Origin: an uncultured Fodinibius sp.
Lineage (GTDB): Bacteria; Bacteroidota; Rhodothermia; Balneolales; Balneolaceae
NCBI GenBank assembly: GCA_913056235.1
Contig: CAJXMW010000001.1
Span: 620,001 to 684,000, forward strand
Length of the DNA stretch: 64,000 bases
Direction: 5' to 3'
The notes below the pieces were generated by a model. It was not told the DNA's origin and did no database searches. It saw only the letters and a program-made list of their open reading frames with translations. Each line of letters starts with the position of its first letter. Within the stretch, counting starts at the first letter, position 1. Of the stretch, positions 1-64,000 are shown in pieces. The translations under genes and the position numbers were made by a program.

Positions 1-657
1 TTTGCTACACTAAAAGCCAACGGCATGCGCGACGAAACGCATATTCGACTTACACTTTCGCGCGGCAAAAAAGTCACCTCGTATATGGACCCGCAGGTCA
101 ATCAGTACGGATCAACCTTGATTGTACTGCCCGAATGGAAGCCTGCGCTGCATCGCAACAAAGATGGCATGCGGCTTATCACTTCCTCGATCCGCCGGAA
201 TACCCCACAGTGCCTGGATTCCAAGATCCACCATAACAACCTGATCAACAACATACTGGCCAAAATTGAGGCCAATGTGGCCGGCGTGGATGCTGCTGTT
301 ATGATGGATCTCGACGGCTACGTTTCAGAAGCCAATGCTACCAATATATTCTTTGTCAATGACGGAAAGGTAATGACCCCACACCCGGATTACTGCCTGC
401 CCGGCATCACCCGGCAAACCGCTATCGATCTGTGCAAAGAACATGATATACCAGTAACTGAAAAACGCATCAGCATGGCTGAAATGTATGCAGCCGATGA
501 ATGCTTTACCACGGGAACCATGGGAGAACTGGCCTACGTAGTTGAAATAGACGGCCGCAGCATCGGTCAGGGAGATGAGATTGGTCCTGTAACTTCGCGG
601 CTGCAAACGTTGCATCGCGAGCTGGCCCAAACCACGGGTGAACCGCTACCTTTTTAA
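1..657 (+). CDS. class IV aminotransferase, branched-chain type (5' end missing)
   Basis: PLP-dependent fold-type IV aminotransferase that moves an amino group between a (probably branched-chain) amino acid and a 2-oxo acid in the cytoplasm. The reading frame is open from base 1, so the gene starts left of the window; the first ATG at 25 is internal. Visible family features are the SKIHHNNLINNILAKIEA segment, whose Lys (223-225) is the expected Schiff-base residue, the SEANATNIFFV segment with the PLP-contacting Glu, and the TTGTMGEL phosphate-binding loop near the C-terminus. It could also be a D-amino-acid transaminase or aminodeoxychorismate lyase, but the KxxNN..LAKIEA spacing is most like IlvE. 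It ends 4 nt before the ABC ATPase start, so it may share its transcript. Confidence 0.85.
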   Translation, partial: FATLKANGMRDETHIRLTLSRGKKVTSYMDPQVNQYGSTLIVLPEWKPALHRNKDGMRLITSSIRRNTPQCLDSKIHHNNLINNILAKIEANVAGVDAAVMMDLDGYVSEANATNIFFVNDGKVMTPHPDYCLPGITRQTAIDLCKEHDIPVTEKRISMAEMYAADECFTTGTMGELAYVVEIDGRSIGQGDEIGPVTSRLQTLHRELAQTTGEPLPF

Positions 658-661
658 GTGA

Positions 662-1288
662 ATGTCTATGCCCTCATTACCTGAAATAACGTTCCAAGCA
701 GTCAGTTTTGGCTTTGAAGACGAACAAATTCTGCAGAGATGTTCGTTTCGGGCGCCGGCTGCCCAGCATACTATCTTGAAAGGCGAATCGGGTTCGGGCA
801 AGAGCACTATTCTGCAACTCATTCTGGGCTACTATCAGCCGCAGGTGGGGCAAATTATGGTAAACAACAATCCACGGCAGCCCCGCGATTTGCGCAAGCA
901 GAGCAGCTGGTTGCCCCAGGATCTGGATATCGGCGACGGCTCCGTACGAGATGTTATGGCAACGCCTTTTGACTTTGCTGCCAATACATCCCAAAAACCC
1001 AGCGTGACTACACAACAGGAGGTTTGGCAAAAGTTGGGATTGGAGCTGGGCCTGCTGGACAAGAAGTTTCGCAATTTGTCTACGGGTCAGCGCCAGCGGG
1101 TGGGGTTGGCTTTGTGCCATCTGCTGGATAAGTCGCTGGTGCTGCTTGATGAGCCCACCTCATCGCTGGATCGCGCCTCGAAACAGAAGGTGGCGGAGCT
1201 GTTGCTTGATCACAATCGCACGATTATTTCTACATCACACGATCCGTTCTGGGTCGATCTTGGCGATAACTTAATTGAACTCGACTGA
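662..1288 (+). CDS. fetA: ABC transporter ATP-binding protein, FetA-like
   Basis: Cytoplasmic ATPase subunit of a FetAB-type (YbbL/YbbM) exporter, a family linked to iron export and oxidative-stress resistance. It is 208 residues, a stand-alone nucleotide-binding domain. Walker A is GESGSGKST (about residues 41-49), the signature is LSTGQRQRV, Walker B is LVLLDEP followed by a D-loop SSLD, and the switch His is in ISTSHDPFW. Its stop codon overlaps the ATG of the permease (1288), so the two are translationally coupled. The assignment rests mainly on the adjacent UPF0014 permease; the ATPase alone could only be called a generic ABC protein. Confidence 0.8.
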   Translation: MSMPSLPEITFQAVSFGFEDEQILQRCSFRAPAAQHTILKGESGSGKSTILQLILGYYQPQVGQIMVNNNPRQPRDLRKQSSWLPQDLDIGDGSVRDVMATPFDFAANTSQKPSVTTQQEVWQKLGLELGLLDKKFRNLSTGQRQRVGLALCHLLDKSLVLLDEPTSSLDRASKQKVAELLLDHNRTIISTSHDPFWVDLGDNLIELD

Positions 1289-2079
1289 TGGAAATTATTA
1301 ACCTGAGCTGGCTACAAATTGGGATCGGCTTTCTCATTTTAGTGCTGCCCGCCTACATCCTCTGGAGATACCGCACGGGACTAAACAGAAAGCTGCTGAC
1401 CGCTTCTGTGCGGATGGTGCTACAGCTTCTTTTCGTAGGCTATTATCTGGAATACTTGTTTGCCTATGATAATCCCTGGATTAACGCCGCCTGGATACTG
1501 GTAATGGTGGCGGTTGCCGACTTTGCGACAGTAGATCGCAGTAATCTTCAACAAAAAGCCTCGGTGCTGGTTCCCATCTTTGGGGCTACTTTTCTGGGGA
1601 TTATCGTCATCGATTTCTTTTTTCTGGAGGCCGTCATTCAGCTTCCCAAGCTCTTGGCCGCACAATACACTATTCCTATTACCGGGATGGTGCTGGGCAA
1701 TTGCCTTCGCAGTAATGTCATTGGGATCAATGCCTTCTATTACAGCCTGAATGAGCATAAAGAACGGTATCAGTTTTACCTCTCCTGTGGTGCCACGCGT
1801 TCGGAGGCGCTGAGGCCTTTTATCAGCCAGGCCCTGCAAAAGTCGGCTAATCCTACACTTGCTTCTATGGCCACGATCGGGCTTGTGTCGCTGCCCGGCA
1901 TGATGACCGGACAGATTCTAAGCGGCAGCTCCCCGCTTATTGCGATCAAGTATCAAATTATGATTATGGTGGCCATTTTTTCGGGGACGATACTCTCGGT
2001 ATTTCTTGGCATCCTGTTTACCAATCGTTTTGTGTTTGAGGATACCGATATGCTGGACGAGTCTATTCTCAAGAAATAG
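1288..2079 (+). CDS. fetB: ABC transporter permease, FetB/UPF0014 family
   Basis: Inner-membrane permease partner of the preceding ATPase. It has 263 residues and about seven hydrophobic segments, starting with one at residues 8-25. The family-typical blocks are present: SVRMVLQLLFVGYYLEYLF near the N-terminus, the PITGMVLGNCLRSNVIGIN loop, the ARG-like CGATRSEAL segment and the ATIGLVSLPGMMTGQILSG block. Established work on E. coli FetAB supports metal (iron) export; the substrate here is inferred. The start codon overlaps the upstream stop. A hairpin with a T-rich tail follows at 2155-2187. Confidence 0.85.
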   Translation: MEIINLSWLQIGIGFLILVLPAYILWRYRTGLNRKLLTASVRMVLQLLFVGYYLEYLFAYDNPWINAAWILVMVAVADFATVDRSNLQQKASVLVPIFGATFLGIIVIDFFFLEAVIQLPKLLAAQYTIPITGMVLGNCLRSNVIGINAFYYSLNEHKERYQFYLSCGATRSEALRPFISQALQKSANPTLASMATIGLVSLPGMMTGQILSGSSPLIAIKYQIMIMVAIFSGTILSVFLGILFTNRFVFEDTDMLDESILKK

Positions 2080-2154
2080 AGCCTTTGTCATTTTGCAGAC
2101 TGCACAAACATATGGCTCTCTATCACTCTTATATCCGTCTTTTAACATTAGTGG

Positions 2155-2187
2155 TATCCCCTCTTTTATCTCAAGGGGATATTTGTT
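2155..2187 (+). terminator. probable terminator after fetAB
   Basis: Eight-base inverted repeat TATCCCCT / AGGGGATA (2155-2162 and 2174-2181) with an 11-nt loop, followed by TTTG and an AT-rich tail rather than a clean T-run. It sits 75 nt after the permease stop codon. Confidence 0.45.
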
Positions 2188-2236
2188 ATATATTTTTTAT
2201 ATGTAGTATTAAACCTCGAAATAAACCCCTTCTATT

Positions 2237-2647
2237 ATGAAGAACCTTAACCCAACGGCTACCGTATTAGCAGGTGCTTTTTTGTTTCTTATTGCGGGTT
2301 GCGCCACTTCGGGCAGTTCAAGTACCAAAAACACCAATTATGAAAATAAGGTAAGCAGCGACGAGCAGCTTAGCCTGGAAGATTACTTGCGCCGCTTAAG
2401 TGGTGTTCGTGTTGTTGGTAGTGGTGCCGATGCATCAGTAACTATCCGCAGTAACATGTCGATCAGCAATACCAATGAGCAACCGCTGTTTATTGTTGAC
2501 GGACAGGAAGTTGGCCAGAGCTTTGCGCAAGCCAGACAAATGGTCACAAAAGGCAAGATAAAGTCGGTCAAGGCCATCCCACCCTCCAGGTCCAGTATGT
2601 ATGGAATGCAGGGTGGGGCTGGAGTAATTGTGATCGAAACCGAATAA
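2237..2647 (+). CDS. lipoprotein with a lone TonB-receptor plug-like domain
   Basis: A 136-residue predicted lipoprotein: hydrophobic signal segment with lipobox LIAGC (Cys22), a Ser/Thr/Asn-rich linker, then a plug-type fold from about residue 45 to the end. Recognisable plug signatures are LEDYLRRLSGVRVVGSG, PLFIVDGQEV, the IKSVKAIPPSRSSMYG stretch matching the vector-to-barrel region of SusC-like plugs, and GGAGVIVIET at the C-terminus. No beta-barrel follows. Such plug-only lipoproteins occur in Bacteroidota-type genomes, but I know of no established function. It stands alone, with 190 nt to the next gene. Confidence 0.7.
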   Translation: MKNLNPTATVLAGAFLFLIAGCATSGSSSTKNTNYENKVSSDEQLSLEDYLRRLSGVRVVGSGADASVTIRSNMSISNTNEQPLFIVDGQEVGQSFAQARQMVTKGKIKSVKAIPPSRSSMYGMQGGAGVIVIETE

Positions 2648-2842
2648 CCGGCTTCTCCTAAGTCAATTTCTATGTCACGATTTTAGGTGAAAATGGCGGG
2701 GATTATTTCGAGGGATTCCTGTGCTAATGATCTTCCCTATTCTTGTAGTAGCCAAACTGTCTTTTATCCACTTCTTGCATTTCTCTCGCGGTAGAGCAAA
2801 GCTTCAGTTTTGCTTCAAAATCATTTCTTATGTTATGGAGCT

Positions 2843-3523
2843 ATGAAATTATTGATCATCGAAGACAACGAAGATCTGCTGGAAAATATCCAAACCTACC
2901 TTAAGCGGGAGGGCTATATCTGTGAGTCGGCCAAGAATTATCAGCAGGCCTTCGACAAGGTGATGTCGTACACCTACGATGTGGTACTGATCGATATCAT
3001 GATTCCCGGTGGATCAGGCCTACAGGTTCTGCGAGAATTGCAGTCCGTAAATCCCCAAACCGGTACCATTATCATCTCTGCCAAAAATGCCCTGGATGAC
3101 AAGATTGAGGGGCTGGAGCTGGGGGCCGACGACTACATGACCAAACCATTTCAATTGCCAGAGCTACATGCCCGGATCAAGGCTGTAAACCGCCGACAGC
3201 AACACGATGGACAGAATATTGTGAACGTAAATGAGATCTCCATTAACACCAAAACGATGGAGGTAACCGTGGATGAAGAGCCTGTGGATCTGACTCCCAA
3301 GGAGTATGAGCTGCTGCTGTATTTCTCTTCGAATAAAAATCATGTGCTTTCCAAGCAGACTATTGCTGAACATCTCTGGGGCGATTATGTTGATCACCTC
3401 AGCAACCTGGATTTTGTTTATCAGCATATCAAGAACCTGCGTAAGAAGCTCGAAGAGGCCGGGGCCAACGATTATATCGAAAGTGTGTATGGCATTGGGT
3501 ACAAGTTTAAAGTGACGAAGTGA
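2843..3523 (+). CDS. OmpR-family response regulator
   Basis: DNA-binding response regulator. An upstream in-frame ATG at 2810 would add 11 residues, but MKLLIIEDNED at 2843 is the canonical receiver start and has GGAG just upstream, giving 226 residues. The receiver holds the acidic pair (IEDNED), phospho-acceptor Asp51 in VVLIDIMIPG, and the conserved Lys in DYMTKPF. A winged-helix output domain follows, with the TPKEYELLLYF and HIKNLRKKLE signatures and the C-terminal hairpin YGIGYKF. The stop codon is 1 nt from the histidine kinase start, so the pair is an operon, and a TonB-dependent receptor follows the kinase. Confidence 0.9.
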   Translation: MKLLIIEDNEDLLENIQTYLKREGYICESAKNYQQAFDKVMSYTYDVVLIDIMIPGGSGLQVLRELQSVNPQTGTIIISAKNALDDKIEGLELGADDYMTKPFQLPELHARIKAVNRRQQHDGQNIVNVNEISINTKTMEVTVDEEPVDLTPKEYELLLYFSSNKNHVLSKQTIAEHLWGDYVDHLSNLDFVYQHIKNLRKKLEEAGANDYIESVYGIGYKFKVTK

Positions 3524-3524
3524 T

Positions 3525-4784
3525 ATGAAACTGACCTCGAAATTTTTACTCCTCTACCTTGCCGTAACTGTTGTAGTACTCGGCATCGGTGGATATACGT
3601 CTTATTTTATTATTAAGGATGAGCTCGACACCGAGCTCAAATGGCGGTTTTTGGATCGTGTTGAACGCGTAACCTACCTGTTGGAGCAGGGCAAAAACTT
3701 TGCGGACAAGGTAAGCGACCAAGAAGATCGCAACCTGATTGTTTCTCAGCTACCAAGCACCGTTGAGCCTAATGTTGAAGTTCGCGATACGCTGGTCTGG
3801 AACGAACGGCTCCAGCAGATGGAACCAAACCTCAAAATGGTGGCCTATCGGACTGTTGGAGATAATTCTTATCGCATTGCTACCTATGGGCAGCTCGTAG
3901 AAACGGATGATATTACCGAGGCCGTAACAAAAATACTGCTCTGGATTTTGGGCATGCAGATTATTGGTGCTATCGGGGTGGGCTTCATCGTATCGAACCG
4001 CCTGTTTAAGCCATTTCGCGACACGCTGAAACGTATTAAAAACTTTACACTGCAAGACAAAGAACCAATTACGGCAGAAGAGACAAACGTTAAGGAGTTT
4101 GACGACCTGAATAAGTTTGTAGAAGAAATGACCCATAAAGCCGTAGCAGACTATATCAACCTGAAGGAATTTGCTGAAAATGCCTCACACGAACTTCAAA
4201 CGCCGCTTTCTATTGTCAAGGGCAAGCTCGAACTACTAACCGAAACCGACCTGAGTCCCGAGCAATACCAGTTTGTTGAAGCCAGCCAGCGTTCTATCAA
4301 GAAACTGTCTCGACTCAGCGAATCACTGGCCCTGCTCACCAAGATTGAGAATCACGAATTTGTGGAGACCGAGAAGGTAAACTTCACAAAGATTATCAAA
4401 GAGAGTACACAATCGTTTGAAGAATTTATCGCCCTCAATGGTCTCGATGTTGAAACGGACCTCGAAGAAAATGTATTTGTAGAGATGCATCCCGTATTGG
4501 CTGATATCCTATGGACCAACCTTTTTCAGAATGCTATCAAACACAATGTTGAAGGGGGGAGCATCTCCATTACCCTAACGAATGATGCCCTTACCATCTC
4601 CAACACCGGCGAAGCCCCCTCCATACCCACCGACGAGCTTTTTGGGCGCTTCAAGAAAGCCGATACCAACACCAGTTCCATCGGACTTGGTTTGTCGATA
4701 ATCAAAAGAATTGTTGATCAAAACAATTATTCTATCTCGTACAATTACGAAGATGGATGGCACACCATCCAGTTGGAAATTTAG
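3525..4784 (+). CDS. sensor histidine kinase (two TM segments, HAMP-like linker)
   Basis: Membrane histidine kinase of 419 residues, partner of the upstream regulator. The first membrane segment is about residues 7-28, followed by a periplasmic region of roughly 110 residues, and the second is about 141-161. HisKA has the H-box ENASHELQTPLSIVKG with phospho-accepting His222. The ATPase domain shows the N-box LFQNAIKHN, a G1-like ISNTGEAPS, and the G2 box SIGLGLSIIKRI. The periplasmic domain has no recognised ligand fold. Placement before a TonB-dependent outer-membrane protein suggests that protein as a target, which is inference only. Confidence 0.9.
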   Translation: MKLTSKFLLLYLAVTVVVLGIGGYTSYFIIKDELDTELKWRFLDRVERVTYLLEQGKNFADKVSDQEDRNLIVSQLPSTVEPNVEVRDTLVWNERLQQMEPNLKMVAYRTVGDNSYRIATYGQLVETDDITEAVTKILLWILGMQIIGAIGVGFIVSNRLFKPFRDTLKRIKNFTLQDKEPITAEETNVKEFDDLNKFVEEMTHKAVADYINLKEFAENASHELQTPLSIVKGKLELLTETDLSPEQYQFVEASQRSIKKLSRLSESLALLTKIENHEFVETEKVNFTKIIKESTQSFEEFIALNGLDVETDLEENVFVEMHPVLADILWTNLFQNAIKHNVEGGSISITLTNDALTISNTGEAPSIPTDELFGRFKKADTNTSSIGLGLSIIKRIVDQNNYSISYNYEDGWHTIQLEI

Positions 4785-4891
4785 CTCTTCAAAATCTTCA
4801 AATTTGGTTCAACTTTGTTACAACCTTCAGACAGGATGGTTGTTTAAGTTAACCCAGCACTGGAACTACTGCACGATAAAAAAGCTTCGAC

Positions 4892-7294
4892 ATGAAGAAG
4901 TTTATTTCAACGTTTATCTTCATTTTTGCTATTACTGTTTTGGCTTTTGGCCAGACCGAGCAAGGCACTATCACAGGAAAGCTGATCAATCCCCAATCAG
5001 AACCCCTGATAAGTGCCTCGGTGGCTGTTTACAACTCCTCAGAAAGTGATGTCATAAATGGAGGAGCTACCAACAGCAACGGTGTCTTTACTATTGATGT
5101 TAACCCCGGCAGCTACGTGCTGGAAATCACCTACCTCTCGTATCAGACAAAGAAAGTAGAGGTACGGGTTGATGACGGAGAAACTGAAGACGTGGGAACT
5201 ATCACGATGAAACTCAAATCGGAGAATCTGGGAGAAGTGTTCGTCCGCGCCGAACAGTCTCAAATGGAAATGAACTTTGACCGACGCGTTTTCAATGTGG
5301 GTCAAGATATTACCAGTATGGGCGGCTCGGCCGTTGAGGTACTCAATAACGTACCGTCTATTGCCACTGATATCGACGGGAATATCAGCCTGCGCGGCAA
5401 TGAATCGGTACGCGTACTGATTAACGGTAAACCATCGAGCATGGTCAGCGGCTCAGTTGATGCCCTGCGCAGCATCCCTGCCACAATGATTAAGAAAGTG
5501 GAAATTGTTACCAATCCCTCGGCTAAGTATGCTGCCGAAGGCTCAGCCGGGATCATTAACATCGTTCTAAAGAAAAAACGAGAACGCGGCATAAACGGCA
5601 GCGCAAATGTTGAAGGAGGTTATCCCACAGAATACGGAGGATCTGTCAACCTGAATTATCGCGTCGATAATATCAACTGGTTTATGGATCTCGGAGCTGA
5701 CTATCGTTCGGAACCTGAATCGGGCAATTCGTTCCAGCGCTTTGCAGGATCTGATACTACATATATGTACCGCGAACAAACGGATGCGGAAGAGGCAGAA
5801 GTAGATGGCGACCTGCGATTCGGTGCTGACTTTTACCTATCAGAAAATGAAGTATTAACGGCCAGCTCATACATCAGTATGGAGCGCGAAAGTAATAACG
5901 AAGATACTGAATATACTGATTATAAATACGTGCAGGGTGCGCTGGACGGCGACGTGGAAAATCGCATATTCCGCGAGAATAACGAGACGCAAAATGAGCG
6001 TAATTTTGACTTCAATCTCGACTATGAAAATAAAATCGATGGCGAAGATCACAAGTTAGTAGCTGACGCTAGCTTTGATTACAGCAAAGAGAACGCTGAA
6101 ACAGATATTATCCGAAACTCAAATCCACTTCAGCAGTCTACAGACACCGAAAGCGAGCAGGATTTGCGAATTAACGCTGAATACAAGCGTCCACTGGGCG
6201 ACAACGGTAAACTAGAGGTCGGTCTCCGCAGTGATACCGAGTGGATGGACACCGGCTATAGTGTGGATTCGCTAGAAAATGGCAATTGGGTACCACAACC
6301 AGCTTACACGCAGGACTTTTTATACACTGAAAATGTTAATGCGGCCTTTGTAATACTGGGTGGAGAATTCGGCTCGTTCTCTGGTCAGGTTGGCCTGCGC
6401 CTCGAAAACACTAACATTCGCACTGAAATTGAAAGTACCGGCAATGTAAACGAAATAAATTACCTGAATCTTTTCCCCAGCATATCGGTGAATTATGCAT
6501 TCAACGAGGAGCAGTCGGTGCAGCTTAGTTACAGCCGCAGGCTGCGCCGCCCATGGTCGCGTTCGCTTATCCCCTTTGTGGATTACGGCGACCCGCGTAG
6601 TCAGTTTATCGGTAATCCCAATCTGACACCCGAGTTCAGTAACTCGTACGAAGCGGGCTACCTGCATTACTGGAATTCAGGATCGCTGCTGACCAGCTTT
6701 TACTACCGTCACCGTACAGAAGTCATCGAAGACATCACAGAGCAACGGAGCGGCGTATTGTATCGATTTCCCATCAACTTTGCGACGGAAAAATCCTGGG
6801 GTATTGAACTGTCGGCTGATCAGGAAATTGCCAACTCCCTCAACCTGAATGCCAATGCCAATATCTTTAAATCCAATACCGAGGGTTCGTATGAAAATCA
6901 GGCATTCAACAGCACATCCGACAACTTCCGGGGTCGCATGCGCCTGCGATGGGAGGTTACTGATGGATTAAACTATCAGGCATCAATGCGATACCGCGGA
7001 CCAAGTAATACACCGCAAGGTACCCGCGAAGGTATGACGATGCTGGACACCGGCATGAGCTACGACCTGATGGATGGCAAAGCAAAAATCTCCCTTAACG
7101 TCCGCGATGTCTTTAATTCGCAGCACTTCAACAATACTGTTACTACTGACGGCAATCCCAATACCGACTTTTACTCACACCGCGAATTTAGCTGGTCATC
7201 GCGATCATTCTCGCTCAACTTCCAGTATTTCTTTGGCAAAAATAACCAAGATCGTCGTGGCGGAGGTCAAGGCGGTGGTCGTGGTGACTATTGA
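4892..7294 (+). CDS. TonB-dependent outer-membrane receptor, OMP_b-brl_3 type
   Basis: An 800-residue outer-membrane protein. Signal peptide MKKFISTFIFIFAITVLAFGQ; a carboxypeptidase-regulatory-like beta-sandwich at about 25-110 (GTITGKLINPQSEPLISASV); a plug domain at about 115-230 (VRVLINGKPSSM, ITNIVLKKK-like block); then a long beta-barrel rich in alternating aromatic strands and ending NFQYFFGKN. The C-terminal tail is Gly/Arg-rich (RRGGGQGGGRGDY), unusual because the last barrel strand normally ends in an aromatic residue. The two-component pair just upstream is the likely regulator. The intergenic gap 4785-4891 has a dyad ACAACC/GGTTGT (4820-4825, 4838-4843) that may be an operator. 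Confidence 0.88.
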   Translation: MKKFISTFIFIFAITVLAFGQTEQGTITGKLINPQSEPLISASVAVYNSSESDVINGGATNSNGVFTIDVNPGSYVLEITYLSYQTKKVEVRVDDGETEDVGTITMKLKSENLGEVFVRAEQSQMEMNFDRRVFNVGQDITSMGGSAVEVLNNVPSIATDIDGNISLRGNESVRVLINGKPSSMVSGSVDALRSIPATMIKKVEIVTNPSAKYAAEGSAGIINIVLKKKRERGINGSANVEGGYPTEYGGSVNLNYRVDNINWFMDLGADYRSEPESGNSFQRFAGSDTTYMYREQTDAEEAEVDGDLRFGADFYLSENEVLTASSYISMERESNNEDTEYTDYKYVQGALDGDVENRIFRENNETQNERNFDFNLDYENKIDGEDHKLVADASFDYSKENAETDIIRNSNPLQQSTDTESEQDLRINAEYKRPLGDNGKLEVGLRSDTEWMDTGYSVDSLENGNWVPQPAYTQDFLYTENVNAAFVILGGEFGSFSGQVGLRLENTNIRTEIESTGNVNEINYLNLFPSISVNYAFNEEQSVQLSYSRRLRRPWSRSLIPFVDYGDPRSQFIGNPNLTPEFSNSYEAGYLHYWNSGSLLTSFYYRHRTEVIEDITEQRSGVLYRFPINFATEKSWGIELSADQEIANSLNLNANANIFKSNTEGSYENQAFNSTSDNFRGRMRLRWEVTDGLNYQASMRYRGPSNTPQGTREGMTMLDTGMSYDLMDGKAKISLNVRDVFNSQHFNNTVTTDGNPNTDFYSHREFSWSSRSFSLNFQYFFGKNNQDRRGGGQGGGRGDY

Positions 7295-7395
7295 TCCTCT
7301 TAGTATTTGTTGCAAGAGCCCAGCGCTGGTTAAAAAAGATTCAAAATGGGCGGAGATGTCCTTATCTTGCGCCAAAATGAACTGAGATATTCTTT

Positions 7396-7608
7396 ATGGG
7401 CTCTGTTATTGAATCATACAAACTGGGCAAAATCCAGGTAGAAATCAGCGAAACTGATCATACGAATAAGCTAAAAGTTGATTGCAACGACGGAAATTAT
7501 CACTCTGCATTTACTGTGCGCAAGTATGAATACAAAAACTATAAGCGTCATATGAATCAGCGCATTAAAAATGCATATAACGAACAGTATAAAGACCAAG
7601 AAGAATAG
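7396..7608 (+). CDS. small hypothetical protein
   Basis: Seventy residues, charged and soluble, with no signal peptide or membrane segment. The N-terminal half looks like beta-strands (KIQVEISETDHTNKLKVDC) and the C-terminal half is a basic, Tyr-rich helix (KYEYKNYKRHMNQRIKNAY). No family recognised. It is followed within 45 nt by a strong rho-independent terminator on the same strand, which supports it being a real transcript end. Confidence 0.6.
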   Translation: MGSVIESYKLGKIQVEISETDHTNKLKVDCNDGNYHSAFTVRKYEYKNYKRHMNQRIKNAYNEQYKDQEE

Positions 7609-7648
7609 CATGTCGATAGTTTCCTGACTTGCTATCCCCTCATAGACT

Positions 7649-7684
7649 AAGCCCTTGGGACACTATTGTCCTGGGGGCTTTTTT
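7649..7684 (+). terminator. rho-independent terminator
   Basis: Fourteen-pair stem with three G-U wobbles (7649-7662 with 7667-7680), four-base loop CTAT, and a run of T directly after. It ends the transcript of the small gene at 7396-7608. Confidence 0.85.
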
Positions 7685-7759
7685 ATACCGCTCTCTATTG
7701 TTTTTTCTGCCTCTCAGCTCGAAATAATTCAACCTACAATCCCTGAGAGTTCATTTTTC

Positions 7760-8626
7760 TTAGTCAAACTGGTATTCGCCGGTGCGAGCCATGTGCATTA
7801 ATTTATCCACACGGTCCTGCGTCTCGGGATGACTCGAGAAAAGACTCATAAAACGCTCACCACTGAATGGATTTACCGGGAACATATGGGATGTCGAACG
7901 CATGGCCGTCTCCGACACATTCATCTTAATCTGCTCAGCTGCTTTTTCAATGCTTCGCAGTGCTGCTGCCAGTTGTTCGGGTTCCCCGGAAATTTCGGCG
8001 CCCACGCGATCGGCTTCATATTCACGCGTGCGGCTGATGGCTGCCTGCAACATGGTAGCTGCAATCGGGGCCGTAATCAATACTACGAGCGCTACCAACG
8101 GATTGGAATCGCGATCGCCACCGCCAAACGGAATAAACATAGCAAACTGTGCCAGCATACTCAGTGCACTTACTACGGTCGTAACCATCGTTTGCGTGAG
8201 TATATCGCGGTTCTGAATGTGGGCCAGCTCATGGGCAATAACACCCCGGAGTTGTTGTTTATCAAGCGTTCGCAGAATGCCCTCCGTAACGGCCACCGCT
8301 GAATGCTCGGGGTTGCGTCCCGTCGCAAACGCATTGGGCTGTTCCTGCGGGATGATATACACCGCCGGCATGGGCAGATCAGCTTTGCGCGCCAGTTCCT
8401 CAATCATGTTATACAGTTGGGGATGTGACTGGCGGTCCGCCTCCTTCGCCTTGTACATACGGAGCACCATTTTATCGGATTTCCAATAGCTGAAAAAGTT
8501 CATGCCCATTGCTACAATAAACGCAATAACGAGGCCCGTGGAACCACCCAACACCTGACCCACCAGCATAAAAAGCACGGCAGCCAGCGTCATCAGGAAG
8601 ACCGTACGTAAACTATTTTTGTTCAT
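7760..8626 (-). CDS. htpX: HtpX-like M48 zinc metalloprotease
   Basis: Inner-membrane zinc endopeptidase that degrades misfolded membrane proteins. It has 288 residues, close to family length. Two membrane segments near the N-terminus (about 8-28 and 30-45) precede the catalytic domain. The metal site is VIAHELAHIQNRD with His132, Glu133 and His136; the third ligand is Glu202 in the REYEAD motif. Two further hydrophobic segments lie at about 150-195. The C-terminus MHMARTGEY is typical. The start MNKNSLRTVF is the only good one. It is monocistronic and convergent with the upstream small gene. Confidence 0.93.
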   Translation of the reverse strand: MNKNSLRTVFLMTLAAVLFMLVGQVLGGSTGLVIAFIVAMGMNFFSYWKSDKMVLRMYKAKEADRQSHPQLYNMIEELARKADLPMPAVYIIPQEQPNAFATGRNPEHSAVAVTEGILRTLDKQQLRGVIAHELAHIQNRDILTQTMVTTVVSALSMLAQFAMFIPFGGGDRDSNPLVALVVLITAPIAATMLQAAISRTREYEADRVGAEISGEPEQLAAALRSIEKAAEQIKMNVSETAMRSTSHMFPVNPFSGERFMSLFSSHPETQDRVDKLMHMARTGEYQFD

Positions 8627-8790
8627 CAGAATACTTCAAATTTATGGGTTTAAATCATTAGCTTATTAAACGTAAAAACTACCACTTTGTTTTAAACTCT
8701 TAAACTGATGGAATCTAAATTCCATCTTCCTATAAGTCTTCACAAACACTTCTCAAATTATTTCTAACCTGACGATTAAAGACAGTATCA

Positions 8791-10242
8791 ATGAAAGAAC
8801 GGCTTAAAAAACTCGAACAGCAGGCACGTCAGCTAGAACCCACTGCCAAAGAGCGTGATCACCTTTTGGAAAACGCAAAAAGGTACGGCGCCGACTTTCT
8901 TGATAACCTGCCCGAACTACCCGCCTACGTGCAAACCAACGAGAAGGGGCGCGGGGTGTACGATCTGCCGTTCGAGGGTCAGCCCAAAAATTTTGATACC
9001 ATACTACAGACGCTCAAATCCGAGGTGGACAGCCAGGGCCTTAATCCTGCCTCAGGCAAACACGCCGGCTATATTCCGGGCGGAGGGCTGTATCCCTCGG
9101 CCATTGCCGATTACCTGGCTGCCGTAACCAACCGCTATACCGGTGTTTTCTTTTCCTCTCCCGGCGCAGTTCGCATCGAAAATATGTGTATTCGCTGGAT
9201 GTGCGATCTGATTGGCTATCCGGACGGGGCCGCCGGCAACCTTACCTCGGGGGGATCCATTGCCAACCTGGTCGGGCTCGTTGCGGCGCGGGATGATTCC
9301 GGGATTAGTGCCAATAATTTCGACCGCGCCGTTATTTACACCACGCATCAAGTGCATCACTGCGTCATCAAAGCCATCAAATTTGCAGGGCTCAGCGATG
9401 CAATCATTCGCACTATTCCCATGGACGAGCACTACCGCATGAAAGCTAGCAAGCTCGAAAAACAAATCCAGTCCGATATCGAAGAAGACCTGATTCCACT
9501 CGTCATTTTTGCCTCCGCTGGCACCACCGATCTCGGTGCCGTGGATCCGTTGGATGCAATAGGCGATATTGCCGAGCGCGAAAATATCTGGTTCCATGTG
9601 GATGCCGCTTATGGCGGATTTTTCCTTCTCACTGATCATGGGCAAGAAGTGATGTCGGGTATCGAAAAGTCGGATTCTGTCACCATTGATCCCCACAAGG
9701 GGCTGTTTTTGCCGTACGGGTCAGGTGCGCTGCTGGTAAAGGACGGCCAAAAGCTGTACGAGTCGCAGCACATGACGGCCAATTACCTGCAGGATACCCT
9801 CAAAGCTACCGAAGAGGCTTCTCCGGCCGACTTGTCACCGGAGCTCTCCAAGCATTTTCGCGGGCTGCGGATGTGGCTCCCACTTCAGCTATTTGGGGTT
9901 GCACCATTCCGCGCTGCGCTGGAGGAAAAGCTACTGCTGACGCGCTATTTTTACCGGGAAATACAGCAAATTGACAACATTGAAGTGGGACCCGAGCCCG
10001 AACTATCGGTACTGTTTTTTCGATATATTCCTGAGGAAGGCGATGCCAACAGGTTCAATAAAAACCTAACGGACGAAATCCATCGCGATGGCCGGGTGTT
10101 CTTGTCCTCCACACATATCAACGATACAGTGTACCTGCGGCTGGCGGTGCTCAACTTCCGTACCCACTTGGAGGATATTGAGTTGATCTTATCGGTGCTG
10201 CGGGAGAAAATCCACAAACTGACCGGGACGGCGACATCTTAA
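8791..10242 (+). CDS. PLP-dependent group II amino-acid decarboxylase
   Basis: Cytoplasmic fold-type I PLP enzyme of the aromatic-L-amino-acid / glutamate decarboxylase superfamily, 483 residues. The active-site lysine is Lys303 in TIDPHKGLFLPYGSGALLV. Other signatures are GNLTSGGSIANLVGLVAARD (cofactor phosphate loop), HQVHHCVIKAIKFAG with the ring-stacking His, and WFHVDAAYGGFFLLT with the Asp that contacts the pyridine nitrogen. Substrate cannot be set from sequence; aromatic amino acids, aspartate or diaminobutyrate are all possible. It is a single gene with 150 nt upstream. Confidence 0.85.
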   Translation: MKERLKKLEQQARQLEPTAKERDHLLENAKRYGADFLDNLPELPAYVQTNEKGRGVYDLPFEGQPKNFDTILQTLKSEVDSQGLNPASGKHAGYIPGGGLYPSAIADYLAAVTNRYTGVFFSSPGAVRIENMCIRWMCDLIGYPDGAAGNLTSGGSIANLVGLVAARDDSGISANNFDRAVIYTTHQVHHCVIKAIKFAGLSDAIIRTIPMDEHYRMKASKLEKQIQSDIEEDLIPLVIFASAGTTDLGAVDPLDAIGDIAERENIWFHVDAAYGGFFLLTDHGQEVMSGIEKSDSVTIDPHKGLFLPYGSGALLVKDGQKLYESQHMTANYLQDTLKATEEASPADLSPELSKHFRGLRMWLPLQLFGVAPFRAALEEKLLLTRYFYREIQQIDNIEVGPEPELSVLFFRYIPEEGDANRFNKNLTDEIHRDGRVFLSSTHINDTVYLRLAVLNFRTHLEDIELILSVLREKIHKLTGTATS

Positions 10243-10447
10243 AACTCCAAAAATGACGGGTTCATATCCTGCAGTAACATGTTGCTATATCTCTCTTCAA
10301 TCACTACCTGATCGATATGTAGATCACCAAGTAGAATAAAACGGAAACATGTATTCCGTTCATAAACGCACCGCAGGTGATTTTGAGTAGCTCATGTTTA
10401 CGGATCAACTCTTATTGCAGGGCGTGCAGGTCGCGCGCATGATAATA

Positions 10448-11059
10448 TCAGGCCGTCAGCCAATTGAGAATGGTATCCAGAATCAGTCCCTTGCGATTAG
10501 TGTTGGCGGTACTATCGCCGGATGTGCCGTTCGTGTTTAGCAACGACCGGTTGATCGTATCCGAAAGTACTGGATAATAACAAAGCGAAAAGATGTTAAG
10601 CAGCAAGTTTTGTGCATCCACCGAAGCAATCTCATAATTCGAGGCCGCCTCATCTAGTTCTTCATTGAATGAGACCAGCTCCAACTGAATGCGCTCCTCA
10701 AAAATAGGCTGCAGCCAATCAGGCTTGCGATTGCTTTCGGTGATCACGAAAGCCAACACCTGCGGATGCGTTTCCGATTTATCCAGACAGGCAACCACCA
10801 ACTGCTCAATCTTTTTAAAGAGTGGCAGATCCTGATCCAGGATGTCACCCAATCCCCCAAAAATTTCGCCCACCGACTGGGTATACACCCGCTCAAAGAG
10901 CTCCTTCTTGGTGTTAAAATAGTAGTGGATCATCGCTTTTGTTGCTCCAATCTGATCCGCAATCTTCTGGAGCCTTGCTCCTTCGAACCCATGTTTGAAA
11001 AATTCCCTGCGTGCTGCGTTGATAATTTCCGTCCGCGTATCCGCCGTCTGATCTGCCAT
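10448..11059 (-). CDS. TetR/AcrR family transcriptional regulator
   Basis: A 203-residue one-component repressor. The N-terminal HTH is clear: TEIINAARREFFKHGFEG, then LQKIADQIGATKAMIHYYF, then NTKKELFERVY. The ligand-binding C-terminal domain is helical and not diagnostic. It is divergently transcribed from the NfeD-slipin pair; the 149-bp gap holds a near-perfect 16-bp palindrome (11128-11143) and a perfect 10-bp palindrome (11066-11075) just upstream of its own ATG. Autoregulation and control of NfeD-slipin are inferred from this layout. Confidence 0.88.
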   Translation of the reverse strand: MADQTADTRTEIINAARREFFKHGFEGARLQKIADQIGATKAMIHYYFNTKKELFERVYTQSVGEIFGGLGDILDQDLPLFKKIEQLVVACLDKSETHPQVLAFVITESNRKPDWLQPIFEERIQLELVSFNEELDEAASNYEIASVDAQNLLLNIFSLCYYPVLSDTINRSLLNTNGTSGDSTANTNRKGLILDTILNWLTA

Positions 11060-11065
11060 CTCGGA

Positions 11066-11075
11066 ACTAATTAGT
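11066..11075. promoter_or_regulatory. 10-bp palindrome upstream of tetR
   Basis: Perfect palindrome ACTAATTAGT lying 7 nt upstream of the TetR start codon. It shares the TTAGT half-site with the larger dyad at 11128-11143. It may be a second repressor site, or chance in AT-rich sequence. Confidence 0.35.
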
Positions 11076-11127
11076 TAGTTAATTATTTCTTCCAATATAA
11101 ATGACATCCTGCACAGCAGCAACCATG

Positions 11128-11143
11128 CTAAACGATCGGTTAG
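11128..11143. promoter_or_regulatory. candidate TetR operator
   Basis: Sixteen-base dyad CTAAACGATCGGTTAG centred on CGATCG; 14 of 16 positions are symmetrical. This size and the GGTTAG half-site are typical of TetR-family operators. It lies in the divergent promoter region between the TetR gene and nfeD. Confidence 0.5.
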
Positions 11144-11208
11144 TCACCGCTGTTTAAAATATTTTGGGGCTATGTTGTTTCCGAAGTCCTTTTTCATAAC
11201 TTTATGGT

Positions 11209-12519
11209 ATGAAACAATTAATACTCATATCGCTTTTGCCACTGCTGGTGGGGAGCGGGATATCCCAGCAAGATACCACGGCTAGTCAATCGGGGAATAA
11301 TTCCCCGAAAGTGACTATGATTTCGATTGAAGGGTCCATCTCTCCAACAACAACCAACTATATCAACCGGGGGATAAAAATGGCCAACCGGGAGGGCGCC
11401 GAATGCCTGATTATCCAACTTGATACACCGGGTGGACTGCTGGAATCGACCAAGAATATCGTACAGGCCTTCCTGGATTCCAGGGATCTGCCCATCGTTG
11501 TATATGTAGCACCGGAAGGCGCCCGGGCGGCCAGTGCAGGAACTTTTATCACGCTGGCTTCCCATGTGGCGGCCATGGCTCCGACCACAACTATCGGGGC
11601 CGCATCACCGGTGCAGATGGGCGGTGGACAAACCGACTCGGTGATGCAGAAAAAGATTTTTAACTATTCGGAAAGCTTTATCGAAAGTATCGCAGAACGT
11701 CGTAACCGTAATGCCAAGTGGGCGCGCTCGGCCGTTCGCGACGGAGAAGCTATTACCGCCGATAAAGCACTGGAGATCAATGTTATTGATCTAATTGCCA
11801 GCAATCGCGACGAACTCCTTGAAAAGATGGATGGCCGGGTTATCAATGGGGACACGCTTAAGACCCGTAATGCAAAAATCACCGAACTCCCCCCGAACTT
11901 AGCGGAAAAGCTTTTGGACTTTATCATGCGCCCCGAAGTGATGTTAATTTTGACCATGATTGCTATTTATGGCATCATCGGCGAAGTCACTAATCCCGGT
12001 GCTATTGTGCCGGGCGTTGCAGGCATCATCGCGCTTATTTTAGTACTTTACGCTTCAGCCGCCATGCCAATCAACCTGGCCGGCTTTGCGCTGATTGGAT
12101 TGGCTATTATACTCTTTATCGCTGAAGCTTTTACCCCCACCTTTGGGCTGCTCATTGCAGGGGGAGCTGTATCGTTCTTTCTTGGTGCGCTTATGCTGTT
12201 CCAGGACCTGCCGGAATCGATGGAACTCTCGTGGGCTTGGCTAATTCCAGCAACTATTTTAACTACGCTGTTTTTCGTCTGGATTGTCACGGAAGGTATC
12301 CGAGCACAATTTACCACCAGCAAAACGGGCAAAGAGTCGATGATTGGTAAACGGGCCGAGGTCGTCGAAAAAATTAATGCAGAAAACGGTCGCGTCTTCA
12401 TCAGCGGAGAATACTGGAATGCTGTCAGCAACCAAGAAATTGATGAGGGAGAGACCTGCGAAGTCGTTGATATTCAGGGACTAACAATTAAAGTACAACC
12501 AGTGTCTGACGCTTCATAA
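11209..12519 (+). CDS. long-form NfeD membrane serine protease
   Basis: A 436-residue membrane protein of the long NfeD class. A signal peptide (MKQLILISLLPLLVGSGIS) is followed by a ClpP-like protease domain (about 35-225) with LIIQLDTPGGLLEST and the nucleophile Ser109 in ARAASAGTFI; Lys148 or Lys149 in VMQKKIFN is the likely catalytic lysine. Four to five membrane segments follow (about 240-370), then an OB-fold NfeD domain (about 375-432, including KINAENGRVFISGEYW). Homologues cleave the C-terminus of partner stomatins. The slipin gene starts 34 nt downstream, so the two are co-transcribed. The region upstream carries the candidate TetR operator. Confidence 0.9.
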   Translation: MKQLILISLLPLLVGSGISQQDTTASQSGNNSPKVTMISIEGSISPTTTNYINRGIKMANREGAECLIIQLDTPGGLLESTKNIVQAFLDSRDLPIVVYVAPEGARAASAGTFITLASHVAAMAPTTTIGAASPVQMGGGQTDSVMQKKIFNYSESFIESIAERRNRNAKWARSAVRDGEAITADKALEINVIDLIASNRDELLEKMDGRVINGDTLKTRNAKITELPPNLAEKLLDFIMRPEVMLILTMIAIYGIIGEVTNPGAIVPGVAGIIALILVLYASAAMPINLAGFALIGLAIILFIAEAFTPTFGLLIAGGAVSFFLGALMLFQDLPESMELSWAWLIPATILTTLFFVWIVTEGIRAQFTTSKTGKESMIGKRAEVVEKINAENGRVFISGEYWNAVSNQEIDEGETCEVVDIQGLTIKVQPVSDAS

Positions 12520-12553
12520 CTAGTTTAATTTACTATCAAACAAAGAGGTTCTT

Positions 12554-13378
12554 ATGGAAAACAATAGTTCGCTTTTCGACACCCTCACCTGGGTGATTAC
12601 CATTGCGGTGCTGGCAGCAATTATACTGCCACAGATGTTCAAAATCCTGCGTGAGTATGAGCGCGCCGTCGTCTTTCGGCTGGGTAAATACCTAAAAACC
12701 AAGGGACCCGGGCTCATCTTCCTGATTCCCTTTATCGATAAAATTGAGCGGGTAGACTTACGCATACTCACCATTAATGTTGATCGGCAGGAGGTTATTA
12801 CCAAAGATAACGTAACCGTCCACGTGGACGCGATTACTTTCTTTAGAGTGCTGGATGCCGAGCAGGCCGTCATCCAGGTAGAGCGCTACATTGAGGCGAC
12901 CTCCTGGCTGGCACAGACCACTCTGCGAAGTATTGTGGGTCAAGTTGAGCTGGACGAACTGCTGGCCAATCGCGAAAAAGTAAACAAGAAAGTACAGGAA
13001 ATTATCGACCGGCAGACCGACCCATGGGGCATTAAGGTAACAGCCGTGGAAGTCAAAGATGTGGTACTTCCCGAAAATATGAAGCGAGCCATGGCTCGTC
13101 AGGCCGAAACAGAACGTGATCGTCGTGCGAAGGTTATCAATGCCGAGGGCGAATTCCAGGCAGCCGAACGCCTTGTGGAAGCAGCTAATATGATGAAGGC
13201 TGCACCGATGGCCCTGCAACTGCGTTACCTGCAGACCATGAGCGATATCAGCGAAGAAAATACGACCTTTGCACTGTTGCCACTGCCAATGGAGATGCTG
13301 GAAGTCTTTAAATCAATGTCGGACGTTGACGTACCACAGGTTGGCGGCGGGCAAGGCAAAGAGTCTGATCAGGAATAA
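12554..13378 (+). CDS. slipin (stomatin/SPFH family) membrane scaffold
   Basis: A 274-residue SPFH protein. One N-terminal membrane anchor (about 10-30) precedes the band-7 domain: EYERAVVFRLGKYLKTKGPG, FIDKIERVDLRI, VTVHVDAITFFRV, and the long coiled coil AMARQAETERDRRAKVINAEGEF. Stomatin-type proteins oligomerise in membrane microdomains and pair with NfeD proteases, and the pairing is present here. It starts with a GAGG ribosome-binding site 9 nt ahead. The C-terminal tail is acidic and Gly-rich, without the hydrophobic peptide that some NfeD proteases cut. Confidence 0.9.
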   Translation: MENNSSLFDTLTWVITIAVLAAIILPQMFKILREYERAVVFRLGKYLKTKGPGLIFLIPFIDKIERVDLRILTINVDRQEVITKDNVTVHVDAITFFRVLDAEQAVIQVERYIEATSWLAQTTLRSIVGQVELDELLANREKVNKKVQEIIDRQTDPWGIKVTAVEVKDVVLPENMKRAMARQAETERDRRAKVINAEGEFQAAERLVEAANMMKAAPMALQLRYLQTMSDISEENTTFALLPLPMEMLEVFKSMSDVDVPQVGGGQGKESDQE

Positions 13379-13592
13379 TTACAGATATATTTGTAGTGAT
13401 ATGCTCCGGCATGTCACTACAAAAAATACTGAATACATTAATCAAATTGTGGGCTTTTCGATCAGCTATTCAACCTGCAGGTAAATATTATCTTAGCTAT
13501 CTAAAATCTGACCCTTCAACAGCTGTATTTTTGGAACCATGCTTGTTGGAAATAGCCTTTATAGGGTAACATTTTACCCGTCTGGCGGATTT

Positions 13593-13613
13593 GGTCGGAC
13601 AAGAAGTCCGACC
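13593..13613. repeat. REP-like hairpin GGTCGGAC/GTCCGACC
   Basis: Perfect eight-base inverted repeat with a five-base loop AAGAA. There is no T-run, so it is more like a dispersed palindromic repeat than a terminator. It lies between convergent genes. Confidence 0.5.
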
Positions 13614-13660
13614 TACATTAAAACCTACTTCGTACAGCAAGTGCGAATAAATTCTCAAAA

Positions 13661-13697
13661 CTCTCTGCGATCCCTCAGCGTAACTCTGCGGTTAACA
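13661..13697. repeat. CTCTGCG intergenic repeat, copy 1
   Basis: Segment with the phrases CTCTGCGA, CCTCAGCGTAACTCTGCGG and TTAAC. It matches, in inverse and direct orientation, parts of the hairpin repeat at 35196-35261, and is placed just past the stop codon of the minus-strand hydrolase gene. Confidence 0.5.
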
Positions 13698-13708
13698 ACC
13701 GATAGCCA

Positions 13709-14743
13709 TTAAAATTCTTTACCGAAAGTGCGATTGATTAGCTTATTCCAAACTTCACCGCTGGCATTAAAGCTGGGTTCCTGCTGCTTAAATCCTGTAA
13801 CCTCAGTGGAATCGGCGTTAAACTGCAGCCGGTAGTTCCAGACAAAGGGCGCCTGTTTATCATCCAGCCAGAGGTCTGATCGTCCAAAGCGAAGATCGTG
13901 GACAACCAAATTTGGGGAATTTTGCTCGACCGCATAATATCCCTGTGAAAACCACTTGATGCGCTCCACCGGCAACTGATTACGGTAGGGCATTAACAGT
14001 TTCTCGTTTTGAGGAACCATCTGAAAATTAATATCTGTATCATCATCAAAAATAGAATATAGCCCGGCGTAGAGTGTATCACCTTCTTCGGCATAACCTG
14101 TCCACAGAAAAATGCTGAGCGGAGCCGGTGTCGTCATATATTGTTGAGGCTGGATATCCTGCGCTGCGAAGTTCTGCTTAAAAACAGCGTTCACGTGCGC
14201 TTTAACCCCCAAACCAGCCATCAGATATAGCGTGCTGACAGCAAGGCCGAGATTATTACTCCATCTTCTTTTGGGGGCATTACGTCTCAAAAAAAGCGCT
14301 GTGAGAACACCTGCCATCAGTGGCAAAGTGTAGAACGGATCCACAATAAAAATAGAGTTAATGCTCAGCGAATAATTGCTGAACGGCTGCAAGACCTGCG
14401 TGCCGTAACTGGTGCAGGCATCGATAAAGATGTGCGTGATTATCACCAAGAAAACCAGCAATGACCAATCCCGCCAGCCAACTTCACTTTTGTTATTCCA
14501 ATAATATTTGTGCAAAAGCCATCCAAACAGCGGAGCCGCAATAATGCTGAAAAACAGGGAATGGCTAATGCCTCGATGAATGGCCAGGGCCTGCACCTCT
14601 GATACAAATGGATTAACAAGTACATCCAAATCGGGAACCACCCCAAATACAGCGCCCCACATTGGGGCCTTATTACCTAATTTCTTGCCCAATAGGGCTT
14701 CCCCGACGGACGCGCCGAGCGTAATTTGTGTAAGGGTATCCAT
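13709..14743 (-). CDS. membrane-bound metal-dependent hydrolase, YdjM family
   Basis: A 344-residue inner-membrane protein. The N-terminal block MDTLTQITLGASVGEALLGK, the metal-binding GVVPDLDVLV, and HRGISHSLFF are the YdjM/DUF457 signatures, and a second His/Asp cluster IITHIFIDACTSYGT follows. Four to five hydrophobic segments lie at about 65-180. The soluble C-terminal region (about 200-344) is beta-rich and periplasmic or cytoplasmic. Members are annotated as metal-dependent hydrolases with unknown substrate. Monocistronic, facing the slipin gene. Confidence 0.85.
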   Translation of the reverse strand: MDTLTQITLGASVGEALLGKKLGNKAPMWGAVFGVVPDLDVLVNPFVSEVQALAIHRGISHSLFFSIIAAPLFGWLLHKYYWNNKSEVGWRDWSLLVFLVIITHIFIDACTSYGTQVLQPFSNYSLSINSIFIVDPFYTLPLMAGVLTALFLRRNAPKRRWSNNLGLAVSTLYLMAGLGVKAHVNAVFKQNFAAQDIQPQQYMTTPAPLSIFLWTGYAEEGDTLYAGLYSIFDDDTDINFQMVPQNEKLLMPYRNQLPVERIKWFSQGYYAVEQNSPNLVVHDLRFGRSDLWLDDKQAPFVWNYRLQFNADSTEVTGFKQQEPSFNASGEVWNKLINRTFGKEF

Positions 14744-14944
14744 TAGATCATGTAAAATTCATTTAAAGATTACCTAAACAGCGGTTTTCAAGTAAAACGT
14801 TCAACATTCCTTCAGAATTGGGTCGTTTCTTACTGTTGAATATTCTAACAACATATTACATCTCTCAGCGAACGAATTATACAATGTTTCTCTTTTGTCA
14901 GTACCTTTTGAGGATGTAATAAGATCAATTTTCATTTCCACCTT

Positions 14945-16264
14945 ATGAAGTTTAGACAACAACGATCATCAATACAGAATTTAGTACTGCTGCTTGTAGC
15001 CGTAACCCTTACCTCCTGCTATGGAAGTCCAGAAAACAGTGGCAATAACAGGTCACAAGACTCAACCACCCCAGCCGTGGAAGCGGTGCAAGCCCGTTAC
15101 GGCTCACTACCACTTTCCGAGCGTCTCAGTGGTACAGTAATTGCCCAAAACCAAGTTTCTCTTTATCCCGAAATATCGGGAAAAATTACTGAAGTCCACG
15201 TACAAAATGGCGATGCCGTTCAAAAGGGTGATCCTATTGTGTCGCTGGGAGATAAGCAATACCAAGAGCAGGTACAGCAGGCCGAGGCCAATCTCCGTAT
15301 CAACCGAGCACGGCTGAAGCAGGCAAAAGCACGCTACCAAGAGCTTGAAGCCCAGTACAAACGAACCAAGAAATTAAGCGACCAGGAATTGTCCAGTGAC
15401 TTGGAAATAGAAACGCTACAGGCTCAAATGTCATCAGCTGAAGCCGACGTTGAGCTGGCCGAAGCACAGGTGTCGCAGTCTGAATCCAATCTGCAGGAAC
15501 AGAAAGAAATTTTGGCAAAGACCGTGATCCGCGCGCCGATTTCCGGAACCGTGGGCCAGCGCAATGCAGAGGTAGGTATGCAGGTTAATTCGAGCACGCG
15601 GCTTTTCACCATCGGCGATCTTGACAACCTGCGAGTGGAAGTCGTGCTGACAGAATCAATGCTGAATGAGGTAAAGGTTGGTCAGACTGCACGTATTTAT
15701 ACAGGCACTGGCAATAATCAACAGGTGATGGAGGCCAAATTGTCTAGAATTTCACCCTTCCTCAACAATGTGACGCGAAGCACCGAGGGCGAAATTGACG
15801 TCAGTAATGATAAGAACCGGCTGCGACCGGGCATGTTTGTTCCGGTAGATATCCTTTATGGCGAAAGCCAGCAGGCTACGCTCATACCTACCAGTGCCAT
15901 TTACACCAATCCCAGTACTGGCAAAGAGGGCGTTTTTGTGGCTTCCGCACTGGGATCCGAAATTGAACCGGCCGAGCAAGTCGATCCCGATAACCCACCG
16001 CCCCTTACCGAAGCAACCGACATCCAGTTTAAACCAATAAATGTATTAGCTGAGGGTCGCATGGAACTAGGCGTTGAAGGTATCGATCCCGGTAGCTGGA
16101 TTGTAACAGTAGGACAGGATCTACTCTCCGGAGGACGAGGAAAAGCTCGAGTGCGCACCAGTTCATGGAATCGCATTATGGCCCTGCAGGGATTGCAGCG
16201 GCAGGACCTACTGAAAAATGTACTCGACAGACAATCCGGATCCTCAGGCTCCTCCAGTCAATAA
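14945..16264 (+). CDS. RND efflux periplasmic adaptor, lipoprotein
   Basis: Membrane-fusion protein of an RND tripartite pump, 439 residues. The signal segment ends in lipobox LTSC (Cys25), so it is lipid-anchored to the inner membrane. Then come a beta-barrel/lipoyl part (PEISGKITEVHVQNGDAVQK), a long alpha-helical hairpin (about 100-190, QYQEQVQQAEANLRINRARL), the return lipoyl half (TVIRAPISGTVGQRNAEVG) and the membrane-proximal domain. It precedes the permease by 26 nt. No outer-membrane TolC-type gene is adjacent, so a shared TolC encoded elsewhere is expected. Confidence 0.9.
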   Translation: MKFRQQRSSIQNLVLLLVAVTLTSCYGSPENSGNNRSQDSTTPAVEAVQARYGSLPLSERLSGTVIAQNQVSLYPEISGKITEVHVQNGDAVQKGDPIVSLGDKQYQEQVQQAEANLRINRARLKQAKARYQELEAQYKRTKKLSDQELSSDLEIETLQAQMSSAEADVELAEAQVSQSESNLQEQKEILAKTVIRAPISGTVGQRNAEVGMQVNSSTRLFTIGDLDNLRVEVVLTESMLNEVKVGQTARIYTGTGNNQQVMEAKLSRISPFLNNVTRSTEGEIDVSNDKNRLRPGMFVPVDILYGESQQATLIPTSAIYTNPSTGKEGVFVASALGSEIEPAEQVDPDNPPPLTEATDIQFKPINVLAEGRMELGVEGIDPGSWIVTVGQDLLSGGRGKARVRTSSWNRIMALQGLQRQDLLKNVLDRQSGSSGSSSQ

Positions 16265-16290
16265 TATTTAACGTTTGAACTTTTGAGACC

Positions 16291-19200
16291 ATGAAAATTA
16301 CCGAAACCGCCGTCAAACGTCCCATTGCCACTACGATGTTGTTTTTGATCATCATCGTGCTTGGGGTCATCTCCTTTCGTTACCTGCCGGTAGACTTGCT
16401 GCCACCGGTAGAATATCCGCAACTTACCGTAGCCACGGAGTATCCCAATGTGGGGCCCGAGGAAATTGAAAAAATTATTACCCAGCGCATCGAAAACACC
16501 ATTGCTGGCGTACCTGGAGTAGAACGAGTACGATCAAGCTCCTCGGAAGGGCGAAGCCGTGTTATGCTGGAGTTTGCCCAAGGGACTGACATTGATGTAG
16601 CAGCCAATGATATTCGCGCGGCCCTGGATCGCGTTCGGGATGAACTGCCACCTGAGGCCGAACCACCGCGTATCTGGAAGTTTGATCCCAACAACTTTCC
16701 TATTGTGATTGTGGGTGCAAACTCCGACAGGAACCTCCAAGAACTCACTCAAACCCTGGAACGGGAAGTCACTAAACGTTTTGAGCAAATTCCCGGTGTG
16801 GGCTCTATCGATATCTGGGGAGGTGTGTATAAAGAAGTACATGTGGAATTGAAGCGGGACCGACTCATTGCCAGCGGCCTGTCTTCGGCGCAGGTACAGC
16901 AAGCTATTACCAGTGAAAATGTGAACCTCCCGGGTGGTAATGTTAACTCCGGCGTTCAACAGCTGTATGTACGCACACTCGGTGAATATAAATCCATTGA
17001 TCAGATCGCCAATACCATTATAACCATGGTGGATGGCAAGCCTATCCGCGTGAAGGATGTAGCTGAAGTGAGCTGGGGCTATGAGGACCTCAACCGGCTC
17101 GTCACGATTGACAACAAACCGATGGTAAGGTTTGGCATACGAAAACAGACTGGGGCCAATACGGTGGCAGTGGCAGAAAATATCCGGCAAGAAATTGAGC
17201 GTGTCAATACCGAGCGCAACGATATGAACCTGTTTGTCACCACCGACCAGAGCGAATTTATCCAAAACTCAATCGACAATGTACAACAGTCAGCTATCTG
17301 GGGAGCACTGCTGGCTATTGTGGTTCTCTATCTGTTTCTGCGCAATGGTTCGTCAACCTTTATTATATCTTTGGCTATCCCCATATCAATTATTGCCACT
17401 TTTGGGTTGCTCTATTTCAACGGCCTTACGCTTAATCAAATGAGTTTCGGCGGATTGGCCCTGGGGGTGGGTCTGATTGTTGACAATGCCATTGTGGTGC
17501 TCGAAAATATAATACGGCTCAGGGAAGAGCAGGGCAAAGACCTGAAAACCAGTGCCCTTGTGGGTACCCGCGAAGTGGGCGGTGCAATTGTGGCCTCCAC
17601 TATTACCACCTCGGTGATTTTTCTTCCTGTTGTCTTTATGCAGACCATCTCGGGAAGCCTTTTCCAACAGCTGGCATTGGTTGTTGTTTTTGCCCTCGTG
17701 TGCTCGCTGTTTGTCGCTCTTACGCTGGTGCCGATGCTCTGCAGCAAATTCCTGACTGTACAACCTGACGATTCGGAAAAAGCTCAGCAAAAGAATTGGT
17801 TCCAGCGCGTGTTTGCCATTATGGAACATCGCTACTCCAAGATGATTGAATACACCCTGGACCACAGAAAGATGGTATTCAGTATTACCGGAGTATTGGT
17901 TATTGGTTGTTTTCTACTGGTTCCCCTCATCCCGGTCGAACTGGCCCCGCAATCGGATGCGGATGAAATTGATGTTGACTTTATGATGGCTGAGGGCACC
18001 AATATCGCCGTACAAAACGAATACTTGAAAGAGCTTGAAAAAGTGGTCCGTGCCAATTTGCCGATGGACGATGTGGAACACGTTACGACGGATGTCCGCG
18101 ATGGCCGGGCAGAAGTGGAAATTGCGATGGTAGAGGCTTCAAAACGTTCTATGAGCACATCAAAAACAGCCGACCGCATACGCAAGAACATCTCTGGACT
18201 CATCCCCGGCGGAGATATACGCGTGGATGCCCAATCAGGCCTTTGGATACTACGTCGTATCTTTGGTTCGGGCGGTGGTGAAGCCGTTGAAGTACAGTTA
18301 CGTGGCTATAATCTTGAACAAGCCAAAACCCTGTCCGAAGAGATCAAACAGCGGATGGAGGAAATCCCTGAAGTGACCGGCGTACGAACCGATCGGCGGG
18401 AAGGGCGACCTGAGCAGAACCTCCTGTTTGACCGTGAAAAAATTGCGGATCTGGGACTCACCGTTCGAGAAGTAGCCCAGATAATTCAAACCAACGTAGG
18501 CGGCAGTCGTGCCGGCACCTTTCGCGTAGGTGGCGATGAGTTTCCCATCAACGTTCGACTACAGCCCAAAGACCGCCTAAGCACAACAGATCTCGAAAAT
18601 ATATCCATACGCACGCCGAATGGTGAAGTGCTGCCTGTCTCTGCAGTTGTATCCAAGCAAAAAGGACGTGGCCCCACTGACATCAATCGTGTCAATAGTC
18701 AACGGGTCTCCTACATCTCGGCAAACCTGCAAAGCGGGGTGCCGCTGGGTGAAGCCGTGCAGAAGATCCGCGCTAGATTATCCTCCATGCAGCTGCCCGA
18801 AGGCTTTACAATTACCTATGGCGGAGAATACGAAGAGCAGCAAAAAGCTGCGGCTGACTTTCGGCTCTCGATCGTCATGGCTCTGATTCTTATTTACATG
18901 GTGATGGCGGCCCAGTTTGAACGATTTTTTGATCCGCTGGTGGTGATGTTTTCGGTACCGCTGGCCGTTATTGGCGTCGTCCCCACATTGATGATTACCG
19001 GTACTACCATCAACATGCAGAGCATGATGGGCATTGTCATGCTGATCGGGATTGTAGTTAACAACGCAATTGTGCTGGTCGATTACATCAACCTGATGCG
19101 CCGTGAACATAATATGAATGTCCGCCAGGCTGTAATACACTCGGGCAGGCTGCGGCTGCGTCCCATCCTGATGACAACCCTCACAACCATCCTCGGCCTG

Positions 19201-19413
19201 CTACCGCTTTCATTTGGATTTGGGTCCGGTGCTGAAATTCAAGCCTCACTGGCCCGTGTGGTTATTGGCGGACTTACGGCTTCAACACTTGTAACGCTGG
19301 TATTTATCCCGGTGGTCTACGTGGCATCAGAGAACGTGCTGGCAAAGCTCAAAGCCAAAAGCTGGATGCCCGCCTGGATTGCCGGCGAAGATATAAACCC
19401 CGCCAAAGCATAA
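16291..19413 (+). CDS. RND efflux permease, hydrophobe/amphiphile type
   Basis: Proton-driven inner-membrane pump subunit, 1040 residues, the usual AcrB-family length. It has the N-terminal helix AVKRPIATTMLFLIII, two porter-domain halves with VEYPQLTVATEYP and internal repeat symmetry, and two six-helix bundles. The TM4 proton-relay motif reads GVGLIVDNAIVVLEN, with Asp-Asn instead of the Asp-Asp of AcrB, a common variant in this phylum. TM10 carries GIVVNNAIVLVDYINLMRR. The substrate range cannot be read from sequence. Co-transcribed with the adaptor. Confidence 0.92.
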   Translation: MKITETAVKRPIATTMLFLIIIVLGVISFRYLPVDLLPPVEYPQLTVATEYPNVGPEEIEKIITQRIENTIAGVPGVERVRSSSSEGRSRVMLEFAQGTDIDVAANDIRAALDRVRDELPPEAEPPRIWKFDPNNFPIVIVGANSDRNLQELTQTLEREVTKRFEQIPGVGSIDIWGGVYKEVHVELKRDRLIASGLSSAQVQQAITSENVNLPGGNVNSGVQQLYVRTLGEYKSIDQIANTIITMVDGKPIRVKDVAEVSWGYEDLNRLVTIDNKPMVRFGIRKQTGANTVAVAENIRQEIERVNTERNDMNLFVTTDQSEFIQNSIDNVQQSAIWGALLAIVVLYLFLRNGSSTFIISLAIPISIIATFGLLYFNGLTLNQMSFGGLALGVGLIVDNAIVVLENIIRLREEQGKDLKTSALVGTREVGGAIVASTITTSVIFLPVVFMQTISGSLFQQLALVVVFALVCSLFVALTLVPMLCSKFLTVQPDDSEKAQQKNWFQRVFAIMEHRYSKMIEYTLDHRKMVFSITGVLVIGCFLLVPLIPVELAPQSDADEIDVDFMMAEGTNIAVQNEYLKELEKVVRANLPMDDVEHVTTDVRDGRAEVEIAMVEASKRSMSTSKTADRIRKNISGLIPGGDIRVDAQSGLWILRRIFGSGGGEAVEVQLRGYNLEQAKTLSEEIKQRMEEIPEVTGVRTDRREGRPEQNLLFDREKIADLGLTVREVAQIIQTNVGGSRAGTFRVGGDEFPINVRLQPKDRLSTTDLENISIRTPNGEVLPVSAVVSKQKGRGPTDINRVNSQRVSYISANLQSGVPLGEAVQKIRARLSSMQLPEGFTITYGGEYEEQQKAAADFRLSIVMALILIYMVMAAQFERFFDPLVVMFSVPLAVIGVVPTLMITGTTINMQSMMGIVMLIGIVVNNAIVLVDYINLMRREHNMNVRQAVIHSGRLRLRPILMTTLTTILGLLPLSFGFGSGAEIQASLARVVIGGLTASTLVTLVFIPVVYVASENVLAKLKAKSWMPAWIAGEDINPAKA

Positions 19414-19452
19414 TCAATTTTACAAAAGAACAGAGGTTCTAAAAAGACTTAT

Positions 19453-22134
19453 TTAGTTAACCGGAATCCAGTAAGTAAATTTGATGCTGATTATGTTATC
19501 TCCGGTTTCGTTAAGTGTATTTATGAGGTCCCCGGGCTCAGCAAATCGGCTCAGCTCATCTTCAACAAAACGATTCTGTTGCCAGACCAAAAAGAAAGTA
19601 CTGCCGGGTCTCCATTGATACCTCAGTACCAGATTACTGCGAAACGAGTGAACCAGGAAATCGGGATCAGATACCGTAAATTGTTCTTCACCGTCGTTCG
19701 CTATATAATCGCCATTTTGAGTCCGACCATCTATATTATAACGATCCAGCCTATATGATCCGGGGCTTGGTAATTCACCGGGATTGGAATAGTTGCCGCT
19801 CGAAACAAAGGGCTCTGCATATAATTCAAGTGTTAATTTGGGATTAAAGGCATAGTTAACTCGCATTCTTAGCGAAAGAGTTCTTCGTTCGATAGTTGAA
19901 AATATATAACGTTTCCCAAATGTAGCGGCTGGTCCATTTTCTAGCGTTTCCAAATACTGCTGTTTTTCTTTTTCCATTTGGAATCGTGGACGGAGTGACA
20001 ATTCCCAGCGTTCGCCGGAACGATATTGGAACTCCCCGCTAATATTATGCATCCATCCGCCAAACTCGTCAGTCCAGTGTCGGTAATTGAGCCTGGAGAA
20101 TAATTTGCTGCTGCGATTGGTACTAATTCCGGCGTTTAGGAACATATTTTCCGGCCGACCAATCAGCGGACCGCCCCGTGTTCGACCGTCGAACATACCC
20201 CTTGGTTGGTATTGCATGAAAAAATTTGTAGACCAAAAGTTTTTCCATTCTAAATCCCCACTAAACTGTAAACCGGTTTCTTTTCTCAATCCTCCATAAT
20301 TCCAAGAATTATCAATACCTATTTCCAGCCGGTAAGACTGGTACCAGGAACCCGGATCGTTTTCACGGTACGTAAGCTCAGCTTGAGTGCTGATATCATC
20401 AGCAGAAAACAGGATTCCTGTATCGTTCAATTCAAAGCCTGGTGATTTAAGTCGCCCCCCGACTTCCCACAACCAATGTTTACCAGCATTCTTCTCCAGA
20501 TTAATTCCAGCTTGGTAACCTGAGAGCGAGGTACGTGTTGAATCAACAGAAAGATAGCTTGCATCAGGTCTTTGGTAATAACGTGCACTCGATTGCTGAG
20601 CTCGTAGCATTGCTTTTGGAGACCCTGAAATATAGCTGAACCCAGCATCTCCGGAAATTTGGTATTTGCCACCCTTGAATCGCAAATTCCAATCGGCACT
20701 CCCGGTCAATGCATTTTTGTTGAGAATATCTGATAGCTCAGATCCAGACTGCAGATCACGGTATACTGATGTTAATATTCCGCCGACGGTGGAAGAATAT
20801 TCTCCAAACTCTTGTTGCATTCGCAAAACCCCGTAACCTGTGAGCGGTTCAACGGTTACATCGTCGTAAGTATCAGAACTCAAATCATAGACTTCGGCTT
20901 TTTCCCTGGCGGTGACCGTTGCCAACCCACCTACTGACAAACCGGAAGGAAACCGGCCGGTTATTTTTGATGCGCCCAGGATAGAAGTGTTTGAGGCCCG
21001 GTCCACGTAATCAATATTATCACCACTGGGATCTAGGGAAGGCTCTGCCCCAATGCGCCGGGAATAAAAAAAGCGGTCTGATCGTCCTCCGCCACCAAGC
21101 ACCTGGAAAATTTGCTGATTTTCAGTAAAGAAAGGTCGTTTTTCCTCAAAAAAAGTTTCGAAAGCCGAGAGGTTTACCTGGGCCGGGTCTGCTTCTACCT
21201 GCCCAAAATCCGGGTTAACGGTTCCATCCATTTTTAGATTAGGTCCCAGGCTAATTTTAATGTCTCCTCCAAAGCGACCTTCAAGATTAATATCATCATT
21301 GAATGGATTTTTGGGGTCAGGAGCGCCTTTAATTAGGGCACTACCTGCCGTGTATGGAAGGAATTCAATCTGTTTTGAACTGCTTATATCCTGTATTCCT
21401 GTTAGTAAACCAAATCTTGAGGCCCATCCTGTTTCATCTTGGGGGATCATCACCCAGAAATCATCTTCATTCTTGTGAGGCAGATAGCGGTTTATATTCA
21501 AACCCCAGGTCTGATTTTTCTGATCACTATATCTGAGTTGTGAAAAAGGGATACGTATTTCAGTTGTCCACCCTAAAGAATCTATATTACTTTTTGCTGT
21601 CCATACAGGGTCAAAGGAATAGTCACGACTTCGGTAGCTCATCTCATCCTGAGGCTGAAAATAATCGGCCCGCACGCTGGAGGCTGTGATTGCAAAACTT
21701 CTGGAGGTTCGACGGTCTAGATAAGTATCCAGCGATATTATAAGCCGTTCAGCATTACCGATATTATCACGCCTACTTAATTGCGCCTGAATTTGCGATG
21801 GATTTTCGCTATACATCCTGGCGCCTATATAGAGAGCGTTTTCATCATAAACAAAGGCAACTTCGGTCGTTTCAGTAGCTTTTTGTCCTTCATCAGGTTT
21901 TCTCTGCCTAAAATCAGAAGTAAATGTTACCCCATCCCAAATGTTATCAGATAGCTTGCCATCCAATTCGATCTGATATCCGTTTTTTGAATGTGCGGTT
22001 ACGGTTCGGTGGGTTCCGTCATCATTGGAATCATAAGATGAAGTATTCTGGGCAACCGATGCATTTTCTACCGACATGCATACTAAAAGCAAACAGGGAA
22101 CAACTATATATTTATAAATGGAAGTAATAAACAA
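19453..22134 (-). CDS. DUF5916 protein with N-terminal CBM9-like domain
   Basis: An 893-residue secreted or outer-membrane protein. After a signal peptide (about 1-29) there is a carbohydrate-binding-family-9-like domain at about 45-230 (ELDGKLSDNIWDGVTFTSDF, TEVAFVYDENALYIGARM), then the DUF5916 region, rich in amphipathic strands and ending in FTYWIPVN, which suggests a beta-barrel. A diagnostic block is ETFFEEKRPFFTENQQIF at about 330. The family is widespread in this phylum and its function is not established. The gene is divergent from phoX, with a 284-bp AT-rich gap between them. Confidence 0.82.
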   Translation of the reverse strand: MFITSIYKYIVVPCLLLVCMSVENASVAQNTSSYDSNDDGTHRTVTAHSKNGYQIELDGKLSDNIWDGVTFTSDFRQRKPDEGQKATETTEVAFVYDENALYIGARMYSENPSQIQAQLSRRDNIGNAERLIISLDTYLDRRTSRSFAITASSVRADYFQPQDEMSYRSRDYSFDPVWTAKSNIDSLGWTTEIRIPFSQLRYSDQKNQTWGLNINRYLPHKNEDDFWVMIPQDETGWASRFGLLTGIQDISSSKQIEFLPYTAGSALIKGAPDPKNPFNDDINLEGRFGGDIKISLGPNLKMDGTVNPDFGQVEADPAQVNLSAFETFFEEKRPFFTENQQIFQVLGGGGRSDRFFYSRRIGAEPSLDPSGDNIDYVDRASNTSILGASKITGRFPSGLSVGGLATVTAREKAEVYDLSSDTYDDVTVEPLTGYGVLRMQQEFGEYSSTVGGILTSVYRDLQSGSELSDILNKNALTGSADWNLRFKGGKYQISGDAGFSYISGSPKAMLRAQQSSARYYQRPDASYLSVDSTRTSLSGYQAGINLEKNAGKHWLWEVGGRLKSPGFELNDTGILFSADDISTQAELTYRENDPGSWYQSYRLEIGIDNSWNYGGLRKETGLQFSGDLEWKNFWSTNFFMQYQPRGMFDGRTRGGPLIGRPENMFLNAGISTNRSSKLFSRLNYRHWTDEFGGWMHNISGEFQYRSGERWELSLRPRFQMEKEKQQYLETLENGPAATFGKRYIFSTIERRTLSLRMRVNYAFNPKLTLELYAEPFVSSGNYSNPGELPSPGSYRLDRYNIDGRTQNGDYIANDGEEQFTVSDPDFLVHSFRSNLVLRYQWRPGSTFFLVWQQNRFVEDELSRFAEPGDLINTLNETGDNIISIKFTYWIPVN

Positions 22135-22418
22135 TCTGTTTTTGAATGTTTGATACGTAATAATTACAGTTAAAAAATATGTTTTTCTAGTTAAGTCATT
22201 TACTCTTGATTCTAATATTCTCGTAAAACATTATTTAAAGTTGTAAAAAACTCATAAACAGAACCTACGGCAATAGTTTATCAACAAATTTGAACACCCT
22301 TGAATATTAACATGAAGTTAAAACAGTGCTTCCAAAGTTAAACAACGCATAACTTGATGTTATCCCTTAATTTTTTATTCTGCGTATTAAACACAAATAC
22401 GAATCTGAACCTCGTACC

Positions 22419-23813
22419 ATGTCAATTTCACGAAAACATTTCCTGAAACAGGCCGGGGCCATGGCACTTGGTTTTTCAGGACTACAAATCTTTAGCGGTT
22501 GTACATCAGATAAACAAGCATCCCAAAATTTAGTTGTTGATCCTTTTGGACCCTTGCAATCTGATCCTAACGGATTATTTGATCTGCCCAAGGGATTTTC
22601 CTACAAAATTATTTCTACCTTTGGCGACAAAATGGATGACGGCTTCTTTGTACCGCATCGTCCCGATGGGATGGCGACGTTTCCCGGGCCCGATGGGCTT
22701 ACTATCCTGATTCGCAATCATGAAGTTAATCCCGCCAAGGGTGGTGCAGAAAGTGCGTTTGGCGAAGACTTTGGGCTCACGAGCAAACTGAGTCCAGAAG
22801 ATTTTTATGACTATGGCAACGACAATAATCCAGGCCAGGGCGGTACCACGACGGTCGTCTATGACACCGAAAATCAGGAAGTTGTCAAGCAGTATTTGAG
22901 CCTGACCGGTACCATCCGTAACTGCGCCGGCGGCCCTACGCCATGGAACAGCTGGCTAAGCTGCGAAGAGATTGTCACCCAGCCGGATGATGTTTATGCC
23001 AAACATCACGGTTATGTATTTGAAGTACCTGCTACCACCGAGATGGGCGTTACCAATCCCACACCAATCAAAGCGATGGGGCGTTTTAATCATGAAGCCG
23101 TTGCCGTAGATCCCGACAGTGATGTTGTCTATTTGACTGAGGATGAGCACGATGGGTTGCTTTATCGCTTTATCCCAAATACGCCTGGCGAACTTCTGGA
23201 CGGCGGGATCCTGCAAGCGCTGGCCATTAAAGGAAACTCGAGTTTTGATACCCGCAACTGGGAATCCCGCTCAGTAAATGTAGGCCAACAAATGGACGTT
23301 GAGTGGGTTGACCTTGAAAACATTGATAATCCCAATGATGATCTGCGATTACGGGGATTTGATGATGGCGCTGCCCGCTTTGCCCGTGGTGAAGGCATGT
23401 GGTATGGTAATGATGCCGTTTATTTTGCCTGCACCAATGGTGGACCAGAAAAACTGGGACAAATCTGGAAATATACGCCCAGTGGTTCTGAGGCGACTGC
23501 TGGTGAATCAACCAATCCCGGCAAGCTGGAGTTGTTTGTTGAATCGATGGACAGCACCATTATCGAAAATGCTGACAATCTTACGGTGGCTCCCTGGGGC
23601 GATTTGATTGTTTGCGAAGATACAGACGAGAAACAAGATCTCAATGGTATTACGCCTGAAGGCAAGGTATATAAGCTGGGTAGCAACGCAAAGTCGAACT
23701 CTGAATTGGCGGGCGCTACCTTTTCACCGGATGGTTCTACACTATTTATGAATATTCAGCACTCCGGCTTAACGCTGGCGATAACGGGTCCGTGGCACAA
23801 AGCTCAAAGCTAG
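22419..23813 (+). CDS. PhoX-family alkaline phosphatase (DUF839)
   Basis: A 464-residue exported enzyme of the PhoX family, which are Fe/Ca-dependent phosphatases in characterised members. The N-terminus has SRKHFLKQAG, a twin-arginine-like motif with Arg-Lys, and then a possible lipobox IFSGC, so it may be Tat-exported and lipid-anchored. Family blocks seen are LFDLPKGFSYKIIS, TILIRNHEVNP, NCAGGPTPWNSWLSCEE, GRFNHEAVAVDPDSDVVYLTEDE, ARGEGMWYGNDAVYFACTNGG and PWGDLIVCEDTD. Whether the Fe and Ca ligands are complete needs alignment. A large hairpin follows at 23836-23881. Confidence 0.88.
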   Translation: MSISRKHFLKQAGAMALGFSGLQIFSGCTSDKQASQNLVVDPFGPLQSDPNGLFDLPKGFSYKIISTFGDKMDDGFFVPHRPDGMATFPGPDGLTILIRNHEVNPAKGGAESAFGEDFGLTSKLSPEDFYDYGNDNNPGQGGTTTVVYDTENQEVVKQYLSLTGTIRNCAGGPTPWNSWLSCEEIVTQPDDVYAKHHGYVFEVPATTEMGVTNPTPIKAMGRFNHEAVAVDPDSDVVYLTEDEHDGLLYRFIPNTPGELLDGGILQALAIKGNSSFDTRNWESRSVNVGQQMDVEWVDLENIDNPNDDLRLRGFDDGAARFARGEGMWYGNDAVYFACTNGGPEKLGQIWKYTPSGSEATAGESTNPGKLELFVESMDSTIIENADNLTVAPWGDLIVCEDTDEKQDLNGITPEGKVYKLGSNAKSNSELAGATFSPDGSTLFMNIQHSGLTLAITGPWHKAQS

Positions 23814-23835
23814 TTTAATTCACTTCTTAATCCTT

Positions 23836-23849
23836 TTGCAGGTTTGCAA
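23836..23849. promoter_or_regulatory. TTGCA-N4-TGCAA dyad (candidate activator site P1)
   Basis: Dyad TTGCA-GGTT-TGCAA centred at 23842.5. It is identical in half-sites and N4 spacing to the two dyads at 27534-27547 and 27566-27579. The partner dyad P2 is centred exactly 32 bp downstream. An overlapping third copy (TTGCA-ATCC-TGCAA, 23844-23857) also exists because the region is itself a hairpin. Confidence 0.55.
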
Positions 23850-23867
23850 TCCTGCAATGAATTGGGA

Positions 23868-23881
23868 TTGCAGACCTGCAA
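23868..23881. promoter_or_regulatory. TTGCA-N4-TGCAA dyad (candidate activator site P2)
   Basis: Dyad TTGCA-GACC-TGCAA centred at 23874.5, 32 bp (about three helical turns) from P1 and about 135 bp from the -24 GG of the sigma-54-like promoter at 24007-24023. The distance and pairing match those at the YceI promoter. Confidence 0.55.
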
Positions 23882-24006
23882 TATCTTTATTCTTTCTTTC
23901 CAATCTCTCGATACCCCTTATTTTTTCGGCATTAAAAAATGCATCCTAATAAGAGTTAAAGGGGTTTTTTCTTTTTTTTGAAAAATATTTCCTGTATTAG
24001 CCATAC

Positions 24007-24023
24007 TTGGAATGAATGTTGTA
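24007..24023 (+). promoter_or_regulatory. sigma-54-like promoter of the porin gene
   Basis: TTGGAATG-AATG-TTGTA matches the -24/-12 consensus in the GG and TTG elements with correct 12-bp GG-to-G(C) phasing, but the -12 C is T. The predicted start near 24034 gives a leader of about 108 nt before the porin ATG. Support comes from the paired upstream dyads. Confidence 0.4.
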
Positions 24024-24141
24024 GCATTAGTATCTCAAACATAAACACTAACAAAAACAGTTAGGCGATTTCAAAAAAGTTACTATAACCCGAAACGACT
24101 TTCACAGATACAAAAGTAAACTCTAAACACATATTACTATT

Positions 24142-25425
24142 ATGAAACTTTCAATTAAACATATCGGTCTAACGCTTCTTGGCCTCTTTCTGATGGCAGG
24201 AAGTGCTTTCGCTCAATTTGATCGGGATTTACAATACTTTACCAATCCGGATCAACGAGGACTCAACCAGTTTGAAGCTCCATTCCATACAGACGTGGAA
24301 TTTGACGGTGTTAACGTACGAGTTGGCGGTGCCAATACACTGCAATTCCAGGGACTAAGTCACGACAATGACGCGAATGGCCTGTCCGATCTCGAGAGCA
24401 ACTTTAACCTTGCTACTTCTAACCTAGACCTTGATGTAGGTTTGGGAGATGGGCTTCGCATGCACTTACGTACGTATTTAACCTCTCAACACCACACTGA
24501 GACCTATGTAAAAAGTGGATACATGCAGGTTGATCGCCTTGACTTCATTCAGGAAGGACTCCTTTCTGGTCTAATGGATAAAGTTCGCATTAAAGTGGGT
24601 CACATGGAGCTCAACTACGGCGACAACCACTTCCGCCGTACTGATAATGCTTTTGCTATCCACAATCCATTTGTAGGTAACTATATTATGGACTCTTTCT
24701 CCACTGAGGTTGCCGGTGAGGTATACTACTATGACAGCGGCCTCATGGCGATGTTTGGTCTCAGCAATGGTAAACTCAATCAAAGTGTAACGGATTATGC
24801 AGGATCGGGAATAAAAACTCATGCCACTGTTTACGGAAAGCTGGCTTATGACAAAACCTTTGGCGAAGGTCTTCGCTTCCGTCTCAGCGGCTCTATCTTA
24901 AATGTTTCCAACTCTCCATCCATTTACCTTTACTCAGGAGACCGATCAGGTTCTCGATATTATTCTGTCATGGATGATGGATTCCGTTCAGGACGATTCG
25001 CCCCTGCTTTTACCCCAGGATACGGTCAACCACCTGCAGCAGGCGAAATGACAGCCTTTATGCTTAACCCGTTCGTTAAGTTTGGTGGTTTTGAGTTCTA
25101 CGGTGTCTTCGAAAACACGACTGGAAACATCAAAGGCAATGACAGCCGAACCTTTAACCAGTATGGTGCAGAAGGCCTTTATCGTTTCGGAGCCAATGAA
25201 GATTTCTACCTCGGCCTTCGCTACAACCTTGTTGACGGCGAAATGACCAGCGGCGACATTCAGATTGATCGCTTTAACATCGGCGGCGGATGGTTCCTGA
25301 CCAAAAATGTTATGGCCAAGCTTGAGTATGTAACGCAATCTTACGACGGAGACGGTTACAGCGGTACAAAATACGCCGGCGGACAATTTGACGGTGTAAT
25401 GCTCGAAGCCGTTATCAGTTTCTAA
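24142..25425 (+). CDS. outer-membrane porin-like beta-barrel protein
   Basis: A 427-residue exported protein with signal peptide ending SAFAQ (about residues 1-25) and then repeated amphipathic strands such as NLDLDVGLGDGLRMHLRTYL, VRIKVGHMELNYGDNHFRR, FEFYGVFENTTGNIKG and AKLEYVTQSY, ending in the C-terminal pattern VMLEAVISF with a terminal Phe, the outer-membrane insertion signal. It resembles phosphate-selective or general porin-type proteins, but I cannot name a family with certainty. It has a long leader, an upstream sigma-54-like promoter with paired dyads, and a strong terminator after it, so it is monocistronic. Confidence 0.78.
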   Translation: MKLSIKHIGLTLLGLFLMAGSAFAQFDRDLQYFTNPDQRGLNQFEAPFHTDVEFDGVNVRVGGANTLQFQGLSHDNDANGLSDLESNFNLATSNLDLDVGLGDGLRMHLRTYLTSQHHTETYVKSGYMQVDRLDFIQEGLLSGLMDKVRIKVGHMELNYGDNHFRRTDNAFAIHNPFVGNYIMDSFSTEVAGEVYYYDSGLMAMFGLSNGKLNQSVTDYAGSGIKTHATVYGKLAYDKTFGEGLRFRLSGSILNVSNSPSIYLYSGDRSGSRYYSVMDDGFRSGRFAPAFTPGYGQPPAAGEMTAFMLNPFVKFGGFEFYGVFENTTGNIKGNDSRTFNQYGAEGLYRFGANEDFYLGLRYNLVDGEMTSGDIQIDRFNIGGGWFLTKNVMAKLEYVTQSYDGDGYSGTKYAGGQFDGVMLEAVISF

Positions 25426-25465
25426 GAGTTAGCATAGACCATCCCTAATACCTTCATATTATACC

Positions 25466-25502
25466 AACGATGTCGCCCTGATACGGCGGCATCGTTTTTT
25501 AT
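25466..25502 (+). terminator. rho-independent terminator after the porin gene
   Basis: Twelve-pair stem (25466-25477 with 25485-25496, one G-U pair), seven-base loop, then six or more T. It lies 40 nt after the stop codon. Confidence 0.9.
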
Positions 25503-25503
25503 T

Positions 25504-25965
25504 TGGTCCCTGCCAGCCCCCTTCTCATTCAATACAGCTTGCACTGTATGGCACTCCCTTCATTTAGACTACTACTTCCTCTCTTATACATTAGCCACTA
25601 TACCATAGACTAATACTACTTATCAGCATCTAAAAAATATCTGATATGGATAAAAAGACCGGGGTAAATACGACTACTTATAAACCGAACTACTCGACTT
25701 TGTAGAAGAAGTATTTTTAGCAGACTTTGTGGATATACTTTCGCTTCGTTTTGGCATAGGAGAAATTAACGATGGCGATACTCGCTTTAGACAGTCTGGC
25801 TATCTCCTTCCAGCTACTTTGTCAGCAACCCGATTATGGCCTCGTTCTTTTCTGAATGCTTTACCAAATTCAGGATAGTTAAAGATAATACCAGATCTAG
25901 TACCCCCTTCAAGCAGATGTCTGAAAGTTTTCCCTTATTAGACCCTAATTTCTCTATTTTAAATA
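25504..25965. other. gene-poor scar left of the IS remnant
   Basis: No intact gene. On the minus strand an open stretch of 43 codons (about 25794-25925, containing NYPEFGKAFRKERGHNRVAD) looks protein-like but has a stop on its upstream side and no start or ribosome-binding site, so it may be a decayed gene fragment of unknown family. Confidence 0.4.
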
Positions 25966-26690
25966 GGGTCCAGTGAAGCAAACACTTCATAGAGAATCCT
26001 CCCGGGGGTGAGCAGCAAGATCTTATAAAAGAAATCGTTTCGATGATTAAAGCAAGATTTTGTGTCTTTCAAATGCAGATACATGCTTTCTTAGGAACGT
26101 CACTAAATTATGTCAGTCGACATTTTGCAAAGCTCCAGAACGATTCAATGCCCATTAATATGTCGACACTCATCCTAGCCATAGTTCACACGGTAGTACT
26201 TGCCATATCCGACATCTACCAAACCGTCATGCCCGCGCCAACCATCGCTGTGAATAACACTGGCTGGGCCGACTTTGCCCATATAACGCGCTGCAAGTTC
26301 TCCTTGGGCATCCAGGACGATCTTATTGCACACTTATCCTTGGCATTTAAAGATGCCGGAGACGATCGTTTTCCCGATACCCCACGGCCGGGTTTGCCTA
26401 GAATCCGCTTAGGACCAACGTAGGATTCATCGACTTCAACGGTTCCGGCTAGTGGAGCTTCTTGCTCCAACCAACGAGCGATCTTCTGGCGAAGCTGCCA
26501 GCAAATGTCAGTAACCGATATTGGGAAATGCCAGTCAGTTCAACGGGATCTATAGCAGTAAAATCCATTAAAAATACCGAATCAGTTGCCGAAAATTGAC
26601 TCCACAAATTTTTGATGTTTATGATACTTACTATTCATTGTATAGCAATATCTTACAAAGATTTACACCCTACTATGCTTCACTAGACTC
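25966..26690. mobile_element. dead IS1595-family (IS1016-like) insertion sequence
   Basis: A 725-bp element bounded by 15-bp terminal inverted repeats (25966-25980 and 26676-26690, 13 of 15 matching) and flanked by the 7-bp direct repeat TTAAATA (25959-25965 and 26691-26697), close to the 8-bp duplication known for this family. It encloses one frameshifted transposase on the minus strand. The size matches short IS1016-like members. Confidence 0.75.
25990..26638 (-). pseudogene. IS1595-family transposase, multiply frameshifted
   Basis: Reading the minus strand across frames restores a DDE transposase of the ISXO2/IS1016 type. In order: start MNSKYHKHQKFVESIF at 26638; TAIDPVELTGISQYR; TDICWQLRQKIARWLEQE; the first catalytic region GTVEVDESYVGPKR; IVSGIFKCQG; SVIHSDGWRGHDGLVDVGYG with the second Asp; HINGIESFWSFAKCRLT with the third acidic position; and the C-terminal NHRNDFFYKILLLTP. 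At least four frame changes and several stops (for example before DECRHING) separate these blocks, so no active protein is made. The longest intact piece is 84 codons at 26216-26470. Confidence 0.85.
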
Positions 26691-26999
26691 TTAAATATTG
26701 TGGAACCAATTTTTGGGAGCCTTGGATTTGTAACTAGTGGCAATGATAATATTTATGGTAACTATTCAGCTGAAGTGCTTACCGCCTGAACTGATCACTA
26801 TTGGCATCTGACCATCTAATACTACTTTGTAGATAGGAAGGTATTTGATGACGCCGAACCCATAAATCTCTCGATTCCATATCAACGGAGACAACTAACA
26901 AAAAATTTATTGATTGACGTCAAGTATGCCCACTTTAAGCTATCAGGGAATGGAGGGAGAAGGGACTGAACTTGACAACTTTGTTATTTGAATTACTAT
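26691..26999. other. non-coding gap right of the IS remnant
   Basis: About 300 bp with no start-to-stop frame of note on either strand and no strong hairpin. It begins with the right copy of the TTAAATA target duplication and ends at the pseudo-receiver stop codon. Confidence 0.5.
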
Positions 27000-27374
27000 T
27001 CAGTTTTTAACCGCTTTGGGCACTGATATTTTCTGAATAACTGAAAGCAGTTCGTCAAAATCCAAGGGTTTAAATACAAAGTCTTCTGCTCCATGCAATA
27101 ACGCCTTCTGGGTCATCTCAGCCTCGGCATAGGAGCTAATAAGAATAATTTTAAGGTAAGGCACTTCCTCTTTGAATATCTGCAGCATGGATAACAATCC
27201 AGGCATCTCGCTCTCCAGAATTAAGATGCTGATCTTTTCACTATCAAGCATCTCCATAACTTCTGACTTTCTGCTCGCAGAGAAACATTGATATCCCTCC
27301 TCGCTGAGCACAAAATGCAGCGAGTCTCGGACAGCCTCCTCTTGGTGAAATATCAGAATGTTGTGAGTTTTCAT
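27000..27374 (-). CDS. degenerate receiver-domain protein (pseudo-receiver)
   Basis: A stand-alone CheY-like domain of about 124 residues. I prefer the ATG at 27374 (MKTHNILIF) because the predicted sigma-54 transcript starts near 27405, too close to the alternative ATG at 27392. Compared with working receivers, the acidic pair after strand 1 is His10-Gln11 (ILIFHQEE), the phospho-acceptor is Glu54 (ILILESEMPG) and the switch Thr is Ser, while the Lys in FVFKPLDF is kept. It cannot be phosphorylated normally; Glu54 may mimic the active state. EGYQC and KPLDFDE are shared with the receiver of the NtrC-type regulator at 29.1-30.4 kb, suggesting a duplicated domain. Confidence 0.8.
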   Translation of the reverse strand: MKTHNILIFHQEEAVRDSLHFVLSEEGYQCFSASRKSEVMEMLDSEKISILILESEMPGLLSMLQIFKEEVPYLKIILISSYAEAEMTQKALLHGAEDFVFKPLDFDELLSVIQKISVPKAVKN

Positions 27375-27415
27375 TGGAAGTATTTTTAGCATTGCATTAC
27401 ATCACTTTTATAAAT

Positions 27416-27431
27416 GCAATTTATGGGCCAA
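27416..27431 (-). promoter_or_regulatory. sigma-54 promoter facing the pseudo-receiver gene
   Basis: On the minus strand TTGGCCCA-TAAA-TTGC matches the -24/-12 consensus with correct GG-to-GC spacing. The predicted start is near 27405, upstream of the pseudo-receiver ATG. It is back to back with the YceI promoter. Confidence 0.6.
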
Positions 27432-27533
27432 CCTTCGAGATATAACGACTTTTCTTAATCTCCCTCTGATAGCCTATATAGCAGGCTACTCGAAAGGGTG
27501 CAGGCTGCTGCCTATAACTGATTGGCTTTATCT

Positions 27534-27547
27534 TTGCATTGCTGCAA
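27534..27547. promoter_or_regulatory. TTGCA-N4-TGCAA dyad (candidate activator site Y1)
   Basis: Dyad TTGCA-TTGC-TGCAA, extended to a symmetrical 16-mer TTTGCA-N4-TGCAAA (27533-27548). Centre 27540.5. It lies between two divergent sigma-54 promoters, in the usual enhancer range for NtrC-family activators. Confidence 0.6.
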
Positions 27548-27565
27548 ATCTGCATGAGTGCTTAA

Positions 27566-27579
27566 TTGCAAAGCTGCAA
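27566..27579. promoter_or_regulatory. TTGCA-N4-TGCAA dyad (candidate activator site Y2)
   Basis: Dyad TTGCA-AAGC-TGCAA centred at 27572.5, exactly 32 bp from Y1 and about 132 bp from the -24 GG of the YceI promoter. The spacing of three helical turns places both sites on one face of the DNA. Confidence 0.6.
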
Positions 27580-27701
27580 GCTCAAAAAAAGGGCATTTAT
27601 ATAACAGGTAGCTCTTCAAAACCTACTCTGAAAAATCACCTATTAAGCCTGAAAAGAGGCGATTATAGGATTAGAACATATTTTTCTTGAAAAACGATAG
27701 T

Positions 27702-27718
27702 TTGGAACGGCAATTGCA
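27702..27718 (+). promoter_or_regulatory. sigma-54 promoter of the YceI operon
   Basis: TTGGAACG-GCAA-TTGCA differs from the -24/-12 consensus (TTGGCACG-N4-TTGCA) at one base only. GG lies at 27704-27705 and GC at 27716-27717. The predicted start near 27729 gives a leader of about 37 nt before the first YceI ATG. Confidence 0.75.
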
Positions 27719-27765
27719 TAACTTATAAACAGAAGAGAAACACGAATTTTCAACACGAGGTTATT

Positions 27766-28383
27766 ATGAAATCTTTATTAACAACTATACTTACAATTTT
27801 ATTTGCCGTCGGCGGTGCATACGCACAATCCAACTCATACGTTCTGTTAGATAAAAGCACAATGATTATCGAAGGAACTTCTACCATTCACGACTGGGAG
27901 TGCGATGTAGAAGATATTCAGGCAGACGTTACTTTTGATGAGTCGGTAATGGAAGCGGATGCTAAACAGAATCCCGTCACCAATCTTTCTCTCACTATTC
28001 CCGTGAATAGCATTGAGAGTGGTAAAGGGGGCATGAACAAAAAAATCTATGGCGCCCTCAAAGACGACAAGCATCCCAACATAACTTTTGAGTTGAAAAA
28101 TGCTGAGATCGAACAGTCCAGCACACAAGCTACCAACGGTCAGGAGCCTAGCTTTCAACTGATGGCGACTGGTATGCTCACTATTGCTGGAACTACCAAC
28201 GAAGTATCATTTCCTGTTAAAACGTATGTCCAGGACGGAAATACCTACAAGTTTACCGGGAACTATGAGCTCAATATGAAGGATTATAAAGTAGACCCAC
28301 CATCTGCCGTATTCGGTACTATCAAGAGCGGCGAAAAGGTGACAATATCTTTCGAAGTATATTTTTCAAAGAATAGCATATAA
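27766..28383 (+). CDS. YceI-family periplasmic lipid-binding protein, first copy
   Basis: A 205-residue exported lipocalin-like protein; family members bind polyisoprenoid or other amphiphilic lipids in an extended beta-barrel. Signal peptide about 1-20 ending AYAQ. Signatures are GTSTIHDWECDVEDIQADV, LTIPVNSIESGKGGMNKKIY, the KHPNITFEL strand and the C-terminal KDYKVDPPSAVFGTIKSGEKV. It starts a two-gene operon (7 nt to the second copy) behind a sigma-54-type promoter. Its role, perhaps lipid carriage or envelope stress, is inferred. Confidence 0.9.
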   Translation: MKSLLTTILTILFAVGGAYAQSNSYVLLDKSTMIIEGTSTIHDWECDVEDIQADVTFDESVMEADAKQNPVTNLSLTIPVNSIESGKGGMNKKIYGALKDDKHPNITFELKNAEIEQSSTQATNGQEPSFQLMATGMLTIAGTTNEVSFPVKTYVQDGNTYKFTGNYELNMKDYKVDPPSAVFGTIKSGEKVTISFEVYFSKNSI

Positions 28384-28390
28384 CCCGATA

Positions 28391-29071
28391 ATGATGCGTC
28401 CCGCTTTTTTATCCCATCCCTTAATGGATTACTTTAAACGGTGCAGCGGCTTACTCTTTTTGCTGTTCCTAATCCTCATGAGTACATCCCGAAGCGGGGC
28501 GCAATCATTTAATCCCGGCAATATCACCATCGAAAAAGGTGGCAAAATCTGGATTGAAGGGGATGCCGGTATGATTTCGTATCAATGCAGTGCCAAAGAG
28601 CTTTCGGGGGTTGGAAGCATAAACAATACCGAAAATCCCCAGAATACTATAAAAGGCCAAGACGGTGATGTTGCAATATCTGTCTCACTGCCTGTTAAAG
28701 CATTAAAATGCGGGAAACGCGCCATGGATAAAGACATGTATGAGGCGCTTAAATATGAACAGTTCCCCACGATTAAATACAAACTCCTCGATGCCAAGCT
28801 GGCTGAATCGAATCAAGACACCACCGGATGGATGGACATCCGTACACGTGGTATTATGGAAATAGCCGGGGTACAGGATACCACTTCATTCATCATTCAG
28901 GGAAAGTTACTAAGTGAAAATCGGTTCAATGTAAAAGGTACCCAGCAAATAAATATGGATACCTACAATATTGATCCTCCCAGTGCGATGTTTGGATTAA
29001 TACGTGCTGACAAGAAGCTTAGTATTAACTTCGATGTAACGGTCAAACTTAAGGGGCAACAAACTAAGTAG
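28391..29071 (+). CDS. YceI-family protein, second copy
   Basis: A 226-residue paralogue of the preceding gene. The N-terminal hydrophobic segment (about 17-33, LLFLLFLILMSTSRSGAQS) is a signal peptide; ATG 28391 or 28424 (MDYFKRCSG) may be the start. The YceI blocks are diverged: IEGDAGMISYQCSAKELSGV replaces STIHDW, then VSLPVKALKCGKRAMDKDMY, KYEQFPTIKYKLLDAKL and the C-terminal DPPSAMFGLIRADKKL. Two cysteines (in YQCSA and LKCGK) are unique to this copy. It is cotranscribed with the first copy and convergent, with a 4-nt gap, with the NtrC-type regulator. Confidence 0.85.
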   Translation: MMRPAFLSHPLMDYFKRCSGLLFLLFLILMSTSRSGAQSFNPGNITIEKGGKIWIEGDAGMISYQCSAKELSGVGSINNTENPQNTIKGQDGDVAISVSLPVKALKCGKRAMDKDMYEALKYEQFPTIKYKLLDAKLAESNQDTTGWMDIRTRGIMEIAGVQDTTSFIIQGKLLSENRFNVKGTQQINMDTYNIDPPSAMFGLIRADKKLSINFDVTVKLKGQQTK

Positions 29072-29075
29072 GTAG

Positions 29076-30434
29076 TTACTCCGACAGCCCCAATCGCTCC
29101 ATTTTGCGATAGAGGGTAGACGGGTCGATCCCCAGCAGCCGTGCGGCCTCCGACTTATTTCCATCCGTTCGCTTTAGTACACTCTGGATATGATGCTTCT
29201 CAAACACCTGCATCGCCTCATCCAGTTTGTCGTTATCCATACTAAAATCCTGATCGCCCGCGGACTTTCGAAGGGATGCAGGCAGATCTTCCAATGCCAG
29301 GTAGTCGCCGTCGCTCAGTAACACCGCCCGCTCAATCACATTCTCAAGCTCGCGCACCTGCCCTTTCCACTCGTAGGCCATCATAGCCCCCATAGCTTCG
29401 CTGGTGATCCCCTTGAGGTTACGCTTAAGCTCTTTGTTGTACTTTTGTAAAAAGTGATGCGCCAGCAATGGAATATCATCCCGGCGCTGCTGCAGGGGAG
29501 GCAGCGAAATTTCAACAACATTCAACCTATAATAAAGATCATCGCGAAAGTTGTCGTTTGCCACCTCTTTTCCCAGATCCTTGTTGGTGGCCGAAATAAT
29601 ACGCGTATCGAATGAAATAGTCTTGTTGGAGCCGACCGGCTTTACTTCACGTTCCTGTAACACACGTAATAAATTCACCTGCAAATTTAGCGGTATTTCG
29701 GCCACCTCATCCAAAAAAACCGTGCCGCCATTGGCTGCTACAAAAATACCATCCTTGTCGGAATCGGCCCCGGTATATGCCCCTTTTTTATGACCAAAAA
29801 GTTCCGATTCGACTAGGTTCTCCGGGATAGCCCCACAGTTGATCGCCAGGAAGGGATTCTTGGCGCGGTCGCTGTTGGAGTGAATAGCCCGGGCCACAAG
29901 TTCTTTACCCGTTCCGCTCTGACCAGTAATCAGCACATTGCTGGTAGCTTGACTGACGCGCTCTACCATTTTATATACGCGTTTCATTTCAGGGCTTTCG
30001 CCAATAATATGATTGAAGTTGTACTCTTTGTCGATCTGCTCGCGCAAATATTTGTTTTCCTGTATCAGGTTTTTGTGCTCTAGCAGGTTCTCTATCCGGA
30101 TAAGCACCTCATCAAAATCCAAGGGCTTCAGGATATAATCGGCCGCACCTTTGCGCAGAGCCCTGATGGCCGTCTCCACGGTTGCATGTGCTGTAATGAT
30201 AATCGTAAGCGTCTCAGAGGATTTCTGCAGGGCATGCTCCAGCACTCCCAGCCCGTCAACTTGAGGCATCTTCAAATCCGAAATAATGATATCAAAACTG
30301 TGTTCGTCAATGGCTTTGATGGCAGCCTTGCCATCCTCTACAGCCGTACATTGATATCCTTCATCTTCGAGTACAATAGTAAGTGATTCACGAATTCCAG
30401 ATTCGTCATCTGCTATTAAAATAGATCCTTTCAT
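29076..30434 (-). CDS. NtrC-family sigma-54-dependent response regulator
   Basis: A 452-residue enhancer-binding activator. The receiver domain has the acidic pair in IADDESG, phospho-acceptor Asp53 (IISDLKMP) and Lys103 (ILKPLDF). The AAA+ domain has Walker A GQSGTGKE (171-178), the sigma-54 contact loop as GAYTGA (218-223, the Tyr variant of GAFTGA), Walker B GGTVFLDEV and the arginine-finger region FRDDLYYRLNVVEI. A Fis-type HTH lies at the C-terminus (GNKSEAARLLGIDPSTLYRK). The sensor kinase lies just upstream (3-nt gap). It is the obvious candidate for the TTGCA-N4-TGCAA dyads upstream of the YceI and porin genes. Confidence 0.95.
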   Translation of the reverse strand: MKGSILIADDESGIRESLTIVLEDEGYQCTAVEDGKAAIKAIDEHSFDIIISDLKMPQVDGLGVLEHALQKSSETLTIIITAHATVETAIRALRKGAADYILKPLDFDEVLIRIENLLEHKNLIQENKYLREQIDKEYNFNHIIGESPEMKRVYKMVERVSQATSNVLITGQSGTGKELVARAIHSNSDRAKNPFLAINCGAIPENLVESELFGHKKGAYTGADSDKDGIFVAANGGTVFLDEVAEIPLNLQVNLLRVLQEREVKPVGSNKTISFDTRIISATNKDLGKEVANDNFRDDLYYRLNVVEISLPPLQQRRDDIPLLAHHFLQKYNKELKRNLKGITSEAMGAMMAYEWKGQVRELENVIERAVLLSDGDYLALEDLPASLRKSAGDQDFSMDNDKLDEAMQVFEKHHIQSVLKRTDGNKSEAARLLGIDPSTLYRKMERLGLSE

Positions 30435-30437
30435 AAA

Positions 30438-31742
30438 TTACTTATTGGCCGGTAATTGAATGATAAATGTAGCTCCTTCTCCGTAAGTTGATTCAACGCT
30501 GATGGATCCCCCGATTTTATTAACGATACCGTGGCTCACTGAGAGCCCAAGTCCCGTACCGCTGCCCACACCTTTAGTAGTAAAAAAGGGTTCAAAAATA
30601 TGTGATTTGTGCTCCTCCTTTATTCCTTTGCCTACATCAGAAATGCTCATTACCACCTGCTCATCTTGCGATTCGGTGGTAATTGTTACGTGTGGATCTT
30701 TTACTTCTTTCATGGCATCCACAGCATTGAGCAATAGGTTGACCAGTACCTGGTGGATTTGGTCGGGCACACATGACACCAAGGGCAAGTCCTCGTCCAG
30801 ATTCATCTTAAAATCCACATCCCGGCAGCGGGCATCGTGCTTTAACAGCCCAACCGCCGATTCCACTATCTCGTTGATCTGCACATTTTCGGCCTGCATG
30901 CTGGAGGGACGAGAAAAGTCCACGAGGTCGCGGACAATCTTATTAATCCGCTGGATATGCTCCCGGACTTTTTTAAGCTGATCCTGCAAAAACTCATCGT
31001 CGGTCTTACGCTGACAAACCTGCACCAGCGAGGAAATAGCCGTAAGCGGGTTACCCACTTCATGAGCCACACCCGCCGCCATGTGGCCCACTGTAGCTAA
31101 GCGTTCTGATTGCTGTATCTGCTCTTCCCGCATTTTCAGATCCGTAAGATCCCTCAAAATTTGTGAACGGCCTACAATATCATCGTTTTCATCCCGAATG
31201 TACGACTCGGTCAGATTCACCAGCTTTTTCTCACCATTCTTGGTCAAGCGTTCTGTTTCGTAATTCTGCACGTAGCCCCGGTAGTGCATCCCAAAATCAA
31301 TGCATTCCAACTCTTTTTTTTCAATGAGTTCGTTAGGAATCAGTTTTGTTATTCGTTCTCCAATAATTTCGTCGCGGCGCCAACCCAAAATTTCTTCCGC
31401 TCCACGATTCCAGGATGTAATATTCAAATCGTTATCAATGGTTATGATTGCATCCGCCGAATGCTCGATAATATCGCTATACCGCAACCGGGTAGCTTCA
31501 AGCCGATCCTCGTAGTAGGAGCGATAGTTGTAAACCGTCCATGCTGTCCATAACATCAATAAAAGTGCAGCACTAACTCCACGACTTAAATACAACCATC
31601 GCATAGTTTCCTGGGACGTTTCGGTCAAAAGAATCTGATCAATAATCTCGAAAGCCCCAAATATAAGCCCCAAAATCAGGAGCGATGTAAAGAACAGGTA
31701 CCCCACCCGGGCCTCTCGTAAAAAACGGACAACTTCTTTCAT
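30438..31742 (-). CDS. NtrB-like PAS sensor histidine kinase
   Basis: A 434-residue membrane kinase, partner of the NtrC-type regulator it precedes. Two hydrophobic segments (about 14-36 and 51-70) are separated by only a short loop, so sensing is probably in the membrane or by the PAS domain (about 82-200; ADAIITIDNDLNITSWNRGAEEILGW in two halves). HisKA has His227 in GVAHEVGNPLTA; the ATPase domain has the N-box LLLNAVDAMKEV, G1 ISDVGKGI and G2 GSGTGLGLSVSHGI. No promoter of sigma-54 type was accepted upstream. Confidence 0.93.
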   Translation of the reverse strand: MKEVVRFLREARVGYLFFTSLLILGLIFGAFEIIDQILLTETSQETMRWLYLSRGVSAALLLMLWTAWTVYNYRSYYEDRLEATRLRYSDIIEHSADAIITIDNDLNITSWNRGAEEILGWRRDEIIGERITKLIPNELIEKKELECIDFGMHYRGYVQNYETERLTKNGEKKLVNLTESYIRDENDDIVGRSQILRDLTDLKMREEQIQQSERLATVGHMAAGVAHEVGNPLTAISSLVQVCQRKTDDEFLQDQLKKVREHIQRINKIVRDLVDFSRPSSMQAENVQINEIVESAVGLLKHDARCRDVDFKMNLDEDLPLVSCVPDQIHQVLVNLLLNAVDAMKEVKDPHVTITTESQDEQVVMSISDVGKGIKEEHKSHIFEPFFTTKGVGSGTGLGLSVSHGIVNKIGGSISVESTYGEGATFIIQLPANK

Positions 31743-31786
31743 TATAATATATGGCAGCTAATTATTTGTTGGTATAAAACTAGCAA

Positions 31787-32275
31787 TTACCAGCTGCCAA
31801 GCAAACGGCGAATTTGTACAATTTGCCCAATATGATAGGCATTATGATCTACAATTAGCATGGCTTCGCGAAATAAGGTTTGTCCACTGCCGTGCGAAAG
31901 TGGTACTTGTAAATTATGTTCCTCATCTCGGATAATTTCCAGCATTTCTTTGAGCCCGTCGCGCACCGCTTGGATAGAAGCTTCGAGCTCCTCTTTGCTG
32001 TCGGGTTTGTGTGATTCCGGCCAATAATCATTAGGCCAATCGATTGCTTCGTAGTCGGGATTTTTGCAGAACTCAAGGATATCGGCCTGGGCAATACGAA
32101 TGTGCTCAATAAGCTCCCAAATGGTGTGTGGAAGGCCTTCCACTTTAATGCCGGTCTGCTTATAGGTAAGTCCCTGCACGGCCTGGTTAAAATCGATATG
32201 CGCATTGCGGCCTTCAAGCTGTTCAAGAAGTAACGCTCTAACGGTCTTTTCTGATGCCATAATTGAATAAATCAA
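31787..32275 (-). CDS. DinB-family protein
   Basis: A four-helix-bundle protein of about 157-162 residues (starts possible at 32275 or, more typically, MASEKTVRALL at 32260). Family features are LLEQLEGRNAHIDF, the metal-ligand histidine in LPHTIWELIEHIRIAQ, and the C-terminal VDHNAYHIGQIVQIRRLLG, whose two His positions complete the metal triad. DinB proteins include bacillithiol-type transferases and metal-dependent hydrolases; the activity here is unknown. Monocistronic. Confidence 0.85.
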   Translation of the reverse strand: MIYSIMASEKTVRALLLEQLEGRNAHIDFNQAVQGLTYKQTGIKVEGLPHTIWELIEHIRIAQADILEFCKNPDYEAIDWPNDYWPESHKPDSKEELEASIQAVRDGLKEMLEIIRDEEHNLQVPLSHGSGQTLFREAMLIVDHNAYHIGQIVQIRRLLGSW

Positions 32276-32390
32276 ATTTCACCTCTGATTTCATAACGCA
32301 AAACCCATAACAAATACGCCTTTTCCAACAGTCGTTTTGAGGCGGATTCAAAAATGAAGGGCTATTATCGAGGAACTACGAAGGGACTAA

Positions 32391-32519
32391 AAATAAGAAA
32401 AGCCCTGCGAGTGCAGAGCTCTTTTTTGATCAACTGTTTACAATATACCACGATTCACCTATACAGAACAAGTTTTTCTGCTATTGTTTAATTAATATAT
32501 AAGTAATCTATAACTAATT
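32391..32519 (+). repeat. terminator-plus-AT-rich-tail repeat, copy A
   Basis: Aligns with copy B at 32890-33016 from AAATAAGAAAAGCCCTGCGA through the terminator, the ATCAACTG..TATAC block, AGAACAAG and TTAATATATAA. The part up to the T-run is identical and the rest drifts. Confidence 0.75.
32398..32427 (+). terminator. rho-independent terminator in copy A
   Basis: Stem AGCCCTGC / GCAGAGCT (one mismatch) with loop GAGT at 32401-32420, then CTTTTTT. No plus-strand gene lies upstream within the gap, so it must end an unannotated transcript or be a mobile terminator. Confidence 0.7.
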
Positions 32520-32889
32520 GCTATCAATAGTTATATAATAGTTAGTTAATAATAGAAATTACTAAAGTAACCTGATCCAAAAATTGGTGTTTCACATCAC
32601 TCGATTGTGCACGAATATAAGAGTAGGCCTATGAATTTCTCGTTCTGGATACCAATCGCAATAAATTGTCATAGCCAGAAAATGCATATCACTCTGTAAT
32701 GAACACTCATCCATTCACACACTAAAAGTACAAGAAGCGAACAGGACGGAAGGATATTAGTTAGAACTTTGGTTCTACCTCACAAATATCCAAGTATGAT
32801 CAAAAGTAGAAACCTGCAATATTCAGCAGCAATAGATATGTAAGAGGGGGGAGTAGTAACTTTCGACAGTAACTAATCAAGAAAGGTTT

Positions 32890-33016
32890 AAATAAGAAAA
32901 GCCCTGCGAGTGCAGAGCTCTTTTTTAATCAACTGCTTGTAATATACGATGATTACCCTATATAGAACAAGCTTTTCTTCTTTTATAAATTTAATATATA
33001 ACTAATCTGTAATTAA
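32890..33016 (+). repeat. terminator-plus-AT-rich-tail repeat, copy B
   Basis: Second copy of the unit at 32391-32519. Its AT-rich tail ends about 95 nt before the HTH gene, so the tail may carry that gene's promoter. Confidence 0.75.
32897..32926 (+). terminator. rho-independent terminator in copy B
   Basis: Same hairpin as copy A (stem 32900-32907 with 32912-32919, loop GAGT) followed by CTTTTTT. It would end a transcript starting within 32520-32890. Confidence 0.7.
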
Positions 33017-33111
33017 CAGTAAATAAACTTTAGGTAATAGGTTTCTATTGCTATTTTTAGCAATTCAATCATAATTGTCTTTTATCGTTAACGAAACCCC
33101 TTTTGTGCGCT

Positions 33112-33522
33112 ATGCCAAAGCAAGTTGGTAATCTCACCCTTTATTCCGTTGATGATCTCCATGAACAACTCGGACTTAGTAAAATGACCATCCGCGCGTA
33201 CCTTCGGGATGGAAAGATTCGCGGGCGAAAGCTGGGGGTCAAATGGTATATCACAGAAGAAGCCCTGCGAGAGTACTTTGATGAACCCCGCACCAACAGC
33301 AGCAGCAAAACATCCAAAAAGCCTAAAGATTATCGGTATATTGTAAAAGGCATTAACGACTTGGTGAGTGAACAGGAGGAGTGCGATACCATTGAAGAAA
33401 CGATTGAATGTATCGATAACCAAGCTATTGTAAGCTTATTTCAAGTGGCCATAGTGGATCGCGATACCGACGAGGTCGTTGAACTGGTAAAAGCACGAGA
33501 CTTCCTTGAACGAAACAAATAA
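33112..33522 (+). CDS. excisionase/MerR-type helix-turn-helix protein
   Basis: A 136-residue DNA-binding protein; ATG 33112 is preferred over an in-frame TTG at 33103. The N-terminal winged HTH of the HTH_17 class is clear: LYSVDDLHEQLGLSKMTIRA, YLRDGKIRGRKLGVKWYIT, EEALREYFDEP. A Ser/Lys linker (about 60-75) leads to a second domain of about 60 residues (YIVKGINDLVSEQEECDTIE ... DTDEVVELVKARDFL) that I do not recognise; it could sense a ligand or dimerise. No phage or integrase genes are near, so it is probably a regulator rather than an excisionase. A weak hairpin AGGATCA/TGATCCT (33546-33570) follows. Confidence 0.8.
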   Translation: MPKQVGNLTLYSVDDLHEQLGLSKMTIRAYLRDGKIRGRKLGVKWYITEEALREYFDEPRTNSSSKTSKKPKDYRYIVKGINDLVSEQEECDTIEETIECIDNQAIVSLFQVAIVDRDTDEVVELVKARDFLERNK

Positions 33523-33618
33523 AAAGATAGCTACTCACGTAACCAAGGATCAACAAGCAGGAGTGATCCTGTTTCAATAAGCATTACTGAAAACTCATCC
33601 AAACAGATTTAATTTTTT

Positions 33619-33909
33619 ATGCTGGACAAAGAAGACACGAAACTGGAAATTTTTGGATTCGGCGATGACGAGGCTGAAGATAACTTCTACTGCCTTGTAA
33701 ACCTGAACAAAAGTCCCGATGGCATTGACCTGCAAGAACTTTCGCAGGCCGACCCGCGCAAATTTGATGAGGCCTTGAATGAGATGGGCTGCATCCTACT
33801 GCTGCGCGGCGACGAAGTCGAGGAGCTTATCGAACGTGGCGATATTACCGACTCGAATCTTCATAAGTCGATTTTCGAGCTGGCCGTGGAAGAAGGGATT
33901 ATTTCGTAA
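33619..33909 (+). CDS. small acidic hypothetical protein
   Basis: Ninety-six residues, strongly acidic, with no signal peptide or membrane segment. It starts MLDKEDTKLEIFGFGDDEAE and ends SIFELAVEEGIIS. Helical segments rich in Leu/Glu (DEALNEMGCILLLRGDEVEE) suggest a soluble helical fold. I recognise no family. It follows the HTH gene by about 95 nt on the same strand, with a weak hairpin between them. Confidence 0.6.
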   Translation: MLDKEDTKLEIFGFGDDEAEDNFYCLVNLNKSPDGIDLQELSQADPRKFDEALNEMGCILLLRGDEVEELIERGDITDSNLHKSIFELAVEEGIIS

Positions 33910-33955
33910 AAGGCAGAAGACAAACGGCAAAGGTGAGACGTCTGCAGTTTCACGT

Positions 33956-34528
33956 CTAACTGCCAACTGAAAAAGGTCCTTCGTTCTGCCACCAGTGCCA
34001 GGCACGGAGTAGAGTTACCATCGTCTTGCCGTCGGATATTTCGCCGCTATGCACCATTTCAACCGCTTCACCAAAGGACATTCGCTCTTTGAGTAGGAAT
34101 TCATCTTCATCCACTTTCTGTTCAAACGACTGGATATCCCAAGCCGTGTAAAGGTGGATAATTTCATCTGAATAGCCGATCCCCGGATAGAAATGACCTA
34201 TATACTGGTAATCGTTGCACGAAAGTCCGGCCTCTTCTTGAAGTTCGCGGCGGGCGGTAGAGCCGGCATCTTCATCGGGGTCGATCTTGCCGGCCGGCAC
34301 TTCATAAAATATTTGTGCCATCGGGTAGCGAAATTGGCGGACAAGCATTACATCTCCATTTTCAAAAACCGGCAAAACCGCCGAAGCTCCAGGATGCTTA
34401 ATCCATTCCCGGGTTGAGGTTGTACCATCGGGCAGCCGCGCCTCATCAAAAAACACGTGGAGCAACCGTCCATTGAATACCTCTTTCGATGAGATCCTGC
34501 GCTCAACCAGTTTATGTGAATCGTTCAT
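33956..34528 (-). CDS. Nudix hydrolase, ADP-ribose pyrophosphatase-like
   Basis: A 190-residue Nudix enzyme that splits a nucleoside diphosphate linked to another group, most likely ADP-ribose. The Nudix box is complete: GKIDPDEDAGSTARRELQEE followed by AGL, matching Gx5Ex7REUxEExGU. N-terminal strands (VVFNGRLLHVFFDEARLPDG-like, TSTREWIKHPGASAVLPVFE) and a Pro-Ala-Gly block (YEVPAGKIDP) are typical of the ADP-ribose group. The divergent neighbour is a CDP-alcohol phosphatidyltransferase. Confidence 0.9.
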   Translation of the reverse strand: MNDSHKLVERRISSKEVFNGRLLHVFFDEARLPDGTTSTREWIKHPGASAVLPVFENGDVMLVRQFRYPMAQIFYEVPAGKIDPDEDAGSTARRELQEEAGLSCNDYQYIGHFYPGIGYSDEIIHLYTAWDIQSFEQKVDEDEFLLKERMSFGEAVEMVHSGEISDGKTMVTLLRAWHWWQNEGPFSVGS

Positions 34529-34600
34529 AGCAAGTATTTTACGTATCTTTTACTTTAACAGTGCATCAGCGAGTAATAATAACAAACAAATAGGTTCCAG

Positions 34601-35191
34601 TTGTCAAAAACATTCAATATTGATCAGCAGAATGTAGATGTGAAACAGGATCTGTTTACGTGGTCGAATTTTATTTCTTTCACCCGGATCCTGGTGGCAG
34701 TGCCAGTGGTATATCTCCACTACACCAATGGACAACAAATTACGCCGCTCATCACCGCGCTGGTTCTTTATGGCATCATATCGGATTACCTTGATGGCTA
34801 TGTGGCACGCCTGACCAACCAAGTCTCGGAATGGGGTAAAATTCTGGATCCGGTGGCCGATAAAATCTGTGCTTTTGTACTGTTTTTCTACGCCGTTTAT
34901 ATCGGCATAATTCCGCTCTGGTTTTTCATCGTAGAAATTGCCCGTGATGCCTTCATTATGGGGGGATCGCTATACATCCAACAGCTGCGCGGCAAGGTAG
35001 CCATGGCAGTGATGTCGGGAAAAATTAGCGTAAATGTGCTGGGACTGTACTGGCTGTCAGTATTCTTTTATCCAGACGCCGTAGCTGCACACGAAATGCT
35101 GATGGGTGCCTCGCTGGCCCTTATGTTTTTCTCCTTCTTTGATTATCTTCATCGGTTCAATCTGATACGCAAGGGGGTAGAGTTTAATTGA
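34601..35191 (+). CDS. CDP-alcohol phosphatidyltransferase (PgsA-like)
   Basis: A 196-residue membrane enzyme that transfers a phosphatidyl group from CDP-diacylglycerol to an alcohol, probably glycerol-3-phosphate in phosphatidylglycerol synthesis. The signature D-G-x2-A-R-x8-G-x3-D-x3-D is intact (DGYVARLTNQVSEWGKILDP then VADK). About five membrane segments. The only start giving a full N-terminus is TTG 34601, without a strong ribosome-binding site. Alcohol specificity is inferred from length and the single-gene setting. Confidence 0.85.
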   Translation: MSKTFNIDQQNVDVKQDLFTWSNFISFTRILVAVPVVYLHYTNGQQITPLITALVLYGIISDYLDGYVARLTNQVSEWGKILDPVADKICAFVLFFYAVYIGIIPLWFFIVEIARDAFIMGGSLYIQQLRGKVAMAVMSGKISVNVLGLYWLSVFFYPDAVAAHEMLMGASLALMFFSFFDYLHRFNLIRKGVEFN

Positions 35192-35195
35192 TTTA

Positions 35196-35261
35196 ACCGC
35201 AGTGTTACACTGAGTATTACACAGCAGAACACTCTGCGAAAATCTCTGAGAGCTCTGCGGT
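35196..35261. repeat. CTCTGCG intergenic hairpin repeat, copy 2
   Basis: Imperfect inverted repeat (arms 35196-35214 and 35244-35261: ACCGCAG..ACTGAG against CTCTGAG..CTGCGGT). Each arm resembles the segment at 13661-13697. It lies right after the phosphatidyltransferase stop codon. Confidence 0.55.
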
Positions 35262-35292
35262 AGTTTCGATGTTTTTATTACGAGAATGCAAG

Positions 35293-35313
35293 ATCCTGAA
35301 ATGGTTTCAGGAT
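35293..35313. repeat. ATCCTGAAA hairpin, dispersed-repeat type
   Basis: Perfect nine-base inverted repeat ATCCTGAAA-TGG-TTTCAGGAT followed by GACATTTTATTTTT. The phrase TTCAGGATGACA recurs at 63374-63385. It could also serve as a terminator for the upstream gene. Confidence 0.5.
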
Positions 35314-35344
35314 GACATTTTATTTTTAATAGTGAGTAGTATCT

Positions 35345-36298
35345 ATGGGTTTTCTTGAAAAATTAGGTCTTAAGAAAAAAGAAAAAGTAGAAAAAGGTGT
35401 CGAGAAAAGTCGCTCTGGCATCATGAGCAAGATTGGCAAGGCCATTGCCGGCAAGGACACCGTGGACGCCGCCGTGCTCGATGAGCTTGAGGAAATCCTG
35501 ATTACCTCAGATGTGGGGGTGAAGACAACGCTCGAAATTATTGACCGTATTGAAGCGCGGGTAGCTCGTGACAAATATCTTAATAGCGATGAGCTGCAAA
35601 GAATCCTCCGCGAAGAAATTATTGGTCTGCTCAAAGATCATGCTCCGGATAAACCCGCTGAATTTGATGCCGATCTTCCCCAGAAACCACATATCGTGAT
35701 GGTTGTGGGCGTCAACGGCGTGGGTAAAACGACCACCATTGGCAAGCTGGCGCACCTCTATAAAATAGCCGGTAAAAAAGTGATGCTGGGAGCGGCCGAT
35801 ACCTTCCGGGCCGCCGCCGTGGATCAGCTTAAGATCTGGAGTGAGCGTGCCGACGTGCCCATTATTCAACAGGGGCAAAATGCCGACCCCGCAGCCGTGG
35901 CCTATGACACCGTTGAATCGGCCAAAGCGCGGGGCGCTGACATTGCACTTGTGGATACGGCTGGACGCCTTCATAACAAAAAATCACTAATGGAAGAGCT
36001 GGCTAAGATCAAGCGGGTGATGGGCAAAGTGGTGGACGGTGCGCCACATGAAGTACTGCTGGTGCTCGATGCCTCCACAGGGCAAAATGCCATGCAACAA
36101 GCTCAGGCATTTACCGATTTTGTGGATATTACTGGCCTTGTACTTACAAAACTCGACGGTACGGCCAAAGGCGGTATTGTAATTGGCGTATCCAACGAAT
36201 TGGATGTACCAGTCAAATACATTGGGGTAGGCGAAGAGATCGAGGACCTACAGGTTTTCGACCGTGAACTATTCGTCAACTCAATGTTTTCCAATTAA
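35345..36298 (+). CDS. ftsY: signal recognition particle receptor FtsY
   Basis: SRP-GTPase receptor that docks ribosome-SRP complexes at the inner membrane, 317 residues. The acidic A domain is almost absent; a Lys/Glu-rich amphipathic N-terminus (MGFLEKLGLKKKEKVEKGVE) leads into the N domain and the G domain. GTPase motifs: G1 GVNGVGKTTTIGKLA, the DTFRAAAVDQL insertion, G3 DTAGRLHNK, G4 TKLDGTAKGG, and the closing IGVGEEIEDLQVF. Single gene with its own ATG and repeats upstream. Confidence 0.97.
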   Translation: MGFLEKLGLKKKEKVEKGVEKSRSGIMSKIGKAIAGKDTVDAAVLDELEEILITSDVGVKTTLEIIDRIEARVARDKYLNSDELQRILREEIIGLLKDHAPDKPAEFDADLPQKPHIVMVVGVNGVGKTTTIGKLAHLYKIAGKKVMLGAADTFRAAAVDQLKIWSERADVPIIQQGQNADPAAVAYDTVESAKARGADIALVDTAGRLHNKKSLMEELAKIKRVMGKVVDGAPHEVLLVLDASTGQNAMQQAQAFTDFVDITGLVLTKLDGTAKGGIVIGVSNELDVPVKYIGVGEEIEDLQVFDRELFVNSMFSN

Positions 36299-36416
36299 CT
36301 ATCCCTATAAAAATCAGCCATTTAACCTAGGCCTAAGCCCCATTTTAAAATTTTTATTTTTCAACTATTTGTACTAAGGTTAGAAAAAGGGCATTAGTTT
36401 AAGCAAATAGTACTTG

Positions 36417-39400
36417 ATGGGTTTACATTATGTGATAGCTGGATATCGAAAAATGGCTACCATGCTATGTATTTTGATATGTCCAGCCTTGTTGGTTGCT
36501 CAGCAAAGCCCATCTCGCATTTTCCAAAAAGCCGACTCCCTTCGTCATCTTGCGCGCCTTGACTCTTCAACTGTTCTCTTCCAGCAAGCGGCCAGCCTCT
36601 TTGAACAACACCAGGAGTGGAACCAGCAAGTCCATACTCTATATAAAATCAGCCAGAATAAAACAGAACAGGGGCAGCTTGATGAAGCGGCATCTTATCT
36701 TGATAAAGCATATTCCCTATCCAAAAGTAAGAAGCTTGGCAGTGACAGCCTCACAATAAGATATTACTATCAGAAAGGACTTATTAATGAACAGCGAGCC
36801 GATTATAAGGTTGCGCTGAACAACTTTAAGCAGGGATTAGCCCTTGCCCAGAAAGCCGAAGAAAATGTACTGCAGGTGAAGCTGATGGTTAGTATCGGGG
36901 ATGTCTATATATCCCAAGGAAACTACCAAAAAGCAGTGGATCAATTTTCCAGCGCTCAAGAGTTGTACTTTCGAACCAGTCTTACCGAAAAAGCCCTGCT
37001 CAGCAGCATATACAACAGCTATGGCATAGCGTACAAAAACAGTGGTGATCAAAATCGGGCCCTCAGCTATTTTCAGAAATCACTGGAAATCGACCGCCAG
37101 ATCCTGCCGCCCCAACATCCCAGCCTTGCCAAAACGAATAACAATATTGCCATTTTTTACTACTATCAGGGCGACTACCAACGCTCTCTGGAGTACTTCA
37201 AAAATGCGGTCAATGTATTGGCTACATTCTACGGAGAGACACACCGGTTGGTAGCCGCCGGTTACAACAATATAGGCATCGTCTATTCCGAGATGGGAAA
37301 GTTGGCCAACGCCACCGACTACCTGGAAAAAGCTCTACAGATCAGAGAAAAAATACTCGGCAAAGACCACCCGGATATGGCAATTGGCTACCAAAACCTG
37401 GGCGCCATTTATTACGATATGGAAAAATACGACCAGGCTATCCGGTATTACAAGCGATCCGAGGCAATACACCTGAAGCAATTTCCCGACGGGCATCCCG
37501 AACTTGCCAATGTGTATGCCAACCTGGGACAGGCCTTTGCCGCTAAAGAGGAATATAAAAAGGCACTTGAATACTATCAGAAGGATCTTGATATCAATCT
37601 TACACTGGTGGGCGGCGAACACCCTTTTATTGGAGATACCTATACCAAAATTGGCAAAACGTATGCCATGGTCGATAATTACGACAGGGCCCTCAATTAT
37701 TATGAGAAAGCTCTGGACGTTTTTATCCAGGATTACAGTCCCGAACATTCATACCAAAATCTCTCTTTTGATGAGGTTGCCTATCCCTACCTGCTGCTGG
37801 AAACGCTAAAACTTAAGGGAAAAACGCTTAAAAATTATGCGAAAGAGACAGGCCGGCAAGATCTTCTGGAGCAATCACTGCAAGCCCACCTGCAAGCGGT
37901 ATCCCTGATCGATAATATTCAGCAATCACACAACCGGAAAGAATCGAAATTGTTGCTCCGAGAGCGGACTGTTGATGTTTACAAAAGGGGATTTGAAGTA
38001 GCTTATGCCCTGCAACAAAAAACCAGTGACGAGCGATATAAAGAGTACGCATTTTTCTTTGTTGAAAAGAGTAAAAATCAGATCCTGCTTGAGCAGATCC
38101 GCCGGCTGAATGCCCGCGATATTGCCCAAATCCCCGATTCACTTATTGATAAAGAACAAGCCCTACACATACGGCTTACCGACCTCCAATCGCGTATATC
38201 CAGCCTGGCGACCAATCCACAGCCAAGCGATTCACTAAAGCGGATTGCCCTGCAAGATTCACTGTTCCATGCGCGTCAACAACTGCAAAAGCATATCAAC
38301 CGGCTGGAAACATCCTATCCCAAATATTATGAGCTCAAGTATGAACCGGTATTGACAAAGGCGTCCACCATCCAGCAGCAAATTTTATCAGACAACCAGG
38401 CCATGATTTCTTATTTCTTTGGGGATGAGTCGGTCTTTGCCCTGGTGCTGAAAAAAGAGACTTTTGACATTCGTAAACTTCCGACTGATTCGCTACTGCA
38501 ACAGGATATCCGGAGTTACCGTGATACAATACTCGAACGCTCATCACCGGCTACATTTGCCCAAAGCAGTCATCAGTTGTACAATCAACTTATACAACCG
38601 CTTCACGACCTCATACGCGGCGATAATCTGCTGATTATCCCGGACGGCATGCTGCACTATTTACCCTTTGAAAGCCTAGTGACTCAACCGTTGACCGATG
38701 CAAATCCGGCCCGATTCCACAAGCTAGCCTACCTGTTGCAAGAACATACCATTAACTACGCGCCGTCTGCCGGCTACCTGGAACTGAGTAATCAGACAGC
38801 AAAAGGAAATAGCCCCAAACAATTTGTGGGCTTTGCCCCGGGATTCAGCGACCTGTCCGCCTCCATGGCTAAACGAGATCTGTATCCTGACTACGAGCGA
38901 CCGTTGACGTCGTTGCCGCTCAGCAAAAAAGAGGTGAAAGAAGTCGGAAACCTTTTTGAGAGCCAGGGATTTTGGTCGTTTCTGACCTCCGGCGATAACA
39001 AATCGGATGTTTACCTTGGTGATTCTGCATCCGAGCAGACTTTTAAGAGCCTGCCGCTGCAAAACTACCGGTATATTCACCTGGCCACCCATGCCTATGT
39101 CTCGGAGGCTCATCCCGAGAAGTCGGGCATTTTATTTTCAGCACCACAAGCTTCCGAAGAAGACGGCACATTGCATGCTGCCGAAATTTATAACCTGCAG
39201 CTCAACGCCCATCTCGTTACGCTAAGTGCCTGCAAGACCGGCATTGGAACCGTCGCCGAAGGAGAGGGCATGATGAGCCTGAGCCGCGCTTTTCAGTATG
39301 CCGGGGCCGAAAACTTATTGGTCTCGCTCTGGAGTGTCAGCGACCGGACCACGGCCCGGCTCATGCTCGATTTTTATAAGCAAACACACAATAACACGAA

Positions 39401-39500
39401 GATGCCACAAGCTTTACGTCAAGCCAAATTGGCTATGATTGACAACGGGCAGTATGCCCACCCTAAATACTGGGCGCCCTTTATTTTCATCGGTCAATAA
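36417..39500 (+). CDS. secreted TPR-CHAT protein, first copy
   Basis: About 1027 residues. An N-terminal hydrophobic segment (MLCILICPALLVAQQ) is a signal peptide, so the protein is periplasmic or surface-exposed. A TTG lies one codon before ATG 36417. Residues about 40-460 form at least nine TPR units, many with the kinesin-light-chain pattern (YQNLGAIYYDMEKYDQAIRY, YANLGQAFAAKEEYKKALEY). A coiled-coil linker (about 540-640) leads to a CHAT caspase-fold domain (about 700-1027) with catalytic His892 in HLATHAYV and Cys939 in LSACKTG. Both catalytic residues are present. A paralogue follows 305 bp downstream with a small minus-strand gene between them. Confidence 0.9.
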   Translation: MGLHYVIAGYRKMATMLCILICPALLVAQQSPSRIFQKADSLRHLARLDSSTVLFQQAASLFEQHQEWNQQVHTLYKISQNKTEQGQLDEAASYLDKAYSLSKSKKLGSDSLTIRYYYQKGLINEQRADYKVALNNFKQGLALAQKAEENVLQVKLMVSIGDVYISQGNYQKAVDQFSSAQELYFRTSLTEKALLSSIYNSYGIAYKNSGDQNRALSYFQKSLEIDRQILPPQHPSLAKTNNNIAIFYYYQGDYQRSLEYFKNAVNVLATFYGETHRLVAAGYNNIGIVYSEMGKLANATDYLEKALQIREKILGKDHPDMAIGYQNLGAIYYDMEKYDQAIRYYKRSEAIHLKQFPDGHPELANVYANLGQAFAAKEEYKKALEYYQKDLDINLTLVGGEHPFIGDTYTKIGKTYAMVDNYDRALNYYEKALDVFIQDYSPEHSYQNLSFDEVAYPYLLLETLKLKGKTLKNYAKETGRQDLLEQSLQAHLQAVSLIDNIQQSHNRKESKLLLRERTVDVYKRGFEVAYALQQKTSDERYKEYAFFFVEKSKNQILLEQIRRLNARDIAQIPDSLIDKEQALHIRLTDLQSRISSLATNPQPSDSLKRIALQDSLFHARQQLQKHINRLETSYPKYYELKYEPVLTKASTIQQQILSDNQAMISYFFGDESVFALVLKKETFDIRKLPTDSLLQQDIRSYRDTILERSSPATFAQSSHQLYNQLIQPLHDLIRGDNLLIIPDGMLHYLPFESLVTQPLTDANPARFHKLAYLLQEHTINYAPSAGYLELSNQTAKGNSPKQFVGFAPGFSDLSASMAKRDLYPDYERPLTSLPLSKKEVKEVGNLFESQGFWSFLTSGDNKSDVYLGDSASEQTFKSLPLQNYRYIHLATHAYVSEAHPEKSGILFSAPQASEEDGTLHAAEIYNLQLNAHLVTLSACKTGIGTVAEGEGMMSLSRAFQYAGAENLLVSLWSVSDRTTARLMLDFYKQTHNNTKMPQALRQAKLAMIDNGQYAHPKYWAPFIFIGQ

Positions 39501-39527
39501 AAAAAGCCATGCCCAAATGAGCATGGC
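39499..39527 (-). terminator. terminator of the 31-codon gene
   Basis: Read on the minus strand: stem GCCATGCTC / GGGCATGGC (39519-39527 with 39506-39514), loop ATTT, then seven T. The T-run exists only in the minus direction, so this terminator belongs to the small gene and not to the TPR-CHAT gene whose stop codon it overlaps. Confidence 0.8.
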
Positions 39528-39554
39528 CGTAGATAATTTAGGAAACAGTGAATT

Positions 39555-39650
39555 TTAACCACCGCCGCCTGAAGTGTCATCTCCGCTACCGCTACTAGTA
39601 TTATCTTGGTCCGGTATTGCTGCAAAAATATTCTCTGAGAAATTGAACAT
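39555..39650 (-). CDS. 31-residue Gly-tailed peptide gene between two TPR-CHAT genes
   Basis: Short gene on the strand opposite to its neighbours. It has a strong ribosome-binding site AGGAG six bases before ATG (39657-39661), 31 codons, and a dedicated terminator 28 nt after the stop. The peptide begins MFNFSENIFAAIPDQD, is acidic, and ends in a Ser/Gly/Asp run closing with four Gly. It has no signal peptide or membrane segment. The 154-bp region shared with the second TPR-CHAT gene holds two palindromes. I do not recognise a family. A link to the neighbouring CHAT proteases, as substrate or signal, is speculation based on position. Confidence 0.6.
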   Translation of the reverse strand: MFNFSENIFAAIPDQDNTSSGSGDDTSGGGG

Positions 39651-39681
39651 AATGATCTCCTGATTTTAAGTAACAAAAAGT

Positions 39682-39733
39682 GTGTGCACACCTAAAGATG
39701 TGCGTTTTTAATGTTCCATAATTTGGCGCCAAA
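39682..39733. promoter_or_regulatory. two perfect palindromes in the divergent promoter region
   Basis: GTGTGCACAC (39682-39691) and TTTGGCGCCAAA (39722-39733) are perfect palindromes centred 41 bp apart between the small gene and the second TPR-CHAT gene. They are candidate regulator sites. Confidence 0.4.
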
Positions 39734-39804
39734 AACAAACTTTTTAACTTAAGCCCAAAATGTGTATATAATCACGTTATAGGGTACAACAGATAACATT
39801 TTCA

Positions 39805-42729
39805 ATGAATATTCAGCGGCTTTTTATTCTCGGGGGCTTGTTGCTGTTGCTTCCGCTCTCAACTTCAGGACAGAGCCTGCAACTGGCTGATTCGCTTTTT
39901 GCCAAAGGCAAAAACTACGACAACAGCGGAAATAAGCAGCAGTCAGAATTTTACTACCGGGAGGCCTACAATATCTACCGCGATTTCCAGGATACCGCTT
40001 CGTGGATGGAGGCTGGCAAGGAGTATGCCAGCGCCATGATGTGGCGATCGAAGTACGAGCAGGCCATGGAGCTTTATAAAAAACTGCTGGAAGTCGACCA
40101 TCCCGCCAACGACGTCTACAACCGGGGCGACCTTTACAATAGTATGGGCTTGAACTCCAAGTATGCCGGGAACATTGACCAAGCCTACAAATATTATCAA
40201 AAATCACTTCCACTTGCTAAAGAATCGGGTGACAGTCTGCTTATTGGTGTCGTTTACAGCAATATGGGAAGCGTCCAACGTGCACGAGGGAACCTAACCC
40301 AAGCCTTGGATCAATTTAAACAATCACTACCATACCTAAGAGGAATAAATCGAGAGCGCAATATTGCTATTACGCTCGGTAATATTGGTGGTATTTATAA
40401 TGACCTATCACTGTATGACAAGGCACTCGACTATTACAACCGAAGCCTTGAAATACATAAAGAGATTGGGAGTGTGTACCAATTGGCAAGTTCTTATCAA
40501 TCACTCGCTGGGATCCAGCGTAAATTAGGTAACTATGACCAGGCGCTCATCTCCTTTAAACAAGCCCTCGAGTACAGCAGAAAGACCGGCGCTCCCAGGC
40601 AAACCGCTGGCATACTTAATGGAATTGGACTCCTGTATAAAGAGCTGGGTGAATACGACAAGGCACAAGATTATTACCAGCAAAGCCTGGCTATTCATGA
40701 AGAAACATCCGCCCCGAGCGATATTGCCGTAACAACCAATAATATCGGGCAACTGTATTGGGCGCAGGAGAAAACAGAAGAAGCCGGCACTTATTTTAAA
40801 AAATCATTCGAGCTGCGTAAAAAAGTGGGCAACCCCTATGATATTTCTGTAGCCCTTAATACGATGGTCAAGCTATACATCGAGCGAGAAAATTATGATA
40901 TAGCCAAAGAATATGCGACCCAGCTCAAGACCATCGGCGACTCTACCGACAGCTACGACATGCTGGAAACGGCCAATTCGTACTTCGGACAAATCGCCCG
41001 GCAAAAAGAACAACATCATGTCGCACTTAAACACTTTAAAAAAGCCCATGCCTACAGCAAGTATCTACCCGAAAGCAAGCAGCTTACGCCCCTTAAAAAC
41101 CTGGCGAAGCAGTACCAGAAGCTCAATTCCGACAGTGCCTTAACCTACGGCCAAAAAGCCATTGACATCATCGAGCAACATCGCTCCAATGCAGGGGCCG
41201 TTTCGGAGCTTAAGTCGGGGTATTTTGGCCAGCATGCCGGCTTCTATAATCAAATGGCCTCATGGGTACTGCAGTTCAGTTCTGATGTTTCCCGCGCTTA
41301 CCAGCTGGTGGAGCAGTCCAAGGCACGATCGTTGAGCGACGAGTTGGCCAAAGCTGCCAACAATATCGACCAGCAGCTGCCTGAAGAAGTGCGTATAAAG
41401 CGTCGGAAAAAGAAGAACCAGATCAACAGCCTCTACTCTCAGCTCGAAAACGGTGCTGACAAAGAACAGCGAAAGAAACTCAAGGAAAAGATCCGAATGG
41501 CGGAGCTGGACCTGGAGGCCTACGAAAATACCATCCAGAACCAATATCCCGAGCTTAAATCCTTAACATCCCCGGATGCCATATCGCTGGAGCGAGCGCA
41601 GGAAATCACAGACGGACAGACGGCGGTGCTCGAGTATGCGCTGGCTGAAAATAATCTGCTCATGTTCTTCATCAGCCAAGACAATGTACACGTAGAGCAG
41701 TATTCGCTGCCGGAAAGCCAGTCACTTGCTAAAAAACTCACAACATGGGTAGCGGATTTTAAGGATGCGATTCTCTCCAACGCCTCGCGCACCGAGCTTC
41801 GATCGCAATCCGGTAAATTGTATAACGCACTTATCAAACCTTTTGAGGAGGAGCTAAATCAATTCAAGAATCTCGTTATCGTCCCCGACGGCGCCCTGGC
41901 ATATCTGCCCTTTGAGGCAATCTCGCAGGGCGACCAGTATCTTATTGAGAATTTCAGAATCAAATATGAACCCTCCCTGACCAGCCTGACCCTGCTGAAA
42001 GATCCCGAACCTGTCAACCGGAAAGACCTACTTGCAGTGGCCGGATCACAGGTATCTGAGCAGAATGAGCGTTCATACCGATCAGCCCGACTCTCGGCAC
42101 TGCCATCCACCGTCATTGAGGTCGACTCCATAGCTTCGCACTTCAAGCAGGTGTCAATGCTCAAAAATGAGCAGGTCTCGGAGCAGGAGTTCAAGAATCT
42201 GCTGCGTGAAAACCGCTACCAATACATTCACATGGCTACACATGGCGTTATCGACGAGCAACAACCCAGCCGGAGCGGACTGGCCTTGTCGGCCGGGGGC
42301 GAAATCAAGGCTTCATCCACCGAAGACGGCATGCTGCGGAGCTCTGAAATATTTGGGCTCAACATTGACTCCGACATGGTTGTACTCAGTGCCTGCAACA
42401 CGGGCCTGGGCAAAGTAGTGGGCGGTGAAGGCATGCTGGGGATGCAGCGCTCGTTCTTCTATGCCGGTACCTCAACGGTAGTGGTAAGTCTCTGGAATGT
42501 GTATGACCGCTCAACGGCCTCGTTCATGAATGAGTTTTACAAGGCGCTCTTGCACACCCAATCTCAAGAGGGGTGGACCGACACCATGCTACACTGGATA
42601 GGCTGGGATGAATCAATTCCCTTTGGCCAAAAGGCCATAGCGATGCGCCAAGCCAAACTTGAGATGATCAAACATCCGCTGTTCAATCATCCGGTCTATT
42701 GGGCTCCATTCATTGTGGTAGGCAGGTGA
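39805..42729 (+). CDS. secreted TPR-CHAT protein, second copy
   Basis: A 974-residue paralogue of the first copy. Signal peptide about 1-22 (LFILGGLLLLLPLSTSGQ). TPR units cover about residues 25-450 (YSNMGSVQRARGNLTQALDQ, LGNIGGIYNDLSLYDKALDY, NGIGLLYKELGEYDKAQDYY). A charged coiled coil (about 530-580, RIKRRKKKNQINSLYSQLE) precedes the CHAT domain with His813 in HMATHGVI and Cys864 in LSACNTG, both intact. The C-terminus FNHPVYWAPFIVVGR is the usual family end. The two copies differ enough in length and TPR order to be an old duplication. Confidence 0.9.
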   Translation: MNIQRLFILGGLLLLLPLSTSGQSLQLADSLFAKGKNYDNSGNKQQSEFYYREAYNIYRDFQDTASWMEAGKEYASAMMWRSKYEQAMELYKKLLEVDHPANDVYNRGDLYNSMGLNSKYAGNIDQAYKYYQKSLPLAKESGDSLLIGVVYSNMGSVQRARGNLTQALDQFKQSLPYLRGINRERNIAITLGNIGGIYNDLSLYDKALDYYNRSLEIHKEIGSVYQLASSYQSLAGIQRKLGNYDQALISFKQALEYSRKTGAPRQTAGILNGIGLLYKELGEYDKAQDYYQQSLAIHEETSAPSDIAVTTNNIGQLYWAQEKTEEAGTYFKKSFELRKKVGNPYDISVALNTMVKLYIERENYDIAKEYATQLKTIGDSTDSYDMLETANSYFGQIARQKEQHHVALKHFKKAHAYSKYLPESKQLTPLKNLAKQYQKLNSDSALTYGQKAIDIIEQHRSNAGAVSELKSGYFGQHAGFYNQMASWVLQFSSDVSRAYQLVEQSKARSLSDELAKAANNIDQQLPEEVRIKRRKKKNQINSLYSQLENGADKEQRKKLKEKIRMAELDLEAYENTIQNQYPELKSLTSPDAISLERAQEITDGQTAVLEYALAENNLLMFFISQDNVHVEQYSLPESQSLAKKLTTWVADFKDAILSNASRTELRSQSGKLYNALIKPFEEELNQFKNLVIVPDGALAYLPFEAISQGDQYLIENFRIKYEPSLTSLTLLKDPEPVNRKDLLAVAGSQVSEQNERSYRSARLSALPSTVIEVDSIASHFKQVSMLKNEQVSEQEFKNLLRENRYQYIHMATHGVIDEQQPSRSGLALSAGGEIKASSTEDGMLRSSEIFGLNIDSDMVVLSACNTGLGKVVGGEGMLGMQRSFFYAGTSTVVVSLWNVYDRSTASFMNEFYKALLHTQSQEGWTDTMLHWIGWDESIPFGQKAIAMRQAKLEMIKHPLFNHPVYWAPFIVVGR

Positions 42730-42783
42730 TTGGAATATTTGAATAAGGAATTAAAAATTCCACTATTTATCGAAAAGTGATAT

Positions 42784-42827
42784 CCTAGTCATTATATAAT
42801 CTTGTTAATCCCAGTTTCCTATTAAAA
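42784..42827. repeat. AATCYTGTTAATCC repeat, copy 1 with inverted partner
   Basis: Related in sequence to the copies at 42884-42932 and 43408-43455 (shared phrases ATAATC..GTTAATCC, CAGTTTCC or TAGTTTC). The next segment 42828-42868 is an approximate inverted copy, so the pair could fold into a long hairpin. Confidence 0.5.
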
Positions 42828-42883
42828 TGGGAACCAGGATTCTTGTGAGATAAACAAGATTACTGGGATAGTTTATAAGTTCC

Positions 42884-42932
42884 CTAGCCATCCCACAATC
42901 CCGAAAATCTTAGTTTCTAATCCCCATTAAAA
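42884..42932. repeat. direct repeat left of the GxxExxY pseudogene
   Basis: About 49 bp, closely matching 43408-43455 over its length (AGCCATCC, AATCC, TAGTTTC, AATCCCCATT shared). The two copies flank the decayed GxxExxY gene in the same orientation. Confidence 0.6.
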
Positions 42933-42993
42933 TTTATCTGTAAGTATTAGCTTCGGGCAAGGTCTTACTTATTTATCAATCAACCCAAGAGAG

Positions 42994-43366
42994 ATGCTTC
43001 ACAAAAAACTTTCTGGCGAAAATTATTGGCGCGGCCATGAAGATACACAATACCTTGGGCAATGGCTTCCAAGAAGTCATTTACCAACGGTGCCTGGAAA
43101 TTGAATTCAAGACAAGAGATATCTTTTACTGGCGCGAACAGGAGATGGAAATATTCTATGATAACGTTCAGGTGGGAACCCGCAGGGCCGACTTTATTGT
43201 CGACAAAGTTTTTATGGTTGAACTAAAGGCCGTAATTGACCTAGAGGATGTTCACTTGGCACAGGCTATAAATTATTTCGAAGCCTACTAACTGGAGAGT
43301 GGCCTCCTCATTAATTTTGGATCACCGAGCATGCAGTTCAAGAGGCTATTTGGAAACCAGAAATAA
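42994..43366 (+). pseudogene. GxxExxY-family protein, frameshifted and interrupted
   Basis: A decayed gene of the GxxExxY (PD-(D/E)XK-like) family. The start MLHKKLSGENY (42994) is in a different frame from the body KIIGAAMKIHNTLGNGFQEV, so a frameshift occurred near 43015. The body keeps the name motif as GNGFQEVIY and the nuclease-like strand RADFIVDKVFMVELKAV. A TAA at 43289-43291 stops the frame after INYFEAY, yet the same frame continues with LESGLLINFGSPSMQFKRLF to a natural stop at 43364-43366. Two separate lesions argue for a dead gene. Only an 84-codon piece (43037-43291) remains open. Confidence 0.8.
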
Positions 43367-43407
43367 ATATAACCCAAGATTGTATGTATTAGCAGAATAG
43401 AAAAATC

Positions 43408-43455
43408 CCAGCCATCCTATAATCCGGTTAATCCTAGTTTCCAATCCCCATTTAA
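43408..43455. repeat. direct repeat right of the GxxExxY pseudogene
   Basis: Partner of 42884-42932. It runs to the stop codon of the adjacent minus-strand peptidase gene. Confidence 0.6.
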
Positions 43456-45164
43456 TTATCACTCTCCGTGATCTCGATGAACTCCTCATTGTCAACGGCG
43501 GGCGGGTTGTCGGTATTTGCCAGAATTACCGCTGAGGAATACATCGTACGGACGATCTTTGCCATCTTGTCGAAACGGATCTTGTGAACTTCATCCGAGG
43601 GCTGGTGATAATCTTCGTGCACACCCGAAAAGAAGAAGACAAAGGGCACGCGCTTGCGTCCAAAGTGCCAGTGGTCGCTGCGGCGATAAAACTTGTTGGG
43701 ATCGTCCAGATCATTGTATCGATCATCAAATTCCAGCTGACCAGAGCGGTCGTTCGCTACATTGATCAGGCTATCCAGCTCCGAGGAAATAATATCACCA
43801 CCAATAATGTAGGTATACTCTTCGACGCCCTCTTTCTTATGCTTCGGATCCACCCGGCCGATCATATCAGTGTTGAGATCTGCAATAGTCTTATCCATTG
43901 GAAATATGGGATGGTCGGAATAATAGCGAGAGCCAAGCAGTCCTTTTTCTTCGCCGGCAACATTCAAAAACAGGATGCTGCGCCGGGGCTTGACTCCATT
44001 CTTGCCGGCATTCACAAAAGCTTGCGCCACATTCAGCACGCCAATAGTGCCACTGCCATCGTCATCAGCACCATTGTAGATGCGATCGCCGGTAGAGTCG
44101 GGCTGACCAACGCCCAGGTGATCGTAGTGCGATGTCATCACGATCACTTCATCTTTGAGTTCCGGATCGGCGCCTTCGTAATAGGCCACCACGTTTTTCG
44201 TCTCAAAAGAAACCTCGGAGGAATAGGGAATCTGTGTCAGGCTATAATCTAGTGCCTGGGGTTTAAAGCCAGTAAGATTTTCCATCAGCTTTTTCTTGGC
44301 AACACCTACCGAATCCACATCCAGTAACTTGGCAGCCATTTCCGGGTGTATCAGGTTGTATCCCTTATTAAAACCGCCCGAAGAACCACTGTCGCGGTAG
44401 GCCAGACGCATATTGCTGCGTTGACCAAACCCACGCTGGGCCTGTTTAGCAGATGCTTTGAACTTTTTAGGATCGATGCCCGGAATCATCAAAATACCTT
44501 CAGCGCCCTGTTTGAAAATCATTTGAAAACGTGCCCGGCTTCCGATTTGGGGATTGATCAGCGTATCACCATTCACCACGTGTGGAATCTCCTGGAATAC
44601 CATTACCCACTTGCCTTTCAGATCGGCTCCTTTGAGATGTGAAATATTATTTGATGTATCGTTAACCCCAAAGCCGGCAAAAACGATATCTCCGGAAAGG
44701 CTATCTGTTCCACCGAATGATCGAATATAATTCCCAGTTGAACTCTTACTCGCCACAGATTTGTCAATCAGCTCGTTGGTTCCATCGCTTTCGGCAAACG
44801 TTTTAAAGACGACGCTGTCCGCCTTGGTAGCATTGAGCTCAAAGTGCTGAAAATACGAGTTATTATCGCCTACCGGCTGTAATCCCATCTGTTTATATTG
44901 GTTGGCCAGGTAGTCGGCAGCCATCTCCAGACCTTTTGTGCCCGTCTCGCGGCCTTGCATCGAATCATGCGAAAAAGCAGTCAGATGCTGCTTCAAGAAA
45001 TCTACCGTAATCTGATCTTGGTAACCCAATAAAGCATCCGTACTGGTATAGGGGTCTTGAGATTCTGGATTTGAAGATTGGTCCTGCATCGAGGACTGAG
45101 ATCCCGCGCAACCCACAGTAATTAGGAGTAGCAGAAGAAGCAGGGGTTTAAGTCTTAAATACAT
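43452..45164 (-). CDS. M28-family zinc aminopeptidase, lipoprotein
   Basis: A 570-residue exported peptidase. I choose ATG 45164 (MYLRLKPLLLLLLLI) because it gives a lipoprotein signal with lipobox TVGC and clears the upstream ScpA gene; the longer frame to 45218 would overlap it. A PA-like insert (about 150-250) precedes the M28 catalytic domain. Metal-site blocks are MTSHYDHLGVG (His, first ligand), NGADDDGSGTIG (bridging Asp), NVAGEEKGLLGSRYY (catalytic Glu pair) and ADLNTDMIGR; the last His is in FFFSGVHEDYHQPSDE. It likely trims peptides in the periplasm or at the surface. Confidence 0.88.
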   Translation of the reverse strand: MYLRLKPLLLLLLLITVGCAGSQSSMQDQSSNPESQDPYTSTDALLGYQDQITVDFLKQHLTAFSHDSMQGRETGTKGLEMAADYLANQYKQMGLQPVGDNNSYFQHFELNATKADSVVFKTFAESDGTNELIDKSVASKSSTGNYIRSFGGTDSLSGDIVFAGFGVNDTSNNISHLKGADLKGKWVMVFQEIPHVVNGDTLINPQIGSRARFQMIFKQGAEGILMIPGIDPKKFKASAKQAQRGFGQRSNMRLAYRDSGSSGGFNKGYNLIHPEMAAKLLDVDSVGVAKKKLMENLTGFKPQALDYSLTQIPYSSEVSFETKNVVAYYEGADPELKDEVIVMTSHYDHLGVGQPDSTGDRIYNGADDDGSGTIGVLNVAQAFVNAGKNGVKPRRSILFLNVAGEEKGLLGSRYYSDHPIFPMDKTIADLNTDMIGRVDPKHKKEGVEEYTYIIGGDIISSELDSLINVANDRSGQLEFDDRYNDLDDPNKFYRRSDHWHFGRKRVPFVFFFSGVHEDYHQPSDEVHKIRFDKMAKIVRTMYSSAVILANTDNPPAVDNEEFIEITESDN

Positions 45165-45177
45165 AACGGTCGTACTA

Positions 45178-45936
45178 TTAGTTTTTCGATGATTTTGGGG
45201 GTCCGATAATTTCGTCAACTGGTTTTAAGTCGAGATAGAAATCTGTTGGATCGTCGTTCTCCACGTATAGATTGATTTGGCGTTCTTTCAACATCTCCAG
45301 CACAGCCAAAAAGGTAACCACAATCTGCGTTCTGTTTCCCAGCTCCTTACACATTGTCCGGAAGGCCGTTCGACCGCTTTCCTGCAGACGATCCAGCACA
45401 TATTCGGTCTGTTCTTCGATGGTATATTCGATCTTTTCAACACGGTGGATGGCATCCTGCTTTTTAATATCAGCCAGTACCTTTTTGAAGGCCGACATGA
45501 GATCGAACATGGTAACGTCCTGTAGCGCTTCGCCAGAGGCTTTCTTATTTACCTGATCAACCTCGTGATAGCCCCGAAATTGACTTTTCTGAGCCTCTTC
45601 CGCAATACCTTCCAGCTTGCCGGCCATCTCCTTGTATCGCTTATATTCCAGCAATTGCTGCACCAACTCATAACGGGGATCATGCTCATCCAGCTCCTCA
45701 TCAGACTCTTCCTGCGGCAACATCATCTTTGCCTTGATCGACATCAGCATGCTGGCCATCAGTATAAATTCGCTGGCCACATCCAGATCCAGCTCCTCCA
45801 TCAGGTTGATATATTCCAGGAACTGGTTGGTAATGTAATGGATGGGAATATCGTAGATATCCAGCTCATCCCTTTTGATAAAGAAGAGCAGCAGGTCGAG
45901 CGGACCTTCAAAGTTTTTAAGCTGGACGCGATACAT
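45178..45936 (-). CDS. scpA: segregation and condensation protein A
   Basis: Kleisin subunit of the SMC-ScpAB condensin, 252 residues. The N-terminal signature YRVQLKNFEGPLDLLLFFIK and the DIYDIPIHYITNQFLEYI block bind the SMC neck; FILMASMLMSIKAKMMLP follows. The C-terminal winged helix (FRTMCKELGNRTQIVVTFLA, VLEMLKERQINLYVE) binds the SMC head. scpB is not adjacent. The gene reads into the M28 peptidase with a 13-nt gap, so the two may share a transcript. Confidence 0.95.
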   Translation of the reverse strand: MYRVQLKNFEGPLDLLLFFIKRDELDIYDIPIHYITNQFLEYINLMEELDLDVASEFILMASMLMSIKAKMMLPQEESDEELDEHDPRYELVQQLLEYKRYKEMAGKLEGIAEEAQKSQFRGYHEVDQVNKKASGEALQDVTMFDLMSAFKKVLADIKKQDAIHRVEKIEYTIEEQTEYVLDRLQESGRTAFRTMCKELGNRTQIVVTFLAVLEMLKERQINLYVENDDPTDFYLDLKPVDEIIGPPKSSKN

Positions 45937-46084
45937 TAACAGTTGAGATGGCTTTTCTGTAGATTGTAATTACTCTTTGAAGAAAAGAAATATTTAAAGC
46001 TTTTACTACCAAAATGTAATGCAACTGTTGCTTATTGCCTAACTTTTTATAGTTTTACATCAGAGTTGGCTTTAAAGGTACATT

Positions 46085-46630
46085 ATGGACTATTCAAATT
46101 TAGTTACTGCCTTACAGGATAACGACACCCGAAAGGCAAATGAATTAATAGAGGCGCTACGACCAAGGCTCATGGCATTTTTACGCATTCACATGAATGC
46201 AAGCCGTTCTGATGCCGAAGACATAGCCCAGGATTCGCTTTTGGATTCGATCGAAGTTATCAAAGAGGGACGTCTTAAAAATCCTGATCAGGTAGTTTCA
46301 TACATACTCAGCACCTGTCGGAACAACTATCTTAAAATGAAGAAGAAACAGCGGGCGGAGTCAATCGATGAGATACCGGACAAGCATCAGCACGCTCCGG
46401 GTCAACTCCAGTCGCTGCTTGATGAGGAACAAGAGCGACTGCTGGAATGGTGCTTAAATCAGCTCAAAGAAGAATATCAGCGGTTTATGCAGTATTGGTT
46501 TGACCATCCTGATGCCCACACCAAAAAAGTAGCTGCCGAATTTGATATCACCGTCAATAATGCGTGGACACGCAAACATCGGCTGGTAAAAAAATTAAAT
46601 GAGTGCTATCAGGAAAAAAGCAATTTATAA
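46085..46630 (+). CDS. ECF-type sigma-70 factor
   Basis: A 181-residue extracytoplasmic-function sigma factor. Region 2 covers about 20-90 (LRPRLMAFLRIHMNASRSDA, EDIAQDSLLDSIEVI) and region 4 about 118-178 with a C-terminal HTH (VAAEFDITVNNAWTRKHRLV). There is no intervening region 3, as expected. An anti-sigma-like TPR protein follows after 94 nt. A perfect 11-bp inverted repeat begins at its own stop codon (46626-46666). Confidence 0.88.
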   Translation: MDYSNLVTALQDNDTRKANELIEALRPRLMAFLRIHMNASRSDAEDIAQDSLLDSIEVIKEGRLKNPDQVVSYILSTCRNNYLKMKKKQRAESIDEIPDKHQHAPGQLQSLLDEEQERLLEWCLNQLKEEYQRFMQYWFDHPDAHTKKVAAEFDITVNNAWTRKHRLVKKLNECYQEKSNL

Positions 46631-46666
46631 TGTAAGGATTGGGGTTTTCGAGGGTCTTACATTATA
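46626..46666. promoter_or_regulatory. 11-bp perfect inverted repeat at the sigma stop codon
   Basis: TATAATGTAAG (46626-46636) and CTTACATTATA (46656-46666) with a 19-nt loop of GGGG and GGG runs. No T-run follows. It could be an RNA hairpin tuning anti-sigma expression, or an operator. Confidence 0.45.
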
Positions 46667-46724
46667 GACCCTGGAAGTAACATCCCCCTTAAAGCATTAT
46701 AAGCAGTAATAAGTACAATTAAGC

Positions 46725-47561
46725 ATGAACAAAATGTCAAGAGATTTAGAACTGGAAAAACAAATTGATGCCTATATTAAAGGCAAGCTTACGGAGGAGG
46801 AAGCACAAAAGCTGTGGGTGAAGCTCCTCCAGCGGCCTGATTATATTGATCTTTTGGACACTGAGCTGGGTTTACAATCTATTCTTCAAAACCGGAACTT
46901 GGAACCGCAAAACGAAAACCACTCCTCTGCTGAAGAAAACAACATTATTTATTCCCTGAAACAGTCTAAAAAATGGATTGCTGCCGCAGCTGCCGTGGCT
47001 ATTTTGGTAGTAGCTGTGAATATCCTGCAAGTTGATACAAAACAGCAGCTTGGCGAATTGGCTCTAAAAGATATTAATATCGCTGAAAACCTATCCTCGG
47101 CACAGATCCTGCGATCACAAAAAACCGAGCTTATGCCCAGCGATTCTTTACTTAACCATGGATTTAAGGCTGCTATTTCAGGAGATATTGATAAAGCTCT
47201 GAAGATGTATAATAAAATAATCGAAGAGTACGGTGATAAGCCGGTGGCTGTACAGGCTTACCTGAATAAAGGAATCATCCAATACAATAGCGGAAGTTTT
47301 GGGGAATCGATCTCATCCTTTCAAGCAGTACTAAAAAAAGTTGAGCAAAAACCTGTTGTGGAAGAAAAAGCCTACTGGTATATGGGTAATGCCTATATCA
47401 ATATAGAAAAGCTCGAAGAGGCGCGGAAAGCTATCCACAAAACCTATGCGATGGACGGTATTTATCGGAAGCCTGCTTTTCGACTGCTTAAAAAGTTGGA
47501 CCATAAACTCGGAAATGTCGATTTTGACAACTTTGAACAGCAAATGAATGGAGAGCAATAA
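46725..47561 (+). CDS. membrane anti-sigma-like protein with TPRs
   Basis: A 278-residue protein, probably the regulator of the ECF sigma factor upstream. The N-terminal cytoplasmic part (about 1-75; IDAYIKGKLTEEEAQKLWVK) resembles anti-sigma zinc-less domains; one membrane segment follows (about 85-105, KKWIAAAAAVAILVVAVNIL). The periplasmic part holds three to four TPR-like helical pairs (about 155-255: GFKAAISGDIDKALKMYNKI, YWYMGNAYINIEKLEEARKA). Anti-sigma function is inferred from architecture and position. Confidence 0.75.
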   Translation: MNKMSRDLELEKQIDAYIKGKLTEEEAQKLWVKLLQRPDYIDLLDTELGLQSILQNRNLEPQNENHSSAEENNIIYSLKQSKKWIAAAAAVAILVVAVNILQVDTKQQLGELALKDINIAENLSSAQILRSQKTELMPSDSLLNHGFKAAISGDIDKALKMYNKIIEEYGDKPVAVQAYLNKGIIQYNSGSFGESISSFQAVLKKVEQKPVVEEKAYWYMGNAYINIEKLEEARKAIHKTYAMDGIYRKPAFRLLKKLDHKLGNVDFDNFEQQMNGEQ

Positions 47562-47580
47562 CGCTTCGAAACTTTGCAAA

Positions 47581-47625
47581 TAATGAGTTAATTTTGCTGT
47601 TGGTCAAAAGCAGCAAAACTCATTA
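47581..47625. promoter_or_regulatory. bulged hairpin upstream of ruvB
   Basis: TAATGAG-(TTAA)-TTTTGCTG pairs with CAGCAAAA-CTCATTA (47581-47599 with 47611-47625), 15 pairs with a four-base bulge. It ends 11 nt before the ruvB TTG start. No T-run. It may terminate weakly or shape translation of ruvB. Confidence 0.45.
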
Positions 47626-47635
47626 ATCACCTATT

Positions 47636-48649
47636 TTGCAAAACCCTCTGTTAGACGCCTCCGACAACGATGAAGAGTTTGAACAGTCGCTGCGCCCTTC
47701 GCGCATCCGAGAGTTTGTCGGCCAAAAGAAAGTTATTCAAAATCTCTCGGTTTTTATAAAGGCAGCCCAGAAACGTAACGAGGCTCTTGATCATGTTATC
47801 CTTTCCGGCCCTCCGGGCTTGGGCAAAACAACATTAGCCCATATCATTGCCAACGAAATGGGTGTGCAGATCAAGCCGACAACGGGGCCCGTATTGGAAA
47901 AGCCGGGCGACTTGGCTGGCATGCTTACCAACCTTGAAGAAGGCGACGTCCTATTCATCGATGAGATACACCGCCTCAATCCCGTGGTGGAAGAGTATCT
48001 TTATTCCGCGATGGAAGATTACCAACTAGATATCGTTATTGACTCCGGACCAAACGCCCGGAGTATCCAAATCGAGCTCAACCGCTTTACGCTTGTAGGA
48101 GCCACTACCCGAAAAGGTTTGCTTACAGCCCCACTGCGGGCACGCTTCGGTATCGATATGCGGCTGGACTATTACGATGTGGAACTGCTTCAGCGTATCG
48201 CCTTGCGAACCGCTTCGATCCTCGATATGGGTATCACAGAAACGGGTGCTCACGAAATTGCCCGTCGCAGTCGCGGCACGCCACGCATCGTTAATAAATT
48301 GTTGCGGCGTACCCGTGACTTTGCCCAAGTGCAAGATAAAGATACCATCGACGACGATATCGCCGATACGGCACTAAATGCCCTGGATGTTGATCAAAAT
48401 GGATTTGACGAGATGGACATCCGTATTCTCAAAGCCATAATCGAAAACTATGAGGGAGGCCCTGTTGGGCTGGGAACATTAGGTGTAGCTGTTGGTGAGG
48501 ATAAGGGTACCATCGAAGAAGTCTATGAACCCTATCTTATCAAGGAAGGATTTCTTCAACGAACCCCAAAGGGACGCATTGCCACTCGAAAAGCCTTTGA
48601 ATATCTGGGGGTAGATCCAGACAAAAAATCTGGAAACTTATTTAATTAA
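47636..48649 (+). CDS. ruvB: Holliday junction branch-migration helicase RuvB
   Basis: Hexameric AAA+ motor that drives RuvA-bound Holliday junctions, 337 residues. Walker [20 protein letters not shown], Walker [20 protein letters not shown], sensor 1 [18 protein letters not shown], and the C-terminal winged helix with [16 protein letters not shown] and [14 protein letters not shown]. The start is TTG 47636, with no better ATG that keeps the N-terminal [11 protein letters not shown] block. A large hairpin precedes it. Confidence 0.97.
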
Positions 48650-48756
48650 GTTATTAAAAAATAACCCTTAAACTGCAATAATTTCATCACCGTTCCACTA
48701 ATAAAATATTTTATGAATATCAAATTATTTTAATTTTTTAGGAATTAAATTCATCA

Positions 48757-48804
48757 AATATGTGATTGTAGCGTATTCGTTCACCGTTAAACCAATCACA
48801 TATT
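48757..48804. promoter_or_regulatory. 12-bp perfect inverted repeat just before the FAS1 gene
   Basis: AATATGTGATTG (48757-48768) and CAATCACATATT (48793-48804), 24 bp apart; the right arm ends 3 nt before the ATG and would cover the ribosome-binding region. Candidate operator or translation-blocking hairpin. Confidence 0.5.
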
Positions 48805-48807
48805 ACG

Positions 48808-50541
48808 ATGAATACAATCTCATACAATCCCTTAAATAAACTCAAATTCCTACTGTTAAACGGATTCATTTTCCTTTTATCAGTGGTGATGATCCAAGCT
48901 TGTAATGATAATGACGATAATCCCACCTCTCCACCTGACGAGACCGGGAATATCGCCGAAGTTGCAAGCAATAATGATAATTTCAGTGATCTGGTATCCG
49001 CATTAAGTGATGCCGGACTCGTATCAACGCTAGAAGGCGACGGACCTTTTACCGTTTTCGCACCCACCAACGATGCTTTTAGCAACCTGGATGTTGACCT
49101 GTCAACGCTGTCCAACGAACAGCTGGTTGAAATCCTTAGCTACCATGTACTAAATGGAGAGATCGCTTCCGGTGACCTGCAGGCCGAGCAGTCTGTGGAA
49201 GCCCTGGCCGGCGGCAACCTATTTGTAACAGCAGCCAATGGTGATGTCAGTGTTAATGACAATGCAACTGTTGTGGATGCAGATATTGAAGCCTCAAACG
49301 GTGTAATCCACGGTATTGATCAAGTACTTTTACCTGATACATATCTTGATGTCATAGGTATAGTAGCCAAACGCTATGGTCTGCAATCATTAGAAGATGC
49401 CGTTGTTAGCGAAGGATTAGCAAGCACGTTGCAAGAAGACACCGATGATGGCTATACAGTATTTGCCCCAAGCAACGCTGCATTCCAAGACGCAGATCTC
49501 TCTGGTCAGGATGTTGCTAGTATACTTCAATATCATGTATTACCAACCGAAGTTCTTTCAAGTGACTTAACCGCTACTCAAACTGTCACAACTCTACAGG
49601 GCGAAGACTTACTTGTAGAAGCAGCTGACGGTACTGTAACGATCACGGATAATTCCGGTCAGATGTACGAAGTAACAGAGGCCGATCTACAAGGTAAAAA
49701 CGGAGTCGTACACATTACCAATGGGGTACTCAATCCCAATCCAAATATTTTAGATGTTGCGGCAGATGCCGGTAACTTCACAACCCTTGTGAGTGCTCTG
49801 GAGGATGCCGGTTTGGTTTCAACACTTGAAGGTGCCGGCCCCTTTACAGTATTCGCCCCGACCGATGATGCCTTTCAGGGCGTTGACTTGTCTGGCTTCA
49901 CCACTGAACAGCTTCAAGAAATCCTAAGCTATCACGTGATTCCTGCTAACATTGCTTCCGGCGATCTCGAGGCTGAACAAGCTGTTGATGCCGTAGCAGG
50001 TGGCCAGCTATTTGTAGAGGCCGATGGCAACGTAGTTGTAAATGATGCCGCAACAGTAGTTACGGCAGATATTGGTGCTTCCAACGGCACAATCCATGCT
50101 GTTGACGGCGTACTTTTGCCCGATGCCTATCAGGATGTTGTGGGAATTGTCAGTAAACGCTATACGCTGCAATCGCTTGAGAACGCCGTTGTTCAGGCCA
50201 ACTTGGTAAACACCCTGCAACAAAACACCCAAGATGGCTACACCGTGTTTGCTCCCGCCAACAGTGCTTTTGAAGGCGTTGATTTGTCGGGGCTTTCCGA
50301 ACAGGAACTGCAGGATATCCTGACATATCACGTATTGCCCACAGAAGTTCTTTCTGGGGATATCACTGCTAGCACTGTTGAGACAGTCAACGGAGCCACC
50401 CTTGATATCGCTGTTGATGGCGATGGAAACGTAACCCTCACTGACCAGGCTGGTAACACCTCAACAGTCACAACCGTTGATCTACAGGGCACAAATGGAG
50501 TTGTACACATTATTGATGGTATACTGTCTCCAACCCAATAG
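48808..50541 (+). CDS. lipoprotein with four FAS1 (fasciclin) domains
   Basis: A 577-residue surface or periplasmic lipoprotein with lipobox MIQAC (Cys about 32) and an acidic linker. Four FAS1 domains follow (about 45-175, 180-312, 313-445, 446-577); each has the H1/H2 boxes, for example GPFTVFAPTNDAF, LSYHVLNGEIASGDL, and the DAD or VVHIIDGIL end. Domains 1 and 3 are one type (FTTLVSALEDAGLVSTLEGA) and domains 2 and 4 another (GIVSKRYTLQSLENAV), so the protein arose by duplication of an A-B pair. FAS1 proteins mediate adhesion. A strong terminator follows. Confidence 0.92.
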   Translation: MNTISYNPLNKLKFLLLNGFIFLLSVVMIQACNDNDDNPTSPPDETGNIAEVASNNDNFSDLVSALSDAGLVSTLEGDGPFTVFAPTNDAFSNLDVDLSTLSNEQLVEILSYHVLNGEIASGDLQAEQSVEALAGGNLFVTAANGDVSVNDNATVVDADIEASNGVIHGIDQVLLPDTYLDVIGIVAKRYGLQSLEDAVVSEGLASTLQEDTDDGYTVFAPSNAAFQDADLSGQDVASILQYHVLPTEVLSSDLTATQTVTTLQGEDLLVEAADGTVTITDNSGQMYEVTEADLQGKNGVVHITNGVLNPNPNILDVAADAGNFTTLVSALEDAGLVSTLEGAGPFTVFAPTDDAFQGVDLSGFTTEQLQEILSYHVIPANIASGDLEAEQAVDAVAGGQLFVEADGNVVVNDAATVVTADIGASNGTIHAVDGVLLPDAYQDVVGIVSKRYTLQSLENAVVQANLVNTLQQNTQDGYTVFAPANSAFEGVDLSGLSEQELQDILTYHVLPTEVLSGDITASTVETVNGATLDIAVDGDGNVTLTDQAGNTSTVTTVDLQGTNGVVHIIDGILSPTQ

Positions 50542-50562
50542 AAAAAAGTATATATAAGCCCT

Positions 50563-50594
50563 AAAGCTGCACTTTGACAAGGTGCAGCTTTTTT
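50563..50594 (+). terminator. rho-independent terminator after the FAS1 gene
   Basis: Stem AAGCTGCAC / GTGCAGCTT with a short loop (50564-50590), then six T. It separates the FAS1 gene from metK. Confidence 0.9.
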
Positions 50595-50685
50595 ATATTT
50601 GCGACACATCCATCTGCAATATTACAGAGATTTTTGTAGCTTCAGGGCTTCAGAATATTCAATTTTACTCGAACCTTTTGCGATA

Positions 50686-51840
50686 ATGAAAAATCTCTTT
50701 ACCTCCGAGTCAGTATCAGAAGGACATCCTGATAAAGTGGCCGATCAGATTTCTGATTCCATTCTTGATGCCATGCTTGAACAGGATCCCAACTCGAGAG
50801 TAGCTGTTGAAACATTGGTCACCACAGGACTAGCCGTCATTTCCGGCGAAGTAACTACCGATGCCTATGTTGATGTACAGGAAATTGCCCGTGAGGTGAT
50901 TCGTAATATTGGCTACACAAAAAATTCCTACCGTTTTGATTCCGAATCATGCGGCGTGCTGACAACCATTCATCAGCAAAGTCCCGATATTGCCCAAGGC
51001 GTTAATGAAGGCGACTCCAAAAAGATGGGCGCCGGCGACCAGGGCATGATGTTTGGCTATGCCACCAATGAGACGGATACCTACATGCCAATGTCGCTTC
51101 AATTTTCGCATGACCTGCTGCGTAAACTGGCACATATTCGCAAAGAAACGGCCCTGATGCCGTATTTGGCGCCCGACAGCAAGAGCCAGGTGACTATCGA
51201 ATATGATGATGAAGGTCGGCCCACTCGTGTTGACACTATTGTGATTTCGACGCAACATGATGAAGGCGTGGACCAGCAAAAAATTAAAGAAGATCTTAAG
51301 AAGAACCTGATCCCGGAGGTCATTCCCGAAAATCTGATGGATCCCAAGACCATTTTTCACGTCAATCCCACCGGCAAATTTGTGATTGGCGGCCCACACG
51401 GCGATACCGGGCTTACAGGACGCAAGATTATTGTGGACACCTACGGCGGACGCGGTTCCCATGGCGGTGGCGCCTTTTCCGGCAAGGACCCATCCAAAGT
51501 AGATCGAAGTGCGGCTTATGCTGCTCGGCATATTGCCAAGAACGTAGTAGCAGCCGAGCTTGCTGAAGAATGCCAGGTACAACTGGCTTATGCAATTGGT
51601 ATTCCCGAACCCGTTTCTATTAATGTAGAGACTGGATGTAATAAGAAAGGCAAATTTACGGATAATGAACTTGCCAATGCCATTCAAAAAGCTTTTGATC
51701 TCACTCCATCAGGTATAATAGAACGGTTTGACTTGCAACGCCCAATCTATGCCCAAACAGCAACTTATGGACACTTTGGGCGCAATATTTTTCCCTGGGA
51801 GAAACTCGATCATATCGATGAAATACAGGATGCCCTATAA
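50686..51840 (+). CDS. metK: S-adenosylmethionine synthetase
   Basis: Makes S-adenosylmethionine from methionine and ATP; 384 residues. The frame opens earlier (50599), but [17 protein letters not shown] at 50686 is the conserved start. Signatures: [20 protein letters not shown] (ATP and Mg site), [20 protein letters not shown] (methionine loop), [20 protein letters not shown] (P-loop-like), and the closing [13 protein letters not shown] saw no SAM riboswitch in the 145-nt leader. A perfect terminator hairpin follows. Confidence 0.98.
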
Positions 51841-51863
51841 TCCCGCAAAACCTTTTAAAAACC

Positions 51864-51896
51864 AAAAGGAGTCATCACAAGATGACTCCTTTTTTT
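51864..51896 (+). terminator. rho-independent terminator after metK
   Basis: Perfect 13-pair stem (51864-51876 with 51881-51893), loop ACAA, continuing T-run. Confidence 0.92.
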
Positions 51897-52067
51897 ATTG
51901 GTATTATCTTTTGTAAAAAACATCTGACAATAACCTTGTAGGATTACCGATACTATCAGCGTGTTAAATAGCGGTCTTTCATAATATTCGATGTAGCCTG
52001 CGCTATCTTTTCGTAGTGCTAAATTCATTCATCAGATCACAAACTCAGTGATCAGATGAGTATTACT

Positions 52068-52730
52068 TCACCCATCAAGCAAATCTTCAACCTCTTCTTT
52101 AGCCTTCTCCAACAGACCCTGCTTGACCGCTTCGCGAGCCGCTTTTCTGAGGATAGGTTCCAGCACCTGCCGCATAGCCTGATCCATCGTGTTACTACCT
52201 TGGCACCCGATGCCTTCCAACTCAATACGTCCAAAAGTAGCCTGTACCGATTTCTCGCCCCCGATCTCCGTACTTAGAGTCACACTTCCATCCTGTACCA
52301 ACAGGTAGTCGACCACCACGTTAACTGAAGAGGATGATCCACCGCTCAGATTACTGGACAACGCATCGAGGTTGCTTCCACTCACCTTCTGCTCATAAAA
52401 AACCTGTGGTTCCTGAATTTCTACTCGCTTAACAATCACCGTGTCCGAAAGAAATGAATACGGATCAACCTTAAGACTTATTTTCTGCAGCTTCACGGCC
52501 GGTTTATCACTGAATCCTTCGGGATTATGAATAGTAATGCCATCGATAGTTCCCGTTCCATCCAGGATTGAAACAGACACATTATTCACTTCAACCGATG
52601 TATCCAGCATTTCGCTGGTTGTACTTTCGATATTCGACTCGATCATGCTATCCATGGTAAACGAAAGAGCCAACGCCCCAAGGGCTGCAATAACAATTAG
52701 GGCTACCAAGGCTTGAAAAACAGGTTTCAT
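52068..52730 (-). CDS. AsmA-like membrane-anchored protein
   Basis: A 220-residue protein with one N-terminal membrane anchor (about 6-26) and a periplasmic beta-strand region resembling the N-terminal part of AsmA/DUF748 proteins: LDTSVEVNNVSVSILDGTGT, IDGITIHNPEGFSDKPAVKL, KISLKVDPYSFLSDTVIVKR. A Ser/Gly linker follows, and a C-terminal helix rich in Lys/Glu (LEPILRKAAREAVKQGLLEK). Much shorter than AsmA. AsmA-like proteins are linked to lipid traffic between membranes; the role here is unknown. Confidence 0.75.
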   Translation of the reverse strand: MKPVFQALVALIVIAALGALALSFTMDSMIESNIESTTSEMLDTSVEVNNVSVSILDGTGTIDGITIHNPEGFSDKPAVKLQKISLKVDPYSFLSDTVIVKRVEIQEPQVFYEQKVSGSNLDALSSNLSGGSSSSVNVVVDYLLVQDGSVTLSTEIGGEKSVQATFGRIELEGIGCQGSNTMDQAMRQVLEPILRKAAREAVKQGLLEKAKEEVEDLLDG

Positions 52731-52814
52731 AGATTCTTTGAATTCGGGTTAAGGCTAATGATTATGCAACTCATCCAAATATAAGGTTGTGATCATAGAA
52801 ATCTGGATTTTAAT

Positions 52815-52852
52815 AAAAAAGATGTAGTACACCTTGGAGATGTACTACATCT
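52815..52852 (-). terminator. terminator after the M14 peptidase
   Basis: Perfect 12-base stem (52820-52831 with 52841-52852) and, on the minus strand, six T after it. It ends the peptidase transcript and isolates the AsmA-like gene. Confidence 0.9.
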
Positions 52853-52863
52853 AAAGTGGATAA

Positions 52864-55479
52864 TCAGTTTCCTGAGCTACCATCAATGGTTTGGCCAAAG
52901 AAAATAGCGTTCATGAAAAGCTTATTGGTGCCATACCAAAATGCTCGGAAGTTAGGATTATCGACCATTGAAATGACCTTACCGTCACCGATATCACTCA
53001 CTATAATAGCTGCTGTCCCTTTTAACTGCTCCAGGTTGTCGTCCGAAACGTAACCACTGGCCAGCGGCTCTTCGGTATAATAGAGTGGAGTGGCATAAGG
53101 GTTCTCAGCCTTCTCGAGAAAAAGCGTGCTGTTGCGGAAAACCGGCAGGTCATCGTCGTTAAATCCATATCCAATGGGATGCGTCAGATCCAGCTTGGTA
53201 TGAAAAATAGAGCCGCCGATATATTGCGCGCCGCGCGCCTTGTCCATATCAGCATAGGCTTTGGGATTGACCTTTTCCTTATTTTCATCCTCAGACTCCT
53301 CATCGGTCTTGTACGAGATGTTTGCCAACCCATTTCGCTCAGCCCAGTTGTTCGCATATTTCGTAGCTATTAGCGTGCCACCGTTGCGTACCCAGCGTTT
53401 AATTTTATCAATATCCTGCTTACCCAAATCATTGTAACTCCCATTAACCATCACCATAACGTTGTAGCGATCCAGATCGGCATTGTCGATGCGATCCTTC
53501 GGAAAAATGGTTGGCGTCATATGATACCGCTGATCCAGCAGGTGCCAGGCTTCGCCCACTTCATAGGAACTGCTTCCATCCCCGGCCAGGATAGCTACAT
53601 TCGGCTTTTTCAGATTCTCGAACGAACCGCTGCCCAAGTCAATACCACTGGGGGTCAGGCCGGTTCCTACTGCATAAATTGTTAGTCCATCTTCTTCAGT
53701 AGCGGTTTTTATCAACTCATGGATTTTACTGCGATCTACTTGTTGCGGTCCCACAGGCACCATGATCGTCCCATAGTCAAACTCTTTGGTACCATTGGGC
53801 GTAACACCGGTAAAGGGTTTGGAAGCAACCTTGGCACGGACATCATTTTTGAGCAGGCGATTCAGGGCGCGGGGAGCGTAGTACTCATCCCATTCAAAAA
53901 CGTAGGCATATTTACTTTTGCCGCCCATCAGCTCTCCCTGAGGAAAAGAGGCCAGACCCTCCACTTTTGTTCCCAGCAGATCCTCATCGTAGGTATTTTC
54001 GAGCTCGGCAAAGGGCATATTAAAGGCATAAGGCATAGTCCAGGTTGAGACATCATAAAACAGGCTGTCGGTAAACGTAGTGCGTCGCTCGAACAGCGCC
54101 TTCACAAAACGGTACTGCTTCTGATCGGACGGGATGACATACGATGAGTTCGCATTAAAAGTCTCACCATTGGCATCCACATCCTGCGCCAGTTTATACA
54201 TTTCGATATTGTGGCGGCGCAGCAGCTCGGCAAGGTGATACGTACGCGCCTGGTCGTGGGAGGTGCCAAAGACATAACCTTCGATGTCGGCATTTTCTCC
54301 CTCGTTTAGGGATTCCTGGAAGAAATTGCGCTGGTAGTTCAAGATCTCTTCCCGCAAATTATTGGCCCCCTCCAGCGTAGACATGGAAGTTAAAAACTGG
54401 TTTTTGATCGTAAACGGGAACTTCAGTACGCCGTGGATGCTCTCCTGCGCGTGTCCTCTCGAGCTGGCCTGTTCAAACAGAATTCCAATACCTCCATTCA
54501 CATCCGGATAGGTGGAGCCTTTACCATAATAGAAATCATCATAGCTCTCCTGCGAGTAATAAAGCCGCTTGGCCTGATCCAGCTTCTCGGCATGATAATC
54601 AGCAATAGCCTTGGTCAGGTTTTGGTTGCGATCGGGTGTAATCGGATGGGTCCGAGATTGAATACCGGGCTGAAAAAAGAAGGTCGAATTAGTGCCCATC
54701 TCGTGGTGATCAGTCAAAATATTGGGCTTCCATTTCTGGAATGTCTCGATGCGTCCCTGGCTCTCCGGATGCTGCACCAGCATCCAGTCGCGATTAAGAT
54801 CAAACCAGTAGTGATTGGTACGCCCGCTGGGCCACCGCTGATTCAGCTCCATGCTGTTGGGATCGGCAACCAGATTTTCACTCCTGTGGGTATTTGCCCA
54901 TCCCGCAAAACGGTTCAGGCCGTCGGGATTCAAGCTGGGATCCAGCAAGATCACACTATTTTCTAACTTCTTCTCAATGTCGGGGCCCTGCGCAGCGGCC
55001 AAATAGTAGGCCACCAGCATCGATGCGTTGGAACCGCTCGACTCATCCCCGTGGATGCTGTAGCCCCAGTACATGACTATAGGCATCTCCTCGGTATTCA
55101 GATTTTCCGATCGCTCGGGCTCGGTCAATGCCAAATGATTCTGGCGAATCTGTTCAATATTCTCTTGGTTTTCTGCCGAAGTCACCGTCACATAAACTAG
55201 CGGACGATCTTCATAGGTTTCACCGTATTTATGCAAGGTCATCCGATCAGAAGCCTCTGCAACTGCCCGAATATATTGGACCAGCTGATCGTGACGTACG
55301 TGCCACTCACCAGGCACCATGCCCAACACTTCCTGTGGGGTGGGGATGGAAGAATCGTAGGTCACATCCTGCGGCAGATAGTATTCCATGGAGGCTTCGG
55401 CCGCGGCGGGATTTTGAGCCCAGGCGCTGCTGGACAGAAACAGAAAACACAGACTAAAAAGGAGCGTTCGTAATCTCAT
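52864..55479 (-). CDS. M14-family zinc carboxypeptidase, secreted
   Basis: An 871-residue exported metallopeptidase. Signal peptide MRLRTLLFSLCFLFLSSSAWAQ. The M14 domain (about 45-370) shows the HxxE metal motif in YSIHGDESSGSNASM and the LLDPSLNPDGLNRFAGWANT block with the substrate-binding Arg region; DHHEMGTNSTFFFQPG contributes the second His ligand. The C-terminal half (about 500-871) is a non-peptidase region with GATase-like or flavodoxin-like strands (VAILAGDGSSSYEVGEAWHL, MVMVNGSYNDLG). Large M14 proteins like this are common in this phylum. Confidence 0.9.
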   Translation of the reverse strand: MRLRTLLFSLCFLFLSSSAWAQNPAAAEASMEYYLPQDVTYDSSIPTPQEVLGMVPGEWHVRHDQLVQYIRAVAEASDRMTLHKYGETYEDRPLVYVTVTSAENQENIEQIRQNHLALTEPERSENLNTEEMPIVMYWGYSIHGDESSGSNASMLVAYYLAAAQGPDIEKKLENSVILLDPSLNPDGLNRFAGWANTHRSENLVADPNSMELNQRWPSGRTNHYWFDLNRDWMLVQHPESQGRIETFQKWKPNILTDHHEMGTNSTFFFQPGIQSRTHPITPDRNQNLTKAIADYHAEKLDQAKRLYYSQESYDDFYYGKGSTYPDVNGGIGILFEQASSRGHAQESIHGVLKFPFTIKNQFLTSMSTLEGANNLREEILNYQRNFFQESLNEGENADIEGYVFGTSHDQARTYHLAELLRRHNIEMYKLAQDVDANGETFNANSSYVIPSDQKQYRFVKALFERRTTFTDSLFYDVSTWTMPYAFNMPFAELENTYDEDLLGTKVEGLASFPQGELMGGKSKYAYVFEWDEYYAPRALNRLLKNDVRAKVASKPFTGVTPNGTKEFDYGTIMVPVGPQQVDRSKIHELIKTATEEDGLTIYAVGTGLTPSGIDLGSGSFENLKKPNVAILAGDGSSSYEVGEAWHLLDQRYHMTPTIFPKDRIDNADLDRYNVMVMVNGSYNDLGKQDIDKIKRWVRNGGTLIATKYANNWAERNGLANISYKTDEESEDENKEKVNPKAYADMDKARGAQYIGGSIFHTKLDLTHPIGYGFNDDDLPVFRNSTLFLEKAENPYATPLYYTEEPLASGYVSDDNLEQLKGTAAIIVSDIGDGKVISMVDNPNFRAFWYGTNKLFMNAIFFGQTIDGSSGN

Positions 55480-55626
55480 AGCTAAACGTTTGATGATAAT
55501 TCAGGAGTCTAAAATAAGTTGTATCAGGCTTTTAGTGTAAAGGTTATGAATGAAAAATGTTTTAAAAAAATGATAGGCTATCTGTAGTGACTTCTAGCGA
55601 TAAGTCCCTACAAATTCTCTCAAAAT

Positions 55627-55656
55627 AAAAAAGGCACCGACCGTCTGGCCGGTGCC
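55627..55656 (-). terminator. terminator after the baeRF-family gene
   Basis: Stem GGCACCG / CGGTGCC (55633-55639 with 55650-55656), with TTTTTT on the minus side. It ends the transcript of the gene at 55716-56855. Confidence 0.85.
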
Positions 55657-55715
55657 TATAAAACATATTTCTCCGGCATTTCCATAAGTGCCGGGGAAGT
55701 TAATTTAAAATTATC

Positions 55716-56855
55716 TTATGCATACCGGAAAATTGCTGCAATTGAAGAGCCATTAGGCATATCTTCTTTATCCAGCGCGTACACATTACCACTCTGGGTA
55801 AGCGTTTTTATCGCCGCCATGTTGATAAGATCATGTTCGCCATTTTTAGGCTCTTTGCTGTGGTGCACGGTATCGCGCTCCGTGTCGAACCAGCCCCAGC
55901 TGTGTTCTCCGATAGGCACAAACAGCGATTCAATCTTGCCGTAATAGGCGGCTTCTACAATCTGAGTAAGATTATCCGATTGCTTATCGGAGCCGGATAG
56001 ATCCCCAAAGCGTTTGATATCGTTGTACATATCCTGCAGGAAGTACGACTGAATAATCTCCCAGCCTTCATCCTTGATCTCATTGTTGCTTTTGGGATCC
56101 GGATTACCCGTAACGGCCTGGTCCAAAAGACGACTGTAACTATTCACTTTTCTGTATTCAGCAATAGCTTCGTTCACCCCGGCCAGAATAAGAGGGTCAT
56201 TTCGTTTTCGGAGAACAGAAGTCACCTCATTCTCAACGGTCTTTAAGTAGTTAACAACTTCTTGGGTATCCGTATCGCGCGATCCGCCCTGCCCGTGAAA
56301 TATCGCCTGGGCATTAGCGCCTTGTCCGGCATGATGCTGAAGATTTTTTTCATTAACATCATACTTCAAAAACTCTTCCAGGCTATCAGGTGCTTCTTCG
56401 AATTCAATTTCTTCTACATCAGCGCGTGTACACTTGAGCAGCCTCATTTTCTTTTGACTGAGCGCCAAGATACAGAACGTGCCTTCCAGCGAAATCATGG
56501 GCACAAGTGGTGTAATCAGGAAATGGTCGTCCACCATCACGCGCTCTTTAAAACTGTGAGGGATTCGATAATAATCGAAACTATCCTCGCTGATAAACAG
56601 GGCCAGCCCCTTGTCGTTGTGCTGCCAAAAAAGGGGCTTATCCAGCAGGTCGCGAGGCTGGTCAAGCAGTTCTTCAATTTTTTGATCCGATACCTCGTGC
56701 TCCTTTAGCTGATCTTTAGCCTCGCTCAATAAATTTTTTAATCTGATGGGATCCTGTTGCACTTCTTCCCCTTTCACGTGCGTGGGAAGGTAAATGGAAA
56801 GGCATACATCGTGCTCTTGCTGTGCAAGGTTGAGGATATTTTCGCGTGTAATCAT
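55716..56855 (-). CDS. baeRF-family (archaeo-eukaryotic release factor-like) protein
   Basis: A 379-residue soluble protein. The blocks CLSIYLPTHVKGEEVQQDPI, IRLKNLLSEAKDQL, LFWQHNDKGLALFISEDSF and the central FCILALSQKKMRLLKCTR strand match bacterial homologues of archaeo-eukaryotic release factor domain 2/eL30-type folds (baeRF families, most like baeRF3 or baeRF7). The C-terminal half carries GEHSWGWFDTERDTVHHSKE. Members are predicted to act on ribosomes or RNA under stress, but this is computational inference. It is divergent from RtcB, an RNA ligase. Confidence 0.75.
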   Translation of the reverse strand: MITRENILNLAQQEHDVCLSIYLPTHVKGEEVQQDPIRLKNLLSEAKDQLKEHEVSDQKIEELLDQPRDLLDKPLFWQHNDKGLALFISEDSFDYYRIPHSFKERVMVDDHFLITPLVPMISLEGTFCILALSQKKMRLLKCTRADVEEIEFEEAPDSLEEFLKYDVNEKNLQHHAGQGANAQAIFHGQGGSRDTDTQEVVNYLKTVENEVTSVLRKRNDPLILAGVNEAIAEYRKVNSYSRLLDQAVTGNPDPKSNNEIKDEGWEIIQSYFLQDMYNDIKRFGDLSGSDKQSDNLTQIVEAAYYGKIESLFVPIGEHSWGWFDTERDTVHHSKEPKNGEHDLINMAAIKTLTQSGNVYALDKEDMPNGSSIAAIFRYA

Positions 56856-57018
56856 AAGGTCAATCCCTCCAAGTAATTTTACCTAAACTTCTATCGATAT
56901 TGAGCTTAAACATTCATTTTCGGTTAAAGATTTTGTTACAGTAAATGAACTCGTTTTCAGCTCTATGTATTTTATATTATAAGATAAAGAACTTAAAGAT
57001 GAAGCAGTATTTATTACT

Positions 57019-58203
57019 ATGGCCAAAAAGACTAAACAGCCAACGCCCATCTTTGGAGATCCCGACCAGGGCACCCTGGATCAATATGACAATGTCTTGC
57101 TCCGGGCCAAGCGCGGCGCCCTGATGGCGGATGCCCATCTGGGCTATGTAATGCCGATTGGCGGTGTCATGGCCTACCGCAACCACGTCTCACCGGTAGG
57201 CGTGGGATTCGACATTGGCTGTGGAAATATGGCCGTAAAGCTGGATCGCAAAGCTCACAGCTTTGACGTTTCAGCAGCGCTCAATGTTATCCAACACCGC
57301 ATTAATTTTGGGGTCGGCGGACAAAATCCTGATGGCCCACAGGACCACGAATTGTTCGAAGCTCCCGAGTGGGACGCCATCCCAAATCATGTGCGCGGCG
57401 ACCTCAAACAGAAGGCTCGGGAACAGCTTGGTACCGTGGGCTCGGGCAATCACTATGTTGATATTTTTCAGGATGAAGACAGTTATATCTGGATTGGAGT
57501 ACACTTTGGCAGTCGCGGATTTGGCTATAAAACCGCCCAGGGATTTATGAACCTGTCGCAGGATAAAGAGTGGAACGACAATTTTGAGCAAAAAGAAGTC
57601 CTGCTTGATCTCGATACGCCATTGGGCCAAGACTACTTTGCTGCCATGAACCTGGCCGGTCGATATGCGTACGCCGGGCGCGAATGGGTCTGCTATACAC
57701 TGGCAGATGCTTTTGAATCAGTGGTCATCGAAGAAGTCCATAACAACCACAATTTCGCATGGAAAGAAGAACACGACGGCGAAGAGCTGGTAGTCGTCCG
57801 CAAAGGTGCAACGCCGGCTTTCCCCGGCCAACGGGGATTCGTAGGCGGAAGCATGGGCGATATTTCTGTAATTTTAGAAGGGGTCGATTCCAAAGCCAGC
57901 CGGCAGGCACTTTACTCAACAATTCACGGGGCAGGGCGATTGATGTCACGCACACAGGCCAAAGGCAACTATCATGGTCGCGATCTGTCGCAATCAGCCA
58001 TCAAACCGGACATGATCTACAATCGGCTACAAAAGATGGGGGTCGAACTGAGGGGCGGCGGACTCGATGAGGCCCCACAAGTCTATCGTCAACTCGAAAA
58101 TGTACTTCAAAACCATAAAGATACCGTGCGCATTGTGCATCGGCTGCATCCGCTGGGCGTGGTGATGGACGGACCAGAATATTTTAACCCGGCCAAAGGG
58201 TAA
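57019..58203 (+). CDS. RtcB-family RNA ligase
   Basis: A 394-residue RtcB-type protein that would join RNA 2',3'-cyclic phosphate or 3'-phosphate to 5'-OH ends with GTP and Mn. Metal and guanylate site blocks: VGVGFDIGCGNMAVKL (Asp and Cys ligands), GSGNHYVDIF, WIGVHFGSRGFGYK, KGATPAFPGQRGFVGGSMGD, and STIHGAGRLMSRTQAKG with the guanylated-His region. Slightly shorter than E. coli RtcB. No rtcA or rtcR is adjacent; the divergent neighbour is a baeRF-family gene, giving an RNA/ribosome repair theme. Confidence 0.9.
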   Translation: MAKKTKQPTPIFGDPDQGTLDQYDNVLLRAKRGALMADAHLGYVMPIGGVMAYRNHVSPVGVGFDIGCGNMAVKLDRKAHSFDVSAALNVIQHRINFGVGGQNPDGPQDHELFEAPEWDAIPNHVRGDLKQKAREQLGTVGSGNHYVDIFQDEDSYIWIGVHFGSRGFGYKTAQGFMNLSQDKEWNDNFEQKEVLLDLDTPLGQDYFAAMNLAGRYAYAGREWVCYTLADAFESVVIEEVHNNHNFAWKEEHDGEELVVVRKGATPAFPGQRGFVGGSMGDISVILEGVDSKASRQALYSTIHGAGRLMSRTQAKGNYHGRDLSQSAIKPDMIYNRLQKMGVELRGGGLDEAPQVYRQLENVLQNHKDTVRIVHRLHPLGVVMDGPEYFNPAKG

Positions 58204-58321
58204 GTTACTTACTGGAGATATTTATCTCATAATCCTCTGACAGATACCCTCCTTTTAATTTCAGCTCCAATTTTCTTAATGTTGGTTCAACGTCGGGAAT
58301 ATCCAACATAGAAATGGACTT

Positions 58322-59608
58322 ATGGCTGAAGAACAAACTATTGATCAGCAGCAAAGTACATGGGAGGGAATCAAACAAAGCCTGGGACCGGGCCTGCTGA
58401 TGGCTGCTGCCGCTATCGGGGTGTCGCACCTGGTGCAATCTACCCGCGCCGGGGCTACCTACGGATGGGCGCTCGTCTGGGCCGTTATACTGGCCAACTT
58501 TTTTAAGTACCCTTTTCTGGAATACGGACCGCGATACGCCATTGCCACCGGCGAAAGCATGATCGAAGGCTACAATCGGCTCGGCAAATGGGCGATCGGC
58601 ATTTTTGTGGTCTTCACCCTCGGCACCATGTTTGCCGTACAGGCCGCCGTGACTATTGTAAGTGCAAGCTTGGCCGCCGAGATGACCGGCATCGCGCTAA
58701 GCCCTGTCGTCTGGAGCGGAATTTTGCTGGCCATCTGCATCTTACTTTTGCTATCAGGACAATATTCTGCACTGGATGGCGCTATTAAACTGATTATGGT
58801 TGTGTTAGCAATTTCAACGGTCGTTGCCGTTGGAGGAGCCCTGCTTCAGGGAAGTACCCAACAGGCAAGCGTAAATTACTTCCCGAGCATCTGGAACGTG
58901 GCCGGGGTCTCTTTTCTTATTGCTCTGATGGGCTGGATGCCGATCCCCATTGATGCCGCCGCATGGCATTCCCTCTGGACATTGGAGCGCGCAAAGCAAA
59001 CCCAGTATAGACCCAAGCTCAAGGAGTCGCTGCTGGACTTTAATATCGGCTATATCGGGGCTGCCGTGCTGTCGCTTGGGTTTCTGGCGCTCGGCGCGCT
59101 GGTGATGTATGGCAGCGGCGAAGAGTACGCCAGCAGTGGTGCCGTGTTTGCCAGTCAGCTTATCAGCCTTTACACCGAAAGCCTCGGCAACTGGGCCTAC
59201 ACCGTGATTATCATCGCGGCCTTCACCACTATGTTTAGTACCACGCTCACCGTCACAGATGCCTATCCGCGGGTAAGCCGTCGCATGCTCGAAGTATTGA
59301 TGCCTGAGACGTTTAATGAAGCCGACAACATTCGACTCTATCGTTTTCTGCTGGTCATCATATCACTGCTTTCACTGGGTGTGCTGTATTTCCTGGGGGA
59401 CTCGTTTACACTGATGGTAGATCTGGCCACTACGCTCTCCTTTTTGACCGCGCCGGTGCTAGCTTACCTCAACTATCGGCTGGTTACAGCCCAACACATG
59501 CCGGATGACTGCAAACCCAAACCATGGCTCAAATGGCTGAGCTGGAGCGGAATTATCTTTCTGACTGCTTTTGCCCTGGTTTATGTATATTGGCAGATAC
59601 AGTTTTGA
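58322..59608 (+). CDS. divergent Nramp-family metal-ion transporter
   Basis: A 428-residue membrane protein with about 11 hydrophobic helices and the Nramp/APC fold. TM1 begins GPGLLMAAAAIGVSHLVQST: where canonical Nramps have DPGN, this has GVSH, so the Asp and Asn ligands are missing. TM6 reads LMGWMPIPIDAAAWHSLW instead of MPHN. Other blocks (FFKYPFLEYGPRYAIATGES, AAFTTMFSTTLTVTDAYPRV) follow the family. Its ion is therefore uncertain. An inverted repeat ATGTTGG/CCAACAT (58279-58309) lies just upstream and may be a regulator site. Confidence 0.8.
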   Translation: MAEEQTIDQQQSTWEGIKQSLGPGLLMAAAAIGVSHLVQSTRAGATYGWALVWAVILANFFKYPFLEYGPRYAIATGESMIEGYNRLGKWAIGIFVVFTLGTMFAVQAAVTIVSASLAAEMTGIALSPVVWSGILLAICILLLLSGQYSALDGAIKLIMVVLAISTVVAVGGALLQGSTQQASVNYFPSIWNVAGVSFLIALMGWMPIPIDAAAWHSLWTLERAKQTQYRPKLKESLLDFNIGYIGAAVLSLGFLALGALVMYGSGEEYASSGAVFASQLISLYTESLGNWAYTVIIIAAFTTMFSTTLTVTDAYPRVSRRMLEVLMPETFNEADNIRLYRFLLVIISLLSLGVLYFLGDSFTLMVDLATTLSFLTAPVLAYLNYRLVTAQHMPDDCKPKPWLKWLSWSGIIFLTAFALVYVYWQIQF

Positions 59609-59674
59609 TTATGTTGAATGGAGTCCATTTACCTTGGCGGGGTCCATCTTACATCACTCATAAGCGTTCAACTC

Positions 59675-60220
59675 ATGACCACCTATATCGCTTTACTCAG
59701 AGGCATAAACGTCGGCGGACACCGTCCAATAAAGATGCAAGATCTTCGCCAAATGTTTTCTGAGCTGGGATTTCAAAACGTAGCTACCTATATCCAGAGT
59801 GGAAACGTTATTTTTGATGCCAACGATGAAGCTAATCTCGCATTTCTAAGCACCAAAATAAAAGTACAGATAGAAGAATCCTTCGGCTATGATGTGCCGG
59901 TCATCTTACGCACGCCGTCTGATCTGGAAGACTCACTGGCTTTCTTTCCCTTTGATGACAAAGAAGGATGGAAAGGCTACATCAGCTTCTTGGCTAACAA
60001 GCCGATGGACGAGCAGGCAAAAGAGCTGGAATCCCTATCCAGCGATATTGAAAAATTCGTAGTTCGCGGAACCGAACTTTTTGGTTTTATCAATAAACAG
60101 ACCGATGAAAAGCTACAGTTCTCTAACTCATTCGTAGAGAATAAACTAGGCGTACCGGCTACGACCCGAAACCTTCGGACGATCAATAAGATTTTGTCAA
60201 TGGCTACCTCATCTGACTAA
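59675..60220 (+). CDS. DUF1697 protein
   Basis: A 181-residue protein starting MTTYIALLRGINVGGHRPIK at 59675; the upstream in-frame extension to 59618 lacks family conservation. Family blocks are MQDLRQMFSELGFQNVATYI, QSGNVIFDAN and VRGTELFGFINKQTDEKLQF, ending VPATTRNLRTINKIL. DUF1697 has no established function. Its downstream neighbours on the same strand are a small DUF4177-like protein and PaiB. Confidence 0.88.
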   Translation: MTTYIALLRGINVGGHRPIKMQDLRQMFSELGFQNVATYIQSGNVIFDANDEANLAFLSTKIKVQIEESFGYDVPVILRTPSDLEDSLAFFPFDDKEGWKGYISFLANKPMDEQAKELESLSSDIEKFVVRGTELFGFINKQTDEKLQFSNSFVENKLGVPATTRNLRTINKILSMATSSD

Positions 60221-60294
60221 AAAAGAGGGTTTCTATCTTGTTTAATGCTATTGTTTTTCCAACATTTAAGAAACAAATAAACAAAGAGGTAGTT

Positions 60295-60540
60295 ATGGAA
60301 AAACAATTAATGCACCCGAATCCCAACACTTCAGACCAAGATCTATCTCCTATCGTCCCTGTAGTTTATGAAGACCAAGAGTACCACCTGGAATATAAAT
60401 ATATCCGCCAGAACTTGGACGAGGAAGAAGCTCTCGGCGAAAAGCGGCTCAACGAGTTGGCAGATGAAGGGTGGGAACTCGTCTCCGTATTTAACAAAGA
60501 CGCGTTTGCCCACTACTACTTTAAACGGCTGGTGAGTTAA
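60295..60540 (+). CDS. small DUF4177-like protein
   Basis: An 81-residue protein starting at ATG 60295 after the GAGG ribosome-binding site (60286-60289), rather than at TTG 60238. The C-terminal half (KYIRQNLDEEEALGEKRLNE, LADEGWELVSVFNKDAFAHY) resembles DUF4177, whose core phrase is LN-xx-GxEGWELVSV. It ends 11 nt before paiB and may be translated with it. Function unknown. Confidence 0.65.
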   Translation: MEKQLMHPNPNTSDQDLSPIVPVVYEDQEYHLEYKYIRQNLDEEEALGEKRLNELADEGWELVSVFNKDAFAHYYFKRLVS

Positions 60541-60551
60541 ACCGCGGTTTA

Positions 60552-61172
60552 ATGTACACACCCAAGCATTATAAACAGGAAGACTGGGATGAAATCAAAA
60601 ATTTTGTCCAAACGTATCCTTTTGCCACACTAGTCAGCATTGATGAAAAATATCCGGTAGCAACTCACATCCCCATTGAGCTGGAACAAAATTTTGAGGG
60701 CGAAACTGTTCTATGGGGACATATCGCCCGGAATAATCGGCAGTGGGAGAGTTTTGATAAGCATCCGGATGTGCTTGCCATATTTCAATCTCATAACAGC
60801 TATATTTCATCGTCGTGGTACGAGGAACCAGAAGTGCCCACCTGGAATTACCGGGCTGTGCATATCTATGGCAAGCTCAAAGAACTTTCCGAGGAGGCCC
60901 TGCGGGAATCGCTGCGTCGCCTGATTGACAAATACGAGCAAAACTCAGAATGCCCGGTTTCGATGGATACCTTGCCCGAGGAAATTGTTGAGCCACAGTT
61001 GAAGGGGGTTTACGGTTTCGAAATATCCATCGAAAAAGTAGAGGCGGCTGACAAGCTGAGTCAAAAACGAAATGAGCAGGATCACTACAATATCATCAAA
61101 AAACTATTGGAGAGAGGAGATCCGCAAAGCCGGGGCATAGCCGAAGCGATGAAAAAAGATAGTGAGAAGTAA
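60552..61172 (+). CDS. FMN-binding PaiB-type protein
   Basis: A 206-residue member of the FMN-binding negative regulator (PaiB) family, a split-barrel flavin-binding fold. Blocks: MYTPKHYKQEDWDEIKNFVQ, YPFATLVSIDEKYPVATHIP, LWGHIARNNRQWESFDKHPD, the SYISSSWYEEPEVPTWNYRA core, and GVYGFEISIEKVEAADKLSQ at the C-terminus. In Bacillus PaiB represses protease and sporulation genes; in other groups a regulatory role is unproven. Confidence 0.9.
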   Translation: MYTPKHYKQEDWDEIKNFVQTYPFATLVSIDEKYPVATHIPIELEQNFEGETVLWGHIARNNRQWESFDKHPDVLAIFQSHNSYISSSWYEEPEVPTWNYRAVHIYGKLKELSEEALRESLRRLIDKYEQNSECPVSMDTLPEEIVEPQLKGVYGFEISIEKVEAADKLSQKRNEQDHYNIIKKLLERGDPQSRGIAEAMKKDSEK

Positions 61173-61339
61173 TTAGCCTAAATAGCTGTACCCACCTTCG
61201 CTCCTGTGCTATTCTCCAATCCTTACTGGAACGTGCATACCGTGATGAAGGAAGCCTGTGATAAGTGGTTGCCCAAATTCTATTTCTTGACGCCTCCCAG
61301 ATTCCTATATTTTACTGAATTGAATGACTCAAACAGAAG

Positions 61340-62050
61340 GTGGCGCAAGTGGATAACATTAACGTAATTGCCTTTGACGCTGATGACACGCTCTGGGTTA
61401 ATGAACCGATCTATCGTAAAACGGAAGAGCAATGTAAGCAGATTTTAGAACCGTATTTGTCCCCACCCGAGCTTTCGGAGAAGCTCTACGAGACGGAGAT
61501 GAAAAACCTCAAGCTATTTGGCTACGGCATCAAGAGTTTTACGCTGTCGCTCATTGAAACAGCTATCGAGCTTTCCGATAACCAGGTCAGCGCCGGCGAA
61601 ATCCAAAAGATTATTGACCTCGGCAAGGAGATGAGGCAGCATCCCGTGGAGCTACTGCCGGGCGTCGAGGAAACGCTCAGAGAGCTGGAAGACGAGTACA
61701 AACTTATGGTGCTAACGAAGGGCGATCTGCTCGACCAGGAAAGCAAAATAGCGCGATCGGGCCTAGATCCCCATTTTGACTACATCGAAATTGTCAGTGA
61801 TAAATCGACGGATACCTATTCTCGTCTCCTGTCGCACTACAGCATCGAGCCTTCCAATTTTCTGATGGTCGGCAATTCGCTGAAGTCGGATGTACTGCCT
61901 GTTTGCAAAATCGGTGGACACGCCATCCACATTCCCTATCACATTACCTGGGATCATGAGGAGGTGGATCCGGACGAAGCTCAAAAAGATGGCTACCACG
62001 AGCTGGATGATATCTCCCAGCTCCCGGACTTCCTAAACCGCAGCGAGTAA
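61340..62050 (+). CDS. HAD-superfamily hydrolase
   Basis: A 236-residue phosphatase-type HAD protein. Motif I is FDADDTLWVN with nucleophile Asp and general-acid Asp; motif II is MVLTKGD; motif IV is MVGNSLKSDVLP. The cap region has helical insertions (ILEPYLSPPELSEKLYETEM), as in class I caps. The start is GTG 61340, with AGAAGG overlapping it from upstream (61335-61340); GTG 61349 is an alternative. Substrate unknown; a small-molecule phosphate is likely. Confidence 0.85.
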   Translation: MAQVDNINVIAFDADDTLWVNEPIYRKTEEQCKQILEPYLSPPELSEKLYETEMKNLKLFGYGIKSFTLSLIETAIELSDNQVSAGEIQKIIDLGKEMRQHPVELLPGVEETLRELEDEYKLMVLTKGDLLDQESKIARSGLDPHFDYIEIVSDKSTDTYSRLLSHYSIEPSNFLMVGNSLKSDVLPVCKIGGHAIHIPYHITWDHEEVDPDEAQKDGYHELDDISQLPDFLNRSE

Positions 62051-62157
62051 CAAATACTGATTTAGCGAGGAGGTTTGAAAAGGTAATCCATGGTAGGGTT
62101 TGTCACAATCCTGTCGTTTTGAACGATCTATTAGAAATACCGTTTCACGGAGAATAA

Positions 62158-62262
62158 TCACAACAATTTGGCCTTCATCTCGGGCACTTTCGCTGTATAG
62201 GGATGATCCTCGGAAAGGGTAAAATCAATTTGTTTGGGATAGTCAACACTGGCGAATTGCAT
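62158..62262 (-). pseudogene. truncated N-terminal fragment of a DUF72 paralogue
   Basis: A 34-codon frame MQFASVDYPKQIDFTLSEDH... whose first 24 residues align with the first 24 of the intact DUF72 protein next door (MKFGSVNNPGDIDFSLPDDH). It then stops. No DUF72 body follows on the left, so it is a remnant of a duplication or deletion. It lies about 105 bp downstream of the intact gene on the same strand. Confidence 0.65.
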
Positions 62263-62366
62263 AACGAATCCTGTTAAAGAATGGATGGATGCTATACAAT
62301 CAATAGAATAAAACCGGAGGTCTGATAATCTCAATCAGTTAAAATTTGTGGCCTCTTGCAGAAGCA

Positions 62367-63266
62367 TTAGAACAGATCGCCTTGGTTTCCGCCATTTCCA
62401 CCGATATTCGGAACCTTCAGATCCGTTTCCAGCCTGTCATTCATATTTTTGATGAAATGTGCGGCCAACTCGGGGGATTTTTCCTCCTTATTCTGGTGGA
62501 CAAAAAAGTGAATATTACCCAATCCCTGGTTGGTCCATTTCTCCAGCCGATCCACCCAGTCGTCGAGCCGAGTAAAATCACTTTCGTGATTGGCCCCCAC
62601 GTATCGAATAAACACCTCGTTATTGGTAGGACGCATGTGCAGCAGGTCGCGCCGCCCGGCCGTGTCGGTAATCACATTGGCTACCTTGTGTTCTTCGAGC
62701 AATGCGTATAGATCCTCCGCAACGTCCTCATCGCCAAACCAGTCGGGATGGCGAAATTCGATAGCCAGCGGCAACTCCTTCGGCCAGTATTCCACAAAAT
62801 TCTGAACGCGATTAAAATATTTAGGCGCAAACTTGCCGCGCAACTGAAGAAAGATCGTCCCTAGTTTTTCTTTGAAATGAATAATGCTGTCATAATAATC
62901 GTCAACGGCACTTTCGATGTCGTTCAACCATTTCAGGTGGCTGATATAGCGATTCACTTTGGGAAAGAATCGAAAGTTCTCCGGAACCCGGCTGTGCCAG
63001 TCGGCAATCTGATCAGCATCAAAGGTATTATAAAAGGTAGCGTTCAGCTCTACCGAGTTAAATTGCTGTCCGTAATATTTCAGTTTGTCGCCGGTGCCCT
63101 TGGGATAGAGGCTATTCAGATCTTTGGGATTCCATTTTGCGCATCCCACAAAAACGCTGGGGACATCCACGTTCTCATATTGCGATAACAGTTGTGCTGT
63201 GTCCGGGTGATCGTCGGGGAGGGAAAAGTCGATATCTCCAGGATTATTTACACTGCCAAACTTCAT
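62367..63266 (-). CDS. DUF72 (YecE-like) protein
   Basis: A 299-residue soluble protein with the TIM-barrel-like DUF72 fold. Blocks: VFVGCAKWNPKDLNSLYPKG, YYGQQFNSVELNATFYNTFD, WHSRVPENFRFFPKVNRYIS, LGTIFLQLRGKFAPKYFNRV, LAIEFRHPDWF and FIRYVGANHES. Function is not established. The first about 35 residues precede the usual domain start and are the part duplicated in the fragment at 62158-62262. Confidence 0.9.
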   Translation of the reverse strand: MKFGSVNNPGDIDFSLPDDHPDTAQLLSQYENVDVPSVFVGCAKWNPKDLNSLYPKGTGDKLKYYGQQFNSVELNATFYNTFDADQIADWHSRVPENFRFFPKVNRYISHLKWLNDIESAVDDYYDSIIHFKEKLGTIFLQLRGKFAPKYFNRVQNFVEYWPKELPLAIEFRHPDWFGDEDVAEDLYALLEEHKVANVITDTAGRRDLLHMRPTNNEVFIRYVGANHESDFTRLDDWVDRLEKWTNQGLGNIHFFVHQNKEEKSPELAAHFIKNMNDRLETDLKVPNIGGNGGNQGDLF

Positions 63267-63348
63267 AAAAATATGATCTGGTTTTAAAAATTATGCAAAG
63301 AAAAAGTACAATTTTACATTCAAAATATCCTCAGTCCAAATCCAGAAA

Positions 63349-63365
63349 TCCCGAAAAAGTCGGGA
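63349..63365. repeat. short hairpin with adjacent TTCAGGATGACA repeat
   Basis: TCCCGA-AAAAG-TCGGGA, followed at 63374-63385 by the TTCAGGATGACA phrase also seen at 35306-35317. It lies between the PLP-enzyme stop codon and the DUF72 gene start and could be a weak terminator. Confidence 0.4.
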
Positions 63366-63393
63366 CACGGTAAGTTCAGGATGACACAAAGTT

Positions 63394-64000
63394 TTACTTA
63401 AACAAATTAAGCAGTCCGCCGGTATGCCAGAACAATACGTTATCGGTTGGCTCAAAAATTCCCTTCCGACTGTAATCCACCAGCGCCGCAGCGGCCTTGG
63501 CCGTGTAGACGGGATCCAGGGTAATACCCTCTACATCCAAAAAGGCCTTGGTAACATTCGCCGACAGCTCTGTGGGAATGCCATATCCTTCGCCAACGTA
63601 GCTGTCATCAATATTAAGCTCCTCGGCGGTGATCGGGGCATCAAGGCCAATCCGCTCGATCATCGGTTGAGTTGCACTTAGTATCGACTCTTTTATCTTT
63701 TCAGGCGGATCATCCGCGCTGATGCCATAAACCGGCATATCGTGGAGTCCGAACAGGCGTTTGCCCACTTCCAGTCCGGCCGTGGTGCCACCGGAAGAGC
63801 AGGCGTGAATAATGGCATCAAACTGCATACCAATCTCTTGCTGCTGTGCCTGCAGCTCATCCACCGCGTTGACAAATCCCCACGAGCCAATCTCGTTGGA
63901 AGCACCCAGCGGGATAATGTAAGGCTGTTTGCCCTCATCCTTCAATTCGTCTGCAATTTTCTCCATGGTAGGCTGGCGTTCATCGCGGCTGTCCACATAT
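63394..64000 (-). CDS. D-cysteine desulfhydrase / ACC deaminase-family PLP enzyme (5' end missing)
   Basis: A fold-type II PLP enzyme of the DcyD/AcdS group; the frame is open to the window edge at 64000, so the N-terminal part with the PLP-binding Lys is not visible. The remaining about 202 residues show YIIPLGASNEIGSWGFVNAV, the HACSSGGTTAGLEVGKRLFG phosphate loop, YGISADDPPEKIKESI, and the C-terminal LDPVYTAKAAAALVDYSRKG and NVLFWHTGGLLNLF, all typical. D-cysteine desulfhydrase is more likely than ACC deaminase, but the deciding residues cannot be judged here. Confidence 0.88.
   Translation of the reverse strand, partial: YVDSRDERQPTMEKIADELKDEGKQPYIIPLGASNEIGSWGFVNAVDELQAQQQEIGMQFDAIIHACSSGGTTAGLEVGKRLFGLHDMPVYGISADDPPEKIKESILSATQPMIERIGLDAPITAEELNIDDSYVGEGYGIPTELSANVTKAFLDVEGITLDPVYTAKAAAALVDYSRKGIFEPTDNVLFWHTGGLLNLFK

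Follow-up and report, generated by a model that had tools for sequence, protein, structure and literature searches.

Paired LuxO-like sites and sigma-54 promoters point to a regulon of porin, YceI and nosZ genes in Fodinibius

The NtrC sites of the enteric glnAp2 promoter are found at -108 and -140, which is a spacing of 32 bp. Distances of ~90 and ~140 bp have also been given for these sites (PMC7408454). Vibrio LuxO is a response regulator of the NtrC family, which binds TTGCA-N3-TGCAA (PMC3352281; TTGCAWWWTGCAA in PMC10162802; ChIP-seq in PMC10328515). LuxO sites often occur in tandem, ~30 bp apart (PMC11443567), and the loop lengths at Vibrio qrr genes cluster in steps of ~11 bp (PMC4740811).

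Here we describe a locus with likenesses to both systems in a 64,000-nucleotide stretch of DNA (the window) from an uncultured Fodinibius sp. of the Balneolaceae, whose genome (G000) comprises 3.97 Mb in nine contigs. Close relatives with names include Aliifodinibius salipaludis, Fodinibius roseus, F. sediminis, F. salsisoli and F. halophilus. The features of the window are collected in Table 1.

Table 1. Sites, promoters and genes of the porin-yceI locus (positions within the window)
Feature	Position	Strand	Basis and remarks
Porin enhancer dyad 1, TTGCAGGTTTGCAA	23836..23849	.	Centre 23842.5; orthologous dyads 5' of porin in relatives; putative regulator site
Porin third dyad, TTGCAATCCTGCAA	23844..23857	.	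Shares one half-site with dyad 1, 8-bp step
Porin enhancer dyad 2, TTGCAGACCTGCAA	23868..23881	.	Centre 23874.5; 32 bp, or three helical turns, from dyad 1
19-bp hairpin formed by the porin dyads	23836..23881	+	22 bases past the phoX stop; incidental, or phoX terminator as a secondary role
Porin sigma-54 promoter, TTGGAATGAATGTTGTA	24007..24023	+	-24 GG at 24009-24010; predicted start site ~24034
Porin, 427 aa	24142..25425	+	Signal peptide and ~16 beta strands; nearest solved folds OprP/OprO
Receiver-only response regulator	27000..27392	-	PF00072; related to the receiver of the NtrC-type regulator
Divergent sigma-54 promoter, TTGGCCCATAAATTGCA	27415..27431	-	Uses the yceI dyad pair (putative); reads into the receiver-only gene; same layout in most genus genomes
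yceI enhancer dyad 1, TTGCATTGCTGCAA	27534..27547	.	Pattern search
yceI enhancer dyad 2, TTGCAAAGCTGCAA	27566..27579	.	32 bp from yceI dyad 1
yceI sigma-54 promoter, TTGGAACGGCAATTGCA	27702..27718	+	Kept in the genus and in G034, G037 and G074
YceI 1	27766..28383	+	PF04264, E 4e-17
YceI 2	28391..29071	+	PF04264, E 1.1e-5; same operon as YceI 1
NtrC-family sigma-54 activator (receiver, AAA+, Fis-type HTH)	29076..30434	-	Domain matches; putative enhancer-binding protein
PAS-domain sensor histidine kinase	30438..31742	-	Domain match; conserved neighbour; putative partner of the regulator

The locus shares with the LuxO systems the half-sites TTGCA and TGCAA, tandem sites (as at -119 and -89 of V. 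fluvialis qrr1), a response regulator of the NtrC family, sigma-54 promoters and stepped loop lengths (PMC3352281, PMC10162802, PMC11443567, PMC4740811). It differs in the spacer, which is N4 here and N3 in LuxO, so these are not LuxO sites in the described form. In place of the small RNAs of Vibrio, genes for porin, YceI, cytochrome c-nosZ and nitrite reductases are the putative targets; a linked PAS kinase is presumed to act on the regulator, and the phylum is Balneolota. Against the NCBIfam LuxO model (NF041946), for which the cut-off is 800, the regulator reaches 391 bits and is therefore not LuxO. With NtrC at glnAp2 the locus has in common tandem dyads about three helical turns apart 5' of a -24/-12 promoter, and a regulator with the order receiver-AAA+-Fis; the site sequence and the regulon are different. 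The best NCBIfam equivalog scores are those for AtoS-AtoC (kinase 319 bits, regulator 476 bits), but these are well under the curated cut-offs of 646 and 714 and the regulon is unrelated to acetoacetate metabolism. By the NCBIfam cut-offs the regulator is thus not LuxO, AtoC or NtrC.

The dyad TTGCA-N4-TGCAA occurs three times 5' of the porin gene and the outer two copies are 32 bp apart, as at yceI. A preliminary description of the window, made by a model from the letters and open reading frames, had placed dyads at these positions with exactly this spacing at both genes, which the coordinates bear out; it had overlooked the third, overlapping porin dyad, the divergent third promoter at yceI and the identity of the half-sites with those of LuxO. 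Nine copies of the perfect 14-mer are present in the 3.97-Mb genome, five of them at the porin and yceI loci. Paired dyads, defined in the genome scan as two dyads with 14-22 bp between them, occur in only two places in G000, before porin and before yceI. A reversed control pattern has no match in G000 and one match in each of three of the 92 family genomes. The clustering of the dyads is not due to chance.

The dyads and a -24/-12 promoter are kept 5' of both porin and yceI in the genomes of the genus and in G034, G037 and G074. The exceptions are a few porins of the clade in which the dyads are spaced by 23 bp, and G011, which has a single perfect dyad. In genomes that lack the regulator, porin and YceI are present as neighbours and the dyads are absent.

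The promoters were compared with the sigma-54 consensus YTGGCACG-N4-TTGCW, in which GG and GC are 10 bp apart. The yceI and divergent promoters match it well, and porin promoters of a sister family reach 13/13. The Fodinibius porin promoter has TTGTA at -12 and had been called weaker for this reason; it is indeed weaker than consensus, yet the variant is kept in the relatives of the genus, where the promoter reads TTGGAACnGATnTTGTA. The corresponding yceI promoter reads TTGGAACnnnnnTTGCA in the genus genomes, G034, G037 and G074. The -12 element of the porin promoter is also weaker in G016 and G074. From the centre of the second dyad to the -24 GG the distance is 135 bp at porin and 132 bp at yceI when computed from the coordinates, as the preliminary description claimed. 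G000 encodes rpoN (PF04552 match at C3:324114, E 8e-58).

Among 36 dyad pairs in regulator-bearing genomes, 35 have a -24/-12-like match downstream at a loose threshold of 9/13, two nosZ promoters being weak; the sole pair without one is G012:C3:123941. At a stricter threshold of 11/13, 38 pairs, including those of the sister family, yield 45 promoters. The distances from pair end to promoter cluster near 85, 95, 106, 117 and 128 bp, which gives a period of ~10.7 bp (R = 0.68 near 10.75 bp). In 20,000 simulations of uniform distances no set reached this strength (p<5e-5), although the counts come from kindred genomes and are not fully independent. The phase hardly differs between the six promoter classes (-0.1 to -1.5 bp), and six sister-family distances, one of which is 278 bp, fit the phase of the Fodinibius set (p = 0.009). 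The glnAp2 enhancer, unlike these phased ones, is described as depending less on helical facing (PMC7408454). Phasing has been reported for Vibrio qrr enhancers, and its presence here in a second phylum, with a period of ~10.7 bp, supports the view that the helix face constrains natural enhancer loops.

The regulator contains the parts of an NtrC-family protein, namely a receiver with its Asp, an AAA+ domain whose loop reads GAYTGA here and GAFTGA or GSFTGA in relatives, and a Fis-type HTH. Its close orthologs (E<1e-130) are present in exactly 15 of the 92 family genomes, always beside yceI. Paired dyads are found in the same genomes (15/15) and in none of the 77 without the regulator. A scan of the order (129 genomes) revealed three members of a sister family that also have dyad pairs at this locus. 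In these genomes the kinase, the regulator (53-56% identical), YceI2 and YceI1 are located beside porin, and one dyad pair lies between divergent yceI and porin with perfect promoters on both sides. The promoters on the two sides read TTGGCACG-N4-TTGC (TTGGCACA in one); TTGGCACGGTGCTTGCA and TTGGCACGGCAGTTGCA are examples. The arrangement suggests that an ancestral shared enhancer was split into two in Fodinibius.

About three changes of the dyad label are required on the porin tree, and well-supported branches force two of them. The naive figure of ~1.5e-17 for the co-occurrence therefore overstates independence; relatives are not independent and the association, which is strong, represents neither 15 independent events nor a single one. 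Four Fodinibius-like porin copies near the dyad clade lack dyads. Three are in genomes without the regulator altogether (G065, L020; G045, L025; G023, L026), and the fourth, a second copy in G011 (L157, G011:C47), has no such NtrC-type activator alongside. These dyad-less porins are located beside YceI genes in G011 and are extra copies in other genera. This lineage is consistent with a cassette that was transferred and whose enhancer was lost.

The dyads are thus palindromic sites 5' of sigma-54 promoters that co-occur with an NtrC-type regulator, and we consider it very probable that the pairs are the UAS of this protein, through which it would drive porin, yceI and other targets from sigma-54 promoters. 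The preliminary description had proposed a single sigma-54 regulon of porin and yceI; conservation, strict co-occurrence with the regulator and the shared enhancer of the sister family all support this. In the mechanism that we infer, the PAS histidine kinase would phosphorylate the regulator and dimers of the regulator would bind the dyads. Two dimers, bound to the same face of the DNA at a distance of three helical turns, would nucleate the AAA+ hexamer, the ~125 bp between enhancer and promoter would loop out, and the GAFTGA loops of the hexamer would remodel sigma-54 RNA polymerase waiting at the porin promoter. At the second dyad pair the same regulator would act on yceI1-yceI2 in one direction and on the receiver-only gene in the other. 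A little-studied phylum would thereby gain a complete sigma-54 regulon, with regulator, site, promoters and targets.

Porin orthologs are present in 73 of the 92 family genomes and YceI likewise in 73/92, and the two are mostly adjacent. This pair has no known function and gains a regulatory context here. The AlphaFold2 model of the porin (mean pLDDT 70.8, pTM 0.73) has a signal-peptide-like N-terminus and ~16 strands, and the best solved folds in a fold search include OprP and OprO (TM ~0.6). The label porin is based on fold and not on family, because searches for a Pfam family and for a PDB sequence match found neither. The protein may be selective for anions.

A counterpart of the receiver-only gene is found in 15/15 regulator-bearing family genomes. 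The acidic pocket of the protein is variable: in G000 the phospho-Asp is replaced by Glu, and G012 lacks the Asp. The protein may be a phosphate-independent or decoy partner, and its role is possibly phosphate competition or feedback.

Dyads with promoters in regulator-bearing genomes also precede the receiver-only gene, cytochrome c-nosZ, a Cu-nitrite-reductase-like gene, nirK and a zinc alcohol dehydrogenase gene; the preliminary description had overlooked this wider set with its nosZ and nitrite reductases. The nosZ operon of G000 (dyad L002, C1:561.9 kb) has a perfect dyad, followed 32 bp further along by a degenerate one, and the promoter TTGGCATAGGAGTTGCA. Dyads lie upstream of nosZ in 12/14 regulator-bearing genomes. 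In the 16 nosZ loci examined from genomes without the regulator there are no dyads (0/16) and no promoter, and some of the NosZ proteins encoded there are ~85% identical to that of G000. The NosZ is of the Sec-dependent clade II type (935 bits). The Cu-nitrite-reductase-like gene has dyads in 6/7 copies in regulator-bearing genomes, and nirK has them in two genomes only (G010 and G015). The G000 copies of nirK (C2:176523) and of the Cu-nitrite-reductase-like gene (C1:224156) have no dyads, so in G000 the denitrification link is through nosZ.

These targets make the regulon look linked to denitrification, since both dyads and a -24/-12 promoter are present 5' of nosZ in G000 and in most of its regulator-bearing relatives. 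The regulon would extend to cytochrome c-nosZ in G000 and to nitrite reductases and alcohol dehydrogenase in related species, and with such targets the likely signal would be nitrogen-oxide or low-oxygen respiration. On balance we lean towards a reading in which a two-component sigma-54 activator with LuxO-like sites regulates, in halophilic Balneolota, N2O and nitrite reduction along with YceI and an OprP/OprO-like porin, and carries its own feedback element, the receiver-only paralog driven divergently by the same enhancer. Searches of the open-access literature on sigma-54 with nosZ and on Fodinibius with denitrification found no description of the regulon, which appears to be undescribed. 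The mechanism is already known and nothing mechanistically new is required; within the literature searched, the novelty is in the site variant, the targets and the phylum.

The usual regulators of such genes belong to another family. nirK and nosZ are classically controlled by Crp/Fnr proteins, and the dyads resemble an FNR box, TTGxx-N4-xxCAA, in geometry. A Crp/Fnr-family protein might therefore bind the dyads, with nosZ and nitrite reductases among its putative targets, while the -24/-12 elements respond to a different activator or are decorative. The sites are, however, ~85-190 bp 5' of the predicted start sites, far from the usual -41.5, and they are paired, 31-34 bp apart. They co-occur exactly with an NtrC-type regulator and their half-sites are those of LuxO, itself an NtrC-family activator, and we regard a Crp/Fnr protein as highly unlikely. 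The putative regulon suggests that an enhancer, in place of the usual Crp/Fnr-type control, can govern clade II nosZ, which encodes the enzyme that removes the greenhouse gas N2O.

G000 encodes seven full-length sigma-54 activators, and another of these might bind the dyads in place of the adjacent one. The adjacent activator was seen to co-occur with the dyads and to adjoin them in 15 family and three sister-family genomes. Its recognition helix, IDPSTLYRKME, is invariant in 18/18 orthologs and is unlike those of the six other full activators of G000. Binding by one of these six is accordingly most improbable.

The porin dyads form a hairpin, as the preliminary description had noticed, although the stem is 19 bp with an 8-nt loop and not 17 bp. 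Its energy is -30.1 kcal/mol (z = -6.6 against shuffles); no such hairpin is formed by the yceI dyads (z = +0.7). Among the porin loci, those of G000 and G017 have a strong hairpin, and in G012, G018 and G010 it is weaker yet still exceeds shuffled sequences. G009 and G015 keep the dyads but have no hairpin, so the hairpin is not a conserved function. The idea that it might be a terminator or dispersed repeat had been raised as a caution. The genome-wide search found two pairs only, both at -24/-12 promoters, which disposes of the repeat, and termination was rejected as a conserved function. A secondary role as phoX terminator may exist in G000 and G017, in both of which phoX ends near the hairpin. 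In G017 (L155, ~11008-11051) the porin enhancer pair forms a strong hairpin, like that of the window, ~25 bases from where phoX ends, and possibly doubles as a terminator. The most plausible reading is that the hairpin arises as a by-product where two palindromic sites have complementary spacers, and that it may have been reused as phoX terminator. That the feature is solely a phoX terminator or dispersed repeat with no part in porin regulation, as its place 22 bases past the phoX stop, its T-rich tail and the similar G017 locus might imply, can practically be dismissed, for only two paired copies exist in the genome, the dyads are kept but form no hairpin at yceI and in several orthologous porin enhancers, and the dyads remain where phoX is absent or distant.

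Some further sites were recorded. Two dyad pairs in other genomes were rejected: that of G126 (L231, G126:C4:152579-152654) is an unrelated (TGCACGAC)n tandem repeat that mimics the pattern, and that of G103:C3 has neither the cluster nor the regulator alongside. Among the lone dyads of G000, L001 is inside a gamma-glutamyltransferase-like ORF, and no clear promoter pairing was found for L008 and L009. The latter (C4:440087) is an overlapping run of half-sites, TTGCAATAGCTATTGCAAATTTGCAA, 5' of a TonB-like gene with no clear -24/-12 match. Between porin and the receiver gene of the window, at 26200-26560 on the minus strand, there is an IS1595/ISXO2-like transposase remnant with stops within it (EVDESYVGPKR; PF12762 below cut-off). 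The cytochrome c-nosZ operon at G000:C1:559319-562007 (L138, L181), with its dyad and -24/-12 promoter, is accompanied by a divergent Rrf2-like regulator gene. At G000:C1:238648-238755 (L136), one dyad (TGCAGAGTTGCA) and the sequence TGGCACCACATTTGC are present 5' of a short-chain dehydrogenase gene.
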